From the NCBI GenBank assembly GCA_023953695.1, contig JAMLJG010000011.1, positions 1 to 64,000 of the forward strand: a stretch of 64,000 bases of DNA. The letters run 5' to 3'. This DNA is from Kiritimatiellia bacterium. GTDB lineage: Bacteria; Verrucomicrobiota; Kiritimatiellia; CAIVKH01. A model generated the notes under the pieces. It was not told where the DNA came from, made no database searches, and saw only the letters and a list, made by a program, of their open reading frames with translations. A program made the translations under genes and the position numbers. This document shows positions 1 to 64,000 of this stretch, piece after piece; position 1 is the stretch's first letter; each line of letters starts with the position of its first letter.

Positions 1-634
1 AGGACGCCGCGGATGGCGCCAAGGGAATGGCCTCCTCGGCGCTCACCCCTGCTGATTTTTCAGCCAGCGCCGCAGCAATTTCCGCACGAAGCGCCGCGAG
101 TCCAAATCCATTGCGCGCAATGATGGGCACGACCGGACACTTCAATTCCTCGCTCAACTGCTCCGCGTTCACGTGAATGCCGTGGCTCTTGGCCACGTCA
201 ATCATGTTCAGCGCAACGATGATCTTCAGATTGTGCTCAATGAGCTGGCTGATCACAAACAGGCTGCGCTCGAGATTCGAGGCATCGGCAATCACAATCA
301 CCGCATCCGGCTGCGTGTAGCGCCCTTTGCCAAGCACCACGTCGCTCGCAATCCGCTCTTCCTCCGTCGCGGCGTTCAAGCTGTAGATTCCCGGCAGGTC
401 CACAATATCCACCGTCTGCCCCGCAATGGCCGTGCGTCCGATCTTTCGTTCGACCGTCGTCCCGTGATAGTTCGCAGTCTTGGCGCGGAGCCCCGTGAGC
501 GCGTTGAACAGTGAAGTCTTCCCCGTATTGGGGCTGCCGACCAGCGCAATCGTCGGCGGAGTGCCGGGCGCGGAGTCGCGTGGCGAGGATCCGATTGATT
601 CCGGAGACTCCAAGACAGTCGAAGGAGAGTTCAT
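1..634 (-). CDS. feoB: Ferrous iron transport protein B, N-terminal part (runs off the left edge)
   Basis: About 211 residues of the cytoplasmic G domain of the Fe2+ permease FeoB are visible; the membrane part lies outside the window. The motifs come in the expected order: P-loop GSPNTGKTS (residues 33-41), switch II DLPGIYS and the guanine-specificity motif NMID. FeoB uses GTP hydrolysis to control ferrous iron uptake across the inner membrane. The start ATG (634-632) overlaps the feoA stop as ATGA, so translation is probably coupled. Residues 1-25 form a Ser/Pro-rich leader before the G domain. The family is clear; completeness beyond the edge cannot be judged. Confidence 0.95.
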   Translation of the reverse strand, partial: MNSPSTVLESPESIGSSPRDSAPGTPPTIALVGSPNTGKTSLFNALTGLRAKTANYHGTTVERKIGRTAIAGQTVDIVDLPGIYSLNAATEEERIASDVVLGKGRYTQPDAVIVIADASNLERSLFVISQLIEHNLKIIVALNMIDVAKSHGIHVNAEQLSEELKCPVVPIIARNGFGLAALRAEIAAALAEKSAGVSAEEAIPLAPSAAS

Positions 635-915
635 GGAGACTCCGCCTGTTCGCCCGATTCCAACGCTTCAATCCGACACGACGCAGGATTGCACGCTTCC
701 ACACGCAACCGCGCCGCGAGTCGGGCCGAAATCCCAATCCGCGTTCCGTACACCTTCAAAATCAATGGATCGCCCGCCTGAACCAGCTCCACAGTGCGCC
801 CTTCGCACACCCCCATCGCCATCAGGCGCTCCAGCTCGCCGTCCACCGCCTCTACGCGCTGAAGCACGCCAAACTGGTTCGGCTTCAACTCCGTCAAAAA
901 TAGGGTTTTGCTCAT
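631..915 (-). CDS. feoA: Ferrous iron transport protein A (SH3-like)
   Basis: A 94-residue protein beginning MSKTLFLTEL, with the small beta-barrel pattern of FeoA: L-x-x-M-G-V/I in the first half, then G-D-P-L-I-L-K-V-Y-G-T-R-I-G-I-S. FeoA is a cytoplasmic partner thought to modulate FeoB. An in-frame ATG at 960 would add 15 residues (MFYMPNT...), but FeoA proteins normally begin just before the T-L-x-E-L motif, and GAGAGAG lies at a suitable distance before the ATG at 915. It is first in the feoAB pair and overlaps feoB by four bases. No Fur-type operator was recognised upstream. Confidence 0.92.
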   Translation of the reverse strand: MSKTLFLTELKPNQFGVLQRVEAVDGELERLMAMGVCEGRTVELVQAGDPLILKVYGTRIGISARLAARLRVEACNPASCRIEALESGEQAESP

Positions 916-1049
916 CAAAGAAACTCTCTCACTCGTGGGCGTGTTTGGCATATAAAACACATCGCTGGCAAGCGAAACCTTTTCTGCTTGGAAGGCCGTC
1001 GGTCATCCGCTTCAATCGCTCACTCTGCACCCCACTCAAGAGGACCATT

Positions 1050-1940
1050 ATGCCCACACTCGAACAACGGCCTTTCGGTAACACAGGACTTGCTGTCCCC
1101 GCGCTCGGCTTCGGCGGCGGACACATCGGCGGCGACGAGGTTTCCGATGCACAAGCCGTCCAAATCATCCACCGCACGCTCGATCTCGGCATCACCCTGC
1201 TCGACACCGCGCGCGGCTATGACCGAAGCGAGGAGCGCATCGGACACGCCATTCACTCGCGCCGACACGAGGTCGTGCTCTCCACCAAAATTGGATATGG
1301 CGTCGCCGGATTTTCCGATTGGACCGCCGACATTATTCCCGCTGGCGTCACCGAGGCCCTTCGCGTCCTACAAACGGACTACCTCGATATCGTTCACCTC
1401 CACTCCTGCTCCGTGGATGTCCTCGAAAACAGCGGCGTGGTGGAAGCACTCCAGCGCGAGCAGCAAGCAGGTCGCATCCGCGTCGCCGCATACAGCGGAG
1501 ACAACGACTCTCTCATTTGGGCGGTGAACTCCGGCGCATTCGGTTCCATCCAATGCTCCTTCAGCATTTGCGATCAGCGCATTCTCGAAACCGCGCTCCC
1601 CACAGCGATAAGGAATGGACTCGGCGTCATCGCAAAGCGGCCCATTGCCAACGCCCCCTGGCGCTACTCCTCCCGCCCCGCCGGACCCGCGACGGCGACA
1701 AATTGGGATCGCTTCAACCAAATGGGCCTGCGCGACTGGAACCTCGACTGGGCCGACGCCGCGCTCCGCTTCGCCGCCTTCACCCCCGGCATCCACTCCT
1801 GCATCGTCGGCACACGCAACCCCATGCACCTCGAAGCCAACGTCGCCAGCCTGCAGAATGGCCCGCTCGCACCCGATCTCGCATCGAGCATCCGCGCGAT
1901 CTATCGCCAACACGGCAACGACTGGCACAGCACGATTTGA
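1050..1940 (+). CDS. Aldo/keto reductase family protein
   Basis: A 296-residue NAD(P)H-dependent oxidoreductase of the aldo/keto reductase superfamily. It starts with the typical RPFGNTGLAVPALGFGG strand. The catalytic tetrad is visible as D52 and Y57 (LLDTARGYDRSEERIG), K80 (STKIGYG) and H116 (DIVHLHS). The C-terminal A-L-R-F...S-C-I-V-G-T-R-N segment matches the cofactor-binding end of the fold. An AAGAGGA Shine-Dalgarno at 1038-1044 fixes the ATG at 1050, although the frame stays open farther upstream. The substrate cannot be told from sequence. It stands alone between divergent feoAB and the glycosyltransferase cluster. Confidence 0.9.
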   Translation: MPTLEQRPFGNTGLAVPALGFGGGHIGGDEVSDAQAVQIIHRTLDLGITLLDTARGYDRSEERIGHAIHSRRHEVVLSTKIGYGVAGFSDWTADIIPAGVTEALRVLQTDYLDIVHLHSCSVDVLENSGVVEALQREQQAGRIRVAAYSGDNDSLIWAVNSGAFGSIQCSFSICDQRILETALPTAIRNGLGVIAKRPIANAPWRYSSRPAGPATATNWDRFNQMGLRDWNLDWADAALRFAAFTPGIHSCIVGTRNPMHLEANVASLQNGPLAPDLASSIRAIYRQHGNDWHSTI

Positions 1941-1992
1941 TTTTGCAACGCCCACTTAATCGCTACATTTCCCCCAACGAACGGGGATTTAC

Positions 1993-3132
1993 GTGCGAGT
2001 TTGTATAGACATTCAATCTGCAGTCGGATCGCGAGCGGGTGTGGGCCGCTACACAAAGCTCCTCGCGGAACACCTCATCCCACTGCGCGAACAGAACGAA
2101 CTCTCTCTCTTTCACTTTGATTTTCAGCGGCGCGGCCTCCCCTCCTTCAACGCCGCCGATGCGACCATTCGCGCCTGCCGCTGGATCCCCGGTCGCTACG
2201 TCCAGAAGGCGTGGAAAACCATCGGCTGGCCCCCCTACACCTGGTTCGCGGGCGAGGCCGATGTCTATCACTTCCCCAATTTCATTCGCCCCCCGCTCCC
2301 GCGCGGCGCATCCGTTGTCACCATTCACGACGTTGCCTTCCTGCGCTATCCCGAAACCATCGAGGAAAAGAACCTCGTCTATCTGCGCTCCCAAATTAAT
2401 CAAACCGTGCGCCGCGCCACCGCCATCATCACGGTTTCCCAATTCACCGCGCGTGAAGTGCGCGAGCTGCTCGGCGTGCCGGAAGAAAAACTGCACGCGA
2501 TCCCGTCCGGCCTCGACCCCACTCTCCGCAGCCCCACCCCCGAGGCCATTCTCGCACTCCGCCAACGGCTCCGCCTCACTCGACCCTACCTCCTCAGCGT
2601 CGGCACCATCGAACCGCGCAAGAACTTCCCCTTCCTCGTCGAAGTCTTCGACCACCTCGACAAGTTCGATGGCGACCTCGTGATCGCCGGACGCAAGGGC
2701 TGGAAGTTTGAATCCCTCCTCGAACGCATCGCGCGCTCCCCTCGCCGCGATCGCATCCACCTCGTCGAAGACCTGCCCGAAAGCGACCTCCCCGCCCTGT
2801 ACGGCGGAGCCGAACTCTTCCTCTTGGCCTCTCTCTACGAAGGATTCGGATTCCCTCCCCTCGAAGCGATGGCCTGCGGAACACCCGCCCTCGTGACCCC
2901 CGGCGGATCGCTAGAGGAAATCTGCGGCGGCGGTGGCCTCGTTCTCCCCGATGGCGACACGGCGCGCTGGGTCCACGAGATCACAGCACTCCTGCAAGCG
3001 CCCGGCGCTCGCGACGAGCTACGCCGACGCGGCGCCGAACACGCCAAACGCTTTTCCTGGCTCGAAACGGCCCGAAAAACATGGGACGTCTATGCCGTCG
3101 CCCACCAACTCCATCGCGCCCGCAACCACTAA
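1993..3132 (+). CDS. GT4 family glycosyltransferase (first of three)
   Basis: A 379-residue GT-B fold retaining glycosyltransferase. The N-terminal half has MRVCIDIQSAVGSRAGVGRY, the acceptor-side glycine loop, and VVTIHDVAF. The C-terminal half has SVGTIEPRKNF and the family-4 E-x7-E motif in SLYEGFGFPPLEAMACG (around residue 282). It should transfer a sugar from a nucleotide donor to a growing glycan on the cytoplasmic side of the inner membrane. A GTG codon is used as the start, because the conserved first strand begins immediately after it. Two further GT4 genes follow in the same direction, which suggests exopolysaccharide or O-antigen assembly. Donor and acceptor are unknown. Confidence 0.9.
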   Translation: MRVCIDIQSAVGSRAGVGRYTKLLAEHLIPLREQNELSLFHFDFQRRGLPSFNAADATIRACRWIPGRYVQKAWKTIGWPPYTWFAGEADVYHFPNFIRPPLPRGASVVTIHDVAFLRYPETIEEKNLVYLRSQINQTVRRATAIITVSQFTAREVRELLGVPEEKLHAIPSGLDPTLRSPTPEAILALRQRLRLTRPYLLSVGTIEPRKNFPFLVEVFDHLDKFDGDLVIAGRKGWKFESLLERIARSPRRDRIHLVEDLPESDLPALYGGAELFLLASLYEGFGFPPLEAMACGTPALVTPGGSLEEICGGGGLVLPDGDTARWVHEITALLQAPGARDELRRRGAEHAKRFSWLETARKTWDVYAVAHQLHRARNH

Positions 3133-3257
3133 AGCGCGCCGACGAATCGCGGACCGCCACTCCGCGAAAATCCACAATTTCGCCCCAGCCCACTCTGTTT
3201 TCGTGACTTATAACCGCATCTTCTTATACGCTTGAGCGGTCAGGAACCGTGTTTCGC

Positions 3258-4394
3258 ATGAAGATTTGCATTGATGCCCGTTGGATTTTCCCCGAACTCT
3301 CGGGGATCGGTCTCTATACCCAGGAGCTGATCCACGCCTTGGCGGCAGTTGATCGCGAAAACGACTACACGCTGCTCTTCGACAACCTCGAAATCCAAAA
3401 CCGAGTCCGACTCGCCACGCGATTCGATCTCTCGCAGCGCTTCCGCGCCATTCGCGTGCCCTACGGCCTCTTCAGCCTCCGCAACCAATGGAAATTGCCG
3501 AGTCTCCTCAAGAAAGAAGGCTTCGATCTCTACCACTCCACCAACTACATGATGCCGCTCTGGGGAACCGGCTCCGTGCGCCGCGCGGTCACCATCCACG
3601 ATCTGATTCCGCTCCTCTTCCCCGACCACGCGCCGCGCTCGAAGAAGACCCGCCTCTTTCCCATCTATAAGCGCCTGATGCTGGAAGTCGCCGCGCGCGC
3701 GGACCTGATCATCGCGCCCAGCGGTTCGACACGGCGCGACATCATTCGCGAGCTAAACATTCCGCCGCCGCGCGAAGAGCGAGTCGTCAGCATCCCCGAG
3801 GGCGTCTCGCCCAAATATCAACCCGGCCCGCCACCCGCAGACCGCGCGGAAAAAATCATCCTCTACGTCGGCCGGAGCGATCCCTACAAGAACCTGCCGC
3901 GCCTCGTCGAAGCGCTCGCGGGCGTCCGCGCGAACGGTGTGAACGCCCGCCTGCGCGTCGTCGGTTCGCCAGACCCGCGCTATCCCGCCGCGCCGCGCCG
4001 CGCCGCAGAACTCAACATGACCCCGTTCGTGGATTGGACGGGCTACGTCTCGGATGAACAACTCGTGCGCGAATACCAATCGGCCGATGTCTTCTGCCTC
4101 CCCTCGCGCTACGAAGGATTCGGCCTCACGCTCCTCGAAGCCATGGCCTGCGGAATCCCATCGGTGTGCAGCAACATCGGATCGCTTCCCGAAGTCGCAG
4201 GCGATGCCGCGCGAAAAATTGATCCCGCCATCCTTCCCCAACTCGTCACCGCGCTCACCGAGGTGCTCACCCGCGCCGATATCGCCGAAGACCTCGGCCG
4301 ACGCGGCCACCAGCGCGCCGCCCAATTCACATGGGAGCGCACCGCGCGGCAGACGATCGAAGCCTATCGCCAAACGCTCGCCCGACCCGCCTAA
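3258..4394 (+). CDS. GT4 family glycosyltransferase (second of three)
   Basis: A 378-residue glycosyltransferase closely similar in architecture to its upstream neighbour: MKICIDARWIFPELSGIG at the N-terminus, VTIHDLIPLLFP, then LYVGRSDPYKNL and the E-x7-E motif LPSRYEGFGLTLLEAMACG near residue 284. The ATG at 3258 is preferred, with AGGAA at 3242-3246 at a usable distance. A GTG three codons earlier (3249) would place that site too close. A 116-base gap separates it from the previous gene, so it may have its own promoter. Paralogy with the neighbour points to stepwise addition of sugars in one glycan. Confidence 0.9.
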   Translation: MKICIDARWIFPELSGIGLYTQELIHALAAVDRENDYTLLFDNLEIQNRVRLATRFDLSQRFRAIRVPYGLFSLRNQWKLPSLLKKEGFDLYHSTNYMMPLWGTGSVRRAVTIHDLIPLLFPDHAPRSKKTRLFPIYKRLMLEVAARADLIIAPSGSTRRDIIRELNIPPPREERVVSIPEGVSPKYQPGPPPADRAEKIILYVGRSDPYKNLPRLVEALAGVRANGVNARLRVVGSPDPRYPAAPRRAAELNMTPFVDWTGYVSDEQLVREYQSADVFCLPSRYEGFGLTLLEAMACGIPSVCSNIGSLPEVAGDAARKIDPAILPQLVTALTEVLTRADIAEDLGRRGHQRAAQFTWERTARQTIEAYRQTLARPA

Positions 4395-4437
4395 GAGCTT
4401 TTGTTTTCTCCGCCTCTTCCTGTATGGTTCGTGGCTC

Positions 4438-5559
4438 ATGTTGAACTTTCCATCCAGTTGGGCATCCCTGAACGTCGCGCTGGCGCACGACTGGCTGACC
4501 GGCATGCGCGGCGGCGAAAAGTGCCTCGAAATCCTCGGCCAGGGATTTCCTCGCGCTCCGCTCCGCACCCTCTTGCACAACCCCGCCTCAGTTTCCGACA
4601 CCATCAACAACCGGAAAATCGAGACCTCATTTCTGCAGCACATCCCCCGCATCGCGAAACACTACCGCTACTGGCTCCCCATTTTCCCCTTCGCCGCGAA
4701 CCGCTTCCCGCCGGTCGAGGCCGACCTCCTCATCAGCACCAGCCACTGCGTCGCCAAAGCCATGCGCGCAAAACCGCCGGGCAAACACCTCTGCTACTGC
4801 TTCACACCCATGCGCTATGCGTGGACCTTTCACGACGAATACTTCGGCGCGGGCAGCCTGAAACAACGCATCGCAAAACCCATCCTGACCCGACTGCGCG
4901 ACTGGGACCGCCGCGCGAGCGACCGCGTGGACCGCTTCATCGGAATCAGTAAACACGTCTGCACCCGAATCAATCGCTACTACGGGCGCGAGGCCGACCT
5001 CGTCTATCCCCCCGTTGACACCGAGTTCTACACCCGGTCCACCACTGGCGCCGAGCGCCAGGACTTCGACCTCATCGTCTCCGCGCTCGTCCCCTACAAG
5101 CGCGTGGACCTCGCCGTGCGCGCCTATGCGCGCTCGGGCCGAAAACTCAAGATCGTCGGCGCCGGCACCGACACCGCCGCACTCCGCGCCCTCGCGCAAC
5201 CCAACATCGAGTTTCTCGGTTGGCGCTCCAACGAAGAAATCCGCGCACTCTACCAAACATGCCGCCTCCTCGTATTCCCCGGGGAAGAAGACTTCGGCAT
5301 CGTCCCGCTCGAAGCGCAGGCCTGCGGCGCGCCCGTCGCCGCGTTCGCGCGAGGCGGCGCTCTCGAAACCCTCATCCCAGATGAAACCGCCGTCTTCTTC
5401 GAAGAGCAAACCGAAGACGCACTCCTCGCCGCCACGACGCGCATCCTGAACCGAACCTGGCGCGAATCCCGCATCCGCCAGAACGCCGAGCGCTTCAGTG
5501 CGCAGGCCTATGTGGACGGCATCGCTCGCAGCATAGAAACCCTGCTCGCGAAATCCTGA
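4438..5559 (+). CDS. GT4 family glycosyltransferase (third of three)
   Basis: A 373-residue GT4 enzyme of the type with an N-terminal NVALAHDWLTGMRGGEKCLE strand, seen in O-antigen mannosyltransferases such as WbaZ. Other landmarks are LLISTSHCVAKA, CYCFTPMRYAW and YPPVDTEFY, a donor-side core VSALVPYKRVDLAV, and the E-x7-E region FPGEEDFGIVPLEAQACG near residue 281. The start at 4438 lies 43 bases after the preceding gene. The same frame is open into that gene, but the longer version has no homologous-looking sequence. Likely role: inner-membrane-associated glycan assembly together with the two upstream transferases. Sugar specificity is unknown. Confidence 0.9.
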   Translation: MLNFPSSWASLNVALAHDWLTGMRGGEKCLEILGQGFPRAPLRTLLHNPASVSDTINNRKIETSFLQHIPRIAKHYRYWLPIFPFAANRFPPVEADLLISTSHCVAKAMRAKPPGKHLCYCFTPMRYAWTFHDEYFGAGSLKQRIAKPILTRLRDWDRRASDRVDRFIGISKHVCTRINRYYGREADLVYPPVDTEFYTRSTTGAERQDFDLIVSALVPYKRVDLAVRAYARSGRKLKIVGAGTDTAALRALAQPNIEFLGWRSNEEIRALYQTCRLLVFPGEEDFGIVPLEAQACGAPVAAFARGGALETLIPDETAVFFEEQTEDALLAATTRILNRTWRESRIRQNAERFSAQAYVDGIARSIETLLAKS

Positions 5560-5631
5560 ACCCAACCCCGCGCGCCGCCTCGCTCTCTTTTGCGCTCGCA
5601 AAACGCGCCGCATTTGCGCAGCATCCGTTAA

Positions 5632-7080
5632 ATGAGCGCACCAATATCCAACATTCGACCTCCCGCCGACGCCGTACTGGCACAAATCGCCGACTATGTC
5701 ACCGCCCCCGAACCCGCGAGCGCCGAGGCCTACGACACCGCGCGCTACTGCCTGATGGACAGCATCGGATGTGCGCTCTTGGCCCTGAAATATCCCGAGT
5801 GTACCAAGATGCTCGGCCCCCTCGTCCCCGGCGCCACACTGACCAACGGCGCGCGCGTGCTCGGAATGGATGATCAGCTCGACCCCGTCCGCGCCGCATT
5901 CAACAACGGCGCGCTCATCCGCTGGCTCGACTTCAACGACACCTGGCTCGCCGCCGAATGGGGTCACCCGTCCGACAACCTCGGCGGCATCCTCGCGCTC
6001 GCAGACTGGATGAGCCGGAACGGGAAGAAAGTTAGCGGCCGCGACATTCTCACCGCCGCCATCCGCGCCCACGAAATCCAAGGCGTGCTCGCCCTCGAAA
6101 ACAGCTTCAATCGCGCAGGCATGGATCACGTCATCCTCGTCCGCATCGCCACAACCGCCGTCGCAACGGCCCTCCTGGGTGGAACGCGCGAACAAATCAT
6201 CAACGCCGTCTCCAACGCCTGGGCCGATGGCGGCGCGCTGCGCGTCTATCGCCACGCCCCCAACACCGGCTCGCGCAAATCCTGGGCCGCAGGCGACGCC
6301 ACCAGCCGCGCCATCTGGCACGCGCTCGTCGCGCTGCGCGGCGAAATGGGATATCCCGGCGCGCTCACCACCAAAACATGGGGCTTCCAAGACGCAATCT
6401 TCCGCAACAAATCCATCGGCCTCGCGCGCCCACTCGGCTCCTACGTGATGGAAAACGTCCTCTTCAAAATCTCCTTCCCCGCCGAGTTCCACGCGCAGAC
6501 CGCCGTCGAATGCGCCTTCCAGCTCCATGCGCAGGTCAAAGACCGGCTCGACCAAATCGCGCGCGTCGAAATGACCACACACGAATCCGCCATTCGCATC
6601 ATTGACAAGACCGGCCCCCTCCACAACCCCGCCGACCGCGACCACTGCCTCCAATACATGGCCGCCATCGGCTTGATCTTCGGCCGCCTCACCGCGGACC
6701 ACTACGAAGACGCCACCGCCGCCGACCCGCGCATTGACGCGCTTCGCGCCAAAATGGTCATCGGCGAAGACAAGCGCTATAGCCAGGACTATCTCGACCC
6801 CGACAAGCGCTCCATCGCCAACGCCATTCAGGTCTTCTTCCAAGACGGCACCCACACCGAAAAGATCGAGGTCGAATATCCAGTTGGCCACCGTCGCCGT
6901 CGCAAGGAAGGCATTCCGCTCCTCGTGAAAAAATTCGAGGAGGCCATCGCCGAACGCTTCACCCCCGCGCGCTGCTGGCAAATCATGAACGCACTCCAAG
7001 ATGCAGAGCGCCTGAACCGAATGAAGGCCAACGAGCTGATGGACCTCTTCGCCGCAACGCCACCCGCGCGCGAAGAATAA
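5632..7080 (+). CDS. prpD: MmgE/PrpD family protein, probable 2-methylcitrate dehydratase
   Basis: A 482-residue protein that matches PrpD in length and in blocks: [24 protein letters not shown] near the N-terminus, [50 protein letters not shown], and a C-terminal [12 protein letters not shown] segment. PrpD dehydrates 2-methylcitrate in the propionate (2-methylcitrate) cycle in the cytoplasm. No prpB or prpC lies in this window, so the gene is an orphan here and a different hydroxy-acid substrate is possible. It follows the glycosyltransferases by 72 bases but is functionally unrelated to them. Confidence 0.88.
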
Positions 7081-7159
7081 AAACACTCGCCATCGCGCAA
7101 CGAGAATACGAAACCAGCGGAACGACCGCCGGGAAGAAGCGCAGGCGCAATAGAGTCGG

Positions 7160-9460
7160 TCAGGGCGTCCAGCGGGTGCGATAGAAGCGCGTCGTGGAGC
7201 TGCCCGGAAACACAAGGGTATCCCAGTCGCTCATTTGGATGTGATTGGTCGCGGGCTGCCACGAAACCAAGTCGGGCGACACGTCCACCTCGTACACGGA
7301 CGAGCCCAACCCCAGGTGCTGCACGGCGATCTGCGCACCATTGGTCGCGGACAGGGAGCCGAGGCGCGAGGGACGAGGAATCACCAAAAGACTCACGCTC
7401 TGCGCGGGAAGAAGTACGGACAGATTCGTGGTGAAGGTCACGTCGGGTTGTCGCGCAATGGCAGCTCCGGAGGTCATGCTCCAAACTTGCGCGAAACCCG
7501 CGGCCACAAAATTGCTGAGCGCCACCTGCACGTGCGCCACCGTCGTCTCCTTGTTAATGGCCATCACCGTCAGATGCCCCGATGCGCTGCGCTCGGCGGC
7601 GAAGGCGGAAACCCGATCGGGATCCGGCACTGTGGTCCGCACGCTGATGTCGCCGAAGGCGCTGCGCAATCCATCGTAGTTGCGATACATCTGAATGGCG
7701 CGATAGGCCGGAGTGCCCGACGCCGGCGCCACCCATCGCGTGGCGAGATCAACGCCTTCGCGCCCAAAGATGCCGAGCACATCGGCCTGTGCTGTGCCTC
7801 CATTGATGTGACCATCGGCACCCCAACTGTATTCCGTGATGCCGATCGGCGTCCCCGGAAAGTTGGAGGCCACCCAGCTTTTCATCAGCGGGATCAGGCG
7901 GACGTTGTCGGCAATCCAGGATTCGTCAATATAGTTGGTATCCCACAGAGAACGCGTGGAGCGGTTGCGACGGGCCTGCATGGCCGGACTCACCGTGTCG
8001 CTGAATTCCCCGCCCTGCGGATAATAGTGAAGCGTGAAAACATCCAGCAGGCGCTTGCCCGCATCCTCGCTGCGTTGACGCACTTGGTCCAGCCACCACG
8101 GCATCATCACCGCGCCGCCATGCGCCGCTCGATCGGGCAGCGGGTTGCCCCACCCGTGAGTGTTTCCCCACTGGAGGTCATAACCACTGTATAAATACCC
8201 GGCCCACCCGAACTCCTCCGGTCCCAATACCAGCGCGGCCGGATCGTTGCTCTTCACCATGGAGGCATATGCGCAAAACAAATCGCGCGACTGCTCCATC
8301 GTCACGCCCACCGGATGCACATCGCGGTGAGTCTCGTGCCAGATCGCCCACTCGTTATCCATCAGGTAATACCGCACGCCACCCTGCGTGGATGAACCCC
8401 AGTGGTTGGTCAGATATCGAATCCATTCCGCCTGATATTCCGGCGTGGAAGGCTGGTTGGCATCCAAGGGATCATTGTCGGTGATATACTGGCCGTTGGA
8501 ACTGCTGATGCCGTTGCCCGCATCCGGAAACCATTGGTAGTCATTGCCCGTTTGAGGTCCATATTTCGCGATGGAGAAACTGCTCAACCGCTGGCCGCCC
8601 GGCCCCAGCCTGGCCACCCATCCATTGATGGGAATGGTGATCATCGGCTCCGCCAGCCCATCGCGCGAATCCTGGATGAACCGATCCACCGCCGCGCCCG
8701 GCCCACTGCCGGCCTGCGGCAAACTCTCGAAATACCAATCCATGGCGTGGTTGGACGCATTGGTCCGCCAATTGTAGCGGCTGGTGAGATTCCCCCCATT
8801 TCGATTGAGCGAAACGTTCAGCTCTCGCAGCGCGTTGGATCCCGCAAAGTTCACTCCATAAATCAGGGGGCTGATAACATGCCGATCCGCCGCGGCATCC
8901 ACGCGAATGATCACCGAAGTGGACGCTGGAGGATTCGTCGGCGCGGCGGGTCCCGAAAAGGAAATCGAATCCACAAAAAACTGCGGCACGGTGCTCGTCG
9001 TCGTCACCTGCAGCCAGAACCCCTCCAAGTCCATGCCCTGCGCGAAGCCCAGGGACGCCAATGAAATCGTCTCTTGTCGCCACGCATTCGTCGGGAAGGG
9101 CGCAAGCAAGACAGGGGTGAGCCCCGAACTATTCGTGGTGCCCTGCACCTGGATCACTTGCCCTCCGGCCGCGCCCCCATTGACCCAAAACGTCAGCCCC
9201 GTGAATAACCCGACATCAATCGGAGTCGTCGCGGCAAAATACATCGCCTGCCAGTTGGCGGCATTCACCGAAATGGATCGAGACCCCGCCTGCACATGCG
9301 AGGTTGCCGCCAAATTGACCGTCGCCCAGCTCCAATCCTGCCACCCATTCTGCAGCGCATCGGCATACACCACCTGCGCGGTCTGAGCCGAAGCCGGAGC
9401 AGGCGAAAAGAGCGCCCCTCCGAACAAGAAAGCGAGCGCAAAACGATAGGCAAGCCTCAT
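7160..9460 (-). CDS. Secreted GH44 endo-beta-glucanase (cellulase/xyloglucanase type)
   Basis: A 766-residue exported protein. A signal peptide ends at ...SPAPASA (residue 25). Residues 28-170 form a carbohydrate-binding-like beta sandwich, then comes a GH44 catalytic domain from about residue 183. Diagnostic GH44 motifs are NRNGGNLTSRYNW with SNHAMDWYFES, the acid/base E370 in YLMDNEWAIWHETHRDVHP, and the nucleophile E543 in GITEYSWGADGHINGG, followed by DVLGIFGREGVDLATRW. The C-terminal ~80 residues are a small beta domain (VYEVDVSPDLVSWQ...) ending in RFYRTRW, resembling the ends of the two exported amylases in this window. The start at 9460 puts the signal peptide at the N-terminus. It probably hydrolyses beta-1,4-glucans outside the cell. 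Confidence 0.9.
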   Translation of the reverse strand: MRLAYRFALAFLFGGALFSPAPASAQTAQVVYADALQNGWQDWSWATVNLAATSHVQAGSRSISVNAANWQAMYFAATTPIDVGLFTGLTFWVNGGAAGGQVIQVQGTTNSSGLTPVLLAPFPTNAWRQETISLASLGFAQGMDLEGFWLQVTTTSTVPQFFVDSISFSGPAAPTNPPASTSVIIRVDAAADRHVISPLIYGVNFAGSNALRELNVSLNRNGGNLTSRYNWRTNASNHAMDWYFESLPQAGSGPGAAVDRFIQDSRDGLAEPMITIPINGWVARLGPGGQRLSSFSIAKYGPQTGNDYQWFPDAGNGISSSNGQYITDNDPLDANQPSTPEYQAEWIRYLTNHWGSSTQGGVRYYLMDNEWAIWHETHRDVHPVGVTMEQSRDLFCAYASMVKSNDPAALVLGPEEFGWAGYLYSGYDLQWGNTHGWGNPLPDRAAHGGAVMMPWWLDQVRQRSEDAGKRLLDVFTLHYYPQGGEFSDTVSPAMQARRNRSTRSLWDTNYIDESWIADNVRLIPLMKSWVASNFPGTPIGITEYSWGADGHINGGTAQADVLGIFGREGVDLATRWVAPASGTPAYRAIQMYRNYDGLRSAFGDISVRTTVPDPDRVSAFAAERSASGHLTVMAINKETTVAHVQVALSNFVAAGFAQVWSMTSGAAIARQPDVTFTTNLSVLLPAQSVSLLVIPRPSRLGSLSATNGAQIAVQHLGLGSSVYEVDVSPDLVSWQPATNHIQMSDWDTLVFPGSSTTRFYRTRWTP

Positions 9461-9599
9461 AACGTGACACCGTACCCGCACCCCATCCCCGTGTAAACAA
9501 ATCCACACGACCGGAATCGCGCGCGCGAGTTCGCCCGAGAGCGAGACTCTTTTCGACTGCCCCCTTTCGCCGAACCGGGCGGCGTGCTATTCTTCCTCC

Positions 9600-10277
9600 A
9601 TGACGGATTGGTTGATGGGTCTGGTGATCGGGGCCGGCGCAGGCGCGTTCGCCGTTTGGCGCACTCGTGCCAAGCGCGCTGATCGAGCGCCCGAGATCAC
9701 GGTGCATTCTTCCATCGAGGACTTGCGCAACATCGGAGAGCTGTCCGTCTTCAAGGCGCTCACGAAAGAAATCGTCACCGCGCGCGACCACTGGGCCGGC
9801 TCCTTCGGCCAGCGCTATCTCGAATGGCTCTTCACCTCGAAGAAGATGGCGATGATCTTCGCGTTCGATATTGATTTCCGCTTTGACCTGCACGACCCCG
9901 CGTTTCGCATCGAAAAAACCGTCTCCGGTTTTCGCCTCGAAATGCCGCCTATCCGCTACGACATTCACATCCGCGACATCACGTTCTACGACGAGCAAAA
10001 AACGCGCATGATGCCTTGGCTCGTCCCCGATTTGATCAACGCCGCATTCGGCGCAGGTTTCGATGAACAGGATCGGAACAGGCTGAAAAACGAAGCGCGC
10101 GCGCAGGCCGAAAAACTCGCGGCCAATCTCGTGCGCCAACTCAAGCCGGAGGTCCACAGCTCCGCGCGCGAAACGCTCCTGCTCCTCGCGCGCGGCTTCA
10201 CGGATGCGCCAGTCGAGATCTCGTTTGAGGAAAAGTCGCCTGTTCAAACGGCCGTCAACTTCGTGCAAACGGAGTGA
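9600..10277 (+). CDS. Membrane-anchored DUF4230-like protein
   Basis: A 225-residue protein with one N-terminal membrane segment (MTDWLMGLVIGAGAGAFAVW), then a soluble domain of alternating strands (FDIDFRFDLHDPAFRIEKTVSGFRLEMPP) and a charged helix with EARAQAEKLA. This arrangement resembles the DUF4230 family, whose function is unknown. That match is from memory and moderate. There is no Shine-Dalgarno sequence; TATTCT (9588-9593) sits six bases before the ATG, so the mRNA may be leaderless. It is convergent with the thioredoxin-like gene and divergent from the GH44 gene. Confidence 0.7.
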   Translation: MTDWLMGLVIGAGAGAFAVWRTRAKRADRAPEITVHSSIEDLRNIGELSVFKALTKEIVTARDHWAGSFGQRYLEWLFTSKKMAMIFAFDIDFRFDLHDPAFRIEKTVSGFRLEMPPIRYDIHIRDITFYDEQKTRMMPWLVPDLINAAFGAGFDEQDRNRLKNEARAQAEKLAANLVRQLKPEVHSSARETLLLLARGFTDAPVEISFEEKSPVQTAVNFVQTE

Positions 10278-10319
10278 GCAGCCTTCCCTCGCGGCGCCGC
10301 CCCATCACCGCCCAAACGG

Positions 10320-10916
10320 CTAGGGCATATTCGTCTGAAGCGTCAACACGCTGCCATCCGCCTTGCGCAGTCGCACCACGCCACCCGAGCGCTCGATGAC
10401 CTCGCCTTGGCTCGAATCGCCACCCGGCGCAACTTCGGCGGGCGATTCCTTCGCCGCAGGCGCGTTGGCTCCAGCGCGATAGGAAGCGAGAAGCGTGTCG
10501 AGGTGCTCGATATAGGCCTGAACGCCGCCCTGCTGATAGCCCGTCTGCGCAATCACGCTCTCATCGGGCGCGAGCAGAATAACCGTTGGATATCCGCGAA
10601 TCTGGTACTTCCGCGCCAGTGCGTCGTTCTGTTTAACGATCTTATTCGAGAGGTTGAAGCTGCGCGGAAAATCGAGCTTCACCAAAACAAGATTCTTCTT
10701 CGCGTATTCCGCGAACTCTTTTTTCGAAAACACTTCCTTGTCGAGGCGAATGCACCACCCGCACCAGTCGGAACCCGTGAAGTCGAGGAAGAGCACCTTG
10801 TTCTCTGCCTTTGCGCGCTCAACGGCCTTCTTGTAGTTGTCCGTCCACATGCCATCCGCATGAGCGGCCGTTGCGACAAAGAGCCCGAGGAGAAGAAGGA
10901 GACTGATCGTTTTCAT
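10320..10916 (-). CDS. Periplasmic thioredoxin-like protein (Thioredoxin_7 type)
   Basis: A 198-residue exported protein. A signal peptide ends near AAHA (residue 20), followed by a thioredoxin fold with the redox pair C52/C55 in SDWCGWCIRLDKEVF and the cis-proline loop RGYPTVILL. The WCGWC form and the preceding KVLFLDFTGSDW are typical of periplasmic disulfide reductases of the Thioredoxin_7 / DsbD-gamma-like group. After residue ~150 comes an Ala/Pro-rich linker and a short tail (VIERSGGVVRLRKADGSVLTL) that looks like an added beta hairpin. Partner proteins are unknown; no ccm or dsb genes are nearby. Confidence 0.85.
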   Translation of the reverse strand: MKTISLLLLLGLFVATAAHADGMWTDNYKKAVERAKAENKVLFLDFTGSDWCGWCIRLDKEVFSKKEFAEYAKKNLVLVKLDFPRSFNLSNKIVKQNDALARKYQIRGYPTVILLAPDESVIAQTGYQQGGVQAYIEHLDTLLASYRAGANAPAAKESPAEVAPGGDSSQGEVIERSGGVVRLRKADGSVLTLQTNMP

Positions 10917-11063
10917 GCCCGCCTCTTACTGCATTCCAGCCTTCGCGTCAATTTGCAGAACTCGCTTCGCGCGCCAGATTCGGACTCAAAACGGCATCGC
11001 GGCCCCGCCGTCGTTGACACACTCCAACCCCAGTGTTAAGGTGCCGACACTTGGATTTTATGT

Positions 11064-11531
11064 ATGGCAACTTTTACTCGTCTGGCGCTCGCCGCGCTGG
11101 CGCTCTGGTGTTGTGGCACGGTTTCGCCTTGCCGGGCACAAGTGCCGGGCAGCGCGCGCGTGCTTGCAATTCAACCGACAACCGGTGTGGCGCGCGTCGC
11201 GTCCGGCATCCAGCGGGTCGGCGGACTTCGCCTCACAAAGTTTTTGGAGGATGGCGTCGAGGTTCCCTCGGCCATTCTGGTTGTCACCTGGTCACAAATG
11301 CCCGGCCTCGCACCGGCCGGCCTCGAACTGCGGCTTGATTACCTTATGGACGACCGCACGGATATCCAATCGCTGACGCGCGCGCTGCCGCCCGGTGAAA
11401 GGGGTCCAAGCGAAGCGCGCTTGGAGATACCGCTCACGAGAGAAACGGGGCGGCGCGTCTCCGCGTGGCGCCTGCAACTCCGCGCGCGAGAGCGCGTGCT
11501 GGAAGAATATCGCTCGGCGGCTTGGAGATAA
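11064..11531 (+). CDS. Exported protein of unknown function
   Basis: A 155-residue protein with a signal peptide (MATFTRLALAALALWCCGTVSPCRA, cleavage near residue 25) and a single predicted beta-sandwich-like domain (LELRLDYLMDDRTDIQSLTR...). I do not recognise the family. The stop codon (11529-11531) lies within the Shine-Dalgarno region (GGAGAT) of the STAS gene that starts at 11537, so it is almost certainly cotranscribed with the partner-switching module. That makes it a candidate envelope input or output of the module, which is only a contextual inference. Confidence 0.7.
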   Translation: MATFTRLALAALALWCCGTVSPCRAQVPGSARVLAIQPTTGVARVASGIQRVGGLRLTKFLEDGVEVPSAILVVTWSQMPGLAPAGLELRLDYLMDDRTDIQSLTRALPPGERGPSEARLEIPLTRETGRRVSAWRLQLRARERVLEEYRSAAWR

Positions 11532-11536
11532 CGAAA

Positions 11537-12085
11537 ATGTCCGGCATTCAACCTCCAACCGATCGGATCCTCGTGGCGATTCATAAGCAAGTGGCGATCA
11601 TTCGGGTGGAGGGCCGCGGCACGTTCAAGTCCAGCGCCGCCATCCGCGACTTCGGACGCTCCTCACTCGCCTCGGGCTGCCTCACTATCGTGCTGGATAT
11701 GGCCGATTGCGTCGGCATGGACAGCACCTTTATGGGCACCCTCGCGGGCATCGCCACGCGCCTGCGCCAGCGCGAGGGCGGCTCGCTGGCGCTGCTGAAC
11801 CTGAACGCGCGCGTGCGCGGCCTCGTCGCCACATTGGGCCTTGACCGCCTCGCAAAGGCCTATGAAGTCGGCGCCACACCGGACACCCTTAAGGGAATTG
11901 CCGCCATCAGCGACAGCCTGCGCGCCCTGGAAACCCCCGATGCGGATCAAACCGCCACCACGCGGCTAATGATTGAAGCGCACGAAAATCTCGTCTCCCT
12001 CTCGCCGGAGAATCTGCCCCGCTTCAAAGATGTGCTGACCTATCTGCGCGAAGACCTCGACCGCAACGCCCCGCCGCCCCCATGA
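11537..12085 (+). CDS. STAS-domain anti-sigma-factor antagonist with C-terminal extension
   Basis: A 182-residue protein. Residues 5-115 form a STAS domain: beta strands VAIIRVEGRGTF and LTIVLDMADCVGMDSTFMGTLAGIA. The Ser in GMDST is at the position phosphorylated in SpoIIAA/RsbV antagonists. A C-terminal extension of about 65 residues (ALETPDADQT...FKDVLTYLREDLD) is helical and unusual for a bare antagonist. It should bind and release an anti-sigma kinase depending on Ser phosphorylation. It sits five bases after the exported protein and upstream of a second STAS gene and the RsbW-like kinase. Confidence 0.85.
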   Translation: MSGIQPPTDRILVAIHKQVAIIRVEGRGTFKSSAAIRDFGRSSLASGCLTIVLDMADCVGMDSTFMGTLAGIATRLRQREGGSLALLNLNARVRGLVATLGLDRLAKAYEVGATPDTLKGIAAISDSLRALETPDADQTATTRLMIEAHENLVSLSPENLPRFKDVLTYLREDLDRNAPPPP

Positions 12086-12149
12086 TTTCCAACCCTCCGC
12101 CGCAACGCCCCGCTGGCAGCCTCGCCCCAATCGGGTCTGCGATCTGGCC

Positions 12150-12179
12150 TTGCGCGACCCACCCCAAATCCACTAGGAT
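12150..12179 (+). promoter_or_regulatory. Candidate sigma-70-type promoter, leaderless arrangement
   Basis: TTGCGC (12150-12155), an 18-base spacer and TAGGAT (12174-12179). The ATG at 12186 starts six bases after the -10 box and no Shine-Dalgarno lies between. This suggests transcription of the second STAS gene starts at or next to its start codon. Confidence 0.4.
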
Positions 12180-12185
12180 GCCGAC

Positions 12186-12533
12186 ATGCGAGAATGCCAA
12201 ATCAAGCACGAAGCCGTAGACGGAGTTGACGTCTTACATCTCGACGGCGCGCTGGACGCCTACTCGTTCCCACGCCTTGAGTCATCGCTCAACCAACTGC
12301 GCGATCAACAGCGGCATCACATCGTGCTGGAGTGCTCCAATCTCGACTACATCAACAGCGCAGCCCTCGGCGCACTGATCGGCTTTGCCCGGCGCGCGAG
12401 AGAAAACAGCGGCGACCTCAAACTCGCCGCGCTGACGCCCAAGATTTTTAGCATCGTCGAGCTGCTTGGATTCGACAAGATTTTGCAGGTCTATCCCGAC
12501 GTGGGATTGGCCATCAGTAAGTTCACCACCTAA
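12186..12533 (+). CDS. STAS-domain anti-sigma-factor antagonist (SpoIIAA/RsbV-like)
   Basis: A 115-residue minimal STAS protein, the usual length for SpoIIAA/RsbV. Strands VDVLHLDGALDAYSFPRLE and HHIVLECSNLDYINSAALGALIGFA are visible, with the regulatory Ser in YINSAALG. The C-terminus has FSIVELLGFDKILQVYPD, typical of the last helices. Unphosphorylated protein should sequester the RsbW-like kinase encoded 12 bases downstream. There is no ribosome-binding site before the ATG, so it may be expressed from its own leaderless transcript as well as by read-through. Confidence 0.9.
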   Translation: MRECQIKHEAVDGVDVLHLDGALDAYSFPRLESSLNQLRDQQRHHIVLECSNLDYINSAALGALIGFARRARENSGDLKLAALTPKIFSIVELLGFDKILQVYPDVGLAISKFTT

Positions 12534-12545
12534 CAAAAGGGGCGC

Positions 12546-13007
12546 ATGAGCGCGGATAAAAACCTCGATGTTGAAGGTTTTGTGACCCTGCACCTTCCGT
12601 GCCGTTACAGCTATTTGCGCATGATCCGGCAGTCCGTGATGGATGTCTGCGCGCGCGCCGGCCTCTCCGAATTCAAGGCCGCCCAGCTCGAAATGGCCGT
12701 GGATGAAGCCTGCGCCAACGTGATCGAACACAGCTACGGCGGCGAGGCGAATGCCGCGACAAACCCGAATCACCCCGGGATCCGGATGAATCTGAAGCAG
12801 TTCAAAGACCGTATCGTTGTCGAGCTCTACGATCGCGGCAAAGGCTTCGACTACGACAATCAACGCAGCGTCAATCCCGAGGAATATGTAGACGCCGGAC
12901 GCCATCGCGGCCTCGGTATGTTCATCATTCGGAAGTTCGTGGACGAAATCACCTACGACCGCGCCACCAGCGCGGGCAATTGCCTACGGTTGACGAAGCT
13001 GTTTTGA
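12546..13007 (+). CDS. RsbW/SpoIIAB-like serine kinase, anti-sigma factor
   Basis: A 153-residue GHKL-type ATPase of the HATPase_c_2 group. The N box is EACANVIEHSYGG, the G1 box is DRGKGFD and the G2 region is RGLGMFIIRKFVDEI. Such kinases bind a sigma factor or other target and inactivate STAS antagonists by Ser phosphorylation. AAGGGG lies six bases before the ATG. The two STAS genes directly upstream are its obvious partners. No sigma factor or PP2C phosphatase gene is in the window, so the output and the reset step are encoded elsewhere. grpE follows 53 bases downstream. Confidence 0.88.
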   Translation: MSADKNLDVEGFVTLHLPCRYSYLRMIRQSVMDVCARAGLSEFKAAQLEMAVDEACANVIEHSYGGEANAATNPNHPGIRMNLKQFKDRIVVELYDRGKGFDYDNQRSVNPEEYVDAGRHRGLGMFIIRKFVDEITYDRATSAGNCLRLTKLF

Positions 13008-13060
13008 GCGGTATGCTCTCCTCTTTATTTCGGCGCGCCTTCCGCGCGCCCCCTCTAAAG

Positions 13061-13624
13061 ATGGATACCGACAAAACACCCGAAAATGTGCCGCCCAGCG
13101 CGGAAACTGAACCGACATCCGAAGCCCCAGTCGCAGCGCCAGAAAATCTGGACAAAGCGCAGGCCGAGATGGAAACCTTGCGCGATCGCCACCTGCGCCT
13201 GCAGGCGGACTTCGAGAACTTTCGACGCCGAACCCAGCGCGAAAAACTGGAAAGCCAGACGCGCGCGATTGAGAACCTCGTGGAATCGCTCCTCCCCGTT
13301 CTCGATCACTTCGACCTCGGCCTGCAAAGCGCCGCCGATCACGGAGCCACAGAAGCCGTCCTCTCAGGCTTCCGCATGATGCGCGCCGAGCTGTTCCGCG
13401 CCCTGGAACGCGCGGGCCTGAATGCGGTGGATACTCAACCCGGCCAACCCTTCGACCCGAACCTCCACGAAGCGGTCACCACAGCGCCTTCTGCGGAGCA
13501 CCCGGCCGATACCGTCCTTCAGCAAACGCGGCGCGGCTACCGACTCGGCCCGCAACTGCTGCGCCCCGCCCAAGTCGTCGTCTCAAGCGGCGCTCCCAAG
13601 GAGAACGCCAATGGCCAAGAATAA
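13061..13624 (+). CDS. grpE: Nucleotide exchange factor GrpE
   Basis: A 187-residue GrpE. An acidic, disordered N-terminal segment is followed by the long helix ([28 protein letters not shown]) and the C-terminal beta domain with FDPNLHEAV and the end motif [19 protein letters not shown]. It acts as the ADP-release factor of DnaK. The ATG at 13061 (MDTDKTPEN) is chosen; an in-frame ATG at 13013 would add a basic 16-residue leader not typical of GrpE. The last 14 bases overlap the start of dnaJ in another frame. DnaK is not in the window. Confidence 0.92.
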
Positions 13625-14819
13625 GCGCGACTACTACGACATCCTCGGCGTCTCGCGCTCGGCGACAGCGGATGAGATCAAAAAGGCGTACCGCAAACTC
13701 GCCGTTCAGTTTCACCCCGACAAAAATCCAGGAAACAAAGAGGCCGAAGAAAAGTTCAAAGAAATTTCCGAAGCCTATGAAGTGCTCAGCGACGCCGCAA
13801 AGCGCGAGCGCTACGACCAATTCGGCCACGCCGCATTTGGCGGCGGCGGGGGCGGCGGAGGCGGATTCCAAGGCGGCGGCTTCGGCGGGATAGACCTCGA
13901 AGAGGCGCTCCGCACGTTCATGGGCGCATTCGGCAACGCAGGAGGCCGAGGCGGGGGCGGCGGCATATTCGACGACTTCTTTGGCGGCGCAGGCGGGGGC
14001 GCGCGCTCGCGCGACCAATCCATGCGCGGCGCCGATCTGCGCCTGGACCTCGAAATTGATTTTGAGGAATCCATCTTCGGTTCCACACGCGATCTCTCCC
14101 TCACCGTCATGGATGAATGCGCCACCTGCAGCGGCAGCGGCGCAGAGCCCGGCAGCAAGAAGGAAACCTGCAAACGCTGCGGCGGTTCGGGAATGATCAT
14201 TTCCGGCGGAGGCTTCTTTCAAGTTCGCCAAACATGCTCCGTCTGCGGCGGAGCGGGCGACACAGTCTCGAAACCGTGTCGCGAATGCCGAGGCGAAGGC
14301 CGCGTGAAGGCCAAGCGAACCCTCTCGCTGAAAATCCCGCCGGGCGTGGAAACCGGCTCGCGCCTCCGCCTCGCCGGCAAAGGCGAAGGCGGCTCGCGCG
14401 GAGGCACCCCAGGCGACCTCTACGTCGTGATTCACGTCAAACCGCACGGCTTCTTTCAACGCCGCGGAGACGATATCTACTGCGACATGCCGCTTCCCTT
14501 TTCAACGGCCGCGCTCGGTGGCGAAATTGAAGTGCCAACGATTCACGGCTACGCAAAGCTCAAAATCGCGCCGGGTACCGAAAGCGGGACCGTCATGCGC
14601 CTGCGCGGAAAAGGCGTCGCCGCGCCGCGCGGATTTGGATCCGGCGACCAGCATGTGCGTCTCTACATCGTTGTGCCCGATCGCCTCGATCGCGCACAAC
14701 GCGATGCGCTCGGCGCATTGGCAAAACAGTTTGACAACGATGCCTTCAAGAATCTGCGCGATATGCGCCGTATCGCCAGCGAGTTCTACGAGCGCAAAGC
14801 GGCCGTGGAGAAAGGATAG
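13611..14819 (+). CDS. dnaJ: Chaperone protein DnaJ
   Basis: A 402-residue class A J-protein. The J domain ([20 protein letters not shown]) carries the HPD motif in [10 protein letters not shown] long Gly/Phe-rich region with G-runs follows. Then come four zinc-finger repeats [24 protein letters not shown] and CRECRGEG, and the two C-terminal substrate-binding domains. It stimulates DnaK ATPase and delivers unfolded clients in the cytoplasm. AGGAG (13598-13602) precedes the ATG, which lies inside the end of grpE (14-base overlap). The order grpE-dnaJ directly after a partner-switching module suggests linkage to a general stress response. Confidence 0.96.
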
Positions 14820-14827
14820 GCGCGCCC

Positions 14828-15580
14828 ATGCGCTGCTATATCCCCCCCGCGGACTGGCGATCCGACGAGTTGCTTCTGCCCGCCGAAGAGGCCCACCACA
14901 TTCGCACTGTTCTCCGCGCACGAGTCGGCAGCGCCATCGTCGCTTTTGACGGGTGCGGGCGCTCCGCCGACTGCGAAATCGTGGAACTCGACCGCCACCT
15001 CGCGCGCGCGCGCATCCTTCAGCAATACCAGCGCCCCAAATCCAGCCCCGAAGTCACGTTGCTGCAAGGCATCCCGCGCGAACAGAAGATGGACATCCTC
15101 ATTCAGAAGGCAACCGAGCTCGGCGTGCACCGCATCCGCCCCGTGCAAACCGATCACGCCGTCGCGCGGGTCCACGAGGGCAACGAAGACGCCAAGCGCG
15201 AACGCTGGCAGCGCATCGCGCTCAATGCGGCCAAACAGTGCGGCACAGCGTGGCTCCCCGAAGTCGAGGCCGCGCAACCCCTGCTCACCTGCCTGACCGA
15301 AATGCCACGCGTGGACTTGCTCCTCGTCTGCTCTCTCGAACCCGATGCCCAACCGCTCAAGAGTGTTCTTCGGGCCGCGCGCGAGGCGCGCCCGGCATCT
15401 GTCGCAATTCTTGTGGGCCCCGAAGGAGACTTCAGCGCGCGCGAACGCTCCGCTGCGCGAAACGCCGGCGGCCGCGCCGTAAGCCTCGGCCAGCGGACTC
15501 TCCGCACCGAGACAGCTTCGCTCTTTATCCTCAGCGTGCTGGACTACGAATTTTCGGACCCCGCGCCCGCGGCGGAATAA
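14828..15580 (+). CDS. rsmE: 16S rRNA (uridine(1498)-N3)-methyltransferase
   Basis: A 250-residue SPOUT-class methyltransferase. The N-terminal PUA-like part has PAEEAHHIRTVLRARVG. The SPOUT domain has IQKATELGV, ILVGPEGDFSARE and the knot motif SLGQRTLRTETA, all diagnostic of RsmE, which methylates U1498 of 16S rRNA with SAM. It begins eight bases after dnaJ, the common dnaJ-rsmE neighbourhood. Its last 50 bases overlap, tail to tail, the end of the receiver-like gene on the other strand. Confidence 0.93.
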   Translation: MRCYIPPADWRSDELLLPAEEAHHIRTVLRARVGSAIVAFDGCGRSADCEIVELDRHLARARILQQYQRPKSSPEVTLLQGIPREQKMDILIQKATELGVHRIRPVQTDHAVARVHEGNEDAKRERWQRIALNAAKQCGTAWLPEVEAAQPLLTCLTEMPRVDLLLVCSLEPDAQPLKSVLRAAREARPASVAILVGPEGDFSARERSAARNAGGRAVSLGQRTLRTETASLFILSVLDYEFSDPAPAAE

Positions 15581-16058
15581 CGCGCCGCGCGGACCGCCGA
15601 CGACCGCTCGCCGCAGCCGAGGACGCCTCCACCGCACGCAGCCGATTGAAAATCATCTGCTGGATCGCCGGACTCACAAAGATGCGGCGATTGAGCACCT
15701 CCGCCACCGCGCGCAACAAAAGCTCCGGCGCATCTCGTTTCATCACATAACCGTCCGCACCGGCGCGCAATGCGCTTTCCGCATGGAGCGATTCTTCCTG
15801 CTGCGTCAGGACCAGAATCGGAAGGTGAGGAAAGCTTCTCCGAATCTCGCGCAGCGCCGCCATCAAATCGCCCGCGCGCGATTCGAGCTCGAGAATCAGC
15901 AAGTCGGGGCGGCGCGCACTCAACAGGCGGAGCGCGTGAGCGCACGCGCTCGATTCCGCGCACACGCGAAGGTCGGGCTCCACCTCCACCAAGCTGCGGA
16001 TGGACCGGCGCAAAAAGGCGCACTCGTCCACCAGAATAATTCGTTTCGGCTGTCTCAT
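15531..16058 (-). CDS. Receiver-domain protein with Glu at the phospho-acceptor position
   Basis: A 175-residue protein with one response-regulator receiver domain of NarL/LuxR type (residues 5-125) and no helix-turn-helix output domain; the tail is Arg/Ala-rich and probably disordered. The switch residues T85 (ILVLTQQ) and K107 (GYVMKRDAPE) are present. The acidic pair is D11-E12 (ILVDECAF), and the residue aligned with the phosphorylated Asp is E57 (PDLLILELES). Glu there cannot be phosphorylated in the normal way and often mimics the active state, so this may be a constitutive or phosphorylation-independent receiver. Partner unknown. It overlaps rsmE by 50 bases. Confidence 0.8.
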   Translation of the reverse strand: MRQPKRIILVDECAFLRRSIRSLVEVEPDLRVCAESSACAHALRLLSARRPDLLILELESRAGDLMAALREIRRSFPHLPILVLTQQEESLHAESALRAGADGYVMKRDAPELLLRAVAEVLNRRIFVSPAIQQMIFNRLRAVEASSAAASGRRRSARRVIPPRARGPKIRSPAR

Positions 16059-16123
16059 GGCGACAGCGTGAAGATTGGCACCGCCCGCCGCGCACCCCTA
16101 TCAGGGACAGCCCCGAAACGATT

Positions 16124-16145
16124 ATCGGGAATTGCCCGATTCCCG
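16124..16145. promoter_or_regulatory. Overlapping inverted repeats in a divergent intergenic region
   Basis: Between the divergent receiver-like gene and sufE lie two mutually exclusive inverted repeats: ATCGGG-N5-CCCGAT (16124-16140) and CGGGAAT-N6-ATTCCCG (16126-16145). It could be an operator or a small RNA switch; no protein partner can be named. Confidence 0.35.
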
Positions 16146-16202
16146 CGCCGCCGCGCTCCTCTCCCCCATTGACAGCCAGCAGAAAACACGCAACGGTGCG
16201 CC

Positions 16203-16664
16203 ATGCCTTTTGCCGAACTCGAAGAAAAGAAGAACGCGCTCCTCGGCGACCTGCAATTTTTGCCCGATGCCTACGCGCGGCTGGAATATCTCGTGGATGA
16301 GGCGCGCGACATGGAGTCGCTTCCCGCCGATCTCTGCACCGAAGAATATCGCATTGAGGGCTGTCTCTCCAACCTCTGGTTCGTCGCGGACTTTCGCGAC
16401 GGGCGCTGCCACTTTCAATGCCAGGCCGACTCCCTCGTCGTCAAGTCCATCGCCGGCTTGCTCTGTCGGTTTTACAGCGGCGCAACACCCGAGGCGATCT
16501 TGAACCTCGACCCCTCCTTCTTGCGCGAGGCCGGAATCTCAGAACACCTCTCATCCAACCGCCGCAACGCCCTTACTCGCGTCTGGTCTCGCATCCGCGC
16601 CTGCGCCGAAGCGCATGCCGCGAAGACGCATCCCGGAATCGGCGCACAACAGGCCGGTCAGTAG
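16203..16664 (+). CDS. sufE: SufE family sulfur-acceptor protein
   Basis: A 153-residue SufE/CsdE-like protein. Family blocks are FLPDAYARLEYLVDEAR, then RIEGCLSNLWFVADF with the sulfur-accepting Cys in EGCLSNLW, and LLCRFYSGATPEAILNLD. It accepts persulfide sulfur from a SufS-type cysteine desulfurase and passes it to the Fe-S cluster scaffold. A TTGACA box lies at 16169-16174, but the matching -10 region is poor. No other suf gene is nearby. The stop overlaps the end of the convergent amylase gene by seven bases. Confidence 0.92.
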   Translation: MPFAELEEKKNALLGDLQFLPDAYARLEYLVDEARDMESLPADLCTEEYRIEGCLSNLWFVADFRDGRCHFQCQADSLVVKSIAGLLCRFYSGATPEAILNLDPSFLREAGISEHLSSNRRNALTRVWSRIRACAEAHAAKTHPGIGAQQAGQ

Positions 16665-19600
16665 ATGACCATTCGGTAGAAGGCGTTATCCACGCGCGTC
16701 GTGAAGTCCAGCCAGACACTCCCGCCATTGCCCTGTCGCTGCACGCCGAACGGTTCCCACGCTCCCAAAAGCAGGTTTGTGCTCACGGAGAGGTCGTACC
16801 ATCGGTTTGGCGAGGAGTTCTTGATTTCGATGTAGCTCGCAGTCGCCGGGGCGAGAAGTTCCATGTTCGGCGGATGCGAACTGGCGTTGTTGGGATCCGT
16901 TCCCGCAAACTCCTCCTCCCAATTCAGATAGCCATCGCCATCCGAATCGCTGAAGGGGCTGCTCTGCCGCGTGATCGTCACGTCGGATTGATAGACGCTG
17001 CTTTGCAGTTGCGCGGGCCCGTCAATGCGGATATCCGTCAGATACACATTGTGGTCACCCCCCGCGCCAGCCGTGTAGTTCCACGCCCGAAATCGAGTGA
17101 TGGCGGTTTCCGATGCGGGCTTCAATTCGCCGGTGAAGGTCAGATTGCTGTTCACCACCAACTCATAGGTTGTGGGCGTCGTCAACTCGACGGAGAGCGA
17201 GAAGCCATTGGGGGTCCACGGAATGCCCGTCCCCCGCGAGCCCCCGGCGTCGTTCACCACATAATTCGTGCTGCCGCCGACAAAATAGAATTCGACCAGC
17301 GTCTGACCAAACCGATTCTGCAGACCCACCCCCGTGGAGGCATCCGTGACAATAGACGTATTCTGGAACTTCGCCTGAAGCACATCCCCCACATTCAGCG
17401 TGCCTGCCAGTGGGCGAATGGCCTCTGTGAAGCCGCCACTGTTTGCCCAGAGCGCCCACGCGCGCGGGCCGATCTTGAGATTCGTCGCGTCATTGGTTGA
17501 AGCCAGCCAGACGCCAGAGTTCGCCGTTGAGGTGATCTGCCACCCACCACCCCAGCCCACTCCGCCATCCTGGCCATTGTTCCATCCAGAATCGTAAGTC
17601 GCATTGGTGGCGGAATCGCGCGAGGCGGCATTCGGATTGGCCGAACTATTCGTTCCCGAAACACGAATCAAATTGATGCCTTCGACCAAACTTTGCGATG
17701 GAATCGCCCAGTTGCTCGTTGCCGGAACCAAACCACTCGTGCCCATCGCATCGTTCGTCCATCGCAAGTGGCCGATGATCCCCGGCCCAATCGTTCCGCG
17801 CACCGTGAACTGCGCCACCCCGTTCGACACCGCGATGTCCGAGGAGGGATTCGTAATCGTCACAGAAGGCAGCAGCGAATCCACGCAATTGATCACATAA
17901 ACACGCCAATTCTTGTTGTCGCGATTGTCCCACACCCGGTTGCTCACCGCGCCATTGTGAAACACAAAGTCGAGCTGCCACGTGTCGTCGGGAATCGCCC
18001 TCACCGCCGACCAAACGCCAGGCGGCGATTCCGTCATCGCAACGTCCTCAATATCCTTCCACCCGTTTCGCCCGATATACAGCAGCACATTGCTCGCATT
18101 CAGCAGCGGCCCCGCCCCCTCCGTGTAGGTGATCGTCACCGGCACGCACCCCTGCGGAGTAGCAGGCGACACAGATGCGGAAGAGGGAATCGTCGCGCAC
18201 TCCGCCACCGGGAAATGCCAGTCCGCACCCAGATTGTTGTCCCACACCCAATTGCTCACCGCGCCATTGTGAAATGCCAAATCAAGCGCATAGGTCCCCA
18301 CCGGAATCGAATACGTTCCCACCCACTGATTGTTCGTTTTCGTCAGCGTGACATCCCCCGAACCCTGCCAGCCGTTCACCCCCACCGAGGCCACCACCTG
18401 CGCCGCATTGCTCAGCGGCCCCGACAACGCGGAATACGAAATCTGAACCGGCACGCAACCCGTCGGCATCGCGGGCGACAACGAAACGCTGCCCGGCGTC
18501 GAAGGCGCGTATTTCGAGAAGATTTGCAAACTGTACATCCCCATATCCACACCCGCCTTCGGAGGATTGCCGGAAGCCGTTACCGATGGCGCCGTGCCGA
18601 TGTTGCCGAAGTCGCTCGCGTAATTTGTCGAATCGCCATTGTAGAGGCGATACCACGTCCCCGCCGACGGAAACTCCACCTGATAGCTTCCATTGGTGAA
18701 CGTCTTCACCGAAAAATTCGCCACCACCACCACATCGTCCACACCGCCACCCGCATCCCAGCGCACGTAGGAAATCACCTTGTTCGAATCATCCTTGTGG
18801 TGAACATTCACACCCGTTCCCTTGAGGCCCTGCGTGCCCCCGCGCTTGTTTCGGCGCAAGCTGATAAGATCCGCATACGACCGAACAATCCCCTTGTAGG
18901 TATTCGTCAGACTCCAGCGCAGCGAGGTCTCCGCCGCAAAGTCATAATCCTCATTCATTTCCTGCCCCTGGAAGATCATCGGAATCCCCGGCGTCGTCAT
19001 CACCACCCCCGCCGCCAACAACTGCCGCTTCCGCGCCCAAATGCTTCCAGGATTCCCACTGTCAATATTCCGCGGCAGCCGATGCTTTCCATTCATCGCG
19101 CCCACCGTGTCGTGCGACTCGCTATACACCACCCGGTTCAGACTGTTCCATCCCCCGATCTTCTCCGCTAGCCACTGCATATTCCGCTCGCTATCGCTGC
19201 CCTGCGACACTTGCCAGGCGATATGCTCCGCATACGGCACATCCCACTGACTGTCGAAGTTCATACTGAAGTCATACGCGTTGTCCTCCGCCAGCGTAGT
19301 CGCTCCGGGAAACTCCGTCTTAATCATCCAGTTGATGTCCCGCAGCATCTGCTCCCCATCCGGCAAATGCGTGCTGCCGCTGTTCGCATAAATAATGCTC
19401 CAGACCGAATCCCAGCGGAACCCATCCACCTTGTATTCCTCCAAGAACATCCGGATGTTGTCGCTGATAAAACTGCGGACCTCCGCCCGCCCATAGTCCG
19501 GTCGCGTATCGCCCCACATCGTGGAAGACCGATAATCGTTGTAAAAATAGATGCCGCCCTTCGACCCCCACCCGTCAAATTTCCACAGCGAAAGATCACT

Positions 19601-20311
19601 CGGCCCATAGTGGTTGTGCACCACGTCCACAAACACCCCGATTCCGTGCTCGTGACACGCCTTCACAAACCGCTTGAACGCATCCGCCCCACCCAGCGCG
19701 CTCTCGACCGCATACGGATCCGCCGGGTTATATCCCCAGCTCTTATCCCCCGCAAACTCCGCAATCGGCATCACCTGCACCGCGCTCACACCCAGATTCA
19801 CCAAGTGATCAATCCGCTCCAGCGCCTGATCAAACGTGTTCGGCACCCACGACTCCGCGTTGAACGTGCCCACATGCATCTCATAAATCACCAAATCGTT
19901 CTTCCACGGAAAAACAGGATTCACTCCACCCCAGTCGAACGCAAAAGGATCATAGATAATCGAATTCCCATTTGAATTCGTCACACGCCGAGCCCGCGGG
20001 TCGCGGTGATCCGCCCCGTCAATCGTGTACTTATACTCCTGGCCCACCTGCGCCCCCGCCACATCGCGCGACCAATGCCCCGTGCCACTCTCCAGCGTCA
20101 ATGCAGACGACGCCCACCCGTTGAACTGCCCCTTCACACTCACACTCGACGCATTCGGCGCCCACACCCGAAACGTCACCCCCGTCCCATTCTCATCCGC
20201 ATACGGAATCGAACCCATCCCCGGTCGCGACGACTGCGCCCCCGCCAACCCCACCAGAGTGAGCCCGGCCACAAACGATAACGCCAAAATACGCCCGCCG
20301 TAAGTACTCAT
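16658..20311 (-). CDS. Secreted GH13 alpha-glucan enzyme with CBM48 and two CBM25-like modules
   Basis: A 1,217-residue exported protein. A signal peptide (to about residue 25) precedes a CBM48-like N domain (TFRVWAPNASSVSVKGQFNGW, residues 45-120) and a GH13 catalytic barrel of branching-enzyme style: DVVHNHYG (229-236), nucleophile D301 in GFRWDS, acid/base E342 in TLAEDN and D401 in SESHDTVG. Two tandem CBM25-like starch-binding repeats follow (each with GCVP, NGW and FHNGAVSN-x-VWDN). Then come a beta-sandwich, a calcium-loop motif DSDGDGYLNWEEEF and a C-terminal ~70-residue beta domain ending FYRMVIY. ATG 20311 is preferred because GGAG lies nine bases before it. It probably acts on starch or glycogen outside the cell; hydrolysis versus branching cannot be settled by eye. 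Confidence 0.9.
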   Translation of the reverse strand: MSTYGGRILALSFVAGLTLVGLAGAQSSRPGMGSIPYADENGTGVTFRVWAPNASSVSVKGQFNGWASSALTLESGTGHWSRDVAGAQVGQEYKYTIDGADHRDPRARRVTNSNGNSIIYDPFAFDWGGVNPVFPWKNDLVIYEMHVGTFNAESWVPNTFDQALERIDHLVNLGVSAVQVMPIAEFAGDKSWGYNPADPYAVESALGGADAFKRFVKACHEHGIGVFVDVVHNHYGPSDLSLWKFDGWGSKGGIYFYNDYRSSTMWGDTRPDYGRAEVRSFISDNIRMFLEEYKVDGFRWDSVWSIIYANSGSTHLPDGEQMLRDINWMIKTEFPGATTLAEDNAYDFSMNFDSQWDVPYAEHIAWQVSQGSDSERNMQWLAEKIGGWNSLNRVVYSESHDTVGAMNGKHRLPRNIDSGNPGSIWARKRQLLAAGVVMTTPGIPMIFQGQEMNEDYDFAAETSLRWSLTNTYKGIVRSYADLISLRRNKRGGTQGLKGTGVNVHHKDDSNKVISYVRWDAGGGVDDVVVVANFSVKTFTNGSYQVEFPSAGTWYRLYNGDSTNYASDFGNIGTAPSVTASGNPPKAGVDMGMYSLQIFSKYAPSTPGSVSLSPAMPTGCVPVQISYSALSGPLSNAAQVVASVGVNGWQGSGDVTLTKTNNQWVGTYSIPVGTYALDLAFHNGAVSNWVWDNNLGADWHFPVAECATIPSSASVSPATPQGCVPVTITYTEGAGPLLNASNVLLYIGRNGWKDIEDVAMTESPPGVWSAVRAIPDDTWQLDFVFHNGAVSNRVWDNRDNKNWRVYVINCVDSLLPSVTITNPSSDIAVSNGVAQFTVRGTIGPGIIGHLRWTNDAMGTSGLVPATSNWAIPSQSLVEGINLIRVSGTNSSANPNAASRDSATNATYDSGWNNGQDGGVGWGGGWQITSTANSGVWLASTNDATNLKIGPRAWALWANSGGFTEAIRPLAGTLNVGDVLQAKFQNTSIVTDASTGVGLQNRFGQTLVEFYFVGGSTNYVVNDAGGSRGTGIPWTPNGFSLSVELTTPTTYELVVNSNLTFTGELKPASETAITRFRAWNYTAGAGGDHNVYLTDIRIDGPAQLQSSVYQSDVTITRQSSPFSDSDGDGYLNWEEEFAGTDPNNASSHPPNMELLAPATASYIEIKNSSPNRWYDLSVSTNLLLGAWEPFGVQRQGNGGSVWLDFTTRVDNAFYRMVIY

Positions 20312-20419
20312 AGTAAAGCGCTCCAACAAACAGTTTGAGCCAATCCTCGCCTAGCCGCCAGCAAAAAGAGACAAATTCTTTCCAAAGTTGCGAATTTGAA
20401 AAAAGCTCGCTCATCTCCT

Positions 20420-20914
20420 CTACGGCACCCCTCCACCCCGCAAATCTTCGGGAAGCCAAACCTTCACCCGCTCCCGATATCGCCCGTGTTTCAGCGCCGC
20501 GGAATGCGTCCGATAGAACAAATCAATGTGATAACCCTTGATGTCGCCCCCGCGATCCTCCACCCGCCCATAACCATACCCCGGAACATACAGCACTGTT
20601 CCAAACGGAAAAATCGAAGTGTCCGCAGCAATCGTTCCCGGCTTCGCCATCGCCCCGCTCGCCGTCTGGCCCACCTTCTTCGCCTTCCCCTTCAGCGGAC
20701 CCGAAGCATACGTCGGACGCCCCCACCAATTCCGCGTCCACCCACAACACTCCGAACACGGACAATATCCCGTCGTCACCACCACATACTCGCGAGGCTT
20801 CACAGACGACGGCGGCCGCAGCGACGAGCGATACGCATCCCGCAAATAGCAGCCGCCCAAACCGACCACCACCAGCGCCAATCCAAACAACCGCAATCGA
20901 ACCCGCCAACTCAT
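20420..20914 (-). CDS. 3D-domain protein, likely lipid- or membrane-anchored
   Basis: A 164-residue protein with an N-terminal hydrophobic segment ending in a possible lipobox (VVGLGGC, Cys22), followed by a 3D (three-aspartate) domain. The domain shows TTGYCPCSECCGW, GTIAADTSIFPFGTVLYVPGYG and the aspartates of VEDRGGDIKGYHIDLF. This domain is shared by lytic transglycosylases of the MltA family and YabE/YuiC-type proteins and suggests action on peptidoglycan in the envelope. The four Cys in CPCSECC are unusual and may bind metal. The gene stands alone between the GH13 gene and a repeat element. Confidence 0.85.
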   Translation of the reverse strand: MSWRVRLRLFGLALVVVGLGGCYLRDAYRSSLRPPSSVKPREYVVVTTGYCPCSECCGWTRNWWGRPTYASGPLKGKAKKVGQTASGAMAKPGTIAADTSIFPFGTVLYVPGYGYGRVEDRGGDIKGYHIDLFYRTHSAALKHGRYRERVKVWLPEDLRGGGVP

Positions 20915-20981
20915 TGTGAAACCCTAGCCCAAACCACCCCGCAAACACAACCCCCGAGCCGCGATCTCACCCACAAAAGGC

Positions 20982-21063
20982 AGGGCGGTTTGGCTCAAAC
21001 CGCCGCCACTCGTTCCGGCGAAACCCCTCGCTCACACCCGAACCCTTTCCGGCGCGTTGAGCC
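20982..21063. repeat. Dispersed ~83-bp repeat, copy 1
   Basis: This 82-base stretch is nearly identical to 54488-54570. It begins AGGGCGGTTTGG and contains a perfect hairpin GGCGGTTTG-GCT-CAAACCGCC (20984-21004), then CCACTCGTTC...CTCACACCCGAACC and CCGGCGCGTTG near the end. In this copy GCGCGTTG-AGC-CAACGCGC just overlaps the end and could form a second hairpin. No coding sense is apparent. Confidence 0.8.
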
Positions 21064-21082
21064 AACGCGCTTTACCCACGCA

Positions 21083-21114
21083 GAAAAAAACCGGCGCCCT
21101 CGATGGGCGCCGGT
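21083..21114 (-). terminator. Rho-independent terminator of the alanine-rich lipoprotein gene
   Basis: A 10-bp G+C-rich stem (ACCGGCGCCC / GGGCGCCGGT) with a five-base loop. On the minus strand it is followed by TTTTTTT, 26 bases after the stop of the lipoprotein gene. A weaker T-rich tract on the plus side means it could act in both directions. Confidence 0.85.
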
Positions 21115-21139
21115 CTTTCTTTCTGAATACTCGGAACTC

Positions 21140-21694
21140 CTATTCGGCAGCCGGAGCAACCGCATCCTTCGCAGCATCTACAGCCGCACCCGCAGCCTGC
21201 TGGGCTGCTGCCGCAGCTTCCTCGGCTTCCGTTGCAGCATCGTGGCCCGCATGTTCACCGGCATCCACAGCTTCTTCGGCAGACTCAACGGCGGCACTGA
21301 CGGCTTCATCAGCCTTTTGGCTCACGCTCGCCGCCGCTTCGCTTGCGGCTTGCTGCGCCTTCTCAAGACCGGAAGAGACAGCCTCTCCAACCGAGGCGGC
21401 GGCTGCCTTCGCCTGTTCGACACCTGCGGCGGCTGCTTCGCTCGCAGCGCCAACCGCTGCGCTGGCCGCTTCGCTTGCTTTGGCCGCTGCTTCGCTCGCA
21501 GCTTGCGCGCCGGAGTCAACAGCTTCCTTGGCTGCTTCAACTGCAGCGGCAGACGCTTCTCGCGCCTTTTCCACAGCCGCTTCCGCCTTCTCTTGCAGCG
21601 CGGTCTTTGTTCCGTCCTGCTTTTGACCGCAGCCGGTCATTGCGAAAGCGCCAACCACGAGCACTGCCGCGATCATCCATGTTGCATTCTTCAT
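21140..21694 (-). CDS. Alanine-rich helical lipoprotein
   Basis: A 184-residue protein with a lipoprotein signal peptide (lipobox FAMTGC, Cys22). The mature part is composed mostly of Ala, Glu, Ser, Lys and Val in roughly 11-residue amphipathic repeats such as AAEAAKEAV-, SEAAAKASEAAS- and KAQQAASEAAAS-like units. This is the pattern of LEA-like or Lpp-like extended helices, and a periplasmic coiled coil attached to a membrane is likely. No family can be named. It is the last gene of the minus-strand run, 22 bases after HIU hydrolase, with a strong terminator behind it. Its abundance and role are unknown. Confidence 0.8.
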   Translation of the reverse strand: MKNATWMIAAVLVVGAFAMTGCGQKQDGTKTALQEKAEAAVEKAREASAAAVEAAKEAVDSGAQAASEAAAKASEAASAAVGAASEAAAAGVEQAKAAAASVGEAVSSGLEKAQQAASEAAASVSQKADEAVSAAVESAEEAVDAGEHAGHDAATEAEEAAAAAQQAAGAAVDAAKDAVAPAAE

Positions 21695-21716
21695 TTCTTA
21701 CCTTTCCTTCTAGTTA

Positions 21717-22067
21717 TTAACTGCCCCGATATGTTGAATATCCATACGGCGACAACAAAAGCGGAACATGATAATGCTGTGTCGCATCGCGAATTTCAAA
21801 AACAATCGGCACGTGCGGGAAAAACGTGCTCTGCCCACACTTCTTGTAATAGGCCGCGACATCGAAGCGCACCCGATACACCCCTGCCGCAATCGGCTTG
21901 TCCGCGGGCAGCCAATCTGTGATGCGGCCGTCCGCGTTGGTCTCGCCCTCGGTCAGCTTCTTCCACTCTTTCGCGGCGTCGCTCCAGATCTGGAGCCGGA
22001 CGTGAACTCCTGCCGCGGGTTTCCCCGCCGCAGTATCCAACACATGCGTTGTGATCGGACTTTTCAT
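21717..22067 (-). CDS. uraH: 5-hydroxyisourate hydrolase (transthyretin-like)
   Basis: A 116-residue cytoplasmic HIU hydrolase, the second step after uricase, converting 5-hydroxyisourate to OHCU. Signatures are the N-terminal ITTHVLDTAAGKPAAGV, the internal strand VYRVRFDVAAYY and the C-terminal tetrapeptide YRGS. No extra targeting peptide is seen. It lies 14 bases downstream of the DUF6986 gene, near the end of the ureide cluster. Uricase itself is not in the window. Confidence 0.95.
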   Translation of the reverse strand: MKSPITTHVLDTAAGKPAAGVHVRLQIWSDAAKEWKKLTEGETNADGRITDWLPADKPIAAGVYRVRFDVAAYYKKCGQSTFFPHVPIVFEIRDATQHYHVPLLLSPYGYSTYRGS

Positions 22068-22081
22068 CGCCTTCCCTTCGC

Positions 22082-23434
22082 CTATTTCTTTCTCCGCGCG
22101 TCCAGAATCTTCACAAACGAACGCCCGCGCAACTCTTCAATCGAGAGGCCGGTGGCCTGCGCCTCGGCCTCTGTAATCGCGCCGCAGTTGATGCCGCGCA
22201 GGAAGTAGTTGAGCAAGCCCTGCCCCGTCGCCGCATCGTCGAACACATCGCCAATCAGCGTCGCTTGCGCCGCTTTCTCCACAAAGGTCTTCAGGCGCAG
22301 CGAGGCAGCCTCCAAGCCTTCGAGAAAGAACTTATACACCGTCGCGTAGCGAATCGGGAATTGCGCCGGGTGCAAATCCCACCCCTGATAGTATCCCGTA
22401 TAGAGCGAGTGCTGCACGTGTTCGTGCATGATCTTCCAGGCGCGATGGACAACGTCGCGGTTTTCTTTTTTCTGTTTCGGTGTCAACTTCTTCCCCGCCG
22501 CCGCACGATGGGGCCCGACAGGCATGATGTTGGTTGCGCCGTCCGAGAGCCAGATACCCGTCCCCATCAGCGAGACGCGCTGCATTTCGCGCGCGAAGTC
22601 ACAGACCGGATGGGTCATGCTCTGATAGGCCGCCGTGATGTTGTTTGACGCGGTGTAGTCATAGACGCCGAAGTGCGCTCCTCGGCAGCGGCCTTCCGCC
22701 GCCTCGACAAAGTGCGACAGGTTCGATGCGCCATCCGAACCGATGATGGACTGCGGCATTTCCACCATCAGCTCGAGCAGCAGGGAATTGTTCGGCAGAC
22801 TCAACTTCCGCTCCAATGCCGCCAACAGTCGCGCCATCGCGCGAACCTGCTCGGCCAGCACCGGCTTCGGAAGTGTGACAATGAAGTTGTCGGGCAGTGC
22901 GCCGCCGGTCTCTTTCACCAGCGCCGAAACATAAACATCGAGCGTGCGAATCGCGCGCGCCTTCAACTCCTGCGAGAGCGGCTTTGTGCGGATACCAATA
23001 AATGGAGGCAGTGTCCCTTCTCTCATCCCGCGCGCGGTTTCTTTCGCCGTGAACTCCGCATGATAATCTTCTTCCGCATCCGGCCGATTCCCGTAGCCGT
23101 CTTCGAAATCAATGCGAAAATCTTCAACCGGCTCGCGCTTCAACTTCTCGATTACGCGCGAATAGACCTGCCGATTCAGCTTGGCGGGCCCCTTCCAACC
23201 CAACGCCTTCGCCAGCGTCGCCGCATCGGGCGCATTCTCTTCCAAAATTCGCAGGGCCACCGCGCCTAACTTCGCCGCGGTATCCGCTTTGAATATCTGC
23301 GCGCCGCCGTACAGCGTCTGAATCGGCTGGCGAGCGGGCGACTCGCCCGGAAACTGCTTATTGAATCGTGCCAGTGCGTTCGACAAATCGGCGTCAATGG
23401 CGCGCAGCTCATTCGCGGTCAGCGTTGTACTCAT
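22082..23434 (-). CDS. DUF6986 / HpcH-HpaI (citrate lyase beta) superfamily protein of the ureide cluster
   Basis: A 450-residue protein whose core resembles the metal-dependent aldolase/citrate-lyase barrel: RIDFEDGYG (107-115) and LLLELMVEMPQSIIG carry the acidic residues expected to hold Mg2+, and RTKPLS could bind substrate. Such proteins are often labelled DUF6986, or phosphoenolpyruvate kinase by error, and to my knowledge occur beside purine-degradation genes. Here it overlaps uraD by ATGA and precedes uraH. No ureidoglycolate lyase (AllA) is visible, so a role in consuming ureidoglycolate or glyoxylate is a reasonable guess, not a demonstration. Confidence 0.8.
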   Translation of the reverse strand: MSTTLTANELRAIDADLSNALARFNKQFPGESPARQPIQTLYGGAQIFKADTAAKLGAVALRILEENAPDAATLAKALGWKGPAKLNRQVYSRVIEKLKREPVEDFRIDFEDGYGNRPDAEEDYHAEFTAKETARGMREGTLPPFIGIRTKPLSQELKARAIRTLDVYVSALVKETGGALPDNFIVTLPKPVLAEQVRAMARLLAALERKLSLPNNSLLLELMVEMPQSIIGSDGASNLSHFVEAAEGRCRGAHFGVYDYTASNNITAAYQSMTHPVCDFAREMQRVSLMGTGIWLSDGATNIMPVGPHRAAAGKKLTPKQKKENRDVVHRAWKIMHEHVQHSLYTGYYQGWDLHPAQFPIRYATVYKFFLEGLEAASLRLKTFVEKAAQATLIGDVFDDAATGQGLLNYFLRGINCGAITEAEAQATGLSIEELRGRSFVKILDARRKK

Positions 23435-23958
23435 TTCGCATCTCCCAGGACTTCCTCGTGGAAAAGTTTCCCCAAACGAATCCGCGTGATCTTCGCCTGC
23501 TCGCCTGCCGCAACGCGCAGCTCTTCGGCGGGGCGATTGTTCAAGCGCGCCTCCAACAGCTCCAGCATCTCCGGCGCGGTCTTTCCCGTCGCGCAGACAA
23601 TGAAGATGAAGCCGAACTTTTCTTCATAAGCGGCATTCCCATCGGCCAGCCGCTGCAACACATCGTCCCCCGCGCTCGCCACACCCGATTGCTCACCCGA
23701 TGCCCACTGGCTCGTCGAAGCAAATCGCGTCCGCAAACTCGTCACATCCCCAATCTTGGGATGGTGACTAAAGGCCTCCAGCGCATCCGCTTTTTCCATC
23801 CGCGCCCACAAATCATCCGCCATCTTCATCACGGACGCGACCGTGTTGTAGGGCCGACGCGCCGCGACTTGCGTCGCCCAGCGCCGCGCGCCGCAACACC
23901 GCATCAAATCCTTCACCGCCTCATCCGTACTCAACGCATTAAACTCAGCCAGCTTCAT
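23431..23958 (-). CDS. uraD: 2-oxo-4-hydroxy-4-carboxy-5-ureidoimidazoline decarboxylase
   Basis: A 175-residue OHCU decarboxylase, which forms (S)-allantoin from the HIU hydrolase product. The catalytic His is in FSHHPKIGD (H66), and the second signature FGFIFIVCATGKTAPEML, with the C-terminal EEL...KITRIRLGKLF, is clear. Its stop overlaps the start of the DUF6986 gene (ATGA), implying translational coupling. A 122-base gap precedes it, so a promoter between allantoicase and uraD is possible. Confidence 0.95.
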   Translation of the reverse strand: MKLAEFNALSTDEAVKDLMRCCGARRWATQVAARRPYNTVASVMKMADDLWARMEKADALEAFSHHPKIGDVTSLRTRFASTSQWASGEQSGVASAGDDVLQRLADGNAAYEEKFGFIFIVCATGKTAPEMLELLEARLNNRPAEELRVAAGEQAKITRIRLGKLFHEEVLGDAK

Positions 23959-24080
23959 AGAAACAGCACCCCAATCAACGACTGCACAGCGCGGGAGTAT
24001 CTAACAAATAAGCGCGCTGGACAATAAAAACACGCGACGGCACGATCTCACGCAGCCCAGCCTCCGCTGCCCGCGGTGCG

Positions 24081-25058
24081 CTACCCTTCAATTTTTCCAT
24101 ACACGCGGAATCGCTTCACGCCGCCATCGGGATGGATATTCAGGCGAACGTGAGAAACGGGGCCGATATCGAGCACCTCTTTTTCGAACACGTGCTGCGT
24201 GTCCGCCTGCGTTTTCTGTTTGGGCAGAATCTCGCGCCACTCGAAATTGAACCAAGTCAGCGCATCCACCAGCTCGCCCGGCGCATACAATGCATCCACC
24301 GAAGCGGTGTCGGGATAGTTCCCCATGAAGTGGCGCGTATCAATCTCCAGCTTCTGCACGCGGCCCGGCGCGGCGAGTCGAATGATCGCCCAATCGTGAC
24401 CCGGTCCACGGCGGCGCTTGGTTTCCCACCCGTCGCCCATGTGCACGCCGCGCCCCGGCATGATCAGGTTCGTCATGGAACTGAAGAACATGTCGCTACA
24501 GGCAACCGCGCGACCGCCATTCGTGAGCGCCGCCAGATCCAGCGCCTCGCCCGCCTTGGGCTTGACGCTGACTTCGCCATACACCCGGAACCGCGCAATG
24601 CCGCCATCCGGATACATGTTCAACCGAACGTGCGACCACGCCTTCGTGCTCGTGGAACCAAACAAATTCTGCGAGCCCGGCGCAATGGGCCCGCGCGGCA
24701 CAATCTCCGTCCACGGCCCCTCCGCCGAATTGGCGCCATCCACCGAAATATAGCTCGGCGCGTTGCCGAGGAAGTGATTGGTGTCCACATCCACCCCGCG
24801 AATGACACCGGGCAGCCCGAGTTTGATCACGCACCAATCGTGTCCGGGCTGACGGCGGCGGCGCGACTCCCACCCATCGGTCCACTTGCCGGTCGGAACA
24901 AATCGGTCGGGATCCAAAATGCCGCGGCCCGGCTTGAGCAGATTTTCCTTTCCGGCAAAAAACTCGTCGTTGGCAACCAACGCAACGCCGCCAAGCGCTT
25001 CCGATGCCAAATCAATCATCCCCGCAAATGCGGCCGCCGATCCTGTAGGAGCTGCCAT
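24081..25058 (-). CDS. alc: Allantoicase
   Basis: A 325-residue protein made of two repeated jelly-roll allantoicase domains. Each has G-W-E-(S/T)-(R/K)-R-R-R-x-P-G-H-D-W, then D-T-N/R-H-F-(L/M)-G-N and S-H-V-R-L-N-(M/I)-(Y/H)-P-D-G-G-(I/V)-x-R-F-R-V-Y-G. Allantoicase hydrolyses allantoate to urea and ureidoglycolate in the cytoplasm. It starts eight bases after allantoinase, which supplies its substrate. Length and repeats are normal for the family. Confidence 0.95.
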   Translation of the reverse strand: MAAPTGSAAAFAGMIDLASEALGGVALVANDEFFAGKENLLKPGRGILDPDRFVPTGKWTDGWESRRRRQPGHDWCVIKLGLPGVIRGVDVDTNHFLGNAPSYISVDGANSAEGPWTEIVPRGPIAPGSQNLFGSTSTKAWSHVRLNMYPDGGIARFRVYGEVSVKPKAGEALDLAALTNGGRAVACSDMFFSSMTNLIMPGRGVHMGDGWETKRRRGPGHDWAIIRLAAPGRVQKLEIDTRHFMGNYPDTASVDALYAPGELVDALTWFNFEWREILPKQKTQADTQHVFEKEVLDIGPVSHVRLNIHPDGGVKRFRVYGKIEG

Positions 25059-25066
25059 ACGTGCCT

Positions 25067-26407
25067 TTACCCTCCGCGTCCGCGCAGGAGTTGGCCGGTG
25101 GCCTCCGCGCAGACGTTTTGTTGTTCACCCACCAGCCGCCCGCGAAGGTAGCTTCTTTCGATCGCGCCGTAAAGCGTGGACCCGCCATAGGGCGAGAGTT
25201 TGTGCCGGTGATAGGCCCGCGCGGGATCCACAACAAACGATGCGTCGGGATCCCACACAACAAAATCGGCATCGGCGCCAGACGCAATCGCACCCTTGCG
25301 CCCCGCCAAACCCGCCAACGCGGCGGGCGCAGTCGAAAGCCACCGCGCCAACTGCTCAAACGTCACCCCCACCTCGCGCCCCGCTGTCCACACAATCGGC
25401 AGACTCCATTGCAGCGACGAAATCCCGCCCCACGCCTTGAAGAAGTCGCCCGATTCCAATTGCTTCATCTCCGGCGGACACGGCGAGTGGTCTGTCGCGA
25501 CCATATCAATCGTCCCCTGCAACAAAGCGCCCCAGAGCTGCTCGTTGTTCATTCGCTCGCGAATCGGCGGCGCACACTTGTAGATCGTCGCGCCATCCGG
25601 AACCTCCTCGGCATTAAAGAAGAGATAGTGTGGACACGTCTCGACGGTCACGGGCAACTTCTCCACCTTCGCGCGAATCAGCATGGGAATGGCGCCCGCA
25701 GCGGAAAGATGCACGATGTGCAGTGGCGCGCGGGTCTCGCGACACAACCGCAACAGCAGCGCAATCGCATCCATCTCCCACGCGGGCGGCCGCGAAGCGA
25801 CCCACGCGCGATGTGACCGCGGATTCCCCGGATAAGGCGGCTCGACCGACTCCACCTCCGCATGCGCCAACAACGGAACGCCGCGCCGCGCGAGAATCGG
25901 CATCGCCGCGCGCAACTCGCGCTCCGACGCCGCAGGAAAATCATCAATTCCCGAGTGAACCAGAAACGCCTTGGCGCCCAACACGCCTGCATCAATCAAG
26001 GTTTCCAGGTCGTCAATGTGCCCCGGTACCACGCCCGCATGAAAACCGACATCCACCCAGCGCTTGCCTTCCGATGCGGCGATCTTTTCTTCCAGCGCCG
26101 CCACCGTCACCGTCACCGGCGAACTGTTCAGCGGCATGTCCACCAACGTCGTGATGCCGCCCGCCGCCGCGGCCTTCGTCGCCGTCTCAAATCCCTCCCA
26201 CTCCGTGCGACCCGGCTCGTTGATGTGCACATGCGTATCCACCAATCCCGGCATCACCACGAGATCGCCCACATCCTCCAGCGCGAAACCGTCCACGCCC
26301 TCGCCGTGCGGCAACACAGCGACAATCCGGCCACTCTCCACTCGAATGCTCGCAGGTCGAACGCCCTCCGGAGCGACCACGCGCCGACTACGCAAAATAA
26401 ACTTCAT
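25067..26407 (-). CDS. allB: Allantoinase
   Basis: A 446-residue amidohydrolase of the cyclic amidase type. Metal ligands: H59 and H61 in VDTHVHINEPGRTEWEGFE, the carboxylated Lys in GAKAFLVHSG, His in LLAHAEVES and HIVHLSAAGA, and the Asp of MVATDHSPCP. The combination of DHSPC and EPGRTEWEGF favours allantoinase over hydantoinase or dihydroorotase. The ATG at 26407 follows a GAGG site; the longer open frame adds an Arg-rich leader not seen in the family. It is first in the minus-strand ureide cluster and opens the hydantoin ring of allantoin. Confidence 0.94.
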   Translation of the reverse strand: MKFILRSRRVVAPEGVRPASIRVESGRIVAVLPHGEGVDGFALEDVGDLVVMPGLVDTHVHINEPGRTEWEGFETATKAAAAGGITTLVDMPLNSSPVTVTVAALEEKIAASEGKRWVDVGFHAGVVPGHIDDLETLIDAGVLGAKAFLVHSGIDDFPAASERELRAAMPILARRGVPLLAHAEVESVEPPYPGNPRSHRAWVASRPPAWEMDAIALLLRLCRETRAPLHIVHLSAAGAIPMLIRAKVEKLPVTVETCPHYLFFNAEEVPDGATIYKCAPPIRERMNNEQLWGALLQGTIDMVATDHSPCPPEMKQLESGDFFKAWGGISSLQWSLPIVWTAGREVGVTFEQLARWLSTAPAALAGLAGRKGAIASGADADFVVWDPDASFVVDPARAYHRHKLSPYGGSTLYGAIERSYLRGRLVGEQQNVCAEATGQLLRGRGG

Positions 26408-26534
26408 GAAAAACCTCGCCCTGAAAACCGCCCGAGCACGATGAAACGAAATGCTACCCTCCCCACCGCTCGCGCGCAATAGCCACCGCAAGTGTGGCGA
26501 TGCGCACGAAACACCCATCTGCTACACTCGACCC

Positions 26535-27206
26535 ATGACCACTCGATTTGATGCCGCTCTATTCGATCTCGACGGAACTCTGCTCGACACGCTTCGCGAC
26601 CTCGGCGAATCCATGAACCGGGCCCTCGCCACCTTCGGCCACCCGCCGCACGCGATCGAAGACTATCGCTATCTCGTCGGCGACGGAATGCTCGTCCTAG
26701 CCACCCGCGCGTTGCCGGAGGAACACCGCTCGCCCGAGGCGATCGAAGCCCTGCTCCTCGAATATCGCCGCGACTATCAGGAGCGCTGGAATGTGCACAC
26801 CCAACCCTACGAGGGAATCCCGGAAATGCTCCGCGCTCTGCAGGCCGCAGGACTGAAACTCGGCGTGCTCTCCAACAAGCCCCACGAGATGACGCGGCAA
26901 TGCGTGAACGGCTATCTCCCCGATACACGCTTCGCCTGTGTCTTCGGCCAGCGCGATGAGGTGCCGCGAAAGCCCGATCCCGCCGGCGCACTCGAAGCCG
27001 CCGGCGCAATGGGCGTGAAGCCCGCGCGCGTGCTCTATCTCGGCGACACTTCGACCGACATGAAAACCGCGCGCGCAGCAGGCATGTTCGCCGTCGGCGT
27101 CACGTGGGGCTTCCGCCCCGAATCCGAACTGCGCGAAACCGGCGCTCACGCCATCGTCCACCATCCGAGCGAAATCGCGGCCCTCATCCACAGCGCCCCA
27201 CCATGA
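26535..27206 (+). CDS. gph: HAD-superfamily phosphatase, phosphoglycolate phosphatase-like
   Basis: A 223-residue HAD hydrolase with motif I FDLDGTLLDT (D11, D13), motif II LGVLSNKPH, motif III K in PRKPDPAG and motif IV LYLGDTSTDMKTARAAG. The cap domain lies between motifs I and II, as in phosphoglycolate phosphatases and AHBA-type relatives. It would dephosphorylate 2-phosphoglycolate or a similar small substrate. There is no Shine-Dalgarno, and TACACT lies six bases before the ATG. It overlaps the TatD gene by ATGA. Confidence 0.85.
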   Translation: MTTRFDAALFDLDGTLLDTLRDLGESMNRALATFGHPPHAIEDYRYLVGDGMLVLATRALPEEHRSPEAIEALLLEYRRDYQERWNVHTQPYEGIPEMLRALQAAGLKLGVLSNKPHEMTRQCVNGYLPDTRFACVFGQRDEVPRKPDPAGALEAAGAMGVKPARVLYLGDTSTDMKTARAAGMFAVGVTWGFRPESELRETGAHAIVHHPSEIAALIHSAPP

Positions 27207-28003
27207 TCCGATTCTTCGATGCGCACAACCATCTGCAGGACGATCGCCTTGCCGATCGCTGGAGCGAACTCGTCGCGACCGCACACTCGGCTGGCGTCGC
27301 GCGGATGGTGGTCAACGGCGCGACCGTCGAGGATTGGCCCCTCGTCGCCGATCTCGCGCAACGCTTCCCCGACATCGTACAGCCGAGCTTCGGCCTGCAC
27401 CCGTGGTATCTCCACGAGCAGCCCGCCGACTGGGAGCCCCTCCTGCGCGCCGCGCTCGATCGCTTCCCGACTGCGGGCGTCGGTGAGATTGGACTCGACC
27501 GATGGAAACCCGAATTGCCGTGGGACGGGCAGGAAGCGCTGTTCGCCGCGCAACTGCGCATCGCGGCAGAGCGAGACCGCCCCGCGAGTATCCACTGCCT
27601 AAAGGCGTGGGGCCCACTGCTCGCCGTGTTGGAGAACACCTCGCGCCCCGCGCGCGGCTTCCTGCTTCACAGCTACGGCGGCTCGGCCGAGATGATTCCC
27701 CGCTTCGCAAAACTCGGCGCATATTTTTCGCTGCCCGGCTATTTCGCTCACGCGCACAAAGCGCGTCAGCGCGACACATTCCGCCACGTCCCACTGGACC
27801 GATTGCTCATCGAAACAGACGCGCCCGACCAAGCGCTCCCCGCCGACCGCATCGCGCATCCACTCGCAGACCGCGCGGGCAACGCCATCAACCATCCCGC
27901 CAATATCAGCGCGGTGTATGCCTTCGCCGCGGAATGGCTCGGCCAACCGATCGAAATGCTCGCCGAGCAGGTCGAAGAAAACTTTCATCGCCTGTTTGGA
28001 TAG
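27203..28003 (+). CDS. TatD family metal-dependent hydrolase
   Basis: A 266-residue TatD-type amidohydrolase barrel. Metal-binding residues: H8 and H10 in FFDAHNHLQ, Glu in AGVGEIGLDRW, His in ASIHCLKAWG and LLHSYGGS, and Asp in LIETDAPDQ. TatD proteins are cytoplasmic 3'-5' nucleases or D-aminoacyl-tRNA deacylase-like enzymes; the exact substrate is unclear. The start overlaps the stop of gph by four bases, so the two form an operon. GHPWYLHEQ-type loops are more like YcfH/YjjV-group paralogs than classical TatD. Confidence 0.88.
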   Translation: MIRFFDAHNHLQDDRLADRWSELVATAHSAGVARMVVNGATVEDWPLVADLAQRFPDIVQPSFGLHPWYLHEQPADWEPLLRAALDRFPTAGVGEIGLDRWKPELPWDGQEALFAAQLRIAAERDRPASIHCLKAWGPLLAVLENTSRPARGFLLHSYGGSAEMIPRFAKLGAYFSLPGYFAHAHKARQRDTFRHVPLDRLLIETDAPDQALPADRIAHPLADRAGNAINHPANISAVYAFAAEWLGQPIEMLAEQVEENFHRLFG

Positions 28004-28018
28004 CGCGACGGAACCGCA

Positions 28019-28831
28019 TCAACGCGACTCGTCCACTGCGCCCGACTCCGACAGCGCGCGCACCACGACGCCCGCCGCGTGAAAACCAAACACCGCCGTC
28101 ACGAAAACAGCGGACCCGAGCCGCGTGTCGCACGCGGGACCACTGCGCGCATCGCCGATCAGGTTGTCCTCCTCGCGCACTTCAACCGAACACGCATCGG
28201 GCTCGCGAATCGGCTCCGGCGAGAACACGCAAGAAATCCCCATCCGCTTGTTTCCGCGTCCGGGAAAACCGTAGTGCTTGCGCAACTTCTTTCGCACGAA
28301 CATCAAGAGGCGATCGTGATGCACGCGCGACAAGTCGGCGACTTGAACCTGCCCCGGATCCAACTTGCCCGCCGCGCCGCCGCAACTGACCACGGGAATC
28401 CCGCGCTCGTGACAATTCCCGATCAGCGTCGCTTTCGCCATCACGCCGTCCACGCAGTCCACCACAAAGTCGAACGTCTCATCGAACGGCCGCGCTTCCT
28501 CATCGCGCCGAAAAAATTCGCGCCGCGCCACCACACGACAAGCCGGATTGATCGCCCGCACCCGCGCGGCCAAAACCTCCGCCTTCGGCTGGCCGACCGT
28601 CTCCGCAACGGCGTGCAGTTGCCGATTGGTATTCGTCACACACACATCGTCGCCATCCATCAGCGATAGCGTCCCCACCCCCGACCGCGCCAGCGCCTCA
28701 ACCGTCCACGAGCCGACGCCACCCAGGCCCACAACCAAAACGCGGGCGCGAGCGAGTCGAGCCAATCCGTCTTTTCCGACCAACCGCTCCACCCCGGAAA
28801 AGCGCGGGTTCTCTTTCACCTTTTCTTTCAC
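28019..28831 (-). CDS. tcdA: tRNA threonylcarbamoyladenosine dehydratase
   Basis: A 270-residue ThiF/HesA/MoeB-like E1 enzyme: nucleotide loop VLVVGLGGVGSWTVEALARSG, acidic MDGDDVCVTNTNRQLHA, and FDFVVDCVDGVMAKATLI. The form RFSGVERLVG at the start and VSCGGAAGKLDPGQVQVADLSRVHHD are typical of TcdA (CsdL), which uses ATP to cyclise t6A37 to ct6A in tRNA. It is a minus-strand monocistronic gene between tatD and gcvT. SufE-type proteins are known TcdA partners, and one is encoded at 16203. Confidence 0.92.
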   Translation of the reverse strand: MKEKVKENPRFSGVERLVGKDGLARLARARVLVVGLGGVGSWTVEALARSGVGTLSLMDGDDVCVTNTNRQLHAVAETVGQPKAEVLAARVRAINPACRVVARREFFRRDEEARPFDETFDFVVDCVDGVMAKATLIGNCHERGIPVVSCGGAAGKLDPGQVQVADLSRVHHDRLLMFVRKKLRKHYGFPGRGNKRMGISCVFSPEPIREPDACSVEVREEDNLIGDARSGPACDTRLGSAVFVTAVFGFHAAGVVVRALSESGAVDESR

Positions 28832-28901
28832 CGCGCGCCACTCTGCAACCTCTCGCCGCGCCCTTCAAGCGACAAGCGCACTGCAGAAATCGCCATTCCG
28901 T

Positions 28902-28929
28902 TTGAAAACGCGGCTCGTTTGGGTATTCT
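28902..28929 (+). promoter_or_regulatory. Candidate promoter of gcvT, leaderless arrangement
   Basis: TTGAAA (28902-28907), a 16-base spacer and TATTCT (28924-28929). The gcvT ATG at 28936 begins six bases after the -10 box, and no ribosome-binding site is present. No glycine riboswitch fold was recognised. Confidence 0.5.
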
Positions 28930-28935
28930 TTCCGC

Positions 28936-30018
28936 ATGCGAACGCCCCTTTATACCAAGCACATCAAACTCAACGCGCGCATGGCCCCCTTCGCCGGATG
29001 GGACATGCCGATTCAATACGAGGGCATCCTCGCCGAACACCTTGCCACGCGAACAGGCTCCACCGTTTTCGACACCTCGCACATGGGCGTGCTCAGTCTG
29101 CGCGGCTCCACGGCAGAGCGCGACCTCGAACGGCTTCTCACCATGAACGTCTCCACCATCGCCGAGGGCCAGGCCCGCTACGGCTATTTGCTCAACGAGC
29201 AAGGAGGCTGCCTCGACGACCTCACCTGCTACCGCTTCGGCCCCGCCCACTTCTGGCTCATCGTAAACGCCGGAACGCGCGAGAGCGATCTCGAATGGAT
29301 CCGGGCTCACATTTCACCCACCACCGAACTCGAAGACCTATCCCCGCGCTCCGCCAAGCTCGATGTCCAGGGCCCCAACTCGCGCGCCGACCTCGAGGCC
29401 GCGCTCGGCGAGCCCCTCCCCGACCTGCGCTACTTCCGATTCGTCTCCAAGCGACTCGCCGGCATCCCCACCGTCATCAGCCGCACCGGCTACACCGGCG
29501 AGTGGGGCTATGAACTCTACGTCCCCATCTCCGCCGCGCTCGACTTCTGGGAAATCATTCTCAAACCCGGCGCCATCAAACCCGCCGGCCTCGGCGCGCG
29601 CGACACGCTCCGCCTCGAATCCGGCTATCCGCTATACGGCCACGAGCTGAACACAGAGCGTTCGCCCGTCGCCGCGTCGCGCGGCAGCTACATGGATTTT
29701 GCCAAAGACTTCATCGGCCGCGAGGCCTGCCTGCGCGATCGCGACCAAGGCTGCGCGCGCTACCTCTGCGCCCTCCACCTCGCCTCGAAGCGCGCCGCCC
29801 GCACTCACGACAAAGTGATGCTCGGCGACCAGGAAATCGGCGAAGTCACCAGCGGCTCACTCGCGCCCAGCTTGAACACCGCCATCGCCTTCGCGTATGT
29901 GGATCGCGCGCACACCGAAAAGGGCGCGAAGCTCGAAATTGACGTACGCGGCTCGCGACTCGCAGCCACCGTCGTTGAGGCTCCGTTCTACAAAAACGGC
30001 ACCGCGAGGAAAAAGTAA
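28936..30018 (+). CDS. gcvT: Aminomethyltransferase (glycine cleavage T protein)
   Basis: A 360-residue GcvT. Blocks seen are TPLYTKHIKLNARMAPFAGWDMPIQY, VFDTSHMGVL, LLNEQGGCLDDLTCYRF, DVQGPNSR, ISRTGYTGEWGYELY, and GLGARDTLRLESGYPLYGHEL. T protein moves the methylene unit of glycine to tetrahydrofolate in the glycine cleavage system. The other components (P, H, L) are not directly beside it, which is unusual for bacteria where they often form an operon. Confidence 0.96.
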   Translation: MRTPLYTKHIKLNARMAPFAGWDMPIQYEGILAEHLATRTGSTVFDTSHMGVLSLRGSTAERDLERLLTMNVSTIAEGQARYGYLLNEQGGCLDDLTCYRFGPAHFWLIVNAGTRESDLEWIRAHISPTTELEDLSPRSAKLDVQGPNSRADLEAALGEPLPDLRYFRFVSKRLAGIPTVISRTGYTGEWGYELYVPISAALDFWEIILKPGAIKPAGLGARDTLRLESGYPLYGHELNTERSPVAASRGSYMDFAKDFIGREACLRDRDQGCARYLCALHLASKRAARTHDKVMLGDQEIGEVTSGSLAPSLNTAIAFAYVDRAHTEKGAKLEIDVRGSRLAATVVEAPFYKNGTARKK

Positions 30019-30037
30019 CGCCGCCCTGCGGCCCGCC

Positions 30038-30961
30038 CTATTCCTTGTCCGCCGTGAACGCGCCGGAATAGACCTCTTCGCCCGCAGGCAACACCGCGCT
30101 GCCCAGCACCTTGCCCGCCACACTGTTGTTCGCAACGCGCCCGTCATAGGCAATCGTTCCGCCGTTGGCCAACGTGGTCGTGAGCAAGAATCGGTTTCCA
30201 TCCAACTGTCCCACGAGCTGCTTGCCCGGATGCAGCGTCTCGCTGAACACATTGCCGCGAACATCAATCAGCAGCGAGAAGGCATGCGCCTCGCACGTCG
30301 CCGCAACACCCGGCGGCGTCGTGCAGCGCGTCACAGAACCCACATACGTCCCCGCAACATTGGTCGCTGAATTGCCCCCATCGTTTCCATCGTCACCACC
30401 GCCACCACCGCCGCCGCTCTGCGAAATGGCGTAGGCGCCGCCCAACACCACCGCCGCAGCGCCCGCGACCAGAACCGGCGTCTTCCACCCGCTCTCCTCA
30501 CTCGCCCGCCCTTTCGGCACGGGAATCACCGGCGCAGGACCTGCAGGCGCAGGAGCGGGCGGAGCGGCAACAGCCGCAACCGGGCGCTCCGACGGACGCG
30601 GCTCGCGAAATTTCACCTCATACCACGGCGTCTCCGAAATGGATCCGTCCTTGTCCTGCGCCTCGATGTAGTACGACACGCTGTTCACACCGCTGAGCAA
30701 ATTGGCCTCGATCGCGCCCACGTAGTAGCCGAGGCCCGACCCCTTCATCGCCACGCGAAAGGGCGCCGCATCGCGAAACAGCGCATAATAGAGCGTCACA
30801 CTCTGCGGCGCGGCAGGCCCCTCCACCTTGGCCTTGAGCGTCAGCGGCTGACCGCGCACCGCGAACGGCACCGGATCGTGCGCAATCGTGAGCTGCGCCC
30901 ACGCGGACGAACTGGCAACCAACCCCAACGCCAAAACAAACATCCCAAAAATCAAACGCAT
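30038..30961 (-). CDS. Exported protein with Ig-like domain, membrane anchor and Gly/Asp linker
   Basis: A 307-residue protein of unknown family. A signal peptide (ASSSAWA, ~20 residues) is followed by an Ig-like beta domain (residues ~22-115; TLYYALFRDAAPF, NSVSYYIEAQDKDGSI), a Pro/Ala-rich linker, a second hydrophobic segment (TPVLVAGAAAVVLGGAYAIS), a Gly/Asp stretch and a C-terminal ~95-residue beta domain with two Cys (TRCTTPPGVAATCEAH). The layout suggests an envelope protein with domains on either side of a membrane segment. GGGGGA precedes ATG 30961. It ends 19 bases from convergent gcvT. Confidence 0.75.
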   Translation of the reverse strand: MRLIFGMFVLALGLVASSSAWAQLTIAHDPVPFAVRGQPLTLKAKVEGPAAPQSVTLYYALFRDAAPFRVAMKGSGLGYYVGAIEANLLSGVNSVSYYIEAQDKDGSISETPWYEVKFREPRPSERPVAAVAAPPAPAPAGPAPVIPVPKGRASEESGWKTPVLVAGAAAVVLGGAYAISQSGGGGGGGDDGNDGGNSATNVAGTYVGSVTRCTTPPGVAATCEAHAFSLLIDVRGNVFSETLHPGKQLVGQLDGNRFLLTTTLANGGTIAYDGRVANNSVAGKVLGSAVLPAGEEVYSGAFTADKE

Positions 30962-31072
30962 GAAATCCCCCTGCAAATTTCGCCCAGTGTGCGCAAACAA
31001 CCGACTCGTTTCCAGAGCAAAGAAGGGAAATACACCGCCATTCGAGCCGCTCATTCCCCGCCGGCGCACGCA

Positions 31073-31123
31073 ACTTCCAAGGATTGGAAAAAGGGCGCGC
31101 GGCGACTTCCAAGGATTGGAAGT
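31073..31123 (-). repeat. Paired TTCCAA-NNN-TTGGAA palindrome element, locus A
   Basis: Two 15-bp palindromes, TTCCAA-GGA-TTGGAA at 31075-31089 and 31107-31121, centres 32 bp apart, spaced by 17 G+C-rich bases. Read on the minus strand the spacer begins GTCGCCGCG, matching locus C. It lies between the end of the TPR membrane protein gene (31125) and the start of the next minus-strand gene (30961). Confidence 0.85.
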
Positions 31124-31124
31124 C

Positions 31125-32645
31125 TCACTGATAGCGACCGAGCGGATCGAGCGCACGCGCCTTTTCGGCGGCTTCAATCGCCTCCTCGCGCCGCCCTTGC
31201 TGTTCGCGGACGAGGGCGAGCGTGGCCCAGGCTTCGGATTTGTCCGGGCGTCGCGCAAGGGCTTCTTCCAGCTTGGCAGACGCGGCATCGAGCGAGCCCG
31301 TGCGCGCATCGAGGACAGCGAGGTTGATGAGCGCAGTCACGTCGCGCGGGTTCAGCGCATCGGCGCGCCGAAAGTATTCGGCGGCGTCCTCCGGAATCCC
31401 GTGGCGCAGGGAGGCCAGGCCGAGGCCGACGTTGGCCCGCGCGCTGCGCGGCTCGGCGCGAACGGTGGCGCCCCACAGGGTGTCGTCGCTATAAAAGTTG
31501 GGCAGCCGCAGTTCGAGCAAGAGCACATAGACCACCGCGAGGGCGAGAATACCGCGCCGAATGACGCGGTCTTCCAGCGGTAGCGCGGCCACGAGGAGCG
31601 CAAATCCCGCGATGAGCGAATAGGCGTAGCGATCGGCAATGGGATTGTGCAGCGGCACGAGATTGGAAATGGGGAGAAACGCAATCAACATCCACGCGAG
31701 GCCGAACGCGAAGAGCGGTTGCCGTCGCCGCGCCACAATGGCGAGCGCGGCGACGGCGAGGACGCTGAAGAGGCCGATTACAAACGCAGCGCTGGCGGGC
31801 TTGGCGACCGCAGAAACAATGCGGTCCACAGAAAGCGGCCACGGCGCGATGAGCAGTTTGAGATAGCGCAGAAAAATCCACGGCGCGGTCCACACATTCT
31901 CTGGCGGTCGCAGCGAAAGCCCGTTCCACGCGCCCGCCCACGCCTGCGGCGGGTGCGCCACCACACCGAGCCCCATCACAGCGGCGGTCAATGCGACACC
32001 CGCGCCAAGCTCCCACGCCCCGCGCCGCGCGCTCGGGCGCTCTGCGGGAAACAACCACCAAAGAGCCGCCGCGAGCGCGGGGAGAACGGCAGCGTATTCT
32101 TTTGCGCCGAGGGCGAAGAGAAAGGCAACCCCTTGAAGCGGCGCGCGCCACCGCGCTGCCCGCCACGGCGAGAGCGCGAAGACTACGAGCATCCAGAACA
32201 ACGCGAGCGGATCCTCGCGGAAGGAGGGCAGTTGCACCGCCTCGCTGGCGAGCGGGTGCAGGGCAAAAATCATCGCGGCGATGAACGCGCGGGCGGATGC
32301 GCCTCGATCGCCCGCGCGCTGAAGCACGCCGCGCAGCCAGGTGAAAAGCAGCAACACGCAACCGGCGTGCAGCAGCAAATTGGCAATGCGATAGCGCCAC
32401 GCATCGCGCGCGCCGAGGGCGTGGTCGAGCAAAATGGAGACAAGCAGCGTCGGGCGCGTTCCATCGAGCGTGCGGGGCTCGAAGAAGGTGCGCAGGGTCA
32501 ATACGCGCGACCACGCATCGGGCGCGGTGAGCAATTGATTCTCCACAATCGCGCCGTGGTCGTCATAGACAAAGCCGTTAAAGAGGCCGGGCAAATAGGG
32601 AAGAAGGGCAAGCGCGAGGAGAAGCAAAAAGGGCCGCGCCCTCAT
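31125..32645 (-). CDS. Polytopic membrane protein with TPR tail (TMTC-like)
   Basis: A 506-residue inner-membrane protein. It has about ten hydrophobic segments, an extracytoplasmic FVYDDHGAIVENQLL loop after the first (the Asp-Asp pair typical of GT-C glycosyltransferases and TMTC proteins), and ALHPLASEAVQLPSFREDPLA and LVPLHNPIADRYAYSLIAG loops. The last ~110 residues are three TPR units (ANVGLGLASLRHG, ALINLAVLDARTG, AWATLALVREQQGRR). The fold suggests an O-glycosyltransferase using a lipid-linked sugar, but the substrate is unknown. Its ATG overlaps the era stop (ATGA), an unusual operon partner. Confidence 0.8.
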   Translation of the reverse strand: MRARPFLLLLALALLPYLPGLFNGFVYDDHGAIVENQLLTAPDAWSRVLTLRTFFEPRTLDGTRPTLLVSILLDHALGARDAWRYRIANLLLHAGCVLLLFTWLRGVLQRAGDRGASARAFIAAMIFALHPLASEAVQLPSFREDPLALFWMLVVFALSPWRAARWRAPLQGVAFLFALGAKEYAAVLPALAAALWWLFPAERPSARRGAWELGAGVALTAAVMGLGVVAHPPQAWAGAWNGLSLRPPENVWTAPWIFLRYLKLLIAPWPLSVDRIVSAVAKPASAAFVIGLFSVLAVAALAIVARRRQPLFAFGLAWMLIAFLPISNLVPLHNPIADRYAYSLIAGFALLVAALPLEDRVIRRGILALAVVYVLLLELRLPNFYSDDTLWGATVRAEPRSARANVGLGLASLRHGIPEDAAEYFRRADALNPRDVTALINLAVLDARTGSLDAASAKLEEALARRPDKSEAWATLALVREQQGRREEAIEAAEKARALDPLGRYQ

Positions 32646-33562
32646 TGCGTGTATCCAAGTTTCTTGAGCAGCCAGAAATTGCGATCCCACTTGGCTTCCA
32701 CCTTCACCCACAGCTCGACCTTGATGGGCTTGTCGAACCAGGTGGCCAGTTCGGCCTCGGCCTCGCGACGCACTTTGCGGAGCAGGCGACCTTTCTCGCC
32801 GATCACGATTCCCTTCTGCGAATGCTTCTGCACGAAAATGGTGGCGGTGACCTGCCACGGATCCGACTCCTCGTCGAGCTGCTCCACCCACACGGCAATG
32901 GCGTGGGGCAACTCTTCGCGCAGCACGCCAAAAAGTTTCTCGCGAATGACGTCCGCAATGGCGAGTTTGCGCGGAAAATCGGAGAGCATGTCGTCCGGAA
33001 AAAGCAGCGGCCCCTCCGGCACTTGCTCGAACAAAATGGCGGTGAGCGCTTCAAGACCCTGTCCCGTGGCGGCGGAGACCTCGCACCAGATCGGCGCGGG
33101 CCGCTCGACGGCATCCGCGGGGCGCTCGGCTTCCCACGCGGCGCAAAAGGGCTCCGCGCTGGCGCCGGCAACATCCATTTTGTTCACGGCGATGACCAGC
33201 GGCGTCGCCTCGCGATGGAGCCGCTTCATCCAGCCGCAATCCTCTTCGCGGGGCGGCTGGCTCGCGTCGAGAACGAGCATCGCGACATCGGCGCCCACGG
33301 CGGCGCTGCGCGCCATTCGATTCATCACGCGACCGAGATCGCCTACGGCTTTGTGAATGCCCGGCGTGTCGTGGAAAACGAGTTGGCCGCGCGCCTCCGT
33401 GTGGATTCCGCGCACCACGTTGCGCGTGGTTTGCGCGATGGGAGAAACGATGCTGACCTTCTCGCCCAGAATCGCATTCAGGAGAGAGGATTTGCCGACG
33501 TTCGCCCGACCGATGAGCGCAATGATGCCGGCGCGGAGCGGCGGCGAAACGAGTTCACTCAC
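32642..33562 (-). CDS. era: GTPase Era
   Basis: A 306-residue Era. The G domain has GRANVGKSS, the switch I QTTRN, DTPGIHK and NKMD. The C-terminal KH domain includes GIVIGEKGRLLRKVRREAE, followed by VKVEAKWDRNFWLLKKLGY. Era binds the 3' end of 16S rRNA and is needed for 30S maturation. The start is GTG at 33562, overlapping the stop of the upstream nuclease gene (GTGA) and preceded by AGGTGA; the longer reading frame is Arg-rich noise. The coupling with a beta-CASP ribonuclease makes sense for rRNA processing. Confidence 0.95.
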   Translation of the reverse strand: MSELVSPPLRAGIIALIGRANVGKSSLLNAILGEKVSIVSPIAQTTRNVVRGIHTEARGQLVFHDTPGIHKAVGDLGRVMNRMARSAAVGADVAMLVLDASQPPREEDCGWMKRLHREATPLVIAVNKMDVAGASAEPFCAAWEAERPADAVERPAPIWCEVSAATGQGLEALTAILFEQVPEGPLLFPDDMLSDFPRKLAIADVIREKLFGVLREELPHAIAVWVEQLDEESDPWQVTATIFVQKHSQKGIVIGEKGRLLRKVRREAEAELATWFDKPIKVELWVKVEAKWDRNFWLLKKLGYTQ

Positions 33563-34944
33563 AAAATCACCTCGTCGCCCTTCTTGGGGAGAAACACATT
33601 GGCATGCCCTTCGGAACGAAGTCGCTCGGCGAGCGCTTCGCGCTGTTCGGATTCGCCATGGACCAAGTAGATTTTGCTCGGCTTGGCCTTTTGTGCGTAG
33701 CGCGCGAGGTCGTCCACATCGGCGTGCGCGCTGAAGGCCTCGAGCTTGGCGACTTCCGCGCGACGGGTGAACCAATCGCCAAAAATTCGCACCTTCGTTT
33801 CGCCTTCCTGCAAGCGGCGTCCAAGGGTGTAGGACGCTTGATAGCCGACGAGCACCACGCTGTTGCGCTCGTTTTCGATGCCGTGCTTGAGGTGGTGCAG
33901 GATGCGGCCGTGTTCGCACATGCCGGACGCGGCGATGACGATACAGGGCTTGTTCGATGCCGTGATGGCCTTCGAGTCGTTGACGCTGATCGAGGGAAAC
34001 ACCCAATCCGGACAGGTGAGGCAACCGAGCGAGGCATAGAGGCGGCGACTTTCTTCATCGAGATATTCGCGGCTCTTGTTGAACACCTCGGTGACGGCGT
34101 TTGCCATCGGGCTGTCGAGATAGATCGGCACGCGCGGGAGGCGGCCGTTGATGATGAGACTGTTGAGGTGATAGACAATTTCCTGCGCGCGCTCGAGGGC
34201 GAAGGAGGGAATGAGCACCTTGCCTCCGCGTTCGAGCGTGCGCTTGGTGATTCCCAGCAGTTGCTCTTCGGCGTGCGCCGCATCGTCGTGGCGGCGGTTT
34301 CCGTAGGTGGACTCCATCACGAGAACATCCACCGGCTCCATATATTCGGGGTCGCGGATTAGCGGGAGATTGAAGCGGCCCAAGTCCACGGCATAGCCGA
34401 CGCGGGCCGTGCGCCCGCCTTCGCTCAATTCGAACACCGTGAGCGCGGAACCAAGGATGTGGCCCGCATCGAGGTGGGTGAACGCAAAGCCGGGCGCGAG
34501 CTCAATGCGAGTGTGATATTCGTGCGGCTTCAGGAGGCGAATCGCGCGCTCGGCATCTGCCTTGGTGTAGAGAGGAACCACGGGGGGCTCGCCCTTTCGA
34601 TTGGCTTTCTGGTTGAGATATTCGGCGTCTGATTCCTGAATGTGCGCGGAGTCCCGCAACATGATCGGGGTAAGCGCTGCCGTGGGGCTGGTTGCGTGAA
34701 TGGGCCCCTTATAGCCCTGGGCTACCCACCACGGCAGACGGCCACAGTGGTCAATGTGCGCGTGGGAAAGAATGACATGCTGAATGGTGTCGGGATCCGC
34801 GGAACGCTCGCGATTGCGCTCGTTGGACTCCACGCGGCGGCCCTGGAACAGTCCGACATCGCGGATCGCGCGGCACCCGTTGGCCTCAATGAGATGCATG
34901 GAGCCGGTGACGGTTTCCGTCCCGCCTAAAAATTGAAGACGCAT
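33559..34944 (-). CDS. Metallo-beta-lactamase / beta-CASP RNA-processing exonuclease
   Basis: A 461-residue protein. The MBL part starts MRLQFLGGTETVTGS and has the zinc motif HAHIDH (61-66), DAGHILGSA and VDLGR. The beta-CASP insert (VLIPSFALERAQEIVYHLN...SPMANAVTEVF) and the terminal FSAHADVDDLARY and VHGES motifs are typical of the CPSF73/YSH1-like ribonuclease family. It should degrade or process RNA with Zn2+ in the cytoplasm. It is the first gene of a translationally coupled trio with era and the TMTC-like protein. Confidence 0.92.
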   Translation of the reverse strand: MRLQFLGGTETVTGSMHLIEANGCRAIRDVGLFQGRRVESNERNRERSADPDTIQHVILSHAHIDHCGRLPWWVAQGYKGPIHATSPTAALTPIMLRDSAHIQESDAEYLNQKANRKGEPPVVPLYTKADAERAIRLLKPHEYHTRIELAPGFAFTHLDAGHILGSALTVFELSEGGRTARVGYAVDLGRFNLPLIRDPEYMEPVDVLVMESTYGNRRHDDAAHAEEQLLGITKRTLERGGKVLIPSFALERAQEIVYHLNSLIINGRLPRVPIYLDSPMANAVTEVFNKSREYLDEESRRLYASLGCLTCPDWVFPSISVNDSKAITASNKPCIVIAASGMCEHGRILHHLKHGIENERNSVVLVGYQASYTLGRRLQEGETKVRIFGDWFTRRAEVAKLEAFSAHADVDDLARYAQKAKPSKIYLVHGESEQREALAERLRSEGHANVFLPKKGDEVIL

Positions 34945-34980
34945 CGCAAAGGACTCCTGCTAGAATGTGATCGGTTCGGC

Positions 34981-35697
34981 ATGAGAGTGAGTCTATCAAA
35001 ATCCAAACGGCGCGTCAGTGTGAATCCTCCCCTGCACGCCGCCTACCGCGCGCTGTTCGAGCGATTCGGCCCACAGCATTGGTGGCCGGCGCAGTCGCGA
35101 TTCGAAATGATGGTCGGCGCGATTCTCACGCAGAACACCGCGTGGACTAACGTCGAAAAAGCGATTGCCGAGTTGCGCAAGCGCCGAGCGCTGACCCCGC
35201 GCGCGCTGCAGGCCGCACCCCTGGCCACACTCGCACAATGGATTCGGCCCGCGGGTTACTACAATGTTAAGTCGACGCGCCTGCGCACCTTCACGGATTG
35301 GATCATTCGCGATTTCGGCGGATCGCTGACCCGGCTGTTCCGCGAACCCACAGAATCGCTTCGGGCCAAACTCCTCGCCGTCAACGGAGTCGGGCCGGAA
35401 ACGGCGGACAGCATTTTGCTCTATGCCGGGGAGCGACCCGTTTTCGTGGTGGACGCCTACACCCGACGCATCCTGGAGCGGCACGGTTGGGCCGAGGGCG
35501 GCGAAAGCTACGACGCGATCGCATCGCTCTTCACGCGTGCCCTTCCCCGCGAAATGTCGCTTTTCAACGAATACCACGCGCTGATTGTCCGACTTGGGAA
35601 AGAGTATTGCCGTGCGCGGCCGCGTTGTGAAGAATGCCCACTGCGCTGCCTTTTGCCCAAAAAGGGGCCCATTTTGCGGAAGCACAAGAAGAAATGA
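34981..35697 (+). CDS. Endonuclease III-like HhH-GPD DNA glycosylase
   Basis: A 238-residue glycosylase of the group labelled endonuclease III domain-containing protein. Blocks are MMVGAILTQNTAWTNVEKAI, IRPAGYYNVKSTRLR, the helix-hairpin-helix LLAVNGVGPETADSILLYA, the catalytic Asp in VVDAYTRRI, and LFNEYHALIVRLGKEYC. The Lys that Nth uses for its lyase reaction (RKTAN) is replaced by Glu (PETAD), so it is expected to be monofunctional. The Fe-S Cys spacing here is C-x5-C-x2-C-x3-C, shorter than the usual one. ATG 34981 is preferred over an upstream TTG. Its stop overlaps the next gene's start. Confidence 0.88.
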   Translation: MRVSLSKSKRRVSVNPPLHAAYRALFERFGPQHWWPAQSRFEMMVGAILTQNTAWTNVEKAIAELRKRRALTPRALQAAPLATLAQWIRPAGYYNVKSTRLRTFTDWIIRDFGGSLTRLFREPTESLRAKLLAVNGVGPETADSILLYAGERPVFVVDAYTRRILERHGWAEGGESYDAIASLFTRALPREMSLFNEYHALIVRLGKEYCRARPRCEECPLRCLLPKKGPILRKHKKK

Positions 35698-36101
35698 TCA
35701 GACACGTCCAACACATCGGTGAACGCACTCCGATCCGTCGTCCTTCGCCCCCGATCCGAGCCACATCGCTCGGACTGGCGATTCTCCTCGCGGGTCTGCT
35801 GACAGGGTGCGCAACGACAAAGGCCCCGGTTCTCTTCTCCGCCGCGCCCCGGCTGACGGGCGAAATCGTCCGCGTTAATGACCGAGCGAGATACGTTGTG
35901 GCCGAATGTTCCGTCTTGCCTTCACCGGGCGAAGAGGCCACGGTCATGCGTGGAGACCAGTTCGTGGGTCGCATCCGGTTCAGCAGCCAAATGCGCCCGC
36001 CCTTTGCGGTGGCCGATATTCTCGAAGGAGAACCGCTGGCTGGCGACCGTTGGCGCGTGGATCGCGAAGGATCCGGCACGTCGTTGGAGCAAAAACTATG
36101 A
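35694..36101 (+). CDS. Small lipoprotein of unknown function
   Basis: A 135-residue lipoprotein. The N-terminal basic stretch and hydrophobic segment end in the lipobox LLTGC, followed by ATTKAPV and a compact beta-rich domain ([42 protein letters not shown]) that resembles the barrel domains with a KOW-like or OB-like turn found in many small envelope proteins. Both ends overlap the neighbouring genes by ATGA, so it is fixed in the operon glycosylase-lipoprotein-tatA. I do not recognise the family. Confidence 0.8.
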
Positions 36102-36301
36102 TGACATTGGCACAGTTCGGTCGAAACCTCGGGGGCCCGGAAATTCTGGTGATCCTCATCGTCCTCATTCTGCTCTTCGGCGCGAAAAAGATCCCCGATC
36201 TGGCCCGCTCACTCGGACGCAGTCTCGGCGAATTCAAGAAGGGTCGCGAAGAGGGGGCCAAGGAAGATTCCGACACCAAGTCGGACAAAGGCAACGCCTA
36301 A
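36098..36301 (+). CDS. tatA: Sec-independent translocase protein TatA
   Basis: A 67-residue TatA/TatE. It has a short N-terminus, a single transmembrane helix beginning [20 protein letters not shown], an amphipathic helix [18 protein letters not shown] and a charged tail. It forms the translocation pore for folded proteins with TatC, which is not in this window. The first of two adjacent ATG codons (36098) overlaps the stop of the lipoprotein gene. The PE before the membrane helix and [11 protein letters not shown] are diagnostic. Confidence 0.95.
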
Positions 36302-36333
36302 CCGCGAGGCCGAGAGCGCTGCCGCGCGCTCGA

Positions 36334-37569
36334 TCAGGGCTCGCTGGCCGCGCGTTCCGGAGCTGCGCCTTCCGCAATTGAAACGGCCTCGCCCTCCGCG
36401 CTGGGCGTTTGTTTTGCATCCGACGAGGCGATGGATCCCGAACCAACAAATCCGCGAAACTCTGCGCCCTCTCGAATCGGGTCAAAGTCAGCGCTCTGTG
36501 TCCACGATAGAACAAACGGTCGGCCAAACTTTCGCTCAGCCAATTTCAGCGTTTCGATGGAATCGCGCGCGAGCGCCTGCCGCGCATAGCACACCGCGAG
36601 GTTGTAGAAAGCGACCGAGTTTCCCGCATCGCGCCGCAGCACCTCCTGAAAAACGAGCAGCGCCTCCCGGTAGTCCGCAATAGTTAAGTAGGCAACGCCA
36701 AGGTTGTTCTGCGCAGCCAGGTCATCCCGGTCAATCGCCACCAACCGCCGCAAATGCACGATGGCCTCGCGCGGCTGTTGAAGTTCGCCGAGCGCAGCGG
36801 CCGCAATGGCGTGACTTTCACTCGAGTAGGGATCGTCCTCAAGCGCCCAGCGCGCCATCTCGAGCGCGTTTGCGGGCTGATCGCCCGCCAAAAAAACGGC
36901 GGCCAATCGAATGCGCGCAGCAACGCTGTCAGGCGAGCGCGACAGCACGGCGCGCCATTCGGCCTCGGCGCCTTCATGGTCCTTCTTTCGCTCCAACAGT
37001 CGCGCCAGCTCGCGATGCGCCTCCGTGAGGTCCGGCGCGAGGGCAATCGCGCGGCGCAGAATATCTTCTTCCGCCGACGCCCGCTCGGCATCACGATTCG
37101 AGGCGACGCTGTTCACAAGCGAGAGCGCCTTCTTGAGGGAGGCGATGTCCTCCGTCACCGTCGGCGATGCCTGTACGAGCGTTTGCGGCGAAGATGGCGA
37201 CCCACCGGTCGCAGTGGGCACAGCGGCGACCGGCGAAGCGGTGACGGGCACATTCGGCGAAGCAGTCGAGCGCTGGCGTCGCTCGCGAAACCTATTGAAG
37301 GCCAATGCGGCGCAATAGAGCAGGACCACGAGGGTCAAGCCCGCCCAAATCCATTTGTTCGATGATCGCGCCACATCGTCCGGATGCTGCCGACGCGAAC
37401 TGCGGCGACGGCGGCGGCGCTCCGATCGCGACGGCGCGCCCGCATCGGAAGGCCCAAACAGCGGCGGCGGCTTTGTTTGCGCATTTCGCTCCTCTTCTTC
37501 CTGAAGGCGGCGACGCGATGGCGATACGGGCATATCCACGCGATAGATATTTTTCGGATCCGATTCCAC
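36334..37569 (-). CDS. TPR-repeat membrane protein
   Basis: A 411-residue protein. An N-terminal cytoplasmic part rich in Arg/Ser/Pro (including RRRRRRSSRRQ) is followed by one transmembrane segment (KWIWAGLTLVVLLYCAALAF, residues ~72-91), a Ser/Pro/Thr-rich linker, and about six TPR units from residue ~160 to 340 (DLTEAHRELARLLERKK, SVAARIRLAAVFLA, DLAAQNNLGVAYLTIAD, SVAFYNLAVCYARQ). This is a type II-like anchored scaffold in the periplasm. The function is unknown. The next upstream minus-strand gene is also a TPR protein. Confidence 0.8.
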   Translation of the reverse strand: MESDPKNIYRVDMPVSPSRRRLQEEEERNAQTKPPPLFGPSDAGAPSRSERRRRRRSSRRQHPDDVARSSNKWIWAGLTLVVLLYCAALAFNRFRERRQRSTASPNVPVTASPVAAVPTATGGSPSSPQTLVQASPTVTEDIASLKKALSLVNSVASNRDAERASAEEDILRRAIALAPDLTEAHRELARLLERKKDHEGAEAEWRAVLSRSPDSVAARIRLAAVFLAGDQPANALEMARWALEDDPYSSESHAIAAAALGELQQPREAIVHLRRLVAIDRDDLAAQNNLGVAYLTIADYREALLVFQEVLRRDAGNSVAFYNLAVCYARQALARDSIETLKLAERKFGRPFVLSWTQSADFDPIREGAEFRGFVGSGSIASSDAKQTPSAEGEAVSIAEGAAPERAASEP

Positions 37570-37643
37570 GGGATCACTCTATCACGATACCCAAACGGGG
37601 TAAACGCCGACGAGCCAGAATCCGAAATTGGCTGCACGGCAGG

Positions 37644-38819
37644 TCAGTTTTGCATCGAGAGCGGATTGGCCCCCGGCCTTTCCAGCGCTTCGCGAACATC
37701 GGAGGGAACGAGCAGACCGGGGCTTTCCTTCAGCAGCTCGCTCGCGACAGCGCGCGCCAAATGCACTTCTTCATTCTTGATATAGGCGCGAGTAAGGTGA
37801 ATGCCGATTTCGGCGCGCGCTCGGGTGGATAAAACGGTGGACCGCTCCCACGCCTTTTCAAGTATCCGGCTCGCCTCCGCCCACTTTCCTTGCTTCATGA
37901 GGACATAGCCCCGCGTGTCCAGCATGTTTGGATTGCCCGGTTCCAATGCGACGGCGCGGCGCGACAATGCCGCCGCCTCGTCCAGCGCGCGATTTTCGTC
38001 GGCGAGCAATATGGCAAGGTTGTTCGCCGCGCGCGCGTGGCGATCGTTGATCATGAGCGCACGGCGGAAAAGCAACTCCGCAGCATTGCTTCGCCCGCTC
38101 AACTGCGCGCGCGTGGCGAGGCCGGTCAAGAGGTCGGCATTCTGCGGATCGCGCTCCAACGCGAGCGCGACCCATTTCTCAGCGGCTTCCGATTCGTGTC
38201 GCGCATCGTAATAGCGAACGAGCCCCATCAGCTCGGGTGTGCGAATTTTCCACGTCACGCGATCGGGCGGACAAAGGGTCATCATCCATTGCCGACTGGG
38301 TTGCCAGGCTCGATAAAACGCCCCGGCGGATTGCTCGGTCGTTGAACCATCGGCATGCATCAACTGCAGAACCTCGCTCTCCGCGTCAATCTGCACAACA
38401 ACGAGGAACTCGCGCGCGCGCGGCTCGCCCCGAATTTGCTGAACAACAACGGGACATCCGCCATCCACGCGCTCCCGCAGCTCTCCCCACGCGCCATACT
38501 GCGCGTGAGCCCACAAACCCGCGCGGGACATGACGGCGAGAAGCGCCTCTTCGATGGAATATCCGGCGGCCACCTGCTCATCCAATCCGCTTTCGATTGC
38601 GGAGGCGCTTTCCGTGGCATGCCAATGTGCAAGCGCCCACGCGCCCACCCAGCGCCCATCGTCAAAGAGGCGCTGCTCCGTGCGCCGCGCAAAACGCTCT
38701 TCGAGCAAGATGCGGGCTGAAAGCGGGCGCGAAGGCGGGGGCGTCCACGAAGCGCATCCGGTCAAGAGCGCCAACGCAAGCCATGCTCCGGCGCAGCGGA
38801 GTGCGCCGCGAGAGAACAT
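37644..38819 (-). CDS. TPR lipoprotein with degenerate C39 peptidase-like domain
   Basis: A 391-residue lipoprotein (lipobox ALLTGC). Residues ~40-180 have the strand-helix order of C39-type peptidase domains (GWALAHW-like helix, SIEEALLAVMSRAGL, ERVDGGCPVVVQQIRG, LVVVQIDAESEVLQLMHADG). The position expected to hold the catalytic Cys is VGAWALAHW and the expected His is replaced in FLVVVQI, so it is probably inactive. The C-terminal half contains four or five TPRs (ALERDPQNADLLTGLATRAQ, RALMINDRHARAANNLAILLAD). The assignment to C39 is by pattern only. The start at 38819 is one base after the BON gene's stop. Confidence 0.75.
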   Translation of the reverse strand: MFSRGALRCAGAWLALALLTGCASWTPPPSRPLSARILLEERFARRTEQRLFDDGRWVGAWALAHWHATESASAIESGLDEQVAAGYSIEEALLAVMSRAGLWAHAQYGAWGELRERVDGGCPVVVQQIRGEPRAREFLVVVQIDAESEVLQLMHADGSTTEQSAGAFYRAWQPSRQWMMTLCPPDRVTWKIRTPELMGLVRYYDARHESEAAEKWVALALERDPQNADLLTGLATRAQLSGRSNAAELLFRRALMINDRHARAANNLAILLADENRALDEAAALSRRAVALEPGNPNMLDTRGYVLMKQGKWAEASRILEKAWERSTVLSTRARAEIGIHLTRAYIKNEEVHLARAVASELLKESPGLLVPSDVREALERPGANPLSMQN

Positions 38820-38820
38820 C

Positions 38821-39141
38821 TTAGCGCACCACACGCAAGCGATCGGTGACGCCGAGCACCCCGGGCGCTCCACGCACAATGCTGAGCACCCGCATGCGCT
38901 CGGCCTCGCTCTGCACCGCGCCGCGGATCGTGACCTGCCCATTGACCGCCTCCACGCCATAGACATTGTCGCGCGTCATCGGATCAACCGACAACCGCTG
39001 GACCACGATGGACTGCAAATCGCCCCCGCCAGATGCCACCGCCGATTCGTCAAATGTTGCGCATCCGCCCAGAAGCGCCATCCCCGCCGCAGCCAACACG
39101 GCGCTCATTTTTCGCCAAGACAAAGATTTGCGTGTTTTCAT
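38821..39141 (-). CDS. BON-domain lipoprotein
   Basis: A 106-residue lipoprotein with lipobox ALLGGC and one BON domain: IVVQRLSVDPMTRDNVYGVEAVNGQVTIRGAVQSEAERMRVLSIVRGAPGV-GVTDRL, matching the order of BON domains in OsmY and secretin-associated proteins. BON domains bind phospholipid membranes or other proteins in the envelope. The ATG at 39141 is selected since MKTRKS...LLGGC makes a proper signal peptide. It is cotranscribed with the TPR-C39-like lipoprotein, one base downstream. Confidence 0.85.
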   Translation of the reverse strand: MKTRKSLSWRKMSAVLAAAGMALLGGCATFDESAVASGGGDLQSIVVQRLSVDPMTRDNVYGVEAVNGQVTIRGAVQSEAERMRVLSIVRGAPGVLGVTDRLRVVR

Positions 39142-39167
39142 ATCTTTCCCAATCGCCTGCCGCTCAC

Positions 39168-39195
39168 TGGACTTTTGACCCAGCAGCTGTATAGT
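39168..39195 (+). promoter_or_regulatory. Candidate promoter of the superoxide dismutase gene
   Basis: TGGACT (39168-39173), 16 bases, then TATAGT (39190-39195). A short leader with GGAGGA leads to the ATG at 39225. The -10 box is strong and the -35 box weak. Confidence 0.45.
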
Positions 39196-39224
39196 GAACC
39201 CATTCATCAATTGGAGGAAGCTCT

Positions 39225-39845
39225 ATGTCACATACATTACCCGCGCTCCCCTATCCTGCCAATAGTTTGGAGCCATTTATTGATGAGCAAACCATGCTCA
39301 TCCACCACGGCAAGCATCATGCCGCATACGTCAACAACCTGAACGCCGCGCTCGAAAAGCACCCCGATTTGCAGGGAAAACCGCTTGAAGCATTGCTCGG
39401 CGACCTCAACGCCGTCCCTGCGGATATCCGCAGCGCCGTGCGCAACAACGGCGGCGGCCATTGGAACCACGCATTCTTCTGGACCCTCTTGAAGAAAAAC
39501 GACGGCGCGGGCCCATCGGGCGCTCTCGCCGATGCAATCAATAAATCGTTCGGCAACCTCGATGCGCTCAAGGAGCAATTCGCCAAAGCTGGCGCCACCC
39601 GCTTCGGCTCCGGCTGGGCATGGCTCGTGGTCAAGGCGGACAAATCTCTCGCCGTGGGCTCCACGCCGAATCAAGACAATCCGCTGATGAACGGCGCTTC
39701 CGACATCATCGGGAAGCCGCTGCTCGGCCTCGACGTGTGGGAACACGCATACTACCTCAAATATCAAAACCGTCGCCCCGACTACATCTCCGCCTGGTGG
39801 AATGTCGTCAACTGGGACGCCGTTGCCGCGATCTACGCGAGCTGA
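39225..39845 (+). CDS. sodA: Superoxide dismutase, Mn/Fe family
   Basis: A 206-residue cytoplasmic enzyme of the MnSOD/FeSOD family. Metal ligands sit in [27 protein letters not shown], and [23 protein letters not shown] (Asp and His). The [10 protein letters not shown] segment, with the active-site Gln in the C-terminal domain, points to the Mn or cambialistic type. [19 protein letters not shown] is the usual N-terminus, without an export signal. A good GGAGGA site and a strong terminator show it is a single-gene transcript. It indicates exposure to oxygen. Confidence 0.96.
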
Positions 39846-39867
39846 TCGCCGCTTGCCAATCCTTCAG

Positions 39868-39909
39868 AAGAGCCCTGCGCGGCCCCCAGCCGCGTAGGGC
39901 TCTTCTTTT
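39868..39909 (+). terminator. Rho-independent terminator of sodA
   Basis: A 16-bp stem (AAGAGCCCT, a G-T wobble, then CGCGGC pairing with GCCGCG and AGGGCTCTT) with a CCCCA loop and a CTTTTC tail, beginning 23 bases after the stop codon. Confidence 0.88.
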
Positions 39910-40049
39910 CCGCGGCGCACAAAGTGCTTCCACACGAATCGCCGCCGAACCTTGATGGTTGCACTGCCCCCTCGTTTGGGATTAGCCTCGTGGGCAGCCG
40001 CAGGATGAGCGGACAACTCGAAGAATAGAGCTTAGTCAATCCGAACGAT

Positions 40050-43000
40050 GTGAACCAAGTGCTCCTAAACAATGCCGACTTTGCCGCACTCGCGTGTGGC
40101 TCCCTCTTCTTCGCGCTCGCCGCCCTCGCTCGAATACCCCGCCCCGCGCCGGCCCCCGCTCTGCCGGGCGCATGGCTGGCGGCGTTTTCCATTCTGCACG
40201 GATTGTTCGATTGGTCCGGAATTGCGATTCGCAGCTTCGATGACCCGCGCTTCGTCACCCTCAACGTGGGCTTGCTCGCCCTCTCTTTCCTTGCTCTCCT
40301 CGAATTCGCCCGACGGCTCTTGGCTCAATCGAGAACGAGGTGGCTGACCCAGCGATGGCTCTATCTCGCACTCCTTCTCGCGACCGCGTTTGAGGCGCGC
40401 GGAGGCACATCTGATTTTCTGGACGCAACCCGACTCTTCCTCGGGGTCCCCGCGGCGTGGTTCTCCGCCATTGGACTCTTTCGCATCGCCGCCGACCCGC
40501 CTATCCGGGCCCAACGAATTGCGCTCAGAACCGCTGCTTTCATTCTCTTCGTTTTCGGCACAAGTCTCGGCACCCTTTCGCTCTCAAGCGAAATCGCGAC
40601 CCCCGTTCCGCTTCGCATCGGCATCCAACTCTCCGGCGATGAGCTTCGGGGGCTCTTGCTGCACGCCTTCATAGCCTGCGGCCTCTGCTCGTGTCTCTGG
40701 ATCATCACATCGTCTTCCCTGAAGGAGCACCAAGAACGCGGCGGCAAGCAACCGCCCTTCCTCATCAGCGCGCCGATGGTGGCGCTCCTCCTGGCGCTCG
40801 TGGCCGTGTGGTTCGCAACCGACCTGATCACCCGTTCCGCCCTCCATTCCATTCGCCACTCGCTCCAAGAGCGCGCCTTCGGCATCACCACCCTGCTTGC
40901 GCCTGCCGCGCTCAGCGATCTGACCGGACCCACCGCAGAAGAAAATCAGCGCGGCAGGTTGCTGGCCGATCAACTTCTCCAACAAGCGCAGCGGGCGACT
41001 CCAGAGGTGCGCGTCCTCTATCTATTCACACACCGCGACAATGAACTCGTCCCCATCGCCCAGTCCGCCGACCTGGCAGATGAGGACGAGAACTGGGGCG
41101 AACTCGTTGCTGATTTCGACCGATTTTTCGAGCAAACCGCATCGCCACCCAACAGCCTCATTCACTTTCGCGACGACCATATCGTCACAACCATCGTCCC
41201 CGTCCTGGCCCCCTTCGGCCATGAATCCATCCGCGCGGCGCTGGCGCTCGGCTTGAATGTCTCGGCGCGACCCTACGAAACCATCGTCGCGCGCTGGCGG
41301 TTGGTCGGCCTGGCCGCGGGCGCTCTGCTCATCATGTTCATTCTCGATTTTTCCATCCGCCACTACCAACTCTGGATCAGCGCGCTTCAACTCGCCGAGG
41401 CCGAACAGCGCCAGCGGAGGCTCAGCGACACACTCGAAGAACGCGTCGTCCACCGCACCCGCGAACTAGCGGAGAGCAATGCGGCCCTTCATCGAGAGAT
41501 GGAAAAATTGCAGGAAGCGGAAATCAAGTATCGCACACTCGCCGATCACGTCCCCGTCATCACCTATCGAGTGGATCTCGGCGAGCGAAACGCCACGACC
41601 TTCATCAGCCCTCAAATCAAAGATATTCTCGGCTTCACCCCCGAGGAATGGATGGCCGACCCGCAACTCTGGCTCCACGTCATTCCCGAAGAAGACCGGG
41701 AGCGCGTTCACTCGCTCATTCAAGAACACGATCGGACGGGCGAACCCGCCAACCTTGAGTTTCAAATGCTCGACCGCAGCGGGCGCCCACACTGGATTCG
41801 CTGCAGCCAGCGCTATCAGCGCGATGAAAGCGGGGCCCTGATTCATGCCCACGGCGTGATGATGGACGTCACCGAAACGATGCAAACCCTGCAGCAACTG
41901 CGCAAGGCCAGCGAACGCTATCGCCTCATCTTCGACTATTCCCCCGCGGGCCTCTTCCACTACGATCACTCCCTGCGCATCACCGAGGTGAACAACCGCT
42001 TCGCCGCGCTTCTGGACCGCCCGCGCGCCGACCTCATCGGCGCCGATCTGGCAGCGCTCGCAAGCGAAGAAGTCCATGCGACCCTCGCCAGCGCCCTGCG
42101 CGGAGGCGAGGGCTATTTCGAGGGCGCGCGCGGATTTCTCTCCTTGCCCACCGACTCCTGGATCAGCGTTCTCGCCGCGCCGCTCTACAGCGATGACGCC
42201 GACGATGCGAGCGGGTTCGCCGTCGTGCAAGACCTCTCCGAACAGCGACGCATTGAAGAAGAGCGCATGCGCACACAAAAGCTCGAATCGCTCGGCCTGC
42301 TCGCCGGCGGAATCGCGCACGATTTCAACAACATTCTCACAGCAATTCTCGGCAACATCTCCCTCGCGCGTCAGATGGCGGCAAGCGGAAGCGATTTTCG
42401 CGACTCCCTCCGCGATGCGGAACGCGCTTCCTTTCGCGCACAAGAACTCACCCGCCAGCTCCTCACCTTCGCCAAAGGGGGCGCGCCGGTGAAACAACTG
42501 CACGACATCCCCGCCGTCATTCGCGAAGCGGCGAGCTTCACCGTTCGCGGCTCCGCATCGCATTGCGTCTATGCCTTCGCGCCCGACACCTGGAAGGCCG
42601 AAATTGACGCCGGGCAAATTACGCAAATCCTCCAGAACCTCATCATCAACGCCGATCAAGCCATGCCTCACGGCGGCACCATCACGTTGGAAACCAAGAA
42701 CCGCCGCCTGGTGGAGAACGAAGTCCCCAACTTGCAACCCGGCCCCTATGTGGAAGTCCGCGTCTCCGACACCGGCTCTGGAATCCCCGACCGCCTGCTC
42801 GGGCGCATTTTTGATCCCTACTTCACCACCAAAACAAAAGGAACCGGCCTCGGTCTGACCATGTGCTTCTCGATCATCCAAAAACACGGCGGCCACATCC
42901 TCGCAGAATCCACGGAAGGCCAAGGCACCACCTTCACCTTCTATCTACCCGCCACACCCGAGGGCAGCGCGCCAGCCGCACCGGCAGCGGCCCTCGACAT

Positions 43001-43403
43001 GGAGTCCCTCCGCGGCAGCGCCCGCATCCTCATTATGGACGACGAAAGAACGATTCTCGAACTCTGCCGACGCACACTGCAAAAGGCGGGCTATTCCGTA
43101 CTCACTGCGGCACACGGCGCAGAGGCGCTTCGCATATATGATGAAGAGACCGCTGCAGGCCGCCCCATTGACCTCGCCATACTCGATATGACCGTCCCCG
43201 GCGGAATGGGCGGAAGCGAAACCCTCAGCGCCCTGCGCGAGCGAACCCCCCACATCCCCGCCCTCGTCTCCAGCGGCTATGCCCAGGACGATGCACTGGC
43301 CGAATACAGCAAGGCCGGATTCGTCGGCGCCATCCCCAAACCCTACCGAGCGCAAGACCTTCTGGCCGCCATCGCGCGCGCGCTCGAAACGAAAATCGCG
43401 TAG
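40050..43403 (+). CDS. Hybrid sensor histidine kinase with polytopic N-terminus
   Basis: A 1,117-residue membrane kinase starting at GTG 40050 (an ATG two bases earlier is followed directly by TGA). About seven membrane segments (to ~residue 225) precede a second sensor part: a helix at ~245, an extracytoplasmic domain (300-405) and a helix at ~425. A coiled coil, PAS1 (495-610) and PAS2 (623-730) follow. Then come HisKA with His ~752 (GGIAHDFNNILTAI), HATPase_c (850-967; NLIINADQAMPHG, DTGSGIP) and a receiver (991-1113, Asp ~1046 in AILDMTVPG). This is an NtrB-like HDFNN kinase. Input is unknown. No output regulator is adjacent. Confidence 0.9.
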   Translation: MNQVLLNNADFAALACGSLFFALAALARIPRPAPAPALPGAWLAAFSILHGLFDWSGIAIRSFDDPRFVTLNVGLLALSFLALLEFARRLLAQSRTRWLTQRWLYLALLLATAFEARGGTSDFLDATRLFLGVPAAWFSAIGLFRIAADPPIRAQRIALRTAAFILFVFGTSLGTLSLSSEIATPVPLRIGIQLSGDELRGLLLHAFIACGLCSCLWIITSSSLKEHQERGGKQPPFLISAPMVALLLALVAVWFATDLITRSALHSIRHSLQERAFGITTLLAPAALSDLTGPTAEENQRGRLLADQLLQQAQRATPEVRVLYLFTHRDNELVPIAQSADLADEDENWGELVADFDRFFEQTASPPNSLIHFRDDHIVTTIVPVLAPFGHESIRAALALGLNVSARPYETIVARWRLVGLAAGALLIMFILDFSIRHYQLWISALQLAEAEQRQRRLSDTLEERVVHRTRELAESNAALHREMEKLQEAEIKYRTLADHVPVITYRVDLGERNATTFISPQIKDILGFTPEEWMADPQLWLHVIPEEDRERVHSLIQEHDRTGEPANLEFQMLDRSGRPHWIRCSQRYQRDESGALIHAHGVMMDVTETMQTLQQLRKASERYRLIFDYSPAGLFHYDHSLRITEVNNRFAALLDRPRADLIGADLAALASEEVHATLASALRGGEGYFEGARGFLSLPTDSWISVLAAPLYSDDADDASGFAVVQDLSEQRRIEEERMRTQKLESLGLLAGGIAHDFNNILTAILGNISLARQMAASGSDFRDSLRDAERASFRAQELTRQLLTFAKGGAPVKQLHDIPAVIREAASFTVRGSASHCVYAFAPDTWKAEIDAGQITQILQNLIINADQAMPHGGTITLETKNRRLVENEVPNLQPGPYVEVRVSDTGSGIPDRLLGRIFDPYFTTKTKGTGLGLTMCFSIIQKHGGHILAESTEGQGTTFTFYLPATPEGSAPAAPAAALDMESLRGSARILIMDDERTILELCRRTLQKAGYSVLTAAHGAEALRIYDEETAAGRPIDLAILDMTVPGGMGGSETLSALRERTPHIPALVSSGYAQDDALAEYSKAGFVGAIPKPYRAQDLLAAIARALETKIA

Positions 43404-43509
43404 CGGCGAGCACATCCACTTCACACTCCTGCCCCGATTCCCACGCGCACCACCCCTCTCAAAAAAGGGCTGGCGAGGTCGCTCGCCCTTCAACATACTG
43501 CCCACGCTG

Positions 43510-45900
43510 ATGAGGTTCCCTGGCACAGGTTCATTCCGCGTGTTTCTGGGCGGCGCCTTTGCATGGGCCGCCTTTTGCGCGTGCGCCGCACTTGCAGCCA
43601 ACGCAATGGCGGGCCGCCCTCTGCTCTCGGCCGACCCCGACGCGCGCGGAATCTACCTCCTTGCGATCATGACTCTTCTCGGCGGCGTTGTCGGCATCCT
43701 CGCGTTCGTCCGCCTCGCCCGAAAGCGACTCGTCCATCTCACCCGCTCGGTTCAAGCCATCCGCACGGCAACAGACCTGAACCTGCGCGTGGATGAAACC
43801 GGACCCGCAGACCAACGCGAACTCTCCGCCGAAATCAACGCGATGCTGGACACCCTCCAGCAAATGCAGGAGCAACTGGCCGACTCGAACACAGAACTCC
43901 TCAACCTGCTCGATGCGCGCACCGCAGAAGCAGGCGTGACAAAACAAGCGCTCGCCGAAGACGTTGCCCGCCGCATACGAAGCGCCCAAGTGGCGCGAAA
44001 AAGGGGGCGCATCTATCGCACCATCCACGAACTCTCCCCCTCGGGAATCTTTCTTCTCTCAGAAGAGGGCGTCATCCTCGATGTCAATGCCGCCGTCAGC
44101 GGCATCCTCGGCTACTCGCGCGAAGAGCTGCTTGGCCGCACCATCGCCACTCTCTCCGCCCCGGAAGAACGCGACCGCGCAAAGGATAACCTGAAGCGCA
44201 TTCTCAACGGCGAAACCCTGAGTCACGAAGTCCGCAACATTCGCAAGGATGGCGAAACCCGCTTCGTCCAACTGCGCGAACGCGCCATTCCGCTGGACGA
44301 CGGTCACCGACAGATTGTCGTGATGATTGACGACATCACCGAACGCCGCACAAATGAAGAGCGCCTCCGAAAAAGCGAAGAACGCTATCACGCGCTTTTC
44401 AACACCATGTCGAGCGCCCTCGCCCTCCACGAAGTCATCACAGACGAACAAGGCCGTGTCACCGACTTCATCTTCACGGACATCAATCCTTCATTCTTGC
44501 GCCTGCTCGGGCGAGAGCGCGACCAAGTGATCGGACGGCGCGGCTTCGAAATCTTTCCTCAAATGACTCCCGAATGGCTCGCCCGACTTGGGCGCGTGGC
44601 CCTCACAGGCCAGGAAGACATGGTTCAACCCGTCGAACTCTTCGGCCGCCAATTCACACTCTTCATCTACAGCCCCACCCATCGCCAGTTCGCCACCAAC
44701 CTCGCCGACATCACTGAACGCATCGAACTGCGCGAACAACTGCTTCAATCCCAGAAAATGGAGGTCATCGGAAGGCTCGCGGGCGGAGTCGCGCACGACT
44801 TCAACAACCTCCTCCAGGCCATCACCGGATTCTCGCAGCTCCTCCTCGAAAGCCTCGACAGCGCCAGCCCCTGTCGCGGCGATGTCCTTGAAATTGACAA
44901 GGCGGCCCGACGCGCCACAACCCTGACTCGCCAGCTCCTCGCGTTCAGCCGACGCCAGGTCTTCGAGACGAAAGTCATTAACATCAACGATCTCATCACG
45001 GGTCTCGACAAAATGTTCCGTCGCCTGATTGGCGCGGATATCCAGCTCACCCTTCACCTCGCCAAAAACCTCTCGCCCGTTCGCGCGGACCCCGGTCAAA
45101 TTGAACAAGTGCTCGCCAACCTCGTCGTCAACGCGCGCGACGCCATGGCGACGGGCGGCGAAGTGACCATCGCGACGCGCAACCTGCCGCGCGCGGCAGG
45201 CGACTCTCTTGCGCCTGACTCCGCTCCTGAGGGCTTTATAGAAGTCACCATCCGCGACACGGGCCACGGCATTCCCGAGGCAATCCGAGAACAAATTTTT
45301 GAACCCTTTTTCACCACGAAAGGCGCCGCTCGCGGCACCGGCCTCGGCCTGTCCGTGGTTTATGGAATCATCACGCAGCACGAAGGCACCATCTCGGTGG
45401 ATAGCGCCGAAGGCGTCGGCTCGACTTTCCGAATCCTTCTGCCCATCGCGCCCGACACAGCCCCAAAAGAAGCCGCACCCCCAGACGAAACGCCGCCGCG
45501 CGCCTCCGAATTGCGCGGCAATGGACAACGAATCCTCTTGGTGGAAGACGAGCCCGGTGTGCGCGACTTCGTTCTGAGCGCGCTGCGGCAATATGGCTAT
45601 CAACCCTTTGCCGCCGACACCTGCGCCGCCGCCCGCGATATGATTCGCCAATCAACCACTCCCTTCGACCTCCTCTTCACCGATATGATCCTGCCGGACG
45701 AAACCGGCCTAGCCCTCGCCGAATCCCTGCTCACACAGCAGCCCAACCTGCGCATCCTTTTCACCAGCGGCTACATGGACGAACGCTCCCGCTGGTCCAT
45801 TATCCAAGACCACGGCCACCCCTTTATCCAGAAGCCCTATTCGCTCGACCATTTGTTGCAGACCCTGCATAATCTCTTTGCTGAAACGCGCCCAGCTTGA
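43510..45900 (+). CDS. Hybrid sensor histidine kinase with HAMP and two PAS domains
   Basis: A 796-residue kinase. Two membrane helices near the N-terminus (VFLGGAFAWAAFCACAALAA; YLLAIMTLLGGVVGILAFV) enclose a very short periplasmic loop, followed by a HAMP-like coil (60-130), PAS1 (167-277), PAS2 (290-403), HisKA with His ~428 (GGVAHDFNNLLQAI), HATPase_c (527-647; DTGHGIP) and a receiver (673-790) with the acceptor Asp ~723 in LLFTDMILP. The tiny loop suggests that cytoplasmic PAS domains or the membrane itself provide the input. The start at 43510 is the first codon giving the membrane helix without the Arg/Pro-rich upstream noise. It lies 106 bases after the first kinase. Confidence 0.9.
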   Translation: MRFPGTGSFRVFLGGAFAWAAFCACAALAANAMAGRPLLSADPDARGIYLLAIMTLLGGVVGILAFVRLARKRLVHLTRSVQAIRTATDLNLRVDETGPADQRELSAEINAMLDTLQQMQEQLADSNTELLNLLDARTAEAGVTKQALAEDVARRIRSAQVARKRGRIYRTIHELSPSGIFLLSEEGVILDVNAAVSGILGYSREELLGRTIATLSAPEERDRAKDNLKRILNGETLSHEVRNIRKDGETRFVQLRERAIPLDDGHRQIVVMIDDITERRTNEERLRKSEERYHALFNTMSSALALHEVITDEQGRVTDFIFTDINPSFLRLLGRERDQVIGRRGFEIFPQMTPEWLARLGRVALTGQEDMVQPVELFGRQFTLFIYSPTHRQFATNLADITERIELREQLLQSQKMEVIGRLAGGVAHDFNNLLQAITGFSQLLLESLDSASPCRGDVLEIDKAARRATTLTRQLLAFSRRQVFETKVININDLITGLDKMFRRLIGADIQLTLHLAKNLSPVRADPGQIEQVLANLVVNARDAMATGGEVTIATRNLPRAAGDSLAPDSAPEGFIEVTIRDTGHGIPEAIREQIFEPFFTTKGAARGTGLGLSVVYGIITQHEGTISVDSAEGVGSTFRILLPIAPDTAPKEAAPPDETPPRASELRGNGQRILLVEDEPGVRDFVLSALRQYGYQPFAADTCAAARDMIRQSTTPFDLLFTDMILPDETGLALAESLLTQQPNLRILFTSGYMDERSRWSIIQDHGHPFIQKPYSLDHLLQTLHNLFAETRPA

Positions 45901-45958
45901 CCTTGCGTCCGTTCAGGTATTCACTGGGCACGAGAAGCCACAACGGAGGTTTGGCGCT

Positions 45959-46819
45959 ATGAAAACATATATCCGCACCCTACTCGCCGCGATGGTCCTC
46001 GCAAGCGCCACCCTTGCCGCGCAGGCCGAGAACGTCGCCATCAAAGGCTCCAACACATTCGGCGAAAAATTGGCGCCACTGCTCATCAAGGCCTATCAAG
46101 AGAAATACCCCGACCGAAAAGTGGAGATCGAGGTCAGCAATTCGGCCTATGGCATCTTCTCTCTCCTGGAAGGCGGCTGCGACATCGCGGCTTCCTCGCG
46201 CATCCTCAATGAGGACGAACTGCGCATCTCCCGCTCGGAAAACATCACCCTGACCTCGCACGCCGTCGGCTACTACGGCATTGCGATCGTTGTGAACGCC
46301 AAGAGCGCGCTGCGAAATCTAACCAGCAAACAGGTCCGGGATATTTTCTCCGGCGCCATCACCAACTGGAGCGCCGTCGGTGGCCCTGATGCGCCCATCG
46401 CCGTGCACATCTCCAGCTCCCAAACCGGAACCTACCTCGGCTTTCAAGAGCTCGCGCTCAGCCAACGCGCCTACCGCAAAGACGCACAAGAACACAACAC
46501 CTACGCCGAAATCTCCGCCGCCGTGGGCCAAGACCCCAACGCCATCGGCTTCACCGCCATGTCCATGGTGGACACCGAGCAAACCCACGCGCTCTCGATC
46601 AACGGCATCGCGCCCTCGCAGCTCGCCCTGTCAGAAAATATCTATCCCTACGCCCGACTCCTGCGCCTCTACACCATCAAGACAAAAGGCGAACGCTCCT
46701 CACCCGCCCTCCGATTCGTTCGATTTGTCCGCTCGGCCGCCGGCCAGCGCATTCTCGAAGAAGCGGGCTTCGTTCGCCATTTGGCAGTGAATAAATCGGG
46801 CAAAGCAGTGCAGTTCTAG
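45959..46819 (+). CDS. PstS-like periplasmic substrate-binding protein
   Basis: A 286-residue exported protein with a signal peptide ending ATLAAQA and a type II periplasmic-binding fold of the PstS group: VAIKGSNTFGEKLAPLLI, DIAASSRILNEDEL, LTSKQVRDIFSGAITNWSAVGGPDAPIAVHISS, and NAIGFTAMSMVD. Classical PstS has S-G-T in the ligand loop; here it reads SSQTGTYLGF, so phosphate binding is likely but uncertain. GGAGGT precedes the ATG at 45959. No pstCAB genes follow. The gene instead sits after two hybrid kinases, so a sensory role is possible. Confidence 0.85.
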   Translation: MKTYIRTLLAAMVLASATLAAQAENVAIKGSNTFGEKLAPLLIKAYQEKYPDRKVEIEVSNSAYGIFSLLEGGCDIAASSRILNEDELRISRSENITLTSHAVGYYGIAIVVNAKSALRNLTSKQVRDIFSGAITNWSAVGGPDAPIAVHISSSQTGTYLGFQELALSQRAYRKDAQEHNTYAEISAAVGQDPNAIGFTAMSMVDTEQTHALSINGIAPSQLALSENIYPYARLLRLYTIKTKGERSSPALRFVRFVRSAAGQRILEEAGFVRHLAVNKSGKAVQF

Positions 46820-46864
46820 CTTCAGGCGCCTCACCCCAAATCCTCTCACACCCGGACCCGCTGC

Positions 46865-47662
46865 ATGCCCGCTCGCTCGGACCCCACCACCGCACACCTC
46901 ACCGAAATCTTCAGCTCTATCCAGGGCGAAGGCCCCTATGTCGGCGTGCGCCAAATCTTTCTCCGCTTCTACGGCTGCCATCGCCGATGCGTCTTCTGCG
47001 ACTCGCCGGAAACCGTCACCGCATGGCAACCCCCAGGCTATCAGCCGGCCTCCTGCCGCGTGGAATGGACGCCAGGGCGCCGCGACTTCCGCGCGCTCGA
47101 CAACCCGTTCTCCCTCGAAGGACTCGTCGCCCTCTTGCGCGACTTCAACACGCGCGCGGGCCCGCACCACTCTGTCGCCCTCACCGGCGGCGAACCGCTG
47201 CTCCAACCGGAGTTTCTCAGCGCACTGCTTCCCCACATCAACCAACTGGGAATGAAAACCTATTTGGAGACCGCGGGCGACCTCTACCCGCAACTGGAAC
47301 ACCTCCTCCCCTGGCTCGACATCGCCGCGATGGATATCAAATTGCCCAGTGTCACCCAAAATGAAGCCGCATGGGGCAGTCACCGCAAGTTCCTCGCCCG
47401 CTGCGTGGAAAATGAAGTCGAGATTTTTGCCAAAGCCATCGTCAGCGCCGAAACAGACCCTGCCGACCTCGACGCCGCCTGCGCCGTCCTGCGCGAAACC
47501 GCGCCAAACACGCTCCTGATCCTCCAGCCCATGACCCCATTCGGCGACGCGAGCAACGCACCCCGCCCCGAGCAACTCCTCGACTGGCAGGCCCAGTGCC
47601 TCGCGCACCTCCCCAACATTCGCGTCATCCCACAGACGCACCGATTCATCAACCAGCTATGA
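46865..47662 (+). CDS. queE: 7-carboxy-7-deazaguanine synthase
   Basis: A 265-residue radical SAM enzyme: [22 protein letters not shown], the cluster motif [10 protein letters not shown] (C-x3-C-x2-C), and [15 protein letters not shown]. These are the hallmarks of QueE, which converts carboxy-tetrahydropterin to CDG in queuosine/preQ1 synthesis. An insert of about 25 residues between the cluster and GGE motifs ([15 protein letters not shown]) is longer than in minimal QueE. The stop overlaps queC by ATGA. Confidence 0.93.
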
Positions 47663-48411
47663 CCAAACGCGCGCAGAAACCAACGCCCCCCAAAGCCATC
47701 GTCCTCCTCAGCGGCGGACTCGATTCCGCCACCGTTCTCGCCATCGCCCGCCACCGCGGTTTCGATTGCTACGCTCTCTCCTTCCGCTACGGCCAGCGCC
47801 ACGCCGCCGAACTCTCCTCAGCCCGCCGCGTCGCGCGCGCGCTCGGCGCGCGCGAACACCGAGTCACCTCCATTGATCTGCGCGCCTTCGGCGGCTCCGC
47901 CCTCACAACCGACCTGCCTGTTCCCAAAGGCCGCTCCACACACCAAATGGAACACGGCATTCCCATCACCTACGTCCCCGCGCGAAACACCATCTTTTTG
48001 TCCTTCGCCCTCGCATGGGCAGAAGTCGTTGGCGCACGCGACATATTTATCGGCGTCAACGCGCTCGACTTCAGCGGCTATCCCGACTGCCGCCCCGCCT
48101 TCATCGCCGCATTTCAGAAACTGGCCGATCGCGCCACACGCATCGGCGCCGAAGGCGGACGCTTTTGCATCCACGCGCCGCTGATGAAAATGAACAAGGC
48201 CGCCATCATCCGCACGGGCCTCAAGCTGGGCGTGGACTATGGCATCACCACCTCGTGCTACGACCCCGGCCCGCGCAACCGCCCCTGCGGCCGCTGCGAT
48301 GCCTGCCTGCTTCGAGAAAAGGGGTTTCGCGAATTGGGCCTCAGCGACCCGCGCCGGGGCCCGACTCCCACCGCACGCGGTCAGTCAGGAAAAGCTGGTC
48401 GAGGTTGTTGA
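47659..48411 (+). CDS. queC: 7-cyano-7-deazaguanine synthase
   Basis: A 250-residue PP-loop ATPase: [63 protein letters not shown], and the zinc site [20 protein letters not shown]. QueC makes preQ0 from CDG with ammonia and ATP. It overlaps queE by ATGA. The final 23 codons (about 48341 onwards, beyond the usual family end) overlap the 3' end of the opposite-strand membrane protein gene by 71 bases. Confidence 0.94.
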
Positions 48412-50074
48412 GCGGAAACCCCTTCGTCAGTGGGAAATCAGACGGAATCCGCCCCTCGAGAATCGGAAACCACGTCCGAAGCGAACCCGTCAACAGCGTC
48501 CGCACATATTCGCGATCGCGCGTCAGCGTCGTGAAATAGATCCCGCTCACCCGCCGCATCACGTCATTAATCTCATAGAACTCATCCAGCGTCGCAGGCA
48601 GCAACAGCGATGTGCGGTTCCCATACCACGCCGTCGCCCACGGCATATCGGTGCACATCAACTCCTCCGACTCCAGCATCCGGCTGACATGCACAATGTA
48701 TGGAGGATAATACGGCGGATAGGGCGCCCCCACGCGAGGCGGCAGCAACGCCAGAATGAGCGGCATCGCCACCAGCGCGCCAAACGCGCCGATCACCCCC
48801 ATCCGCAACAGCGGAATGCGAAGCTGCATGCGATCCAACAAAATGTAGAAGAACGCCACGGCATACAGCAGCGCGAACGGAAGAAACACATGCAAGAGGC
48901 GATAGGCGGGTTCGCCATAGAGCGCCGCCACCGGCAAAACCAGCAGAAGCCCCGCCAGCACGCACCAACGAAGGCGGCGCACATTCTCGCGCGCGAACGA
49001 ATAGAAATACGTCGTGAAGAAAACACCCATCAACACCGCGCCGCCCAGCGTCGTCAGCCGGGATGAATACAACTCATTGAGCCCCAACATCAGCTTCGGC
49101 CGCAAAACGCTGAGCACCCCCGAGAGCGTCAAATCCTGCGCCAGTGTTCGCTCAAACAAATTGTCCGTCACCGGGTTCGCGCCATTCAACGCCAGATAGG
49201 GCGCCAACCCAAACCAGCCCCCGCTCACCATCGCATTGCGAATCACCCACGGCGCGGCCACCAACGCGAGAACCGCAAAGAACAGCAGCAACACCTTCCC
49301 CGCGTGAGGCCGAATCGAAACCGCCAGCAGCAGCGCAATCGCAGGCGCCAACGCCACCGTTCCATAGCTCGTGAGAAACGCCAACCCGCAAAACAACCCC
49401 GCCAACGCCGTCGCCACAGCCCAACTCGCAGCCCCCGCGCCGCGCTGAAAGCGATTCCCCGCCATCAACGCCGAGCACCACGCCGCCATCACCCAGAACG
49501 TCGCAACCGGAATCGGCGTGCCGGAAATGCTCGCCGCCCACACATCGTTCGTCAGAAAGAACAGCGTGATCCCGAGCAGCGCCACCCGCCCATCGAACAA
49601 CATCCGCGCCATGAAAAAGATCAACAGCCCCGTCAACACGCTGAACAAATGCCCCAGCGGCACCACCACCCACTGCTCCGGCGGAAAAATCCGCGCGGGC
49701 TGAACCGACGCAAACGCACTCTCGAACAACTTGAATCCACCCGCCAACAAAAGCGGATAAATCGGCGGATGAACAATGTCAGGATGCTGCCGCAACTGCG
49801 GATCGTGCGACTTCGAATGCTCGATCAAATACCACATGCTCGCGGGCCGAATCTGCTGCGTCGTGAAGCGCCCCTGCTGCATCAGATTCCGACCGAGCTG
49901 GGCCAGATCCATCGCCTCTGCATCTTTCAGCCCGTGAAATTGTGTCGCCGTATAGAGCAACACAATCGCGAGAAGCATCAGCAGATAAAGCCCCAGCTTC
50001 ACCAAACGCAGGCCCACGCCCACATCAACATTGTAGACGATGTCCTGAATTCTCGACTCAAACGGGCGTGCCAT
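48341..50074 (-). CDS. GT39/ArnT-like polytopic glycosyltransferase
   Basis: A 577-residue inner-membrane protein with about 12 hydrophobic segments. The first extracytoplasmic loop has [23 protein letters not shown] (acidic residue typical of GT-C dolichyl/undecaprenyl-phosphate sugar transferases), then [21 protein letters not shown] and [15 protein letters not shown]. The C-terminal ~150 residues are soluble ([22 protein letters not shown]) and periplasmic. It probably moves a sugar from a lipid carrier to lipid A, protein or glycan. The substrate is unknown. It is downstream of the NtrC-like regulator by 69 bases, which may control it. Confidence 0.8.
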
Positions 50075-50143
50075 GACAGAACCTCATAGTAGTTCGCAAC
50101 CCACTCGCCTGCAATGCCGGATATCCGGGCGATTCGCCACTCG

Positions 50144-51514
50144 CTACGAGCCCTCGCGCCCATCAGCCGAATCGCGAAGGCCATACTCGTTCAACTTGCG
50201 GTGCAGCGTCCGCCGACTGATCCCCAGCTCTGCCGCCGCCTTCGTCACATTCCCGCCACTCGCCTTGAGCGCGCGGACAATCATCTGCTTCTCATTCGCC
50301 TCCAACGAAAGCGCGCCGCCGCGCGCGGGCGCTGCATCCAATTCCCCGCGCACGTGCAGCGGAACATCGCGCAAGGTCAGCTTCTCTCCGCGCGCCAAAA
50401 CCACCATGCGCTCAACCATGTTGCGCAACTCGCGCACATTCCCCGGCCACTCGTAGCCACCCAACGCCTGCATCGCCTCCGGAGTGATTCCCACAATCTT
50501 TTTGCCGTTCTCCTCCGCAAAAACGGAAATAAAATGGTCCACCAGAAGCGGCAAGTCCCCCACCCGCTCGCGCAGCGGCGGCAACCGAATTGCCACCACA
50601 TCCAGGCGATAAAACAAATCCTCGCGAAACGTCCCTTCCTCAACCTTCTTCTTGAGGTCGCGATTCGTCGCCGCCACCAGGCGCACATCCACATCAATCG
50701 TTTCCTGCCCGCCCACGCGCTCGAAACGGCGCTCCTCCAACACCCGCAGAATCTTCACCTGCAGCGAGGAATCAATCTCCCCAATCTCATCCAGAAACAG
50801 CGTGCCGCCATCCGCCAACTCGAATCGCCCGCGCCGGCGCTCCGTCGCCCCCGTGAACGCGCCGCGCTCGTGCCCAAACAACTCGCTCTCCAACAGCGTT
50901 TCCGACAGCGCGGCACAATGCACGGCAATGAACGGCCCCTTGCTGCGCGGGCTCAACCGGTGCAGCGCCTGCGCAACCAACTCCTTCCCCGTGCCACTCT
51001 CGCCCTGAATCAGCACCGTCGCGCGCGATTGCGCCACCTGCCGAATCGTGTCGAACACCTCCTGCAACGCGGGCGATTGCCCCACAATGTTCTCCAAACC
51101 AAATCGCGCATCCAACTGCTCCCGCAACGCCCGGTTCTCCACCTCCAACGCCCGACTCTCCAGCGCCCGCTTCAACACCAACTCCAGCCGATCCAGATTG
51201 ATCGGCTTGGTCATAAAGTCATACGCCCCGCGCCGCATCGCCTCCACCGCCAACTCAATGCTCCCATACGCCGTCAACATGATGCACACCGGCGCCGGCG
51301 ACCGCGCAATCGCCCGCTGCAACAGCGTGAGCCCATCCATCCCCGGCATCCGCACATCGCTCAACATCACATCCACCGGCTCATTCGCCAGAATCTCCAG
51401 CGCCCGCGGCCCGTTCTCAGCCAACCGCACGTCATAGGAACGCTGTAGCGCCCGCGCCAACCCCTCGCGCGAGTTCTTCTCATCATCCACAATCAATACC
51501 AACGGCTTCTTCAT
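50144..51514 (-). CDS. Sigma-54-dependent response regulator, NtrC family
   Basis: A 456-residue regulator. The receiver (residues 5-120) has LIVDDEKNS and the acceptor Asp53 in VMLSDVRMPGMDG. The AAA+ domain has GESGTGKE, the sigma-54-contact loop GAFTGA and GGTLFLDEIGE, and a C-terminal Fis-type HTH (NVTKAAAELGISRRTLHRKLNEYGL). It activates sigma-54 promoters when phosphorylated by the kinase encoded just upstream. ATG overlaps the kinase stop (ATGA). No -24/-12 promoter was found in the window, so targets lie elsewhere or are weak. Confidence 0.95.
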   Translation of the reverse strand: MKKPLVLIVDDEKNSREGLARALQRSYDVRLAENGPRALEILANEPVDVMLSDVRMPGMDGLTLLQRAIARSPAPVCIMLTAYGSIELAVEAMRRGAYDFMTKPINLDRLELVLKRALESRALEVENRALREQLDARFGLENIVGQSPALQEVFDTIRQVAQSRATVLIQGESGTGKELVAQALHRLSPRSKGPFIAVHCAALSETLLESELFGHERGAFTGATERRRGRFELADGGTLFLDEIGEIDSSLQVKILRVLEERRFERVGGQETIDVDVRLVAATNRDLKKKVEEGTFREDLFYRLDVVAIRLPPLRERVGDLPLLVDHFISVFAEENGKKIVGITPEAMQALGGYEWPGNVRELRNMVERMVVLARGEKLTLRDVPLHVRGELDAAPARGGALSLEANEKQMIVRALKASGGNVTKAAAELGISRRTLHRKLNEYGLRDSADGREGS

Positions 51515-52716
51515 GAATCGGCCTCTCCCTCCGCGCCCGCGTGCGTCGCATCCGAAGCGCGCGCGCGCAGCAGGCGAATCCGCCGCTCATCGCGCGGCAA
51601 ATACAGCGTAAACGTCGTGCCCGCCTTCGGATCCGTCCGCACCTCCAGCTCTCCGCCATGATCCCGCACAATGCGCTGAACAATCATCAAACCCAAACCC
51701 GTCCCATCGCTCTTCGTCGAAAAATACGGATCAAAAATTGAACCAAAATCATCGAGCGGAATCCCCGGCCCCGTATCCGTGAACGACAAAATCACAAAGC
51801 GATCATCGCTCGACAACTCGATCCGCAACACCCCCCCGTGCGCCATCGCCTGAATCGCATTGCGAATGATGTTGAAACACGCCTGCTTGATCTGCCCCCG
51901 ATCCACCAGCGCCAACGGCAACTCCTCCGCCGACTCCACCTCCACAATCACATCGCGATCCGCAATCTCGCGCCGCAAGAAATCCAACGTCTGATCCACA
52001 ATCTCCCGCAGCGACGCCCGCTCCAGCGTCGGCTGACTCGGCCGCAGCGCCCGCAAAAACTGCGTAATAATCTGATCCAGCCGCTCCACCTCCCGCCGCG
52101 AAACACTCACCAACTCCTTCATCCCCTCGCGATCCAACGCCTCCGAACCCGCCAGCTCCCGCTCCAACAACTGCAAATGAATCGTCAGCGAATTGAGCGG
52201 ATTCCCAATCTCATGCGCCACCCCCGCCGCCAACAGCGTAATCGCCTGCAGCCGCTCCGACTCAATCGTCCGCGTCTCGCTCTCCCGATCCCGCGTCACA
52301 TCGCGCAAAATCAACACCGCCCCATGCTCCCGCTCACTCACCGCCCGAAGCGGAACAATATAGAAATCCAGAAACCGATGCTCCGGATACGCAATCTCGA
52401 TCTCGCGACTCACCAACCGCGACCACTCATCCTCATCCAAATCCAACACCCGCTCCCACTCAATCTCTCGCAAATACCGCCCAATCGGCTGCCCCTCCGC
52501 CTTCGCCGCGCTAAACCCCAACAGCTTCTCCGCCGCCCGATTCGCATACGAAATCCGCCCCCCATCCCCCAACACAATGATCCCCTCCTGAATCGCGTGA
52601 AAAATCGTCTCCAACAACCCCTTCTCATGCGCCAATCGCAGAAACTGCGTCTGGAGACTGCCCGTATCCAGCCGATCTAACCGATCCACCAATTTTTCCC
52701 AAAAACCCGAATTCAT
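51511..52716 (-). CDS. PAS-domain sensor histidine kinase (NtrB/AtoS-like), cytoplasmic
   Basis: A 401-residue soluble kinase: a PAS domain (LETIFHAIQEGIIVLGDGGRI...) about residues 30-145, HisKA with LLAAGVAHEIGNPLNSLTIHLQ, and HATPase_c with NIIRNAIQAMAHGG and DTGPGIPLDDFG. There is no membrane segment, so it senses an internal signal. The start is uncertain: ATG 52716 has GGGA five bases before it and is used here; ATG 52722 and TTG 52737 are alternatives. It is translationally coupled to its NtrC-like partner. Confidence 0.92.
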   Translation of the reverse strand: MNSGFWEKLVDRLDRLDTGSLQTQFLRLAHEKGLLETIFHAIQEGIIVLGDGGRISYANRAAEKLLGFSAAKAEGQPIGRYLREIEWERVLDLDEDEWSRLVSREIEIAYPEHRFLDFYIVPLRAVSEREHGAVLILRDVTRDRESETRTIESERLQAITLLAAGVAHEIGNPLNSLTIHLQLLERELAGSEALDREGMKELVSVSRREVERLDQIITQFLRALRPSQPTLERASLREIVDQTLDFLRREIADRDVIVEVESAEELPLALVDRGQIKQACFNIIRNAIQAMAHGGVLRIELSSDDRFVILSFTDTGPGIPLDDFGSIFDPYFSTKSDGTGLGLMIVQRIVRDHGGELEVRTDPKAGTTFTLYLPRDERRIRLLRARASDATHAGAEGEADS

Positions 52717-52811
52717 TTGCATCCCATCGTGTGCCAACTTGGCGCAAGTCTAGTCGCAAATCCACAAAACCGCAACAGAACCCGCGACAAAATGCAACCC
52801 GCCCCACCCCC

Positions 52812-52862
52812 ACTTCCAACCCTTGGAACTCGCGCCCGCGCGAACTTCCAACCCTTGGAACT
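52812..52862 (+). repeat. Paired TTCCAA-NNN-TTGGAA palindrome element, locus B
   Basis: Two 15-bp palindromes TTCCAA-CCC-TTGGAA at 52814-52828 and 52846-52860, centres 32 bp apart, with a 17-base spacer containing CGCGC-CC-GCGCG. The element ends TTGGAACTTTTC. It is in the divergent intergenic region between the kinase and nth genes, about 90 bases before nth. Confidence 0.85.
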
Positions 52863-52901
52863 TTTCAGAAAAGTCGCCTCCACCACCCCCCAGAATATCC
52901 G

Positions 52902-52930
52902 TTACGCAAAACGCGCAACCGCGCTAAAAT
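52902..52930 (+). promoter_or_regulatory. Candidate sigma-70 promoter of nth
   Basis: TTACGC (52902-52907), a 17-base spacer and TAAAAT (52925-52930). The predicted start leaves a ~13-base leader with AAAGAAA before ATG 52950. Confidence 0.5.
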
Positions 52931-52949
52931 CGCCCACCCGAAAGAAATC

Positions 52950-53612
52950 ATGACTCCCCAACACCACACCCCCCAACTGCGCCACCGCGCCACCGAAATC
53001 CTCGACCGCCTGCGCCGCCACATCGAACTGCGCTGCGAACTCGACTTCACCACCCCCCTCGAACTCGCCGTCGCCGCCATCCTCGCCGCGCAATGCACCG
53101 ACAAACGCGTCAACACCGTCACCCCCGCGCTCTTCAAAAAATATCGCACCGCCCACGACTACGCCAACGCCGAGCCCACCGAACTCGAAACCCTCATCCA
53201 ATCCACCGGCTTCTTCCGCAACAAAGCCAAGAGCATCCGCGCCCTGGGCGCCGCCCTCCTCCAACACCACAACGGAGAACTCCCGCGCACCCTCGACGCC
53301 CTCATCAAGCTCCCCGGCATCGGACGCAAAACCGCAAACCTCCTCCTCGCCGACGCATTCGGACAACCCGGCCTAATCATTGACACCCACCAAATCCGCG
53401 TGAACCAACGCCTCGGCATCACCCAACAAACCGACCCCACAAAAATCGAAATAGAGCTCCGCGACCTCCTCCCGCCCGCCGACTGGACCGACTGGTCCCA
53501 CGCCCTCACCCTCCACGGCCGCTACACCTGCCTCGCCCGCAAACCCCTATGCGCCCAATGCCCCCTCACCGACCTCTGCCCCTACTTCGCCGCACACCCA
53601 CTCCGCCACTAA
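52950..53612 (+). CDS. nth: Endonuclease III
   Basis: A 220-residue bifunctional DNA glycosylase/AP lyase. The HhH region is IKLPGIGRKTANLLLADAFG with the catalytic Lys (RKTAN), the catalytic Asp is in IIDTHQIRVNQRLG, and the [4Fe-4S] ligands are C-x6-C-x2-C-x5-C (CLARKPLCAQCPLTDLC). It excises oxidised pyrimidines. This canonical copy contrasts with the second, Lys-less member at 34981. The start ATG at 52950 is the first with a leader; the same frame is open upstream through the palindromic element without coding sense. Confidence 0.95.
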   Translation: MTPQHHTPQLRHRATEILDRLRRHIELRCELDFTTPLELAVAAILAAQCTDKRVNTVTPALFKKYRTAHDYANAEPTELETLIQSTGFFRNKAKSIRALGAALLQHHNGELPRTLDALIKLPGIGRKTANLLLADAFGQPGLIIDTHQIRVNQRLGITQQTDPTKIEIELRDLLPPADWTDWSHALTLHGRYTCLARKPLCAQCPLTDLCPYFAAHPLRH

Positions 53613-53646
53613 ACACAAAACCACACCCACCCCGCACCTGAAACAG

Positions 53647-53674
53647 TTGACACCACACCTCATTCACCTAGCCT
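53647..53674 (+). promoter_or_regulatory. Candidate promoter before the exported protein at 53682
   Basis: A consensus TTGACA (53647-53652), 16 bases and TAGCCT (53669-53674), seven bases before ATG 53682. No ribosome-binding site is visible, so the mRNA may be leaderless. Confidence 0.4.
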
Positions 53675-53681
53675 AGTGTTC

Positions 53682-54473
53682 ATGAGCGCCTTCTTACGAC
53701 CAACACGAGCCGTCACCCTCCTCGCCGCCCTTCTCCTCACCGCCCGCCCCGCCCACGCCCAACAAGAAGTCAAAACCACACCCGCCAAAGAAGTCGCCGC
53801 CAACCCACAGCGCTACTGGGCACGCGGCGTCGTCTTTCGCGACGAACTCATTTCTCCCCCGGGCAAAGAAACCCTCTCCATCGCCGGAACCCGCGTTCAC
53901 AAATTCACCACCAAAACCATCGGCGATTGCTACGCCGACGAACGCGTACTCGCCGCCCTCCAAGAACTCGCCCCCAGTCGCGAATACATCTTCGCCGCAT
54001 CCGTCTTCAGCCAGCAAACCGGCTTCCTCCGCAAGAAGACCCACTACCGCGTCGTCGTCAACGGCATCATCATCCCCGCCGACAACGTCAGCGACCTCCC
54101 CAACACCATTGAAACCGCCATTGCCCAGATCGAAGAAGACAACCCGCTACGCCAGAACCTCGTCACCCTGAAGAACCTCATCGTGAACGTCCAGGAAGCC
54201 CTCACCGCAATGGCCGCCACCGAACAAATCAGCCGCGCCGAATACCTGAACCCGAAATCGGAATCATTCGACAAACTCATCCAAACCAGCCGCCGCGCCA
54301 TCAACGACCTCGAAACCGAAACCAAAGTCCCCGGCCGCGAACAACTCGCCCAAATCCTCGCCTCCCTCGTCGCCCTCGAAGAAGGCGCTCTCAAACCCGC
54401 CCCCCAGCCCGCCCCACCGCAACCGACCTCCGCCGCAACAAATACCCCCGACGCCGCGCCCGCAGAAAAATAG
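53682..54473 (+). CDS. Exported protein of unknown function with helical C-terminal half
   Basis: A 263-residue protein. A signal peptide (LLAALLLTARPAHA) is followed by a beta domain (residues 30-125; VAANPQRYWARGVVFRDELISP, KFTTKTIGDCYADERVLAAL, FAASVFSQQTGFL) and a helical segment (135-225) with conserved-looking NTIETAIAQIEEDN and LIQTSRRAINDLE. The end is a Pro/Ala-rich tail. I do not recognise the family. GTG 53676 is an alternative start two codons earlier. No gene is coupled to it. Confidence 0.75.
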   Translation: MSAFLRPTRAVTLLAALLLTARPAHAQQEVKTTPAKEVAANPQRYWARGVVFRDELISPPGKETLSIAGTRVHKFTTKTIGDCYADERVLAALQELAPSREYIFAASVFSQQTGFLRKKTHYRVVVNGIIIPADNVSDLPNTIETAIAQIEEDNPLRQNLVTLKNLIVNVQEALTAMAATEQISRAEYLNPKSESFDKLIQTSRRAINDLETETKVPGREQLAQILASLVALEEGALKPAPQPAPPQPTSAATNTPDAAPAEK

Positions 54474-54487
54474 TCCGCGCAAATGGT

Positions 54488-54570
54488 AGGGCGGTTTGGC
54501 TCAAACCGCCGCCACTCGTTCCCGGCAAGACCCCTTCGCTCACACCCGAACCGCTCCGGCGCGTTGGGCC
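54488..54570. repeat. Dispersed ~83-bp repeat, copy 2
   Basis: An 83-base copy of the element at 20982-21063, same orientation, with about eight differences and one base longer. The GGCGGTTTG-GCT-CAAACCGCC hairpin is unchanged; the terminal hairpin seen in copy 1 is not conserved (GCGTTGGGCC here). It lies between the exported-protein gene and tRNA-Thr, 94 bases before the tRNA. Confidence 0.8.
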
Positions 54571-54663
54571 TGCACGGAGCCACCCGGAATCGTGAATCGC
54601 GCGATTCGGAAGCGACATTGCAATGCGCGCCGAGTTGCGCTAGAGTCGGCTCCCATCGCACGC

Positions 54664-54739
54664 GCCAGCGTAGCTCAGTTGGTAGAGCAGCTGATTTGTA
54701 ATCAGCAGGTCGGGGGTTCGAATCCCTTCGCTGGCTCCA
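54664..54739 (+). tRNA. tRNA-Thr (anticodon UGU)
   Basis: A complete cloverleaf: acceptor GCCAGCG / CGCTGGC, D arm GCTC...GAGC, anticodon stem GCTGA / TCAGC with loop TTTGTAA (anticodon TGT), and a T arm with GGTTCGAATCC. The CCA end is encoded (54737-54739). It reads threonine ACA codons. Confidence 0.96.
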
Positions 54740-54785
54740 GCCCACCCCTTCCCCGCTATCCACAGGCGCGATGTCTCGCGCGTGG

Positions 54786-57700
54786 CTATTGCGGCAACTG
54801 CACCCGGATCTGATAGGTTCGGCTGGTGCTATTGATGGGCGCCGGGATCGTAAGTGTCCCGTCGTCCACCCACGTGACCACACCGCCGGTGCCGGGGATA
54901 GCGTTTGTCGTCGCAGGCATCCACACGGCTCCATAAGGCCCGCTGTTGGCATACCAAATGTGGTATTCGCGGAACGATTTGCTCGGGAAGCGAACCGCAA
55001 TACCGTTTCCGTTGGTCATGACTTGCGCACTCCAGTGCAGATAGTCGCTGCCGTTGTTCATGTCTGTGTTGGCGATCCATTCCGCAAAGTTGTTCATGCG
55101 GTCGTCATCCTCGTCTTCATCGGCGTCCGCAGGATTTTCGGGATCGAGGAAACCGTGGTCGTCCTCCACATAATTCGGAATGCCGTCGCCATCCCAATCG
55201 GAGGGCGCGGCGTTGAGCGTGAGGCCAAAAGCGAATGTGCCCGTGCCATAAATCTCGGTCTGCTGCGTCTGGGCTTGGTTGCGCATGTTGAGGGTCGAAA
55301 AGCGATTGGATGCCGAAAGGCTATCAATCGCGCCAGAGCTGTAAGAGGCGCTGTGTCCCGTGTCCGCATAGCCGATTTCCGTCTTCACGGTGAAGGCGTA
55401 GTTCGTGTTGACGAGACGAAGCACCCCGCCGGTATTTTCGAGCCCGCTCAGCGTGCGCTGCCCGTTGAGCAGCAGATCGTAGAGGTTCGGCGAGAGGCCG
55501 TTGCGAATATACAAGGTCTTGCCGGCCATTCCGCCCGCGAGACTGTACTGCACATCGAACCGCCAGCTCTTGGGCTGCAGCGTGACAATCTTGGTGATGT
55601 CTCCATCCGCCGAAACCATGCGCCAGCCGTTCGTCCAGTTGGTGAATGTGTATAGGTCGTTCACATAAGCGCTGGTTCCCGCGCCCTTTGTCGCCCACCA
55701 ATCCTTGAGGGCAGAGGTGCGATAGGCGCCAATGACACCGTTCGTGGAGACGTTGAACGTTCCCTCCACCTCGGTTTCCGACCCGGCGTTGGCCACCTGA
55801 TTGCCGATGGCTTGGAACACGCGGCCGCTCATCAGATCGCGCGTCCATGCGGCAACCATGCGCCCACCGATGCGCTCAAACAGACCGAACACGCGATCGT
55901 TGTAAAGGATGTACTCCTGCTCGCCATCGAGATCCACATCGGACGAGAAGGCCTGGGGCGTGGTGATGGATGAAGCGATCGCCGCCCATGTGTCCACGGC
56001 CTGATAGATGCTGGCGAAGCGCGTCTGCGCTTGCGCCTGCTTCGAAAATCCGGCGAGGTTGTCGAAGGTAGTGTCCGGCGAAACGTAGGCGCCGATGCTG
56101 AAGCGCTCGAGATTGTTGTTGTCCTCGTCGTGGAAGGCGGTCTCAAAGCCCGAGGCGTGCATCGCGCCGCGCGCGAGCTTGGCGAGATTGGTATCGGAAA
56201 CGGAGAGCACGTCGTCCCAGGCCTGCGAGACAATTCCGCCGAAGTAGAGCATGCCATATCCGGTCGGCATCAGCGTGCCGGGGCGGATCTCGAAGCGATT
56301 AGTCGCCAGGCCGTGTTCCCCGCCGGAAAGTCCGTTATACCAGTTGTCATAATCGCCGCGCGCGGCATGCTGAATATAGTTGTGGCTCAGTTTGTTCGTC
56401 GCCACATTTCCACGATCCACCACATACCACCCGTCGCCATCGCCATCGCGATCTAGGTCCACGCTATTCGCGAGAATGTCATCGAGCCCAACGACCTCAA
56501 CCCACGGATGATTTGCAATCCATCGCAGGTTGCGATCATACGCATCCGCATTCGCCTTCGAGCGGAAGTCTTCCCAGTTGCTGAAGACCACAAGAACCTG
56601 ATCCTGCGATCCCGAGCGAGCGCGGCGACTGAAGATGCCGCGCAGCGGCATATTCAGCCCGTTGTCATTGTTCTGGAACCGGTAGTTCGATGCGTCGTTG
56701 TTCAGAACAAACGTCTTGATCCCGTTGATCTGATTGACCTGATAGCCGCCTTGCGCGAGCGACTCGGTGCGACCGAGCCAATAGAACAGGTGCGTGTCCT
56801 GATCCACCAGCGTCGCCTGATAGCCCATTTGCCCGATCTTGCTGAAGGTGTCTGCATCGAGCACGCGTTCCGGCGGCCAGAAGACCGAGTTGATCGTGAA
56901 GTTCACGCCATAAATGTGCCCGAGGAACTCCTCCGCCAACCGCGCGTTGTCGTTGTTATATTCCGGTGTGTAGTACGGGAGGATGTGATCCGAGAATGTG
57001 CTCGCGAGCAAACGCACCGTGCCGGTCTGAGCCAGTTCGGCAATTTTCGCGTTGAACGCGGGACCATCCCGCCACGGCTGACCCAGCGCCGGATCCACAG
57101 ACGCCCACTGGATGGCCGAGGCAAGGGTCGGCGTGATGTGCAGATTCACCGGCTTCCCATACACTTCGTGAATCGCCAACAGCCGGTGATAGCCCGCGCC
57201 GGCACCATCGTTGATCAGGTCCTGAATCGCGCTGCCGGGCTGAATGTGCTGGTTGCCGTGGACGACAAAGGCAACCTTGGCGCGGCCGGCAAATGTCGCC
57301 TTGCTAAAGGAATGCACGAGGGCATTCTGGATGCTCTCCTGCGCCTGCCAATAGTCTTCGGCAACATGGTCATCATAAATCGTGTCGCGCACATCGTTGC
57401 GGCCGCCAATGTCGCCGGCGCCCGGCGTGTTGCCCGATCCGCAGGAATTGCACGTTCCATCTTTCGTGCTGAAGACCTGGAAGTTAAGCGCGTTGAAGTT
57501 GCCGTTCCAACCCGCATCGAGCAGCGCTTGGCGGCTGATGGAGAACTCTACCGCATCGAGTTCGGAGTTGTAGTATGACGCGCGGAATCCTTGCGCATGA
57601 TTCTGATTGCGCGATTCCACGCCAAAGGCCGTCAGGTTCCCGCCATCGGTCACAACCGTCGAGTTGTTGCTCGGGTTGGTGTCCACATAAACCGTGCCCT

Positions 57701-60700
57701 CGCCCGACTTGTAGGCGGCAACCACAACTTCCCAGCGGCTGCTGGTGATCAGGTCCACATCGTCCGGGAGCGCCATTTCGCCCGAGGCCGGGTTGCCCGT
57801 ATCAATCGCCACATAGAGATTGAGGTAGCCATCTTCCGCCAGCGGCTGCAAATCGTGCAGGTCCACGCGGAAGTAGAACTCACCCGTGTCCGGACCGCCA
57901 TCGCGTGCGTAGAACGCGACGATGTCGCGCGAGGTGTCATAACCGTCCCACGCCGGATAGGTGTCGCCTCCCTGGTTGTTCGGACCATCGCCTTCGTATT
58001 CATCGAGCACAATCAGATCGTCCCACGTCCAATCAATGAACTCGCTGTAGTTGGTCACCCCGTTGATCACGCCGAGCACGTTCGTGCCGCGACCAATCAT
58101 AATGGAACCCTCAGGCGCGGGACCGCAATTCTCCGCCTGTCGCGGATGAGTGCCGTTCTGGTATTCGAGCAGGTTGTAGTATGCATTGGTCGTATTGCAG
58201 ATGAAGTCGCCATCCGGATTGCCCAATGCGCCATGCACCGCGCTGGTGATGATCAAGCCCGTGCGCAAGCTGCGCTGACCGATGACGCCGGAATCCAGCG
58301 GGTCGAGGCCATACTGCACCTCCCAACCATCGGGCAATCCGTCGCCGTCCGTATCCCACAGCAGCGGGTCGGTTTCGAGATAGACCGCATTTGTATAAGC
58401 GCTGATGAGCGAGGCTCGGTCAATGTAGCGCGATGCCGAACCGCCAATCTTCGGAACACTCGCGTTCGGCAGATTGGCCGTGACCACGCCCGTCACCGGA
58501 TGCGCCAGACCAATGTCCACATACCCGCTGAAGTTCTTGTCTTCGCCGTAGCCATCGCTCAAACCGTCGTTGTCTGAGTCGCTCAGGATCGGGCTGGTTT
58601 CTTTCCAGGTTTCGCCCACATCCATCACGTTGTTCGGCCAGCTTCTCGCGAGCGAGGGGTCCTGATTCGGCAATATCGCCTCGCCGTCGCCGTCCGTCCA
58701 ACCGTTGCGGTTCGCGTCCTCAATGCCGTCAGGAATGCCATCGCCGTCCGTGTCCGGATTGTTCGGATCCGTCATCGTGCCGCGCACGAGGCGCGCGCGA
58801 TCGCCACCCTCGTTCTGACTGTTCACGCCGGGAACCTTCCCGTAGTTATCCAACGTGTTGAAAAACGGCGGATCCAAATCGCCCTGGAAATTCGGCCACC
58901 CGTCGCCATTCGTATCCGTGTTCGTGTCGGTGCCGCTCGACGGCGAGCGCCAGCCGAGTTCAAGCCCATCCGGCAATCCGTCGCCATCGGTATCCGGCAT
59001 CAGCGGATCGGTCTTGCCGTACGCATACACAATGTGCACATCGCCGTTGTTCCACTGCTCCGAGTTCGTCGCGGGGTAGTTGGTCGGATTCTGCTCGTTG
59101 ACATCGGGCAATCCGTCGTCGTCGTCGTCGTCGTCCGATGGATTGTTCAATACGGTCTGCAGGAACTGCACGCGCGTATTCCGCGTCGCGCTGGCTTCGA
59201 CGGTGTTCGTGACGCCGTTGGTATCCACGCGCGCATGGAAGGTGTATGCGCCGGGCGCGGCGATGTTGGTCCACAGGAACTCCCACGTGAGGCGGCTTCC
59301 ACTGATGCGCGGATTCGGGTCCACGCGATAGGCTGTCAGCCCGTTCTGATTCGCGCCGGGATAGGTCGTCGTCAGCGTCAGGTTCGTTCGATTGACAACG
59401 GAGGAAACGGTCAGCGTGTCGTTGCTGAGGCGAATCGTGCTGCCTGCCGAAAAATCCACATCGAAACGCGGCAGCAGATAGGCCGTCGCGTTCGTTTGTG
59501 TCGCGTCCGGATAGCCTTGCGCAATTTGCAGCGAGGTGTTGTTCACGATCTGCGTGACGGTCAACCAGTTGGTGCCAATCATGATCGTGTTGCCCACGCG
59601 CACTTCCGCACTGAAAAAAGTGCCCGATCCGGTGACGGCGGTGCCATTGGTGGACACCGAAACGGTGCCACTCAACGTCCTGCTCCGCGCGGTGACGGTG
59701 GCGTTCGCGTTCTTCACATCCACCAGCCCCGCAACAGGGGTCTCAACGGCCGCGAGTTTGCCCGCCTGTCCGGCGCCATTCGCAAACTCGATCCAGACAT
59801 TGCTCGCCGAATGATCGGTCGAAACCTGAATCGGATAGCTCCGCTGCTCCGGCGTCGGCGAGGCGACATCCGGCAGCACGATGACATAGGGCTTGCCCAC
59901 AGAATCCACTTCCGGCGGATTCACGATCGAAACAAAAGGCCCCGTACTCTCTGTATAGGCGCGAATATAGCGGAATGCCGAAAGGATAATGCCGCTCTTG
60001 TCGTGCGTCACCTCGATGCTATGCAGGAAGTTCGTATCGCCCGTCGCCAAATCCGGCAGTGTGAAGAGCAGGTCGTGATGATTCGCGTCCACATTCCAAT
60101 CAATCGTGAAGGCCTTGGGCTGAGCCGACCCATCAATGCGAATCAGGAAGCGGTCCTTCAGCGTCTCCTCGCTGATGTTGTCCGCCAGCGATTTGCTGAA
60201 GCGAACGCGCATCACATAATCCCACTGGTCGTTGATCAGCATGCCGTCGTTTTCGGGATACGCGACAAACAGGGCCTGCGTGGGGCTCTGCGTCAGCACC
60301 ACGCGCTGCAGCGTGGTGTACCAACCGGCGGAATCGCTCAGCGCAAAGTTCGTGGACGAGCTGATCTCAACCAAGCGCACCTGCACCGTCGCAACACCCG
60401 ACGCGGGAATGTTTCGATACGTGAAGCGGTATTCATCGGGATAGGGGCTGTTAATTTCCAAGCTGGGGGTCACGCGATTCGCGGCGACCCAGGATGGCTG
60501 GCCATTGGTGCCGATGCCGTTTCCGTTCAGATTGCCCGTCGCCTTGTCGTCGTTGTTCGTCTGGCCGTCCAGCACATTGAAGTACACACCGCGCACAGTG
60601 GAATCCGCGCGCACGACAAAGCCGTATTCCTGCGAACCCATCACGGTTCCATTCGTCGCAGCGAATACAATCTGACCCGTCGGCGTCTGGGTATCGAAGT

Positions 60701-63560
60701 AGAATGTCTGGGCGAAGGTGTTGTAGAGCGAGGCCTTTCCGGGGCGATCCAAGAAGGCGCGCGCCCGCGCAATGTGAAATCCTTCAACGAGTCCTGTCGC
60801 CGTTGTGCTGTAGTCGGCGTGCGGCTTATACTTCACCGTCTTCGCGTTGAAATCGGCCGCCTCCCACTCGCCGATCATCTGCATCTTCCGCGTAAGCTCC
60901 GCGCCGGATTGCGGCTGCACAATGTACCAAGGCGAGCGGTTGGTGTCCCCATTCTGCTGACGCCAGAAGCCGACCTTGTAGCGCAGTGTGGTGCCATTCG
61001 GCATCGCGGGCAAAACAGCTTGCCACCAATCGTTCTGGCTGTTGTCCTTGTCCTCCCCCGCCCAGCCCATTTCGACCACCTTTGTCGAGCCCACCCCCAA
61101 GCCGGCGGCGCCCTCGGGGAACGTCTGGCCATCGGTGGTGTAGTAGAGAAACGCCTTGCTCGCATCAAACTTGTTGCCCGTCTTCACCCAAATGGAAACC
61201 GGCTGATTGGCGGCGCTCTGCGGCTCCGGCATCATCTGCTTGAGCGTGGAATTGGTCGCGAGATTGATGGTGGCGGCCGCATCGTGATAGGCCCACATCA
61301 CCGACTCGCTATTGGTCCAATCGTTCGCACCATAGGCGTTATAGTTCGTCACGCCCGCAGTCCCGATCACAACCTGATAGCTCTCCGCGCCTGCGGAGTT
61401 GTATTGCGCGCGAGCGGAGTCTTTCGCGGCAAACTTTTCGCGCCCGTGCGTGCGCTGAACAAATCGAAGGTCTTCATAACCGAGGAATACATCCGTCGCC
61501 TTGCCGGGACGATTCTCGCGATTGAGCGCCCAATCCGCGTTGTTCGTTTCCCCCATGCCCATCTGCGAGTTGATGTCTATGCCGCCATCGAGCTTCATCA
61601 TCACGTGCCCAGCCGAGCCGTCCACGCGCGCCACAAAGCGCAGGTTCGTTCCCGAGGTCACCCGCGGCACGGTCCACGTATACGCATAGTCACCCAGCGT
61701 ATCGTTCGGCACCCCATTGGGATTGAAGTTTGGATCGCCATTCGGTCCATCGCGGCGGGTATAAGACACCGTCGGCGCGCGTTGGCCATTCTGGAAAATT
61801 TCAACCGGCTTTCCACCGATCCCTCTCCACGCATCCGTCTCCTCCGGCGTGCGCGGCGCAAAGACGAAATAGCCGCCCGGCGGAACCACCACGGAGCCGA
61901 GCATGGAGGCATAAACAAAGAAGCCGCCGCCGTAGGTGGAGTAGTTGTATAGATAGACGTCGTCGGTGAAGGGGGTCTTGCCGAACTTCACATTGCCAAG
62001 AATGGAGCGCGAAGCGCCGGAGGAGTAGTTGTCGTTCACCAGAAACAGCATCGTCGCGCCATCCGCGTCACTCATGCTGCCGTTCTCGCGCTTGTCAATG
62101 CGGTGATAGGCGAGATAGTCGTTGTCGCCCCACACACCCACCTGGTCGCCGCGCGCGAAGTGGTTGTTGATATAGGCGAGATTCGGCAAGCGCGCATCGC
62201 CAAATTGTCCGAGGAAGGCCGTGTTCGCGTGGCGCGGAAACGCGCCGCCCGACTGCGCCAGCGTCTCCGATTGGAAGTTGCCGTCCGAATACACGTTCGG
62301 CAACCCCGCGCGCGTCATGTAGAACGCATACTGCAACTCGCGCGCCTTGGAATAGTCGCTGTCGTGACTGTGCGCAAACTGCACGCCCTGGCCCGAGCCA
62401 AACGGACTGCCACCGCCCGCAACCTCCAGCCCCGACAAATTGCCCCACGACTCGCCGAGCATGCCGTTGAGGTGGTCGCGCAGCGGCGCATCCTTCAAGC
62501 GCATCCCCGCATCAATGTAGCCGCCAAAGCCCGGCGGCGAGCCAAGGTGCTCGCCGAACATCATCGCGTCATCGCGTGGCGCTTCGGTGTTGAACACGGA
62601 GTCCCGATGATTATTGTCCAGCCCGTCGCCATTGAAGCCGCGCGCGCGATTGAATGCCAACTGCGCCTGCCCCACATACCCATCGCTGCTCTCATCCTTG
62701 TTCACGCCCGATTGCTGGCCAAAGAAGTAGTCCGGCACGTGCTTCACCGCGTCCAACCGCAATCCGTCCGCCTTTGTCTTCTCCATCAACCACCGCGCTG
62801 CGCGCACCAAATAGCCGCCGACATCTTCCGTGTAGTAAGCCGTGTTGCTCGAGAGCAACCCCTGCGTGATATTCGTGTTCCCGAAGCCGAGATAGCCGAG
62901 GTCCGGATGGTAGTCGTAGAACTCCGGGTTATTGGGCTGGCGCACAAACGAAACCTTGGGATAGGTCTGCCCCTCATACGCGCCAAAGTTCGCGTTCGGC
63001 GTTTCCTGCGAAATATCAATCAAATCGGAAAAGTTGCGGTTCTGAACCTGCCACGCGTCATTCCAATCCGCCACGTTGTCCCACTTGCGATAGAATCCAT
63101 CTTCCGTTTTGCGCAGATGGAAGTCCTCCGGCACCATCCCGGGATAGAGATCAATCGGCGTCGTCTCGTTGTAGCCGGGAATATCGAACGCCCGGTGATT
63201 CATGATGTTGTCAATATAGATGCGGATTCCGAAGCGATGCGCCGTCTCGATCATATCGAGCAGCTCGGCCTCGGTCCCATATCGCGTGCGCACGGTGTTG
63301 CGCTGATCTTTGCCGCCCAAATCAAACGGATCCCACAAGTCGTAGCCCACCGAAAGCGCGCCGCTTCCCTTCGTCGGCGGCGGAATCCACAGCGAACCAT
63401 AGCCCGCTTCCGCAAGCTCCGGCATCTTCTCCGCCATATCGCGCCAACTCGTGTTGAACAGTTGGAGCATCACCTCCGCCTGAACCGGAGTGGCGCAAAC
63501 CGCGAACAGCACCCCGATAAACAGCACTCGCAATCTGTTGACGATAAAAGACTTGCTCAT
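54786..63560 (-). CDS. Giant exported multidomain GH13 amylase with a GH57-like domain
   Basis: A 2,924-residue exported protein; signal peptide to about residue 28 (ATPVQA). GH13 domain ~30-600 with DNIMNH (117-122), nucleophile D270 in GLRLDAVKH, acid/base E337 in MMFGEHLG and D400 in FAHSHD. Beta-sandwich and Ig-like domains follow to ~1470, then TSP3-like calcium loops (DTDGDGLPDG; ~1473-1757), a DOMON-like glucodextranase C-type domain (~1820-2045), and a GH57-like domain (~2090-2365) with VVHGNQHIQPG, a putative nucleophile Glu near 2229 in FWPPERV, and VDQDTHLFYW. The end has DWDGDGIPNYVEDD and a small beta domain ending YQIRVQ. ATG 63560 follows GGGAG. It probably degrades starch-like polymers; activity of the GH57-like part is unproven. 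Confidence 0.88.
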   Translation of the reverse strand: MSKSFIVNRLRVLFIGVLFAVCATPVQAEVMLQLFNTSWRDMAEKMPELAEAGYGSLWIPPPTKGSGALSVGYDLWDPFDLGGKDQRNTVRTRYGTEAELLDMIETAHRFGIRIYIDNIMNHRAFDIPGYNETTPIDLYPGMVPEDFHLRKTEDGFYRKWDNVADWNDAWQVQNRNFSDLIDISQETPNANFGAYEGQTYPKVSFVRQPNNPEFYDYHPDLGYLGFGNTNITQGLLSSNTAYYTEDVGGYLVRAARWLMEKTKADGLRLDAVKHVPDYFFGQQSGVNKDESSDGYVGQAQLAFNRARGFNGDGLDNNHRDSVFNTEAPRDDAMMFGEHLGSPPGFGGYIDAGMRLKDAPLRDHLNGMLGESWGNLSGLEVAGGGSPFGSGQGVQFAHSHDSDYSKARELQYAFYMTRAGLPNVYSDGNFQSETLAQSGGAFPRHANTAFLGQFGDARLPNLAYINNHFARGDQVGVWGDNDYLAYHRIDKRENGSMSDADGATMLFLVNDNYSSGASRSILGNVKFGKTPFTDDVYLYNYSTYGGGFFVYASMLGSVVVPPGGYFVFAPRTPEETDAWRGIGGKPVEIFQNGQRAPTVSYTRRDGPNGDPNFNPNGVPNDTLGDYAYTWTVPRVTSGTNLRFVARVDGSAGHVMMKLDGGIDINSQMGMGETNNADWALNRENRPGKATDVFLGYEDLRFVQRTHGREKFAAKDSARAQYNSAGAESYQVVIGTAGVTNYNAYGANDWTNSESVMWAYHDAAATINLATNSTLKQMMPEPQSAANQPVSIWVKTGNKFDASKAFLYYTTDGQTFPEGAAGLGVGSTKVVEMGWAGEDKDNSQNDWWQAVLPAMPNGTTLRYKVGFWRQQNGDTNRSPWYIVQPQSGAELTRKMQMIGEWEAADFNAKTVKYKPHADYSTTATGLVEGFHIARARAFLDRPGKASLYNTFAQTFYFDTQTPTGQIVFAATNGTVMGSQEYGFVVRADSTVRGVYFNVLDGQTNNDDKATGNLNGNGIGTNGQPSWVAANRVTPSLEINSPYPDEYRFTYRNIPASGVATVQVRLVEISSSTNFALSDSAGWYTTLQRVVLTQSPTQALFVAYPENDGMLINDQWDYVMRVRFSKSLADNISEETLKDRFLIRIDGSAQPKAFTIDWNVDANHHDLLFTLPDLATGDTNFLHSIEVTHDKSGIILSAFRYIRAYTESTGPFVSIVNPPEVDSVGKPYVIVLPDVASPTPEQRSYPIQVSTDHSASNVWIEFANGAGQAGKLAAVETPVAGLVDVKNANATVTARSRTLSGTVSVSTNGTAVTGSGTFFSAEVRVGNTIMIGTNWLTVTQIVNNTSLQIAQGYPDATQTNATAYLLPRFDVDFSAGSTIRLSNDTLTVSSVVNRTNLTLTTTYPGANQNGLTAYRVDPNPRISGSRLTWEFLWTNIAAPGAYTFHARVDTNGVTNTVEASATRNTRVQFLQTVLNNPSDDDDDDDGLPDVNEQNPTNYPATNSEQWNNGDVHIVYAYGKTDPLMPDTDGDGLPDGLELGWRSPSSGTDTNTDTNGDGWPNFQGDLDPPFFNTLDNYGKVPGVNSQNEGGDRARLVRGTMTDPNNPDTDGDGIPDGIEDANRNGWTDGDGEAILPNQDPSLARSWPNNVMDVGETWKETSPILSDSDNDGLSDGYGEDKNFSGYVDIGLAHPVTGVVTANLPNASVPKIGGSASRYIDRASLISAYTNAVYLETDPLLWDTDGDGLPDGWEVQYGLDPLDSGVIGQRSLRTGLIITSAVHGALGNPDGDFICNTTNAYYNLLEYQNGTHPRQAENCGPAPEGSIMIGRGTNVLGVINGVTNYSEFIDWTWDDLIVLDEYEGDGPNNQGGDTYPAWDGYDTSRDIVAFYARDGGPDTGEFYFRVDLHDLQPLAEDGYLNLYVAIDTGNPASGEMALPDDVDLITSSRWEVVVAAYKSGEGTVYVDTNPSNNSTVVTDGGNLTAFGVESRNQNHAQGFRASYYNSELDAVEFSISRQALLDAGWNGNFNALNFQVFSTKDGTCNSCGSGNTPGAGDIGGRNDVRDTIYDDHVAEDYWQAQESIQNALVHSFSKATFAGRAKVAFVVHGNQHIQPGSAIQDLINDGAGAGYHRLLAIHEVYGKPVNLHITPTLASAIQWASVDPALGQPWRDGPAFNAKIAELAQTGTVRLLASTFSDHILPYYTPEYNNDNARLAEEFLGHIYGVNFTINSVFWPPERVLDADTFSKIGQMGYQATLVDQDTHLFYWLGRTESLAQGGYQVNQINGIKTFVLNNDASNYRFQNNDNGLNMPLRGIFSRRARSGSQDQVLVVFSNWEDFRSKANADAYDRNLRWIANHPWVEVVGLDDILANSVDLDRDGDGDGWYVVDRGNVATNKLSHNYIQHAARGDYDNWYNGLSGGEHGLATNRFEIRPGTLMPTGYGMLYFGGIVSQAWDDVLSVSDTNLAKLARGAMHASGFETAFHDEDNNNLERFSIGAYVSPDTTFDNLAGFSKQAQAQTRFASIYQAVDTWAAIASSITTPQAFSSDVDLDGEQEYILYNDRVFGLFERIGGRMVAAWTRDLMSGRVFQAIGNQVANAGSETEVEGTFNVSTNGVIGAYRTSALKDWWATKGAGTSAYVNDLYTFTNWTNGWRMVSADGDITKIVTLQPKSWRFDVQYSLAGGMAGKTLYIRNGLSPNLYDLLLNGQRTLSGLENTGGVLRLVNTNYAFTVKTEIGYADTGHSASYSSGAIDSLSASNRFSTLNMRNQAQTQQTEIYGTGTFAFGLTLNAAPSDWDGDGIPNYVEDDHGFLDPENPADADEDEDDDRMNNFAEWIANTDMNNGSDYLHWSAQVMTNGNGIAVRFPSKSFREYHIWYANSGPYGAVWMPATTNAIPGTGGVVTWVDDGTLTIPAPINSTSRTYQIRVQLPQ

Positions 63561-63628
63561 TGTGGCTCCCAGCAAAACGCTCCTCGGCACCCGGCTCAAT
63601 GCCGCGCAACGACACACGGCACCCATCG

Positions 63629-63658
63629 AATATAGAAGAGGGTTACCCAAAGAGGCAA
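63629..63658 (-). promoter_or_regulatory. Candidate promoter of the giant amylase gene
   Basis: On the minus strand: TTGCCT (63658-63653), 18 bases and TATATT (63634-63629). A leader of about 60 bases with GGGAG runs to ATG 63560. Confidence 0.5.
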
Positions 63659-63663
63659 TCGCT

Positions 63664-63683
63664 GTAAAGCTAAAACGCTTTAC
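63664..63683. promoter_or_regulatory. Candidate operator: GTAAAGC-N6-GCTTTAC inverted repeat
   Basis: A perfect 7-bp inverted repeat (63664-63670 and 63677-63683) with a TAAAAC spacer, ending five bases upstream of the amylase -35 box. The 10-mer TAGTAAAGCG (63685-63676, minus strand) also occurs at 20311-20320, at the start of the other alpha-glucan enzyme gene. The position upstream of -35 would suit an activator. Confidence 0.45.
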
Positions 63684-63791
63684 TAAAGAGGGGATTTTGC
63701 CTTTCAGGATTGACCTTGCGAGCGGCGTCGTTCGCGAACGCGGGTGGCGGGCAAAATCGCGCCGCACTCACAGCCGCGCTCTGCGCAAAAA

Positions 63792-63842
63792 ACTTCCAAG
63801 CATTGGAAGTCGCCGCGAGGCAAACTTCCAAGCATTGGAACT
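63792..63842 (+). repeat. Paired TTCCAA-NNN-TTGGAA palindrome element, locus C
   Basis: Two 15-bp palindromes TTCCAA-GCA-TTGGAA at 63794-63808 and 63826-63840, centres 32 bp apart, with a 17-base spacer GTCGCCGCGAGGCAAAC. The element ends TTGGAACTTTTC as at locus B. It lies directly downstream of the DUF6132-like gene and upstream of the giant amylase. Confidence 0.85.
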
Positions 63843-63847
63843 TTTCT

Positions 63848-64000
63848 TCACCGCCCGCTGAACATCAGCGCGCCGAGCAGTCCATACACGAGAATCGAGC
63901 TCCAGGGACTGGCGGTGATGGGGCATGCGCCGGTCTTGCAGCCGACGAAGCGGTATAGCGCGAAGCCGATCCCGGCTCCAATCAGTGCGCCCAACACGGG
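63848..64000 (-). CDS. DUF6132-like small membrane protein, C-terminal part
   Basis: The last 50 residues of a protein whose start lies beyond the right edge. It has two hydrophobic segments flanking VGCKTGACPITASPW (two Cys in G-C-x3-A-C-P-I-T). That pattern matches small membrane proteins labelled DUF6132, whose function is unknown to me; some are found near rhodanese or thioredoxin-like genes. The sequence ends LLGALMFSGR at the stop, five bases from the palindrome element. Partial. Confidence 0.75.
   Translation of the reverse strand, partial: PVLGALIGAGIGFALYRFVGCKTGACPITASPWSSILVYGLLGALMFSGR

Follow-up and report, generated by a model that had tools for sequence, protein, structure and literature searches.

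REP and BIME elements are small extragenic palindromes that are present in high copy and often paired (PMC3733652, PMC2817692), and within the Verrucomicrobia high-copy GTAG repeats have been reported from O. terrae (PMC3733652). Regularly spaced DNA sites are also known from oligomeric DNA-binding proteins. Dimers of the Lrp/AsnC (feast/famine) family are arranged on one face of the helix (PMC2995911, PMC10201364), with Lrp-type sites occurring in clusters whose centres are two or three helical turns apart (PMC2995911), and NrdR binds two palindromic boxes approximately three turns apart, for which integer numbers of turns are optimal and four turns are tolerated (PMC12051234).

The window analysed here, a stretch of 64,000 nucleotides from a Kiritimatiellia bacterium (GCA_023953695.1; referred to below as the own genome), contains TTCCAA-N3-TTGGAA palindromes in pairs that resemble each of these systems in part. 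As with REP/BIME elements, the palindromes are extragenic, high in copy number, and often paired, and they share a phylum and a high copy number with the GTAG repeats of O. terrae, but they differ in lacking the GTAG tag and any association with RAYT, in having spacers that are unrelated to one another, and in being helically phased and perfectly symmetrical. As in Lrp/AsnC clusters, the palindromes are short and their dominant spacings (21–22 and 30–32 bp) correspond to two or three turns; unlike the variably imperfect Lrp sites of control regions, the stem is exact and occurs in hundreds of copies in gaps of every orientation. The NrdR box pair likewise consists of two palindromes separated by whole turns, most often three, but is located upstream of ribonucleotide reductase operons with few copies per genome, whereas here 58–1339 sites occur beside unrelated genes. 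The NrdR box consensus also differs from TTCCAA-N3-TTGGAA, and the sites of ordinary transcription factors show more degeneracy. The two systems are taken as precedents, and membership in the Lrp/AsnC or NrdR site classes is not claimed. A literature search limited to open papers found no earlier description of the motif.

Geometry, abundance, and sequence of the paired palindromes

The six palindromes that the original prediction had grouped into three 51-bp elements were all found in the window, each pair separated by 32 bp from centre to centre (Table 1), and the gene calls agreed with its placement of all three elements between genes, with the provision that gene positions derive from a home-made gene caller and starts may be misplaced. 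Element 1 occurs 1 bp beyond the stop codon of a TPR-type gene, element 2 in the gap that separates the divergent genes for a histidine kinase and an endonuclease III (HhH-GPD), and element 3 ~8 bp beyond the stop of the right-hand minus-strand gene.

Table 1. Coordinates of the paired elements, neighbouring genes, and REP-type elements (window positions unless a locus is given)
Feature	Position	Strand	Description
Element 1	31073–31123	.	Palindromes 31075–31089 and 31107–31121, both TTCCAA-GGA-TTGGAA; spacer 17 bp
TPR/glycosyltransferase-like membrane protein gene	31125–32627	-	3′ end abuts element 1; type by sequence reading
Histidine kinase gene (PAS, HisKA, HATPase_c)	51511–52716	-	Left of element 2; Pfam
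Element 2	52812–52862	.	Palindromes 52814–52828 and 52846–52860, both TTCCAA-CCC-TTGGAA
Endonuclease III-type HhH-GPD gene	52950–53612	+	Right of element 2; Pfam
Gene of ~2,900 aa	54786–63560	-	Alpha-amylase-like and many other repeats; predicted ORF nearly 9 kb
Element 3	63792–63842	.	Palindromes 63794–63808 and 63826–63840, both TTCCAA-GCA-TTGGAA
True REP-type elements	20987, 54493; also L134, L140, L142, L145, L163, L167		

Exact palindromes (n = 6) and exact pairs (n = 3) in the window compare with none of either in 100 dinucleotide shuffles, and across the own genome (G000; 2.62 Mb, 39 contigs) 170 exact sites were present compared to a single site of a reversed control motif. The genomes are metagenome-assembled, and the own genome was read over about one third of its length (853 kb for gene context). 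Within 455 kb, 15 neighbouring exact pairs were 32 bp apart, and the other neighbour distances <150 bp were one 30-bp join of two pairs and one 95-bp gap, itself containing two one-mismatch palindromes at 32-bp steps. At most apparent single sites, a palindrome differing from the motif by one or two bases was located exactly ±32 bp away, and one single site had no such partner. The stem is nearly invariant, with 37 exact sites compared to 4 with one mismatch in the same 455 kb, while two-mismatch sites (n = 12) compare with 5–8 for two control motifs. A variant palindrome, TTACAGACGTTGGAA or TTCCAGACGTTGGAA, recurs as an imperfect 32-bp partner (L140, L143, L147, L148), and one copy, located inside a glycosyltransferase-like reading frame, is also retained in FR_21 (G289), a relative about 73% identical to the own genome (66–81% in matched genes).

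Pooled over all loci, 225 of 286 distinct neighbour distances were 31–32 bp, followed by 21–22 bp (n = 23), 30 bp (n = 10), and 41–42 bp (n = 7), with 53, 62–64, and 94–95 bp also represented; own-genome sites were retrieved without a spacing condition, while loci from relatives were retrieved with a pattern allowing 20–50 bp between sites, such that the range is partly imposed and the peaks inside it are not. The distinct neighbour spacings were coherent at 10.5 bp (coherence, 0.90; phase, 0.01 turn). The size of arrays differs by genome, from mostly single sites in G079 and G065 to arrays of seven in G087. Wide variation in spacing among other copies, which the original prediction had named as grounds for rejecting a fixed geometry, was not observed, as the set of spacings widens in the relatives only by whole helical turns.

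The consensus sequence is TTCCAA-N-S-N-TTGGAA (S, G or C), with G or C as the middle base of the triplet at 50 of 52 positions in the own genome and 50 of 50 in FR_21. The flanks vary by lineage, with AC...GT in the own genome and FR_21 and TT...AA in G012, G065, and G079; the predicted outer AC...GT/CT is therefore retained as a flank preference of the first two genomes and does not apply to the other lineages. When the palindromes were masked, spacers and outer flanks shared no sequence among the copies of the own genome, and the few matches were largely degenerate partner palindromes. Because spacers are unrelated among copies, the partial spacer likeness that had been pointed out (TCGC near the start) is present in two of the three elements as an incidental resemblance and not as a general feature. 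Hairpin or cruciform folding of the spacers did not exceed that of shuffled spacers.

Within a pair, one triplet is similar to the other in direct orientation, both in the own genome (mean Hamming distance, 0.88 vs. 1.73 expected; 0 of 2000 shuffles) and in FR_21 (p = 0.008), a likeness not accounted for by the simple binding of dimers. Strand skew was rejected as the source of the likeness, which persists in both genomes after orientation by GC skew. Tandem duplication was likewise rejected as a general origin, with no consistent likeness of spacers or flanks in either genome, and it leaves the unrelated spacers unexplained. Two arrays in G087 and G101 differ by exactly one 31-bp unit (L216:7080–7265 vs. 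L230:1620–1775), which directly demonstrates the expansion or contraction of arrays by a tandem unit, and this local gain or loss in an array of another genus was the only copying observed.

Distribution in the Kiritimatiellae and conservation at gene junctions

Using a sample of 289 genomes from the phylum, 26 of the 97 genomes of the Kiritimatiellae were found to carry 58–1339 sites, with 14 sites in one further genome and ≤7 in the rest, while each of the 192 genomes from other classes carried ≤5. The motif family is restricted to this one class. In a paired-site scan of 85,000 species genomes, nearly all of the matches listed belonged to the Kiritimatiellae or were filed as Lentisphaerae/Verrucomicrobia. 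Paired elements were also seen in records titled as Prevotellaceae, Firmicutes, and Limosilactobacillus metagenome-assembled genomes (L037, L043, L062, L125), most likely mis-binned or mislabelled contigs. Viruses were rejected as carriers, as 13 of 2.9 million viral contigs matched and the spacings were mostly chance-like. One authentic-looking array (spacing, 31, 31, and 41 bp; triplets, CGG and TGA) was present on contig IMGVR_UViG_3300035698_006241 (L299, L302), which is probably a phage or prophage of the Kiritimatiellae.

Within genera, the number of sites jumps between genomes (170 vs. 2 in genus g1; 151 vs. 5 in g2; 1177, 1132, 640, 334, 74, 4, and 3 in g10). In 350 kb of G265, a site-poor member of the same genus as the own genome, the motif has no phased palindrome as a substitute, and candidates for a replacement turned out to be REP-like families only. 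A different high-copy palindrome of G265, CCCTCTCCC..GGGAGAGGG then GGGGTGAGGG, is REP-like (L178, L180, L181, L193, L195).

Elements are retained at orthologous junctions while the sequence between palindromes diverges. The junction before QueF has a pair at 32 bp in both the own genome and FR_21, with 12 of 12 stem bases kept and diverged spacers (GCCCGGGAAAGGGCAAT vs. GTCCTTCGAGAATCCAT, respectively). On contig C2, a divergent gap (L147:14909–15145) possesses a pair in both genomes, and a second junction (L147:1981–2182) possesses four palindromes in the own genome compared to two in FR_21; in FR_21 these junctions have 12 of 12 stem bases and a spacing of 32 bp, with most of the spacer changed. 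The FR_21 ortholog of the gene at element 1 is followed directly past the stop by four palindromes, though the other neighbouring gene is different. For element 2, no element was found upstream of the FR_21 ortholog of either flanking gene, and synteny is broken there; for element 3, none was found at the 3′ end of the corresponding gene in G265, FR_21, or G172, with synteny broken in FR_21. Deeper comparisons (L019/L141 and L119/L145; 45–65% protein identity) had elements at the same junction, at loci that were chosen for holding elements. The element inside the nuo operon occupies a 67-bp gap between nuoC and nuoD that measures 2 bp in G172, showing that the arrival of some elements brings in additional DNA. 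Collectively, invariant stems, unrelated spacers, the lack of strand bias (see below), and the retention of palindromes at junctions point to selection on double-stranded DNA.

Gene context and competing explanations

In 853 kb of the own genome, 29 elements were distributed among co-directional (n = 18), divergent (n = 4), and convergent (n = 4) gaps, the inside of predicted genes (n = 2), and a stretch end (n = 1), with 219 co-directional, 92 divergent, and 42 convergent gaps of at least 51 bp available. Among relatives, the elements were co-directional (n = 91), divergent (n = 24), convergent (n = 25), inside predicted genes (n = 24), or at an edge (n = 19). Neither the own genome nor the relatives showed enrichment in divergent gaps or depletion in convergent gaps. 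Within co-directional gaps, elements were nearer to the upstream stop than to the downstream start (89 vs. 47, p = 0.0004). The neighbouring genes are diverse, including nuoC/nuoD, prfB, EPSP synthase, QueF, a proB-type kinase, amylase, and lexA, and no common function was found among them. Sites are mainly extragenic in the own genome and G012, and in G079 many occur within genes and in all three frames (12, 10, and 9). Placement regardless of gene type and orientation, together with in-gene sites in all frames, favours a function at the level of DNA that is not tied to promoters.

Such placement is difficult to reconcile with the operator of a conventional regulon, bound at promoters by an Lrp-, NrdR-, or Fur-like regulator, which is an unlikely explanation even though the pair geometry is that of Lrp and NrdR sites and several elements occur upstream of start codons. 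Up to 1339 sites are present in a genome, the preference is for the vicinity of stop codons without any bias toward divergent gaps, and the FR_21 orthologs at element 2 have no upstream element. As the elements accompany every kind and orientation of gene, with unrelated housekeeping genes and even the nuo operon among them, they are not ordinary operators. Somewhat more doubtful is a dispersed palindrome of the REP/BIME type that a Y1 (RAYT) transposase, working on single-stranded hairpins, has spread or domesticated. This would agree with the high copy number (170), the extragenic and, within genera, patchy occurrence, the 67-bp gap where a relative has 2 bp, and the presence in the same genome of true GTAG-tagged REPs and Y1 transposase genes (nine domain matches). 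The REPs of the own genome provide a contrast from within. One family (GTAGGGCGGTTTGGCTCAAACCGCC, with a GTAG foot) has 11 copies in 853 kb and the other (GTAGGGCGCGTTGGCCCAACGCGCC) has 10, and they are separate sequences with conserved flanks and without fixed 32-bp pairing. The TTCCAA palindromes, flanked by AC...GT or TT...AA, are without the GTAG/CGTC tag and without a flank or spacer common to the copies, and Y1 genes do not track the sites, being absent in site-rich G148 (183) and G053 (58) and abundant in site-poor G038, G015, and G068. Further, a mechanism acting on single strands would have no use for helical phasing, and the elements keep their positions from genome to genome while their spacers are neutral. 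Of the two readings in the original prediction, binding (by a dimer of dimers) is supported by integral-turn spacings and by palindromes that are kept as spacers drift, while a mobile or processed repeat is not supported, given the absence of a common flank or spacer, of the tag, and of Y1/RAYT tracking.

A role at the level of RNA, as a double hairpin in the 3′ UTR that stabilises mRNA or acts as an intrinsic terminator, is highly improbable. Placement nearer to stop codons and a T run that often follows in FR_21 are in its favour, as is an outer-arm hairpin that can fold on both strands and is more stable than shuffles, though such folds exist because any paired palindrome must fold. The stem is invariant without compensatory change, the spacing follows the repeat of B-DNA, the spacers are no more hairpin-prone than shuffles, and in most lineages the flanking bases are T on the leading side and A on the trailing side, opposite to the order in a terminator. 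Transcript-strand bias was absent (TCA 42/TGA 41; GGC 30/GCC 28; T-G vs. C-A flank mismatches, 33 vs. 22). No terminator-like sites (a G+C-rich hairpin with a T run behind it) were found at the three window elements, and an Rfam search of the window matched only a tRNA and none of the elements. Large, exact, and patchy copy numbers and sites inside genes in all frames, as in G079, could also come from a genome-wide drive that maintains a sequence tag, for example a signal for DNA uptake or segregation; exact helical pairing is not expected of such tags, nor does the mainly extragenic location of copies in the own genome and G012 agree with them, making this explanation very unlikely.

A putative oligomeric binder and its implications

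Compared to these alternatives, the paired or arrayed motif is rather likely to be the double-stranded DNA site of a putative oligomeric, sequence-specific homodimer with a genome-wide architectural or global role. A homodimeric protein would recognise TTCCAA-N-S-N-TTGGAA as double-stranded DNA, and a spacing of two, three, four, five, or six whole turns, of which three is the commonest, would put at least two dimers on one face of the helix. Dimers in phase may then cooperate in binding, by forming a dimer of dimers or an oligomer of larger size. Based on the number of sites and their placement in gaps beside genes of any function or orientation, and even within an operon, an architectural or global factor is most likely, and the bound protein would be of the nucleoid-associated type, for example bridging or marking gene boundaries, as opposed to a single-regulon repressor.

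Several candidates for the protein were considered. An AsnC/Lrp-family domain is encoded by each of the 26 site-rich genomes and by 22 of the 26 site-poor genomes compared, such that the four genomes lacking it are site-poor, a distribution that is compatible with such a binder and not discriminating. LexA was rejected, as lexA has its own GAAC-N4-GTTC-type operator: a TGAAC-N4-GTTCA palindrome precedes a divergent lexA (L161:7350–7380; weak LexA_DNA_bind score), with a triple TTCCAA array further upstream, and a like palindrome occurs in G265, where TTCCAA sites are nearly absent. A gene family of ~330 aa (L216:7286–8347, minus strand) is located beside the seven-palindrome array of G087, with 70–80% nucleotide identity between copies and many copies in G101. 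This multi-copy gene was rejected as the cognate protein, as it is not near sites elsewhere and has no Pfam match. Beside the lone pairs of low-copy genomes, no regulator was evident at the two loci inspected.

Bacterial genomes seldom possess so many exact, helically phased sites of the protein-binding type. It is possible, and suggested here only tentatively, that the Kiritimatiellae possess a chromosome-marking system in which a putative oligomeric binder occupies hundreds to >1000 in-phase sites at gene boundaries, long conserved at orthologous junctions and present or absent wholesale within a genus. If one protein reads all of the sites, this class, which has been studied little, would possess a DNA architect dedicated to the whole genome, with a footprint that is readable from sequence alone. 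The swings in copy number within genera (2 vs. 170; 3 vs. 1177) make the comparison of gene content a direct route to the binder, and this boom-or-bust copy number constitutes a natural experiment on the building and dismantling of site networks.
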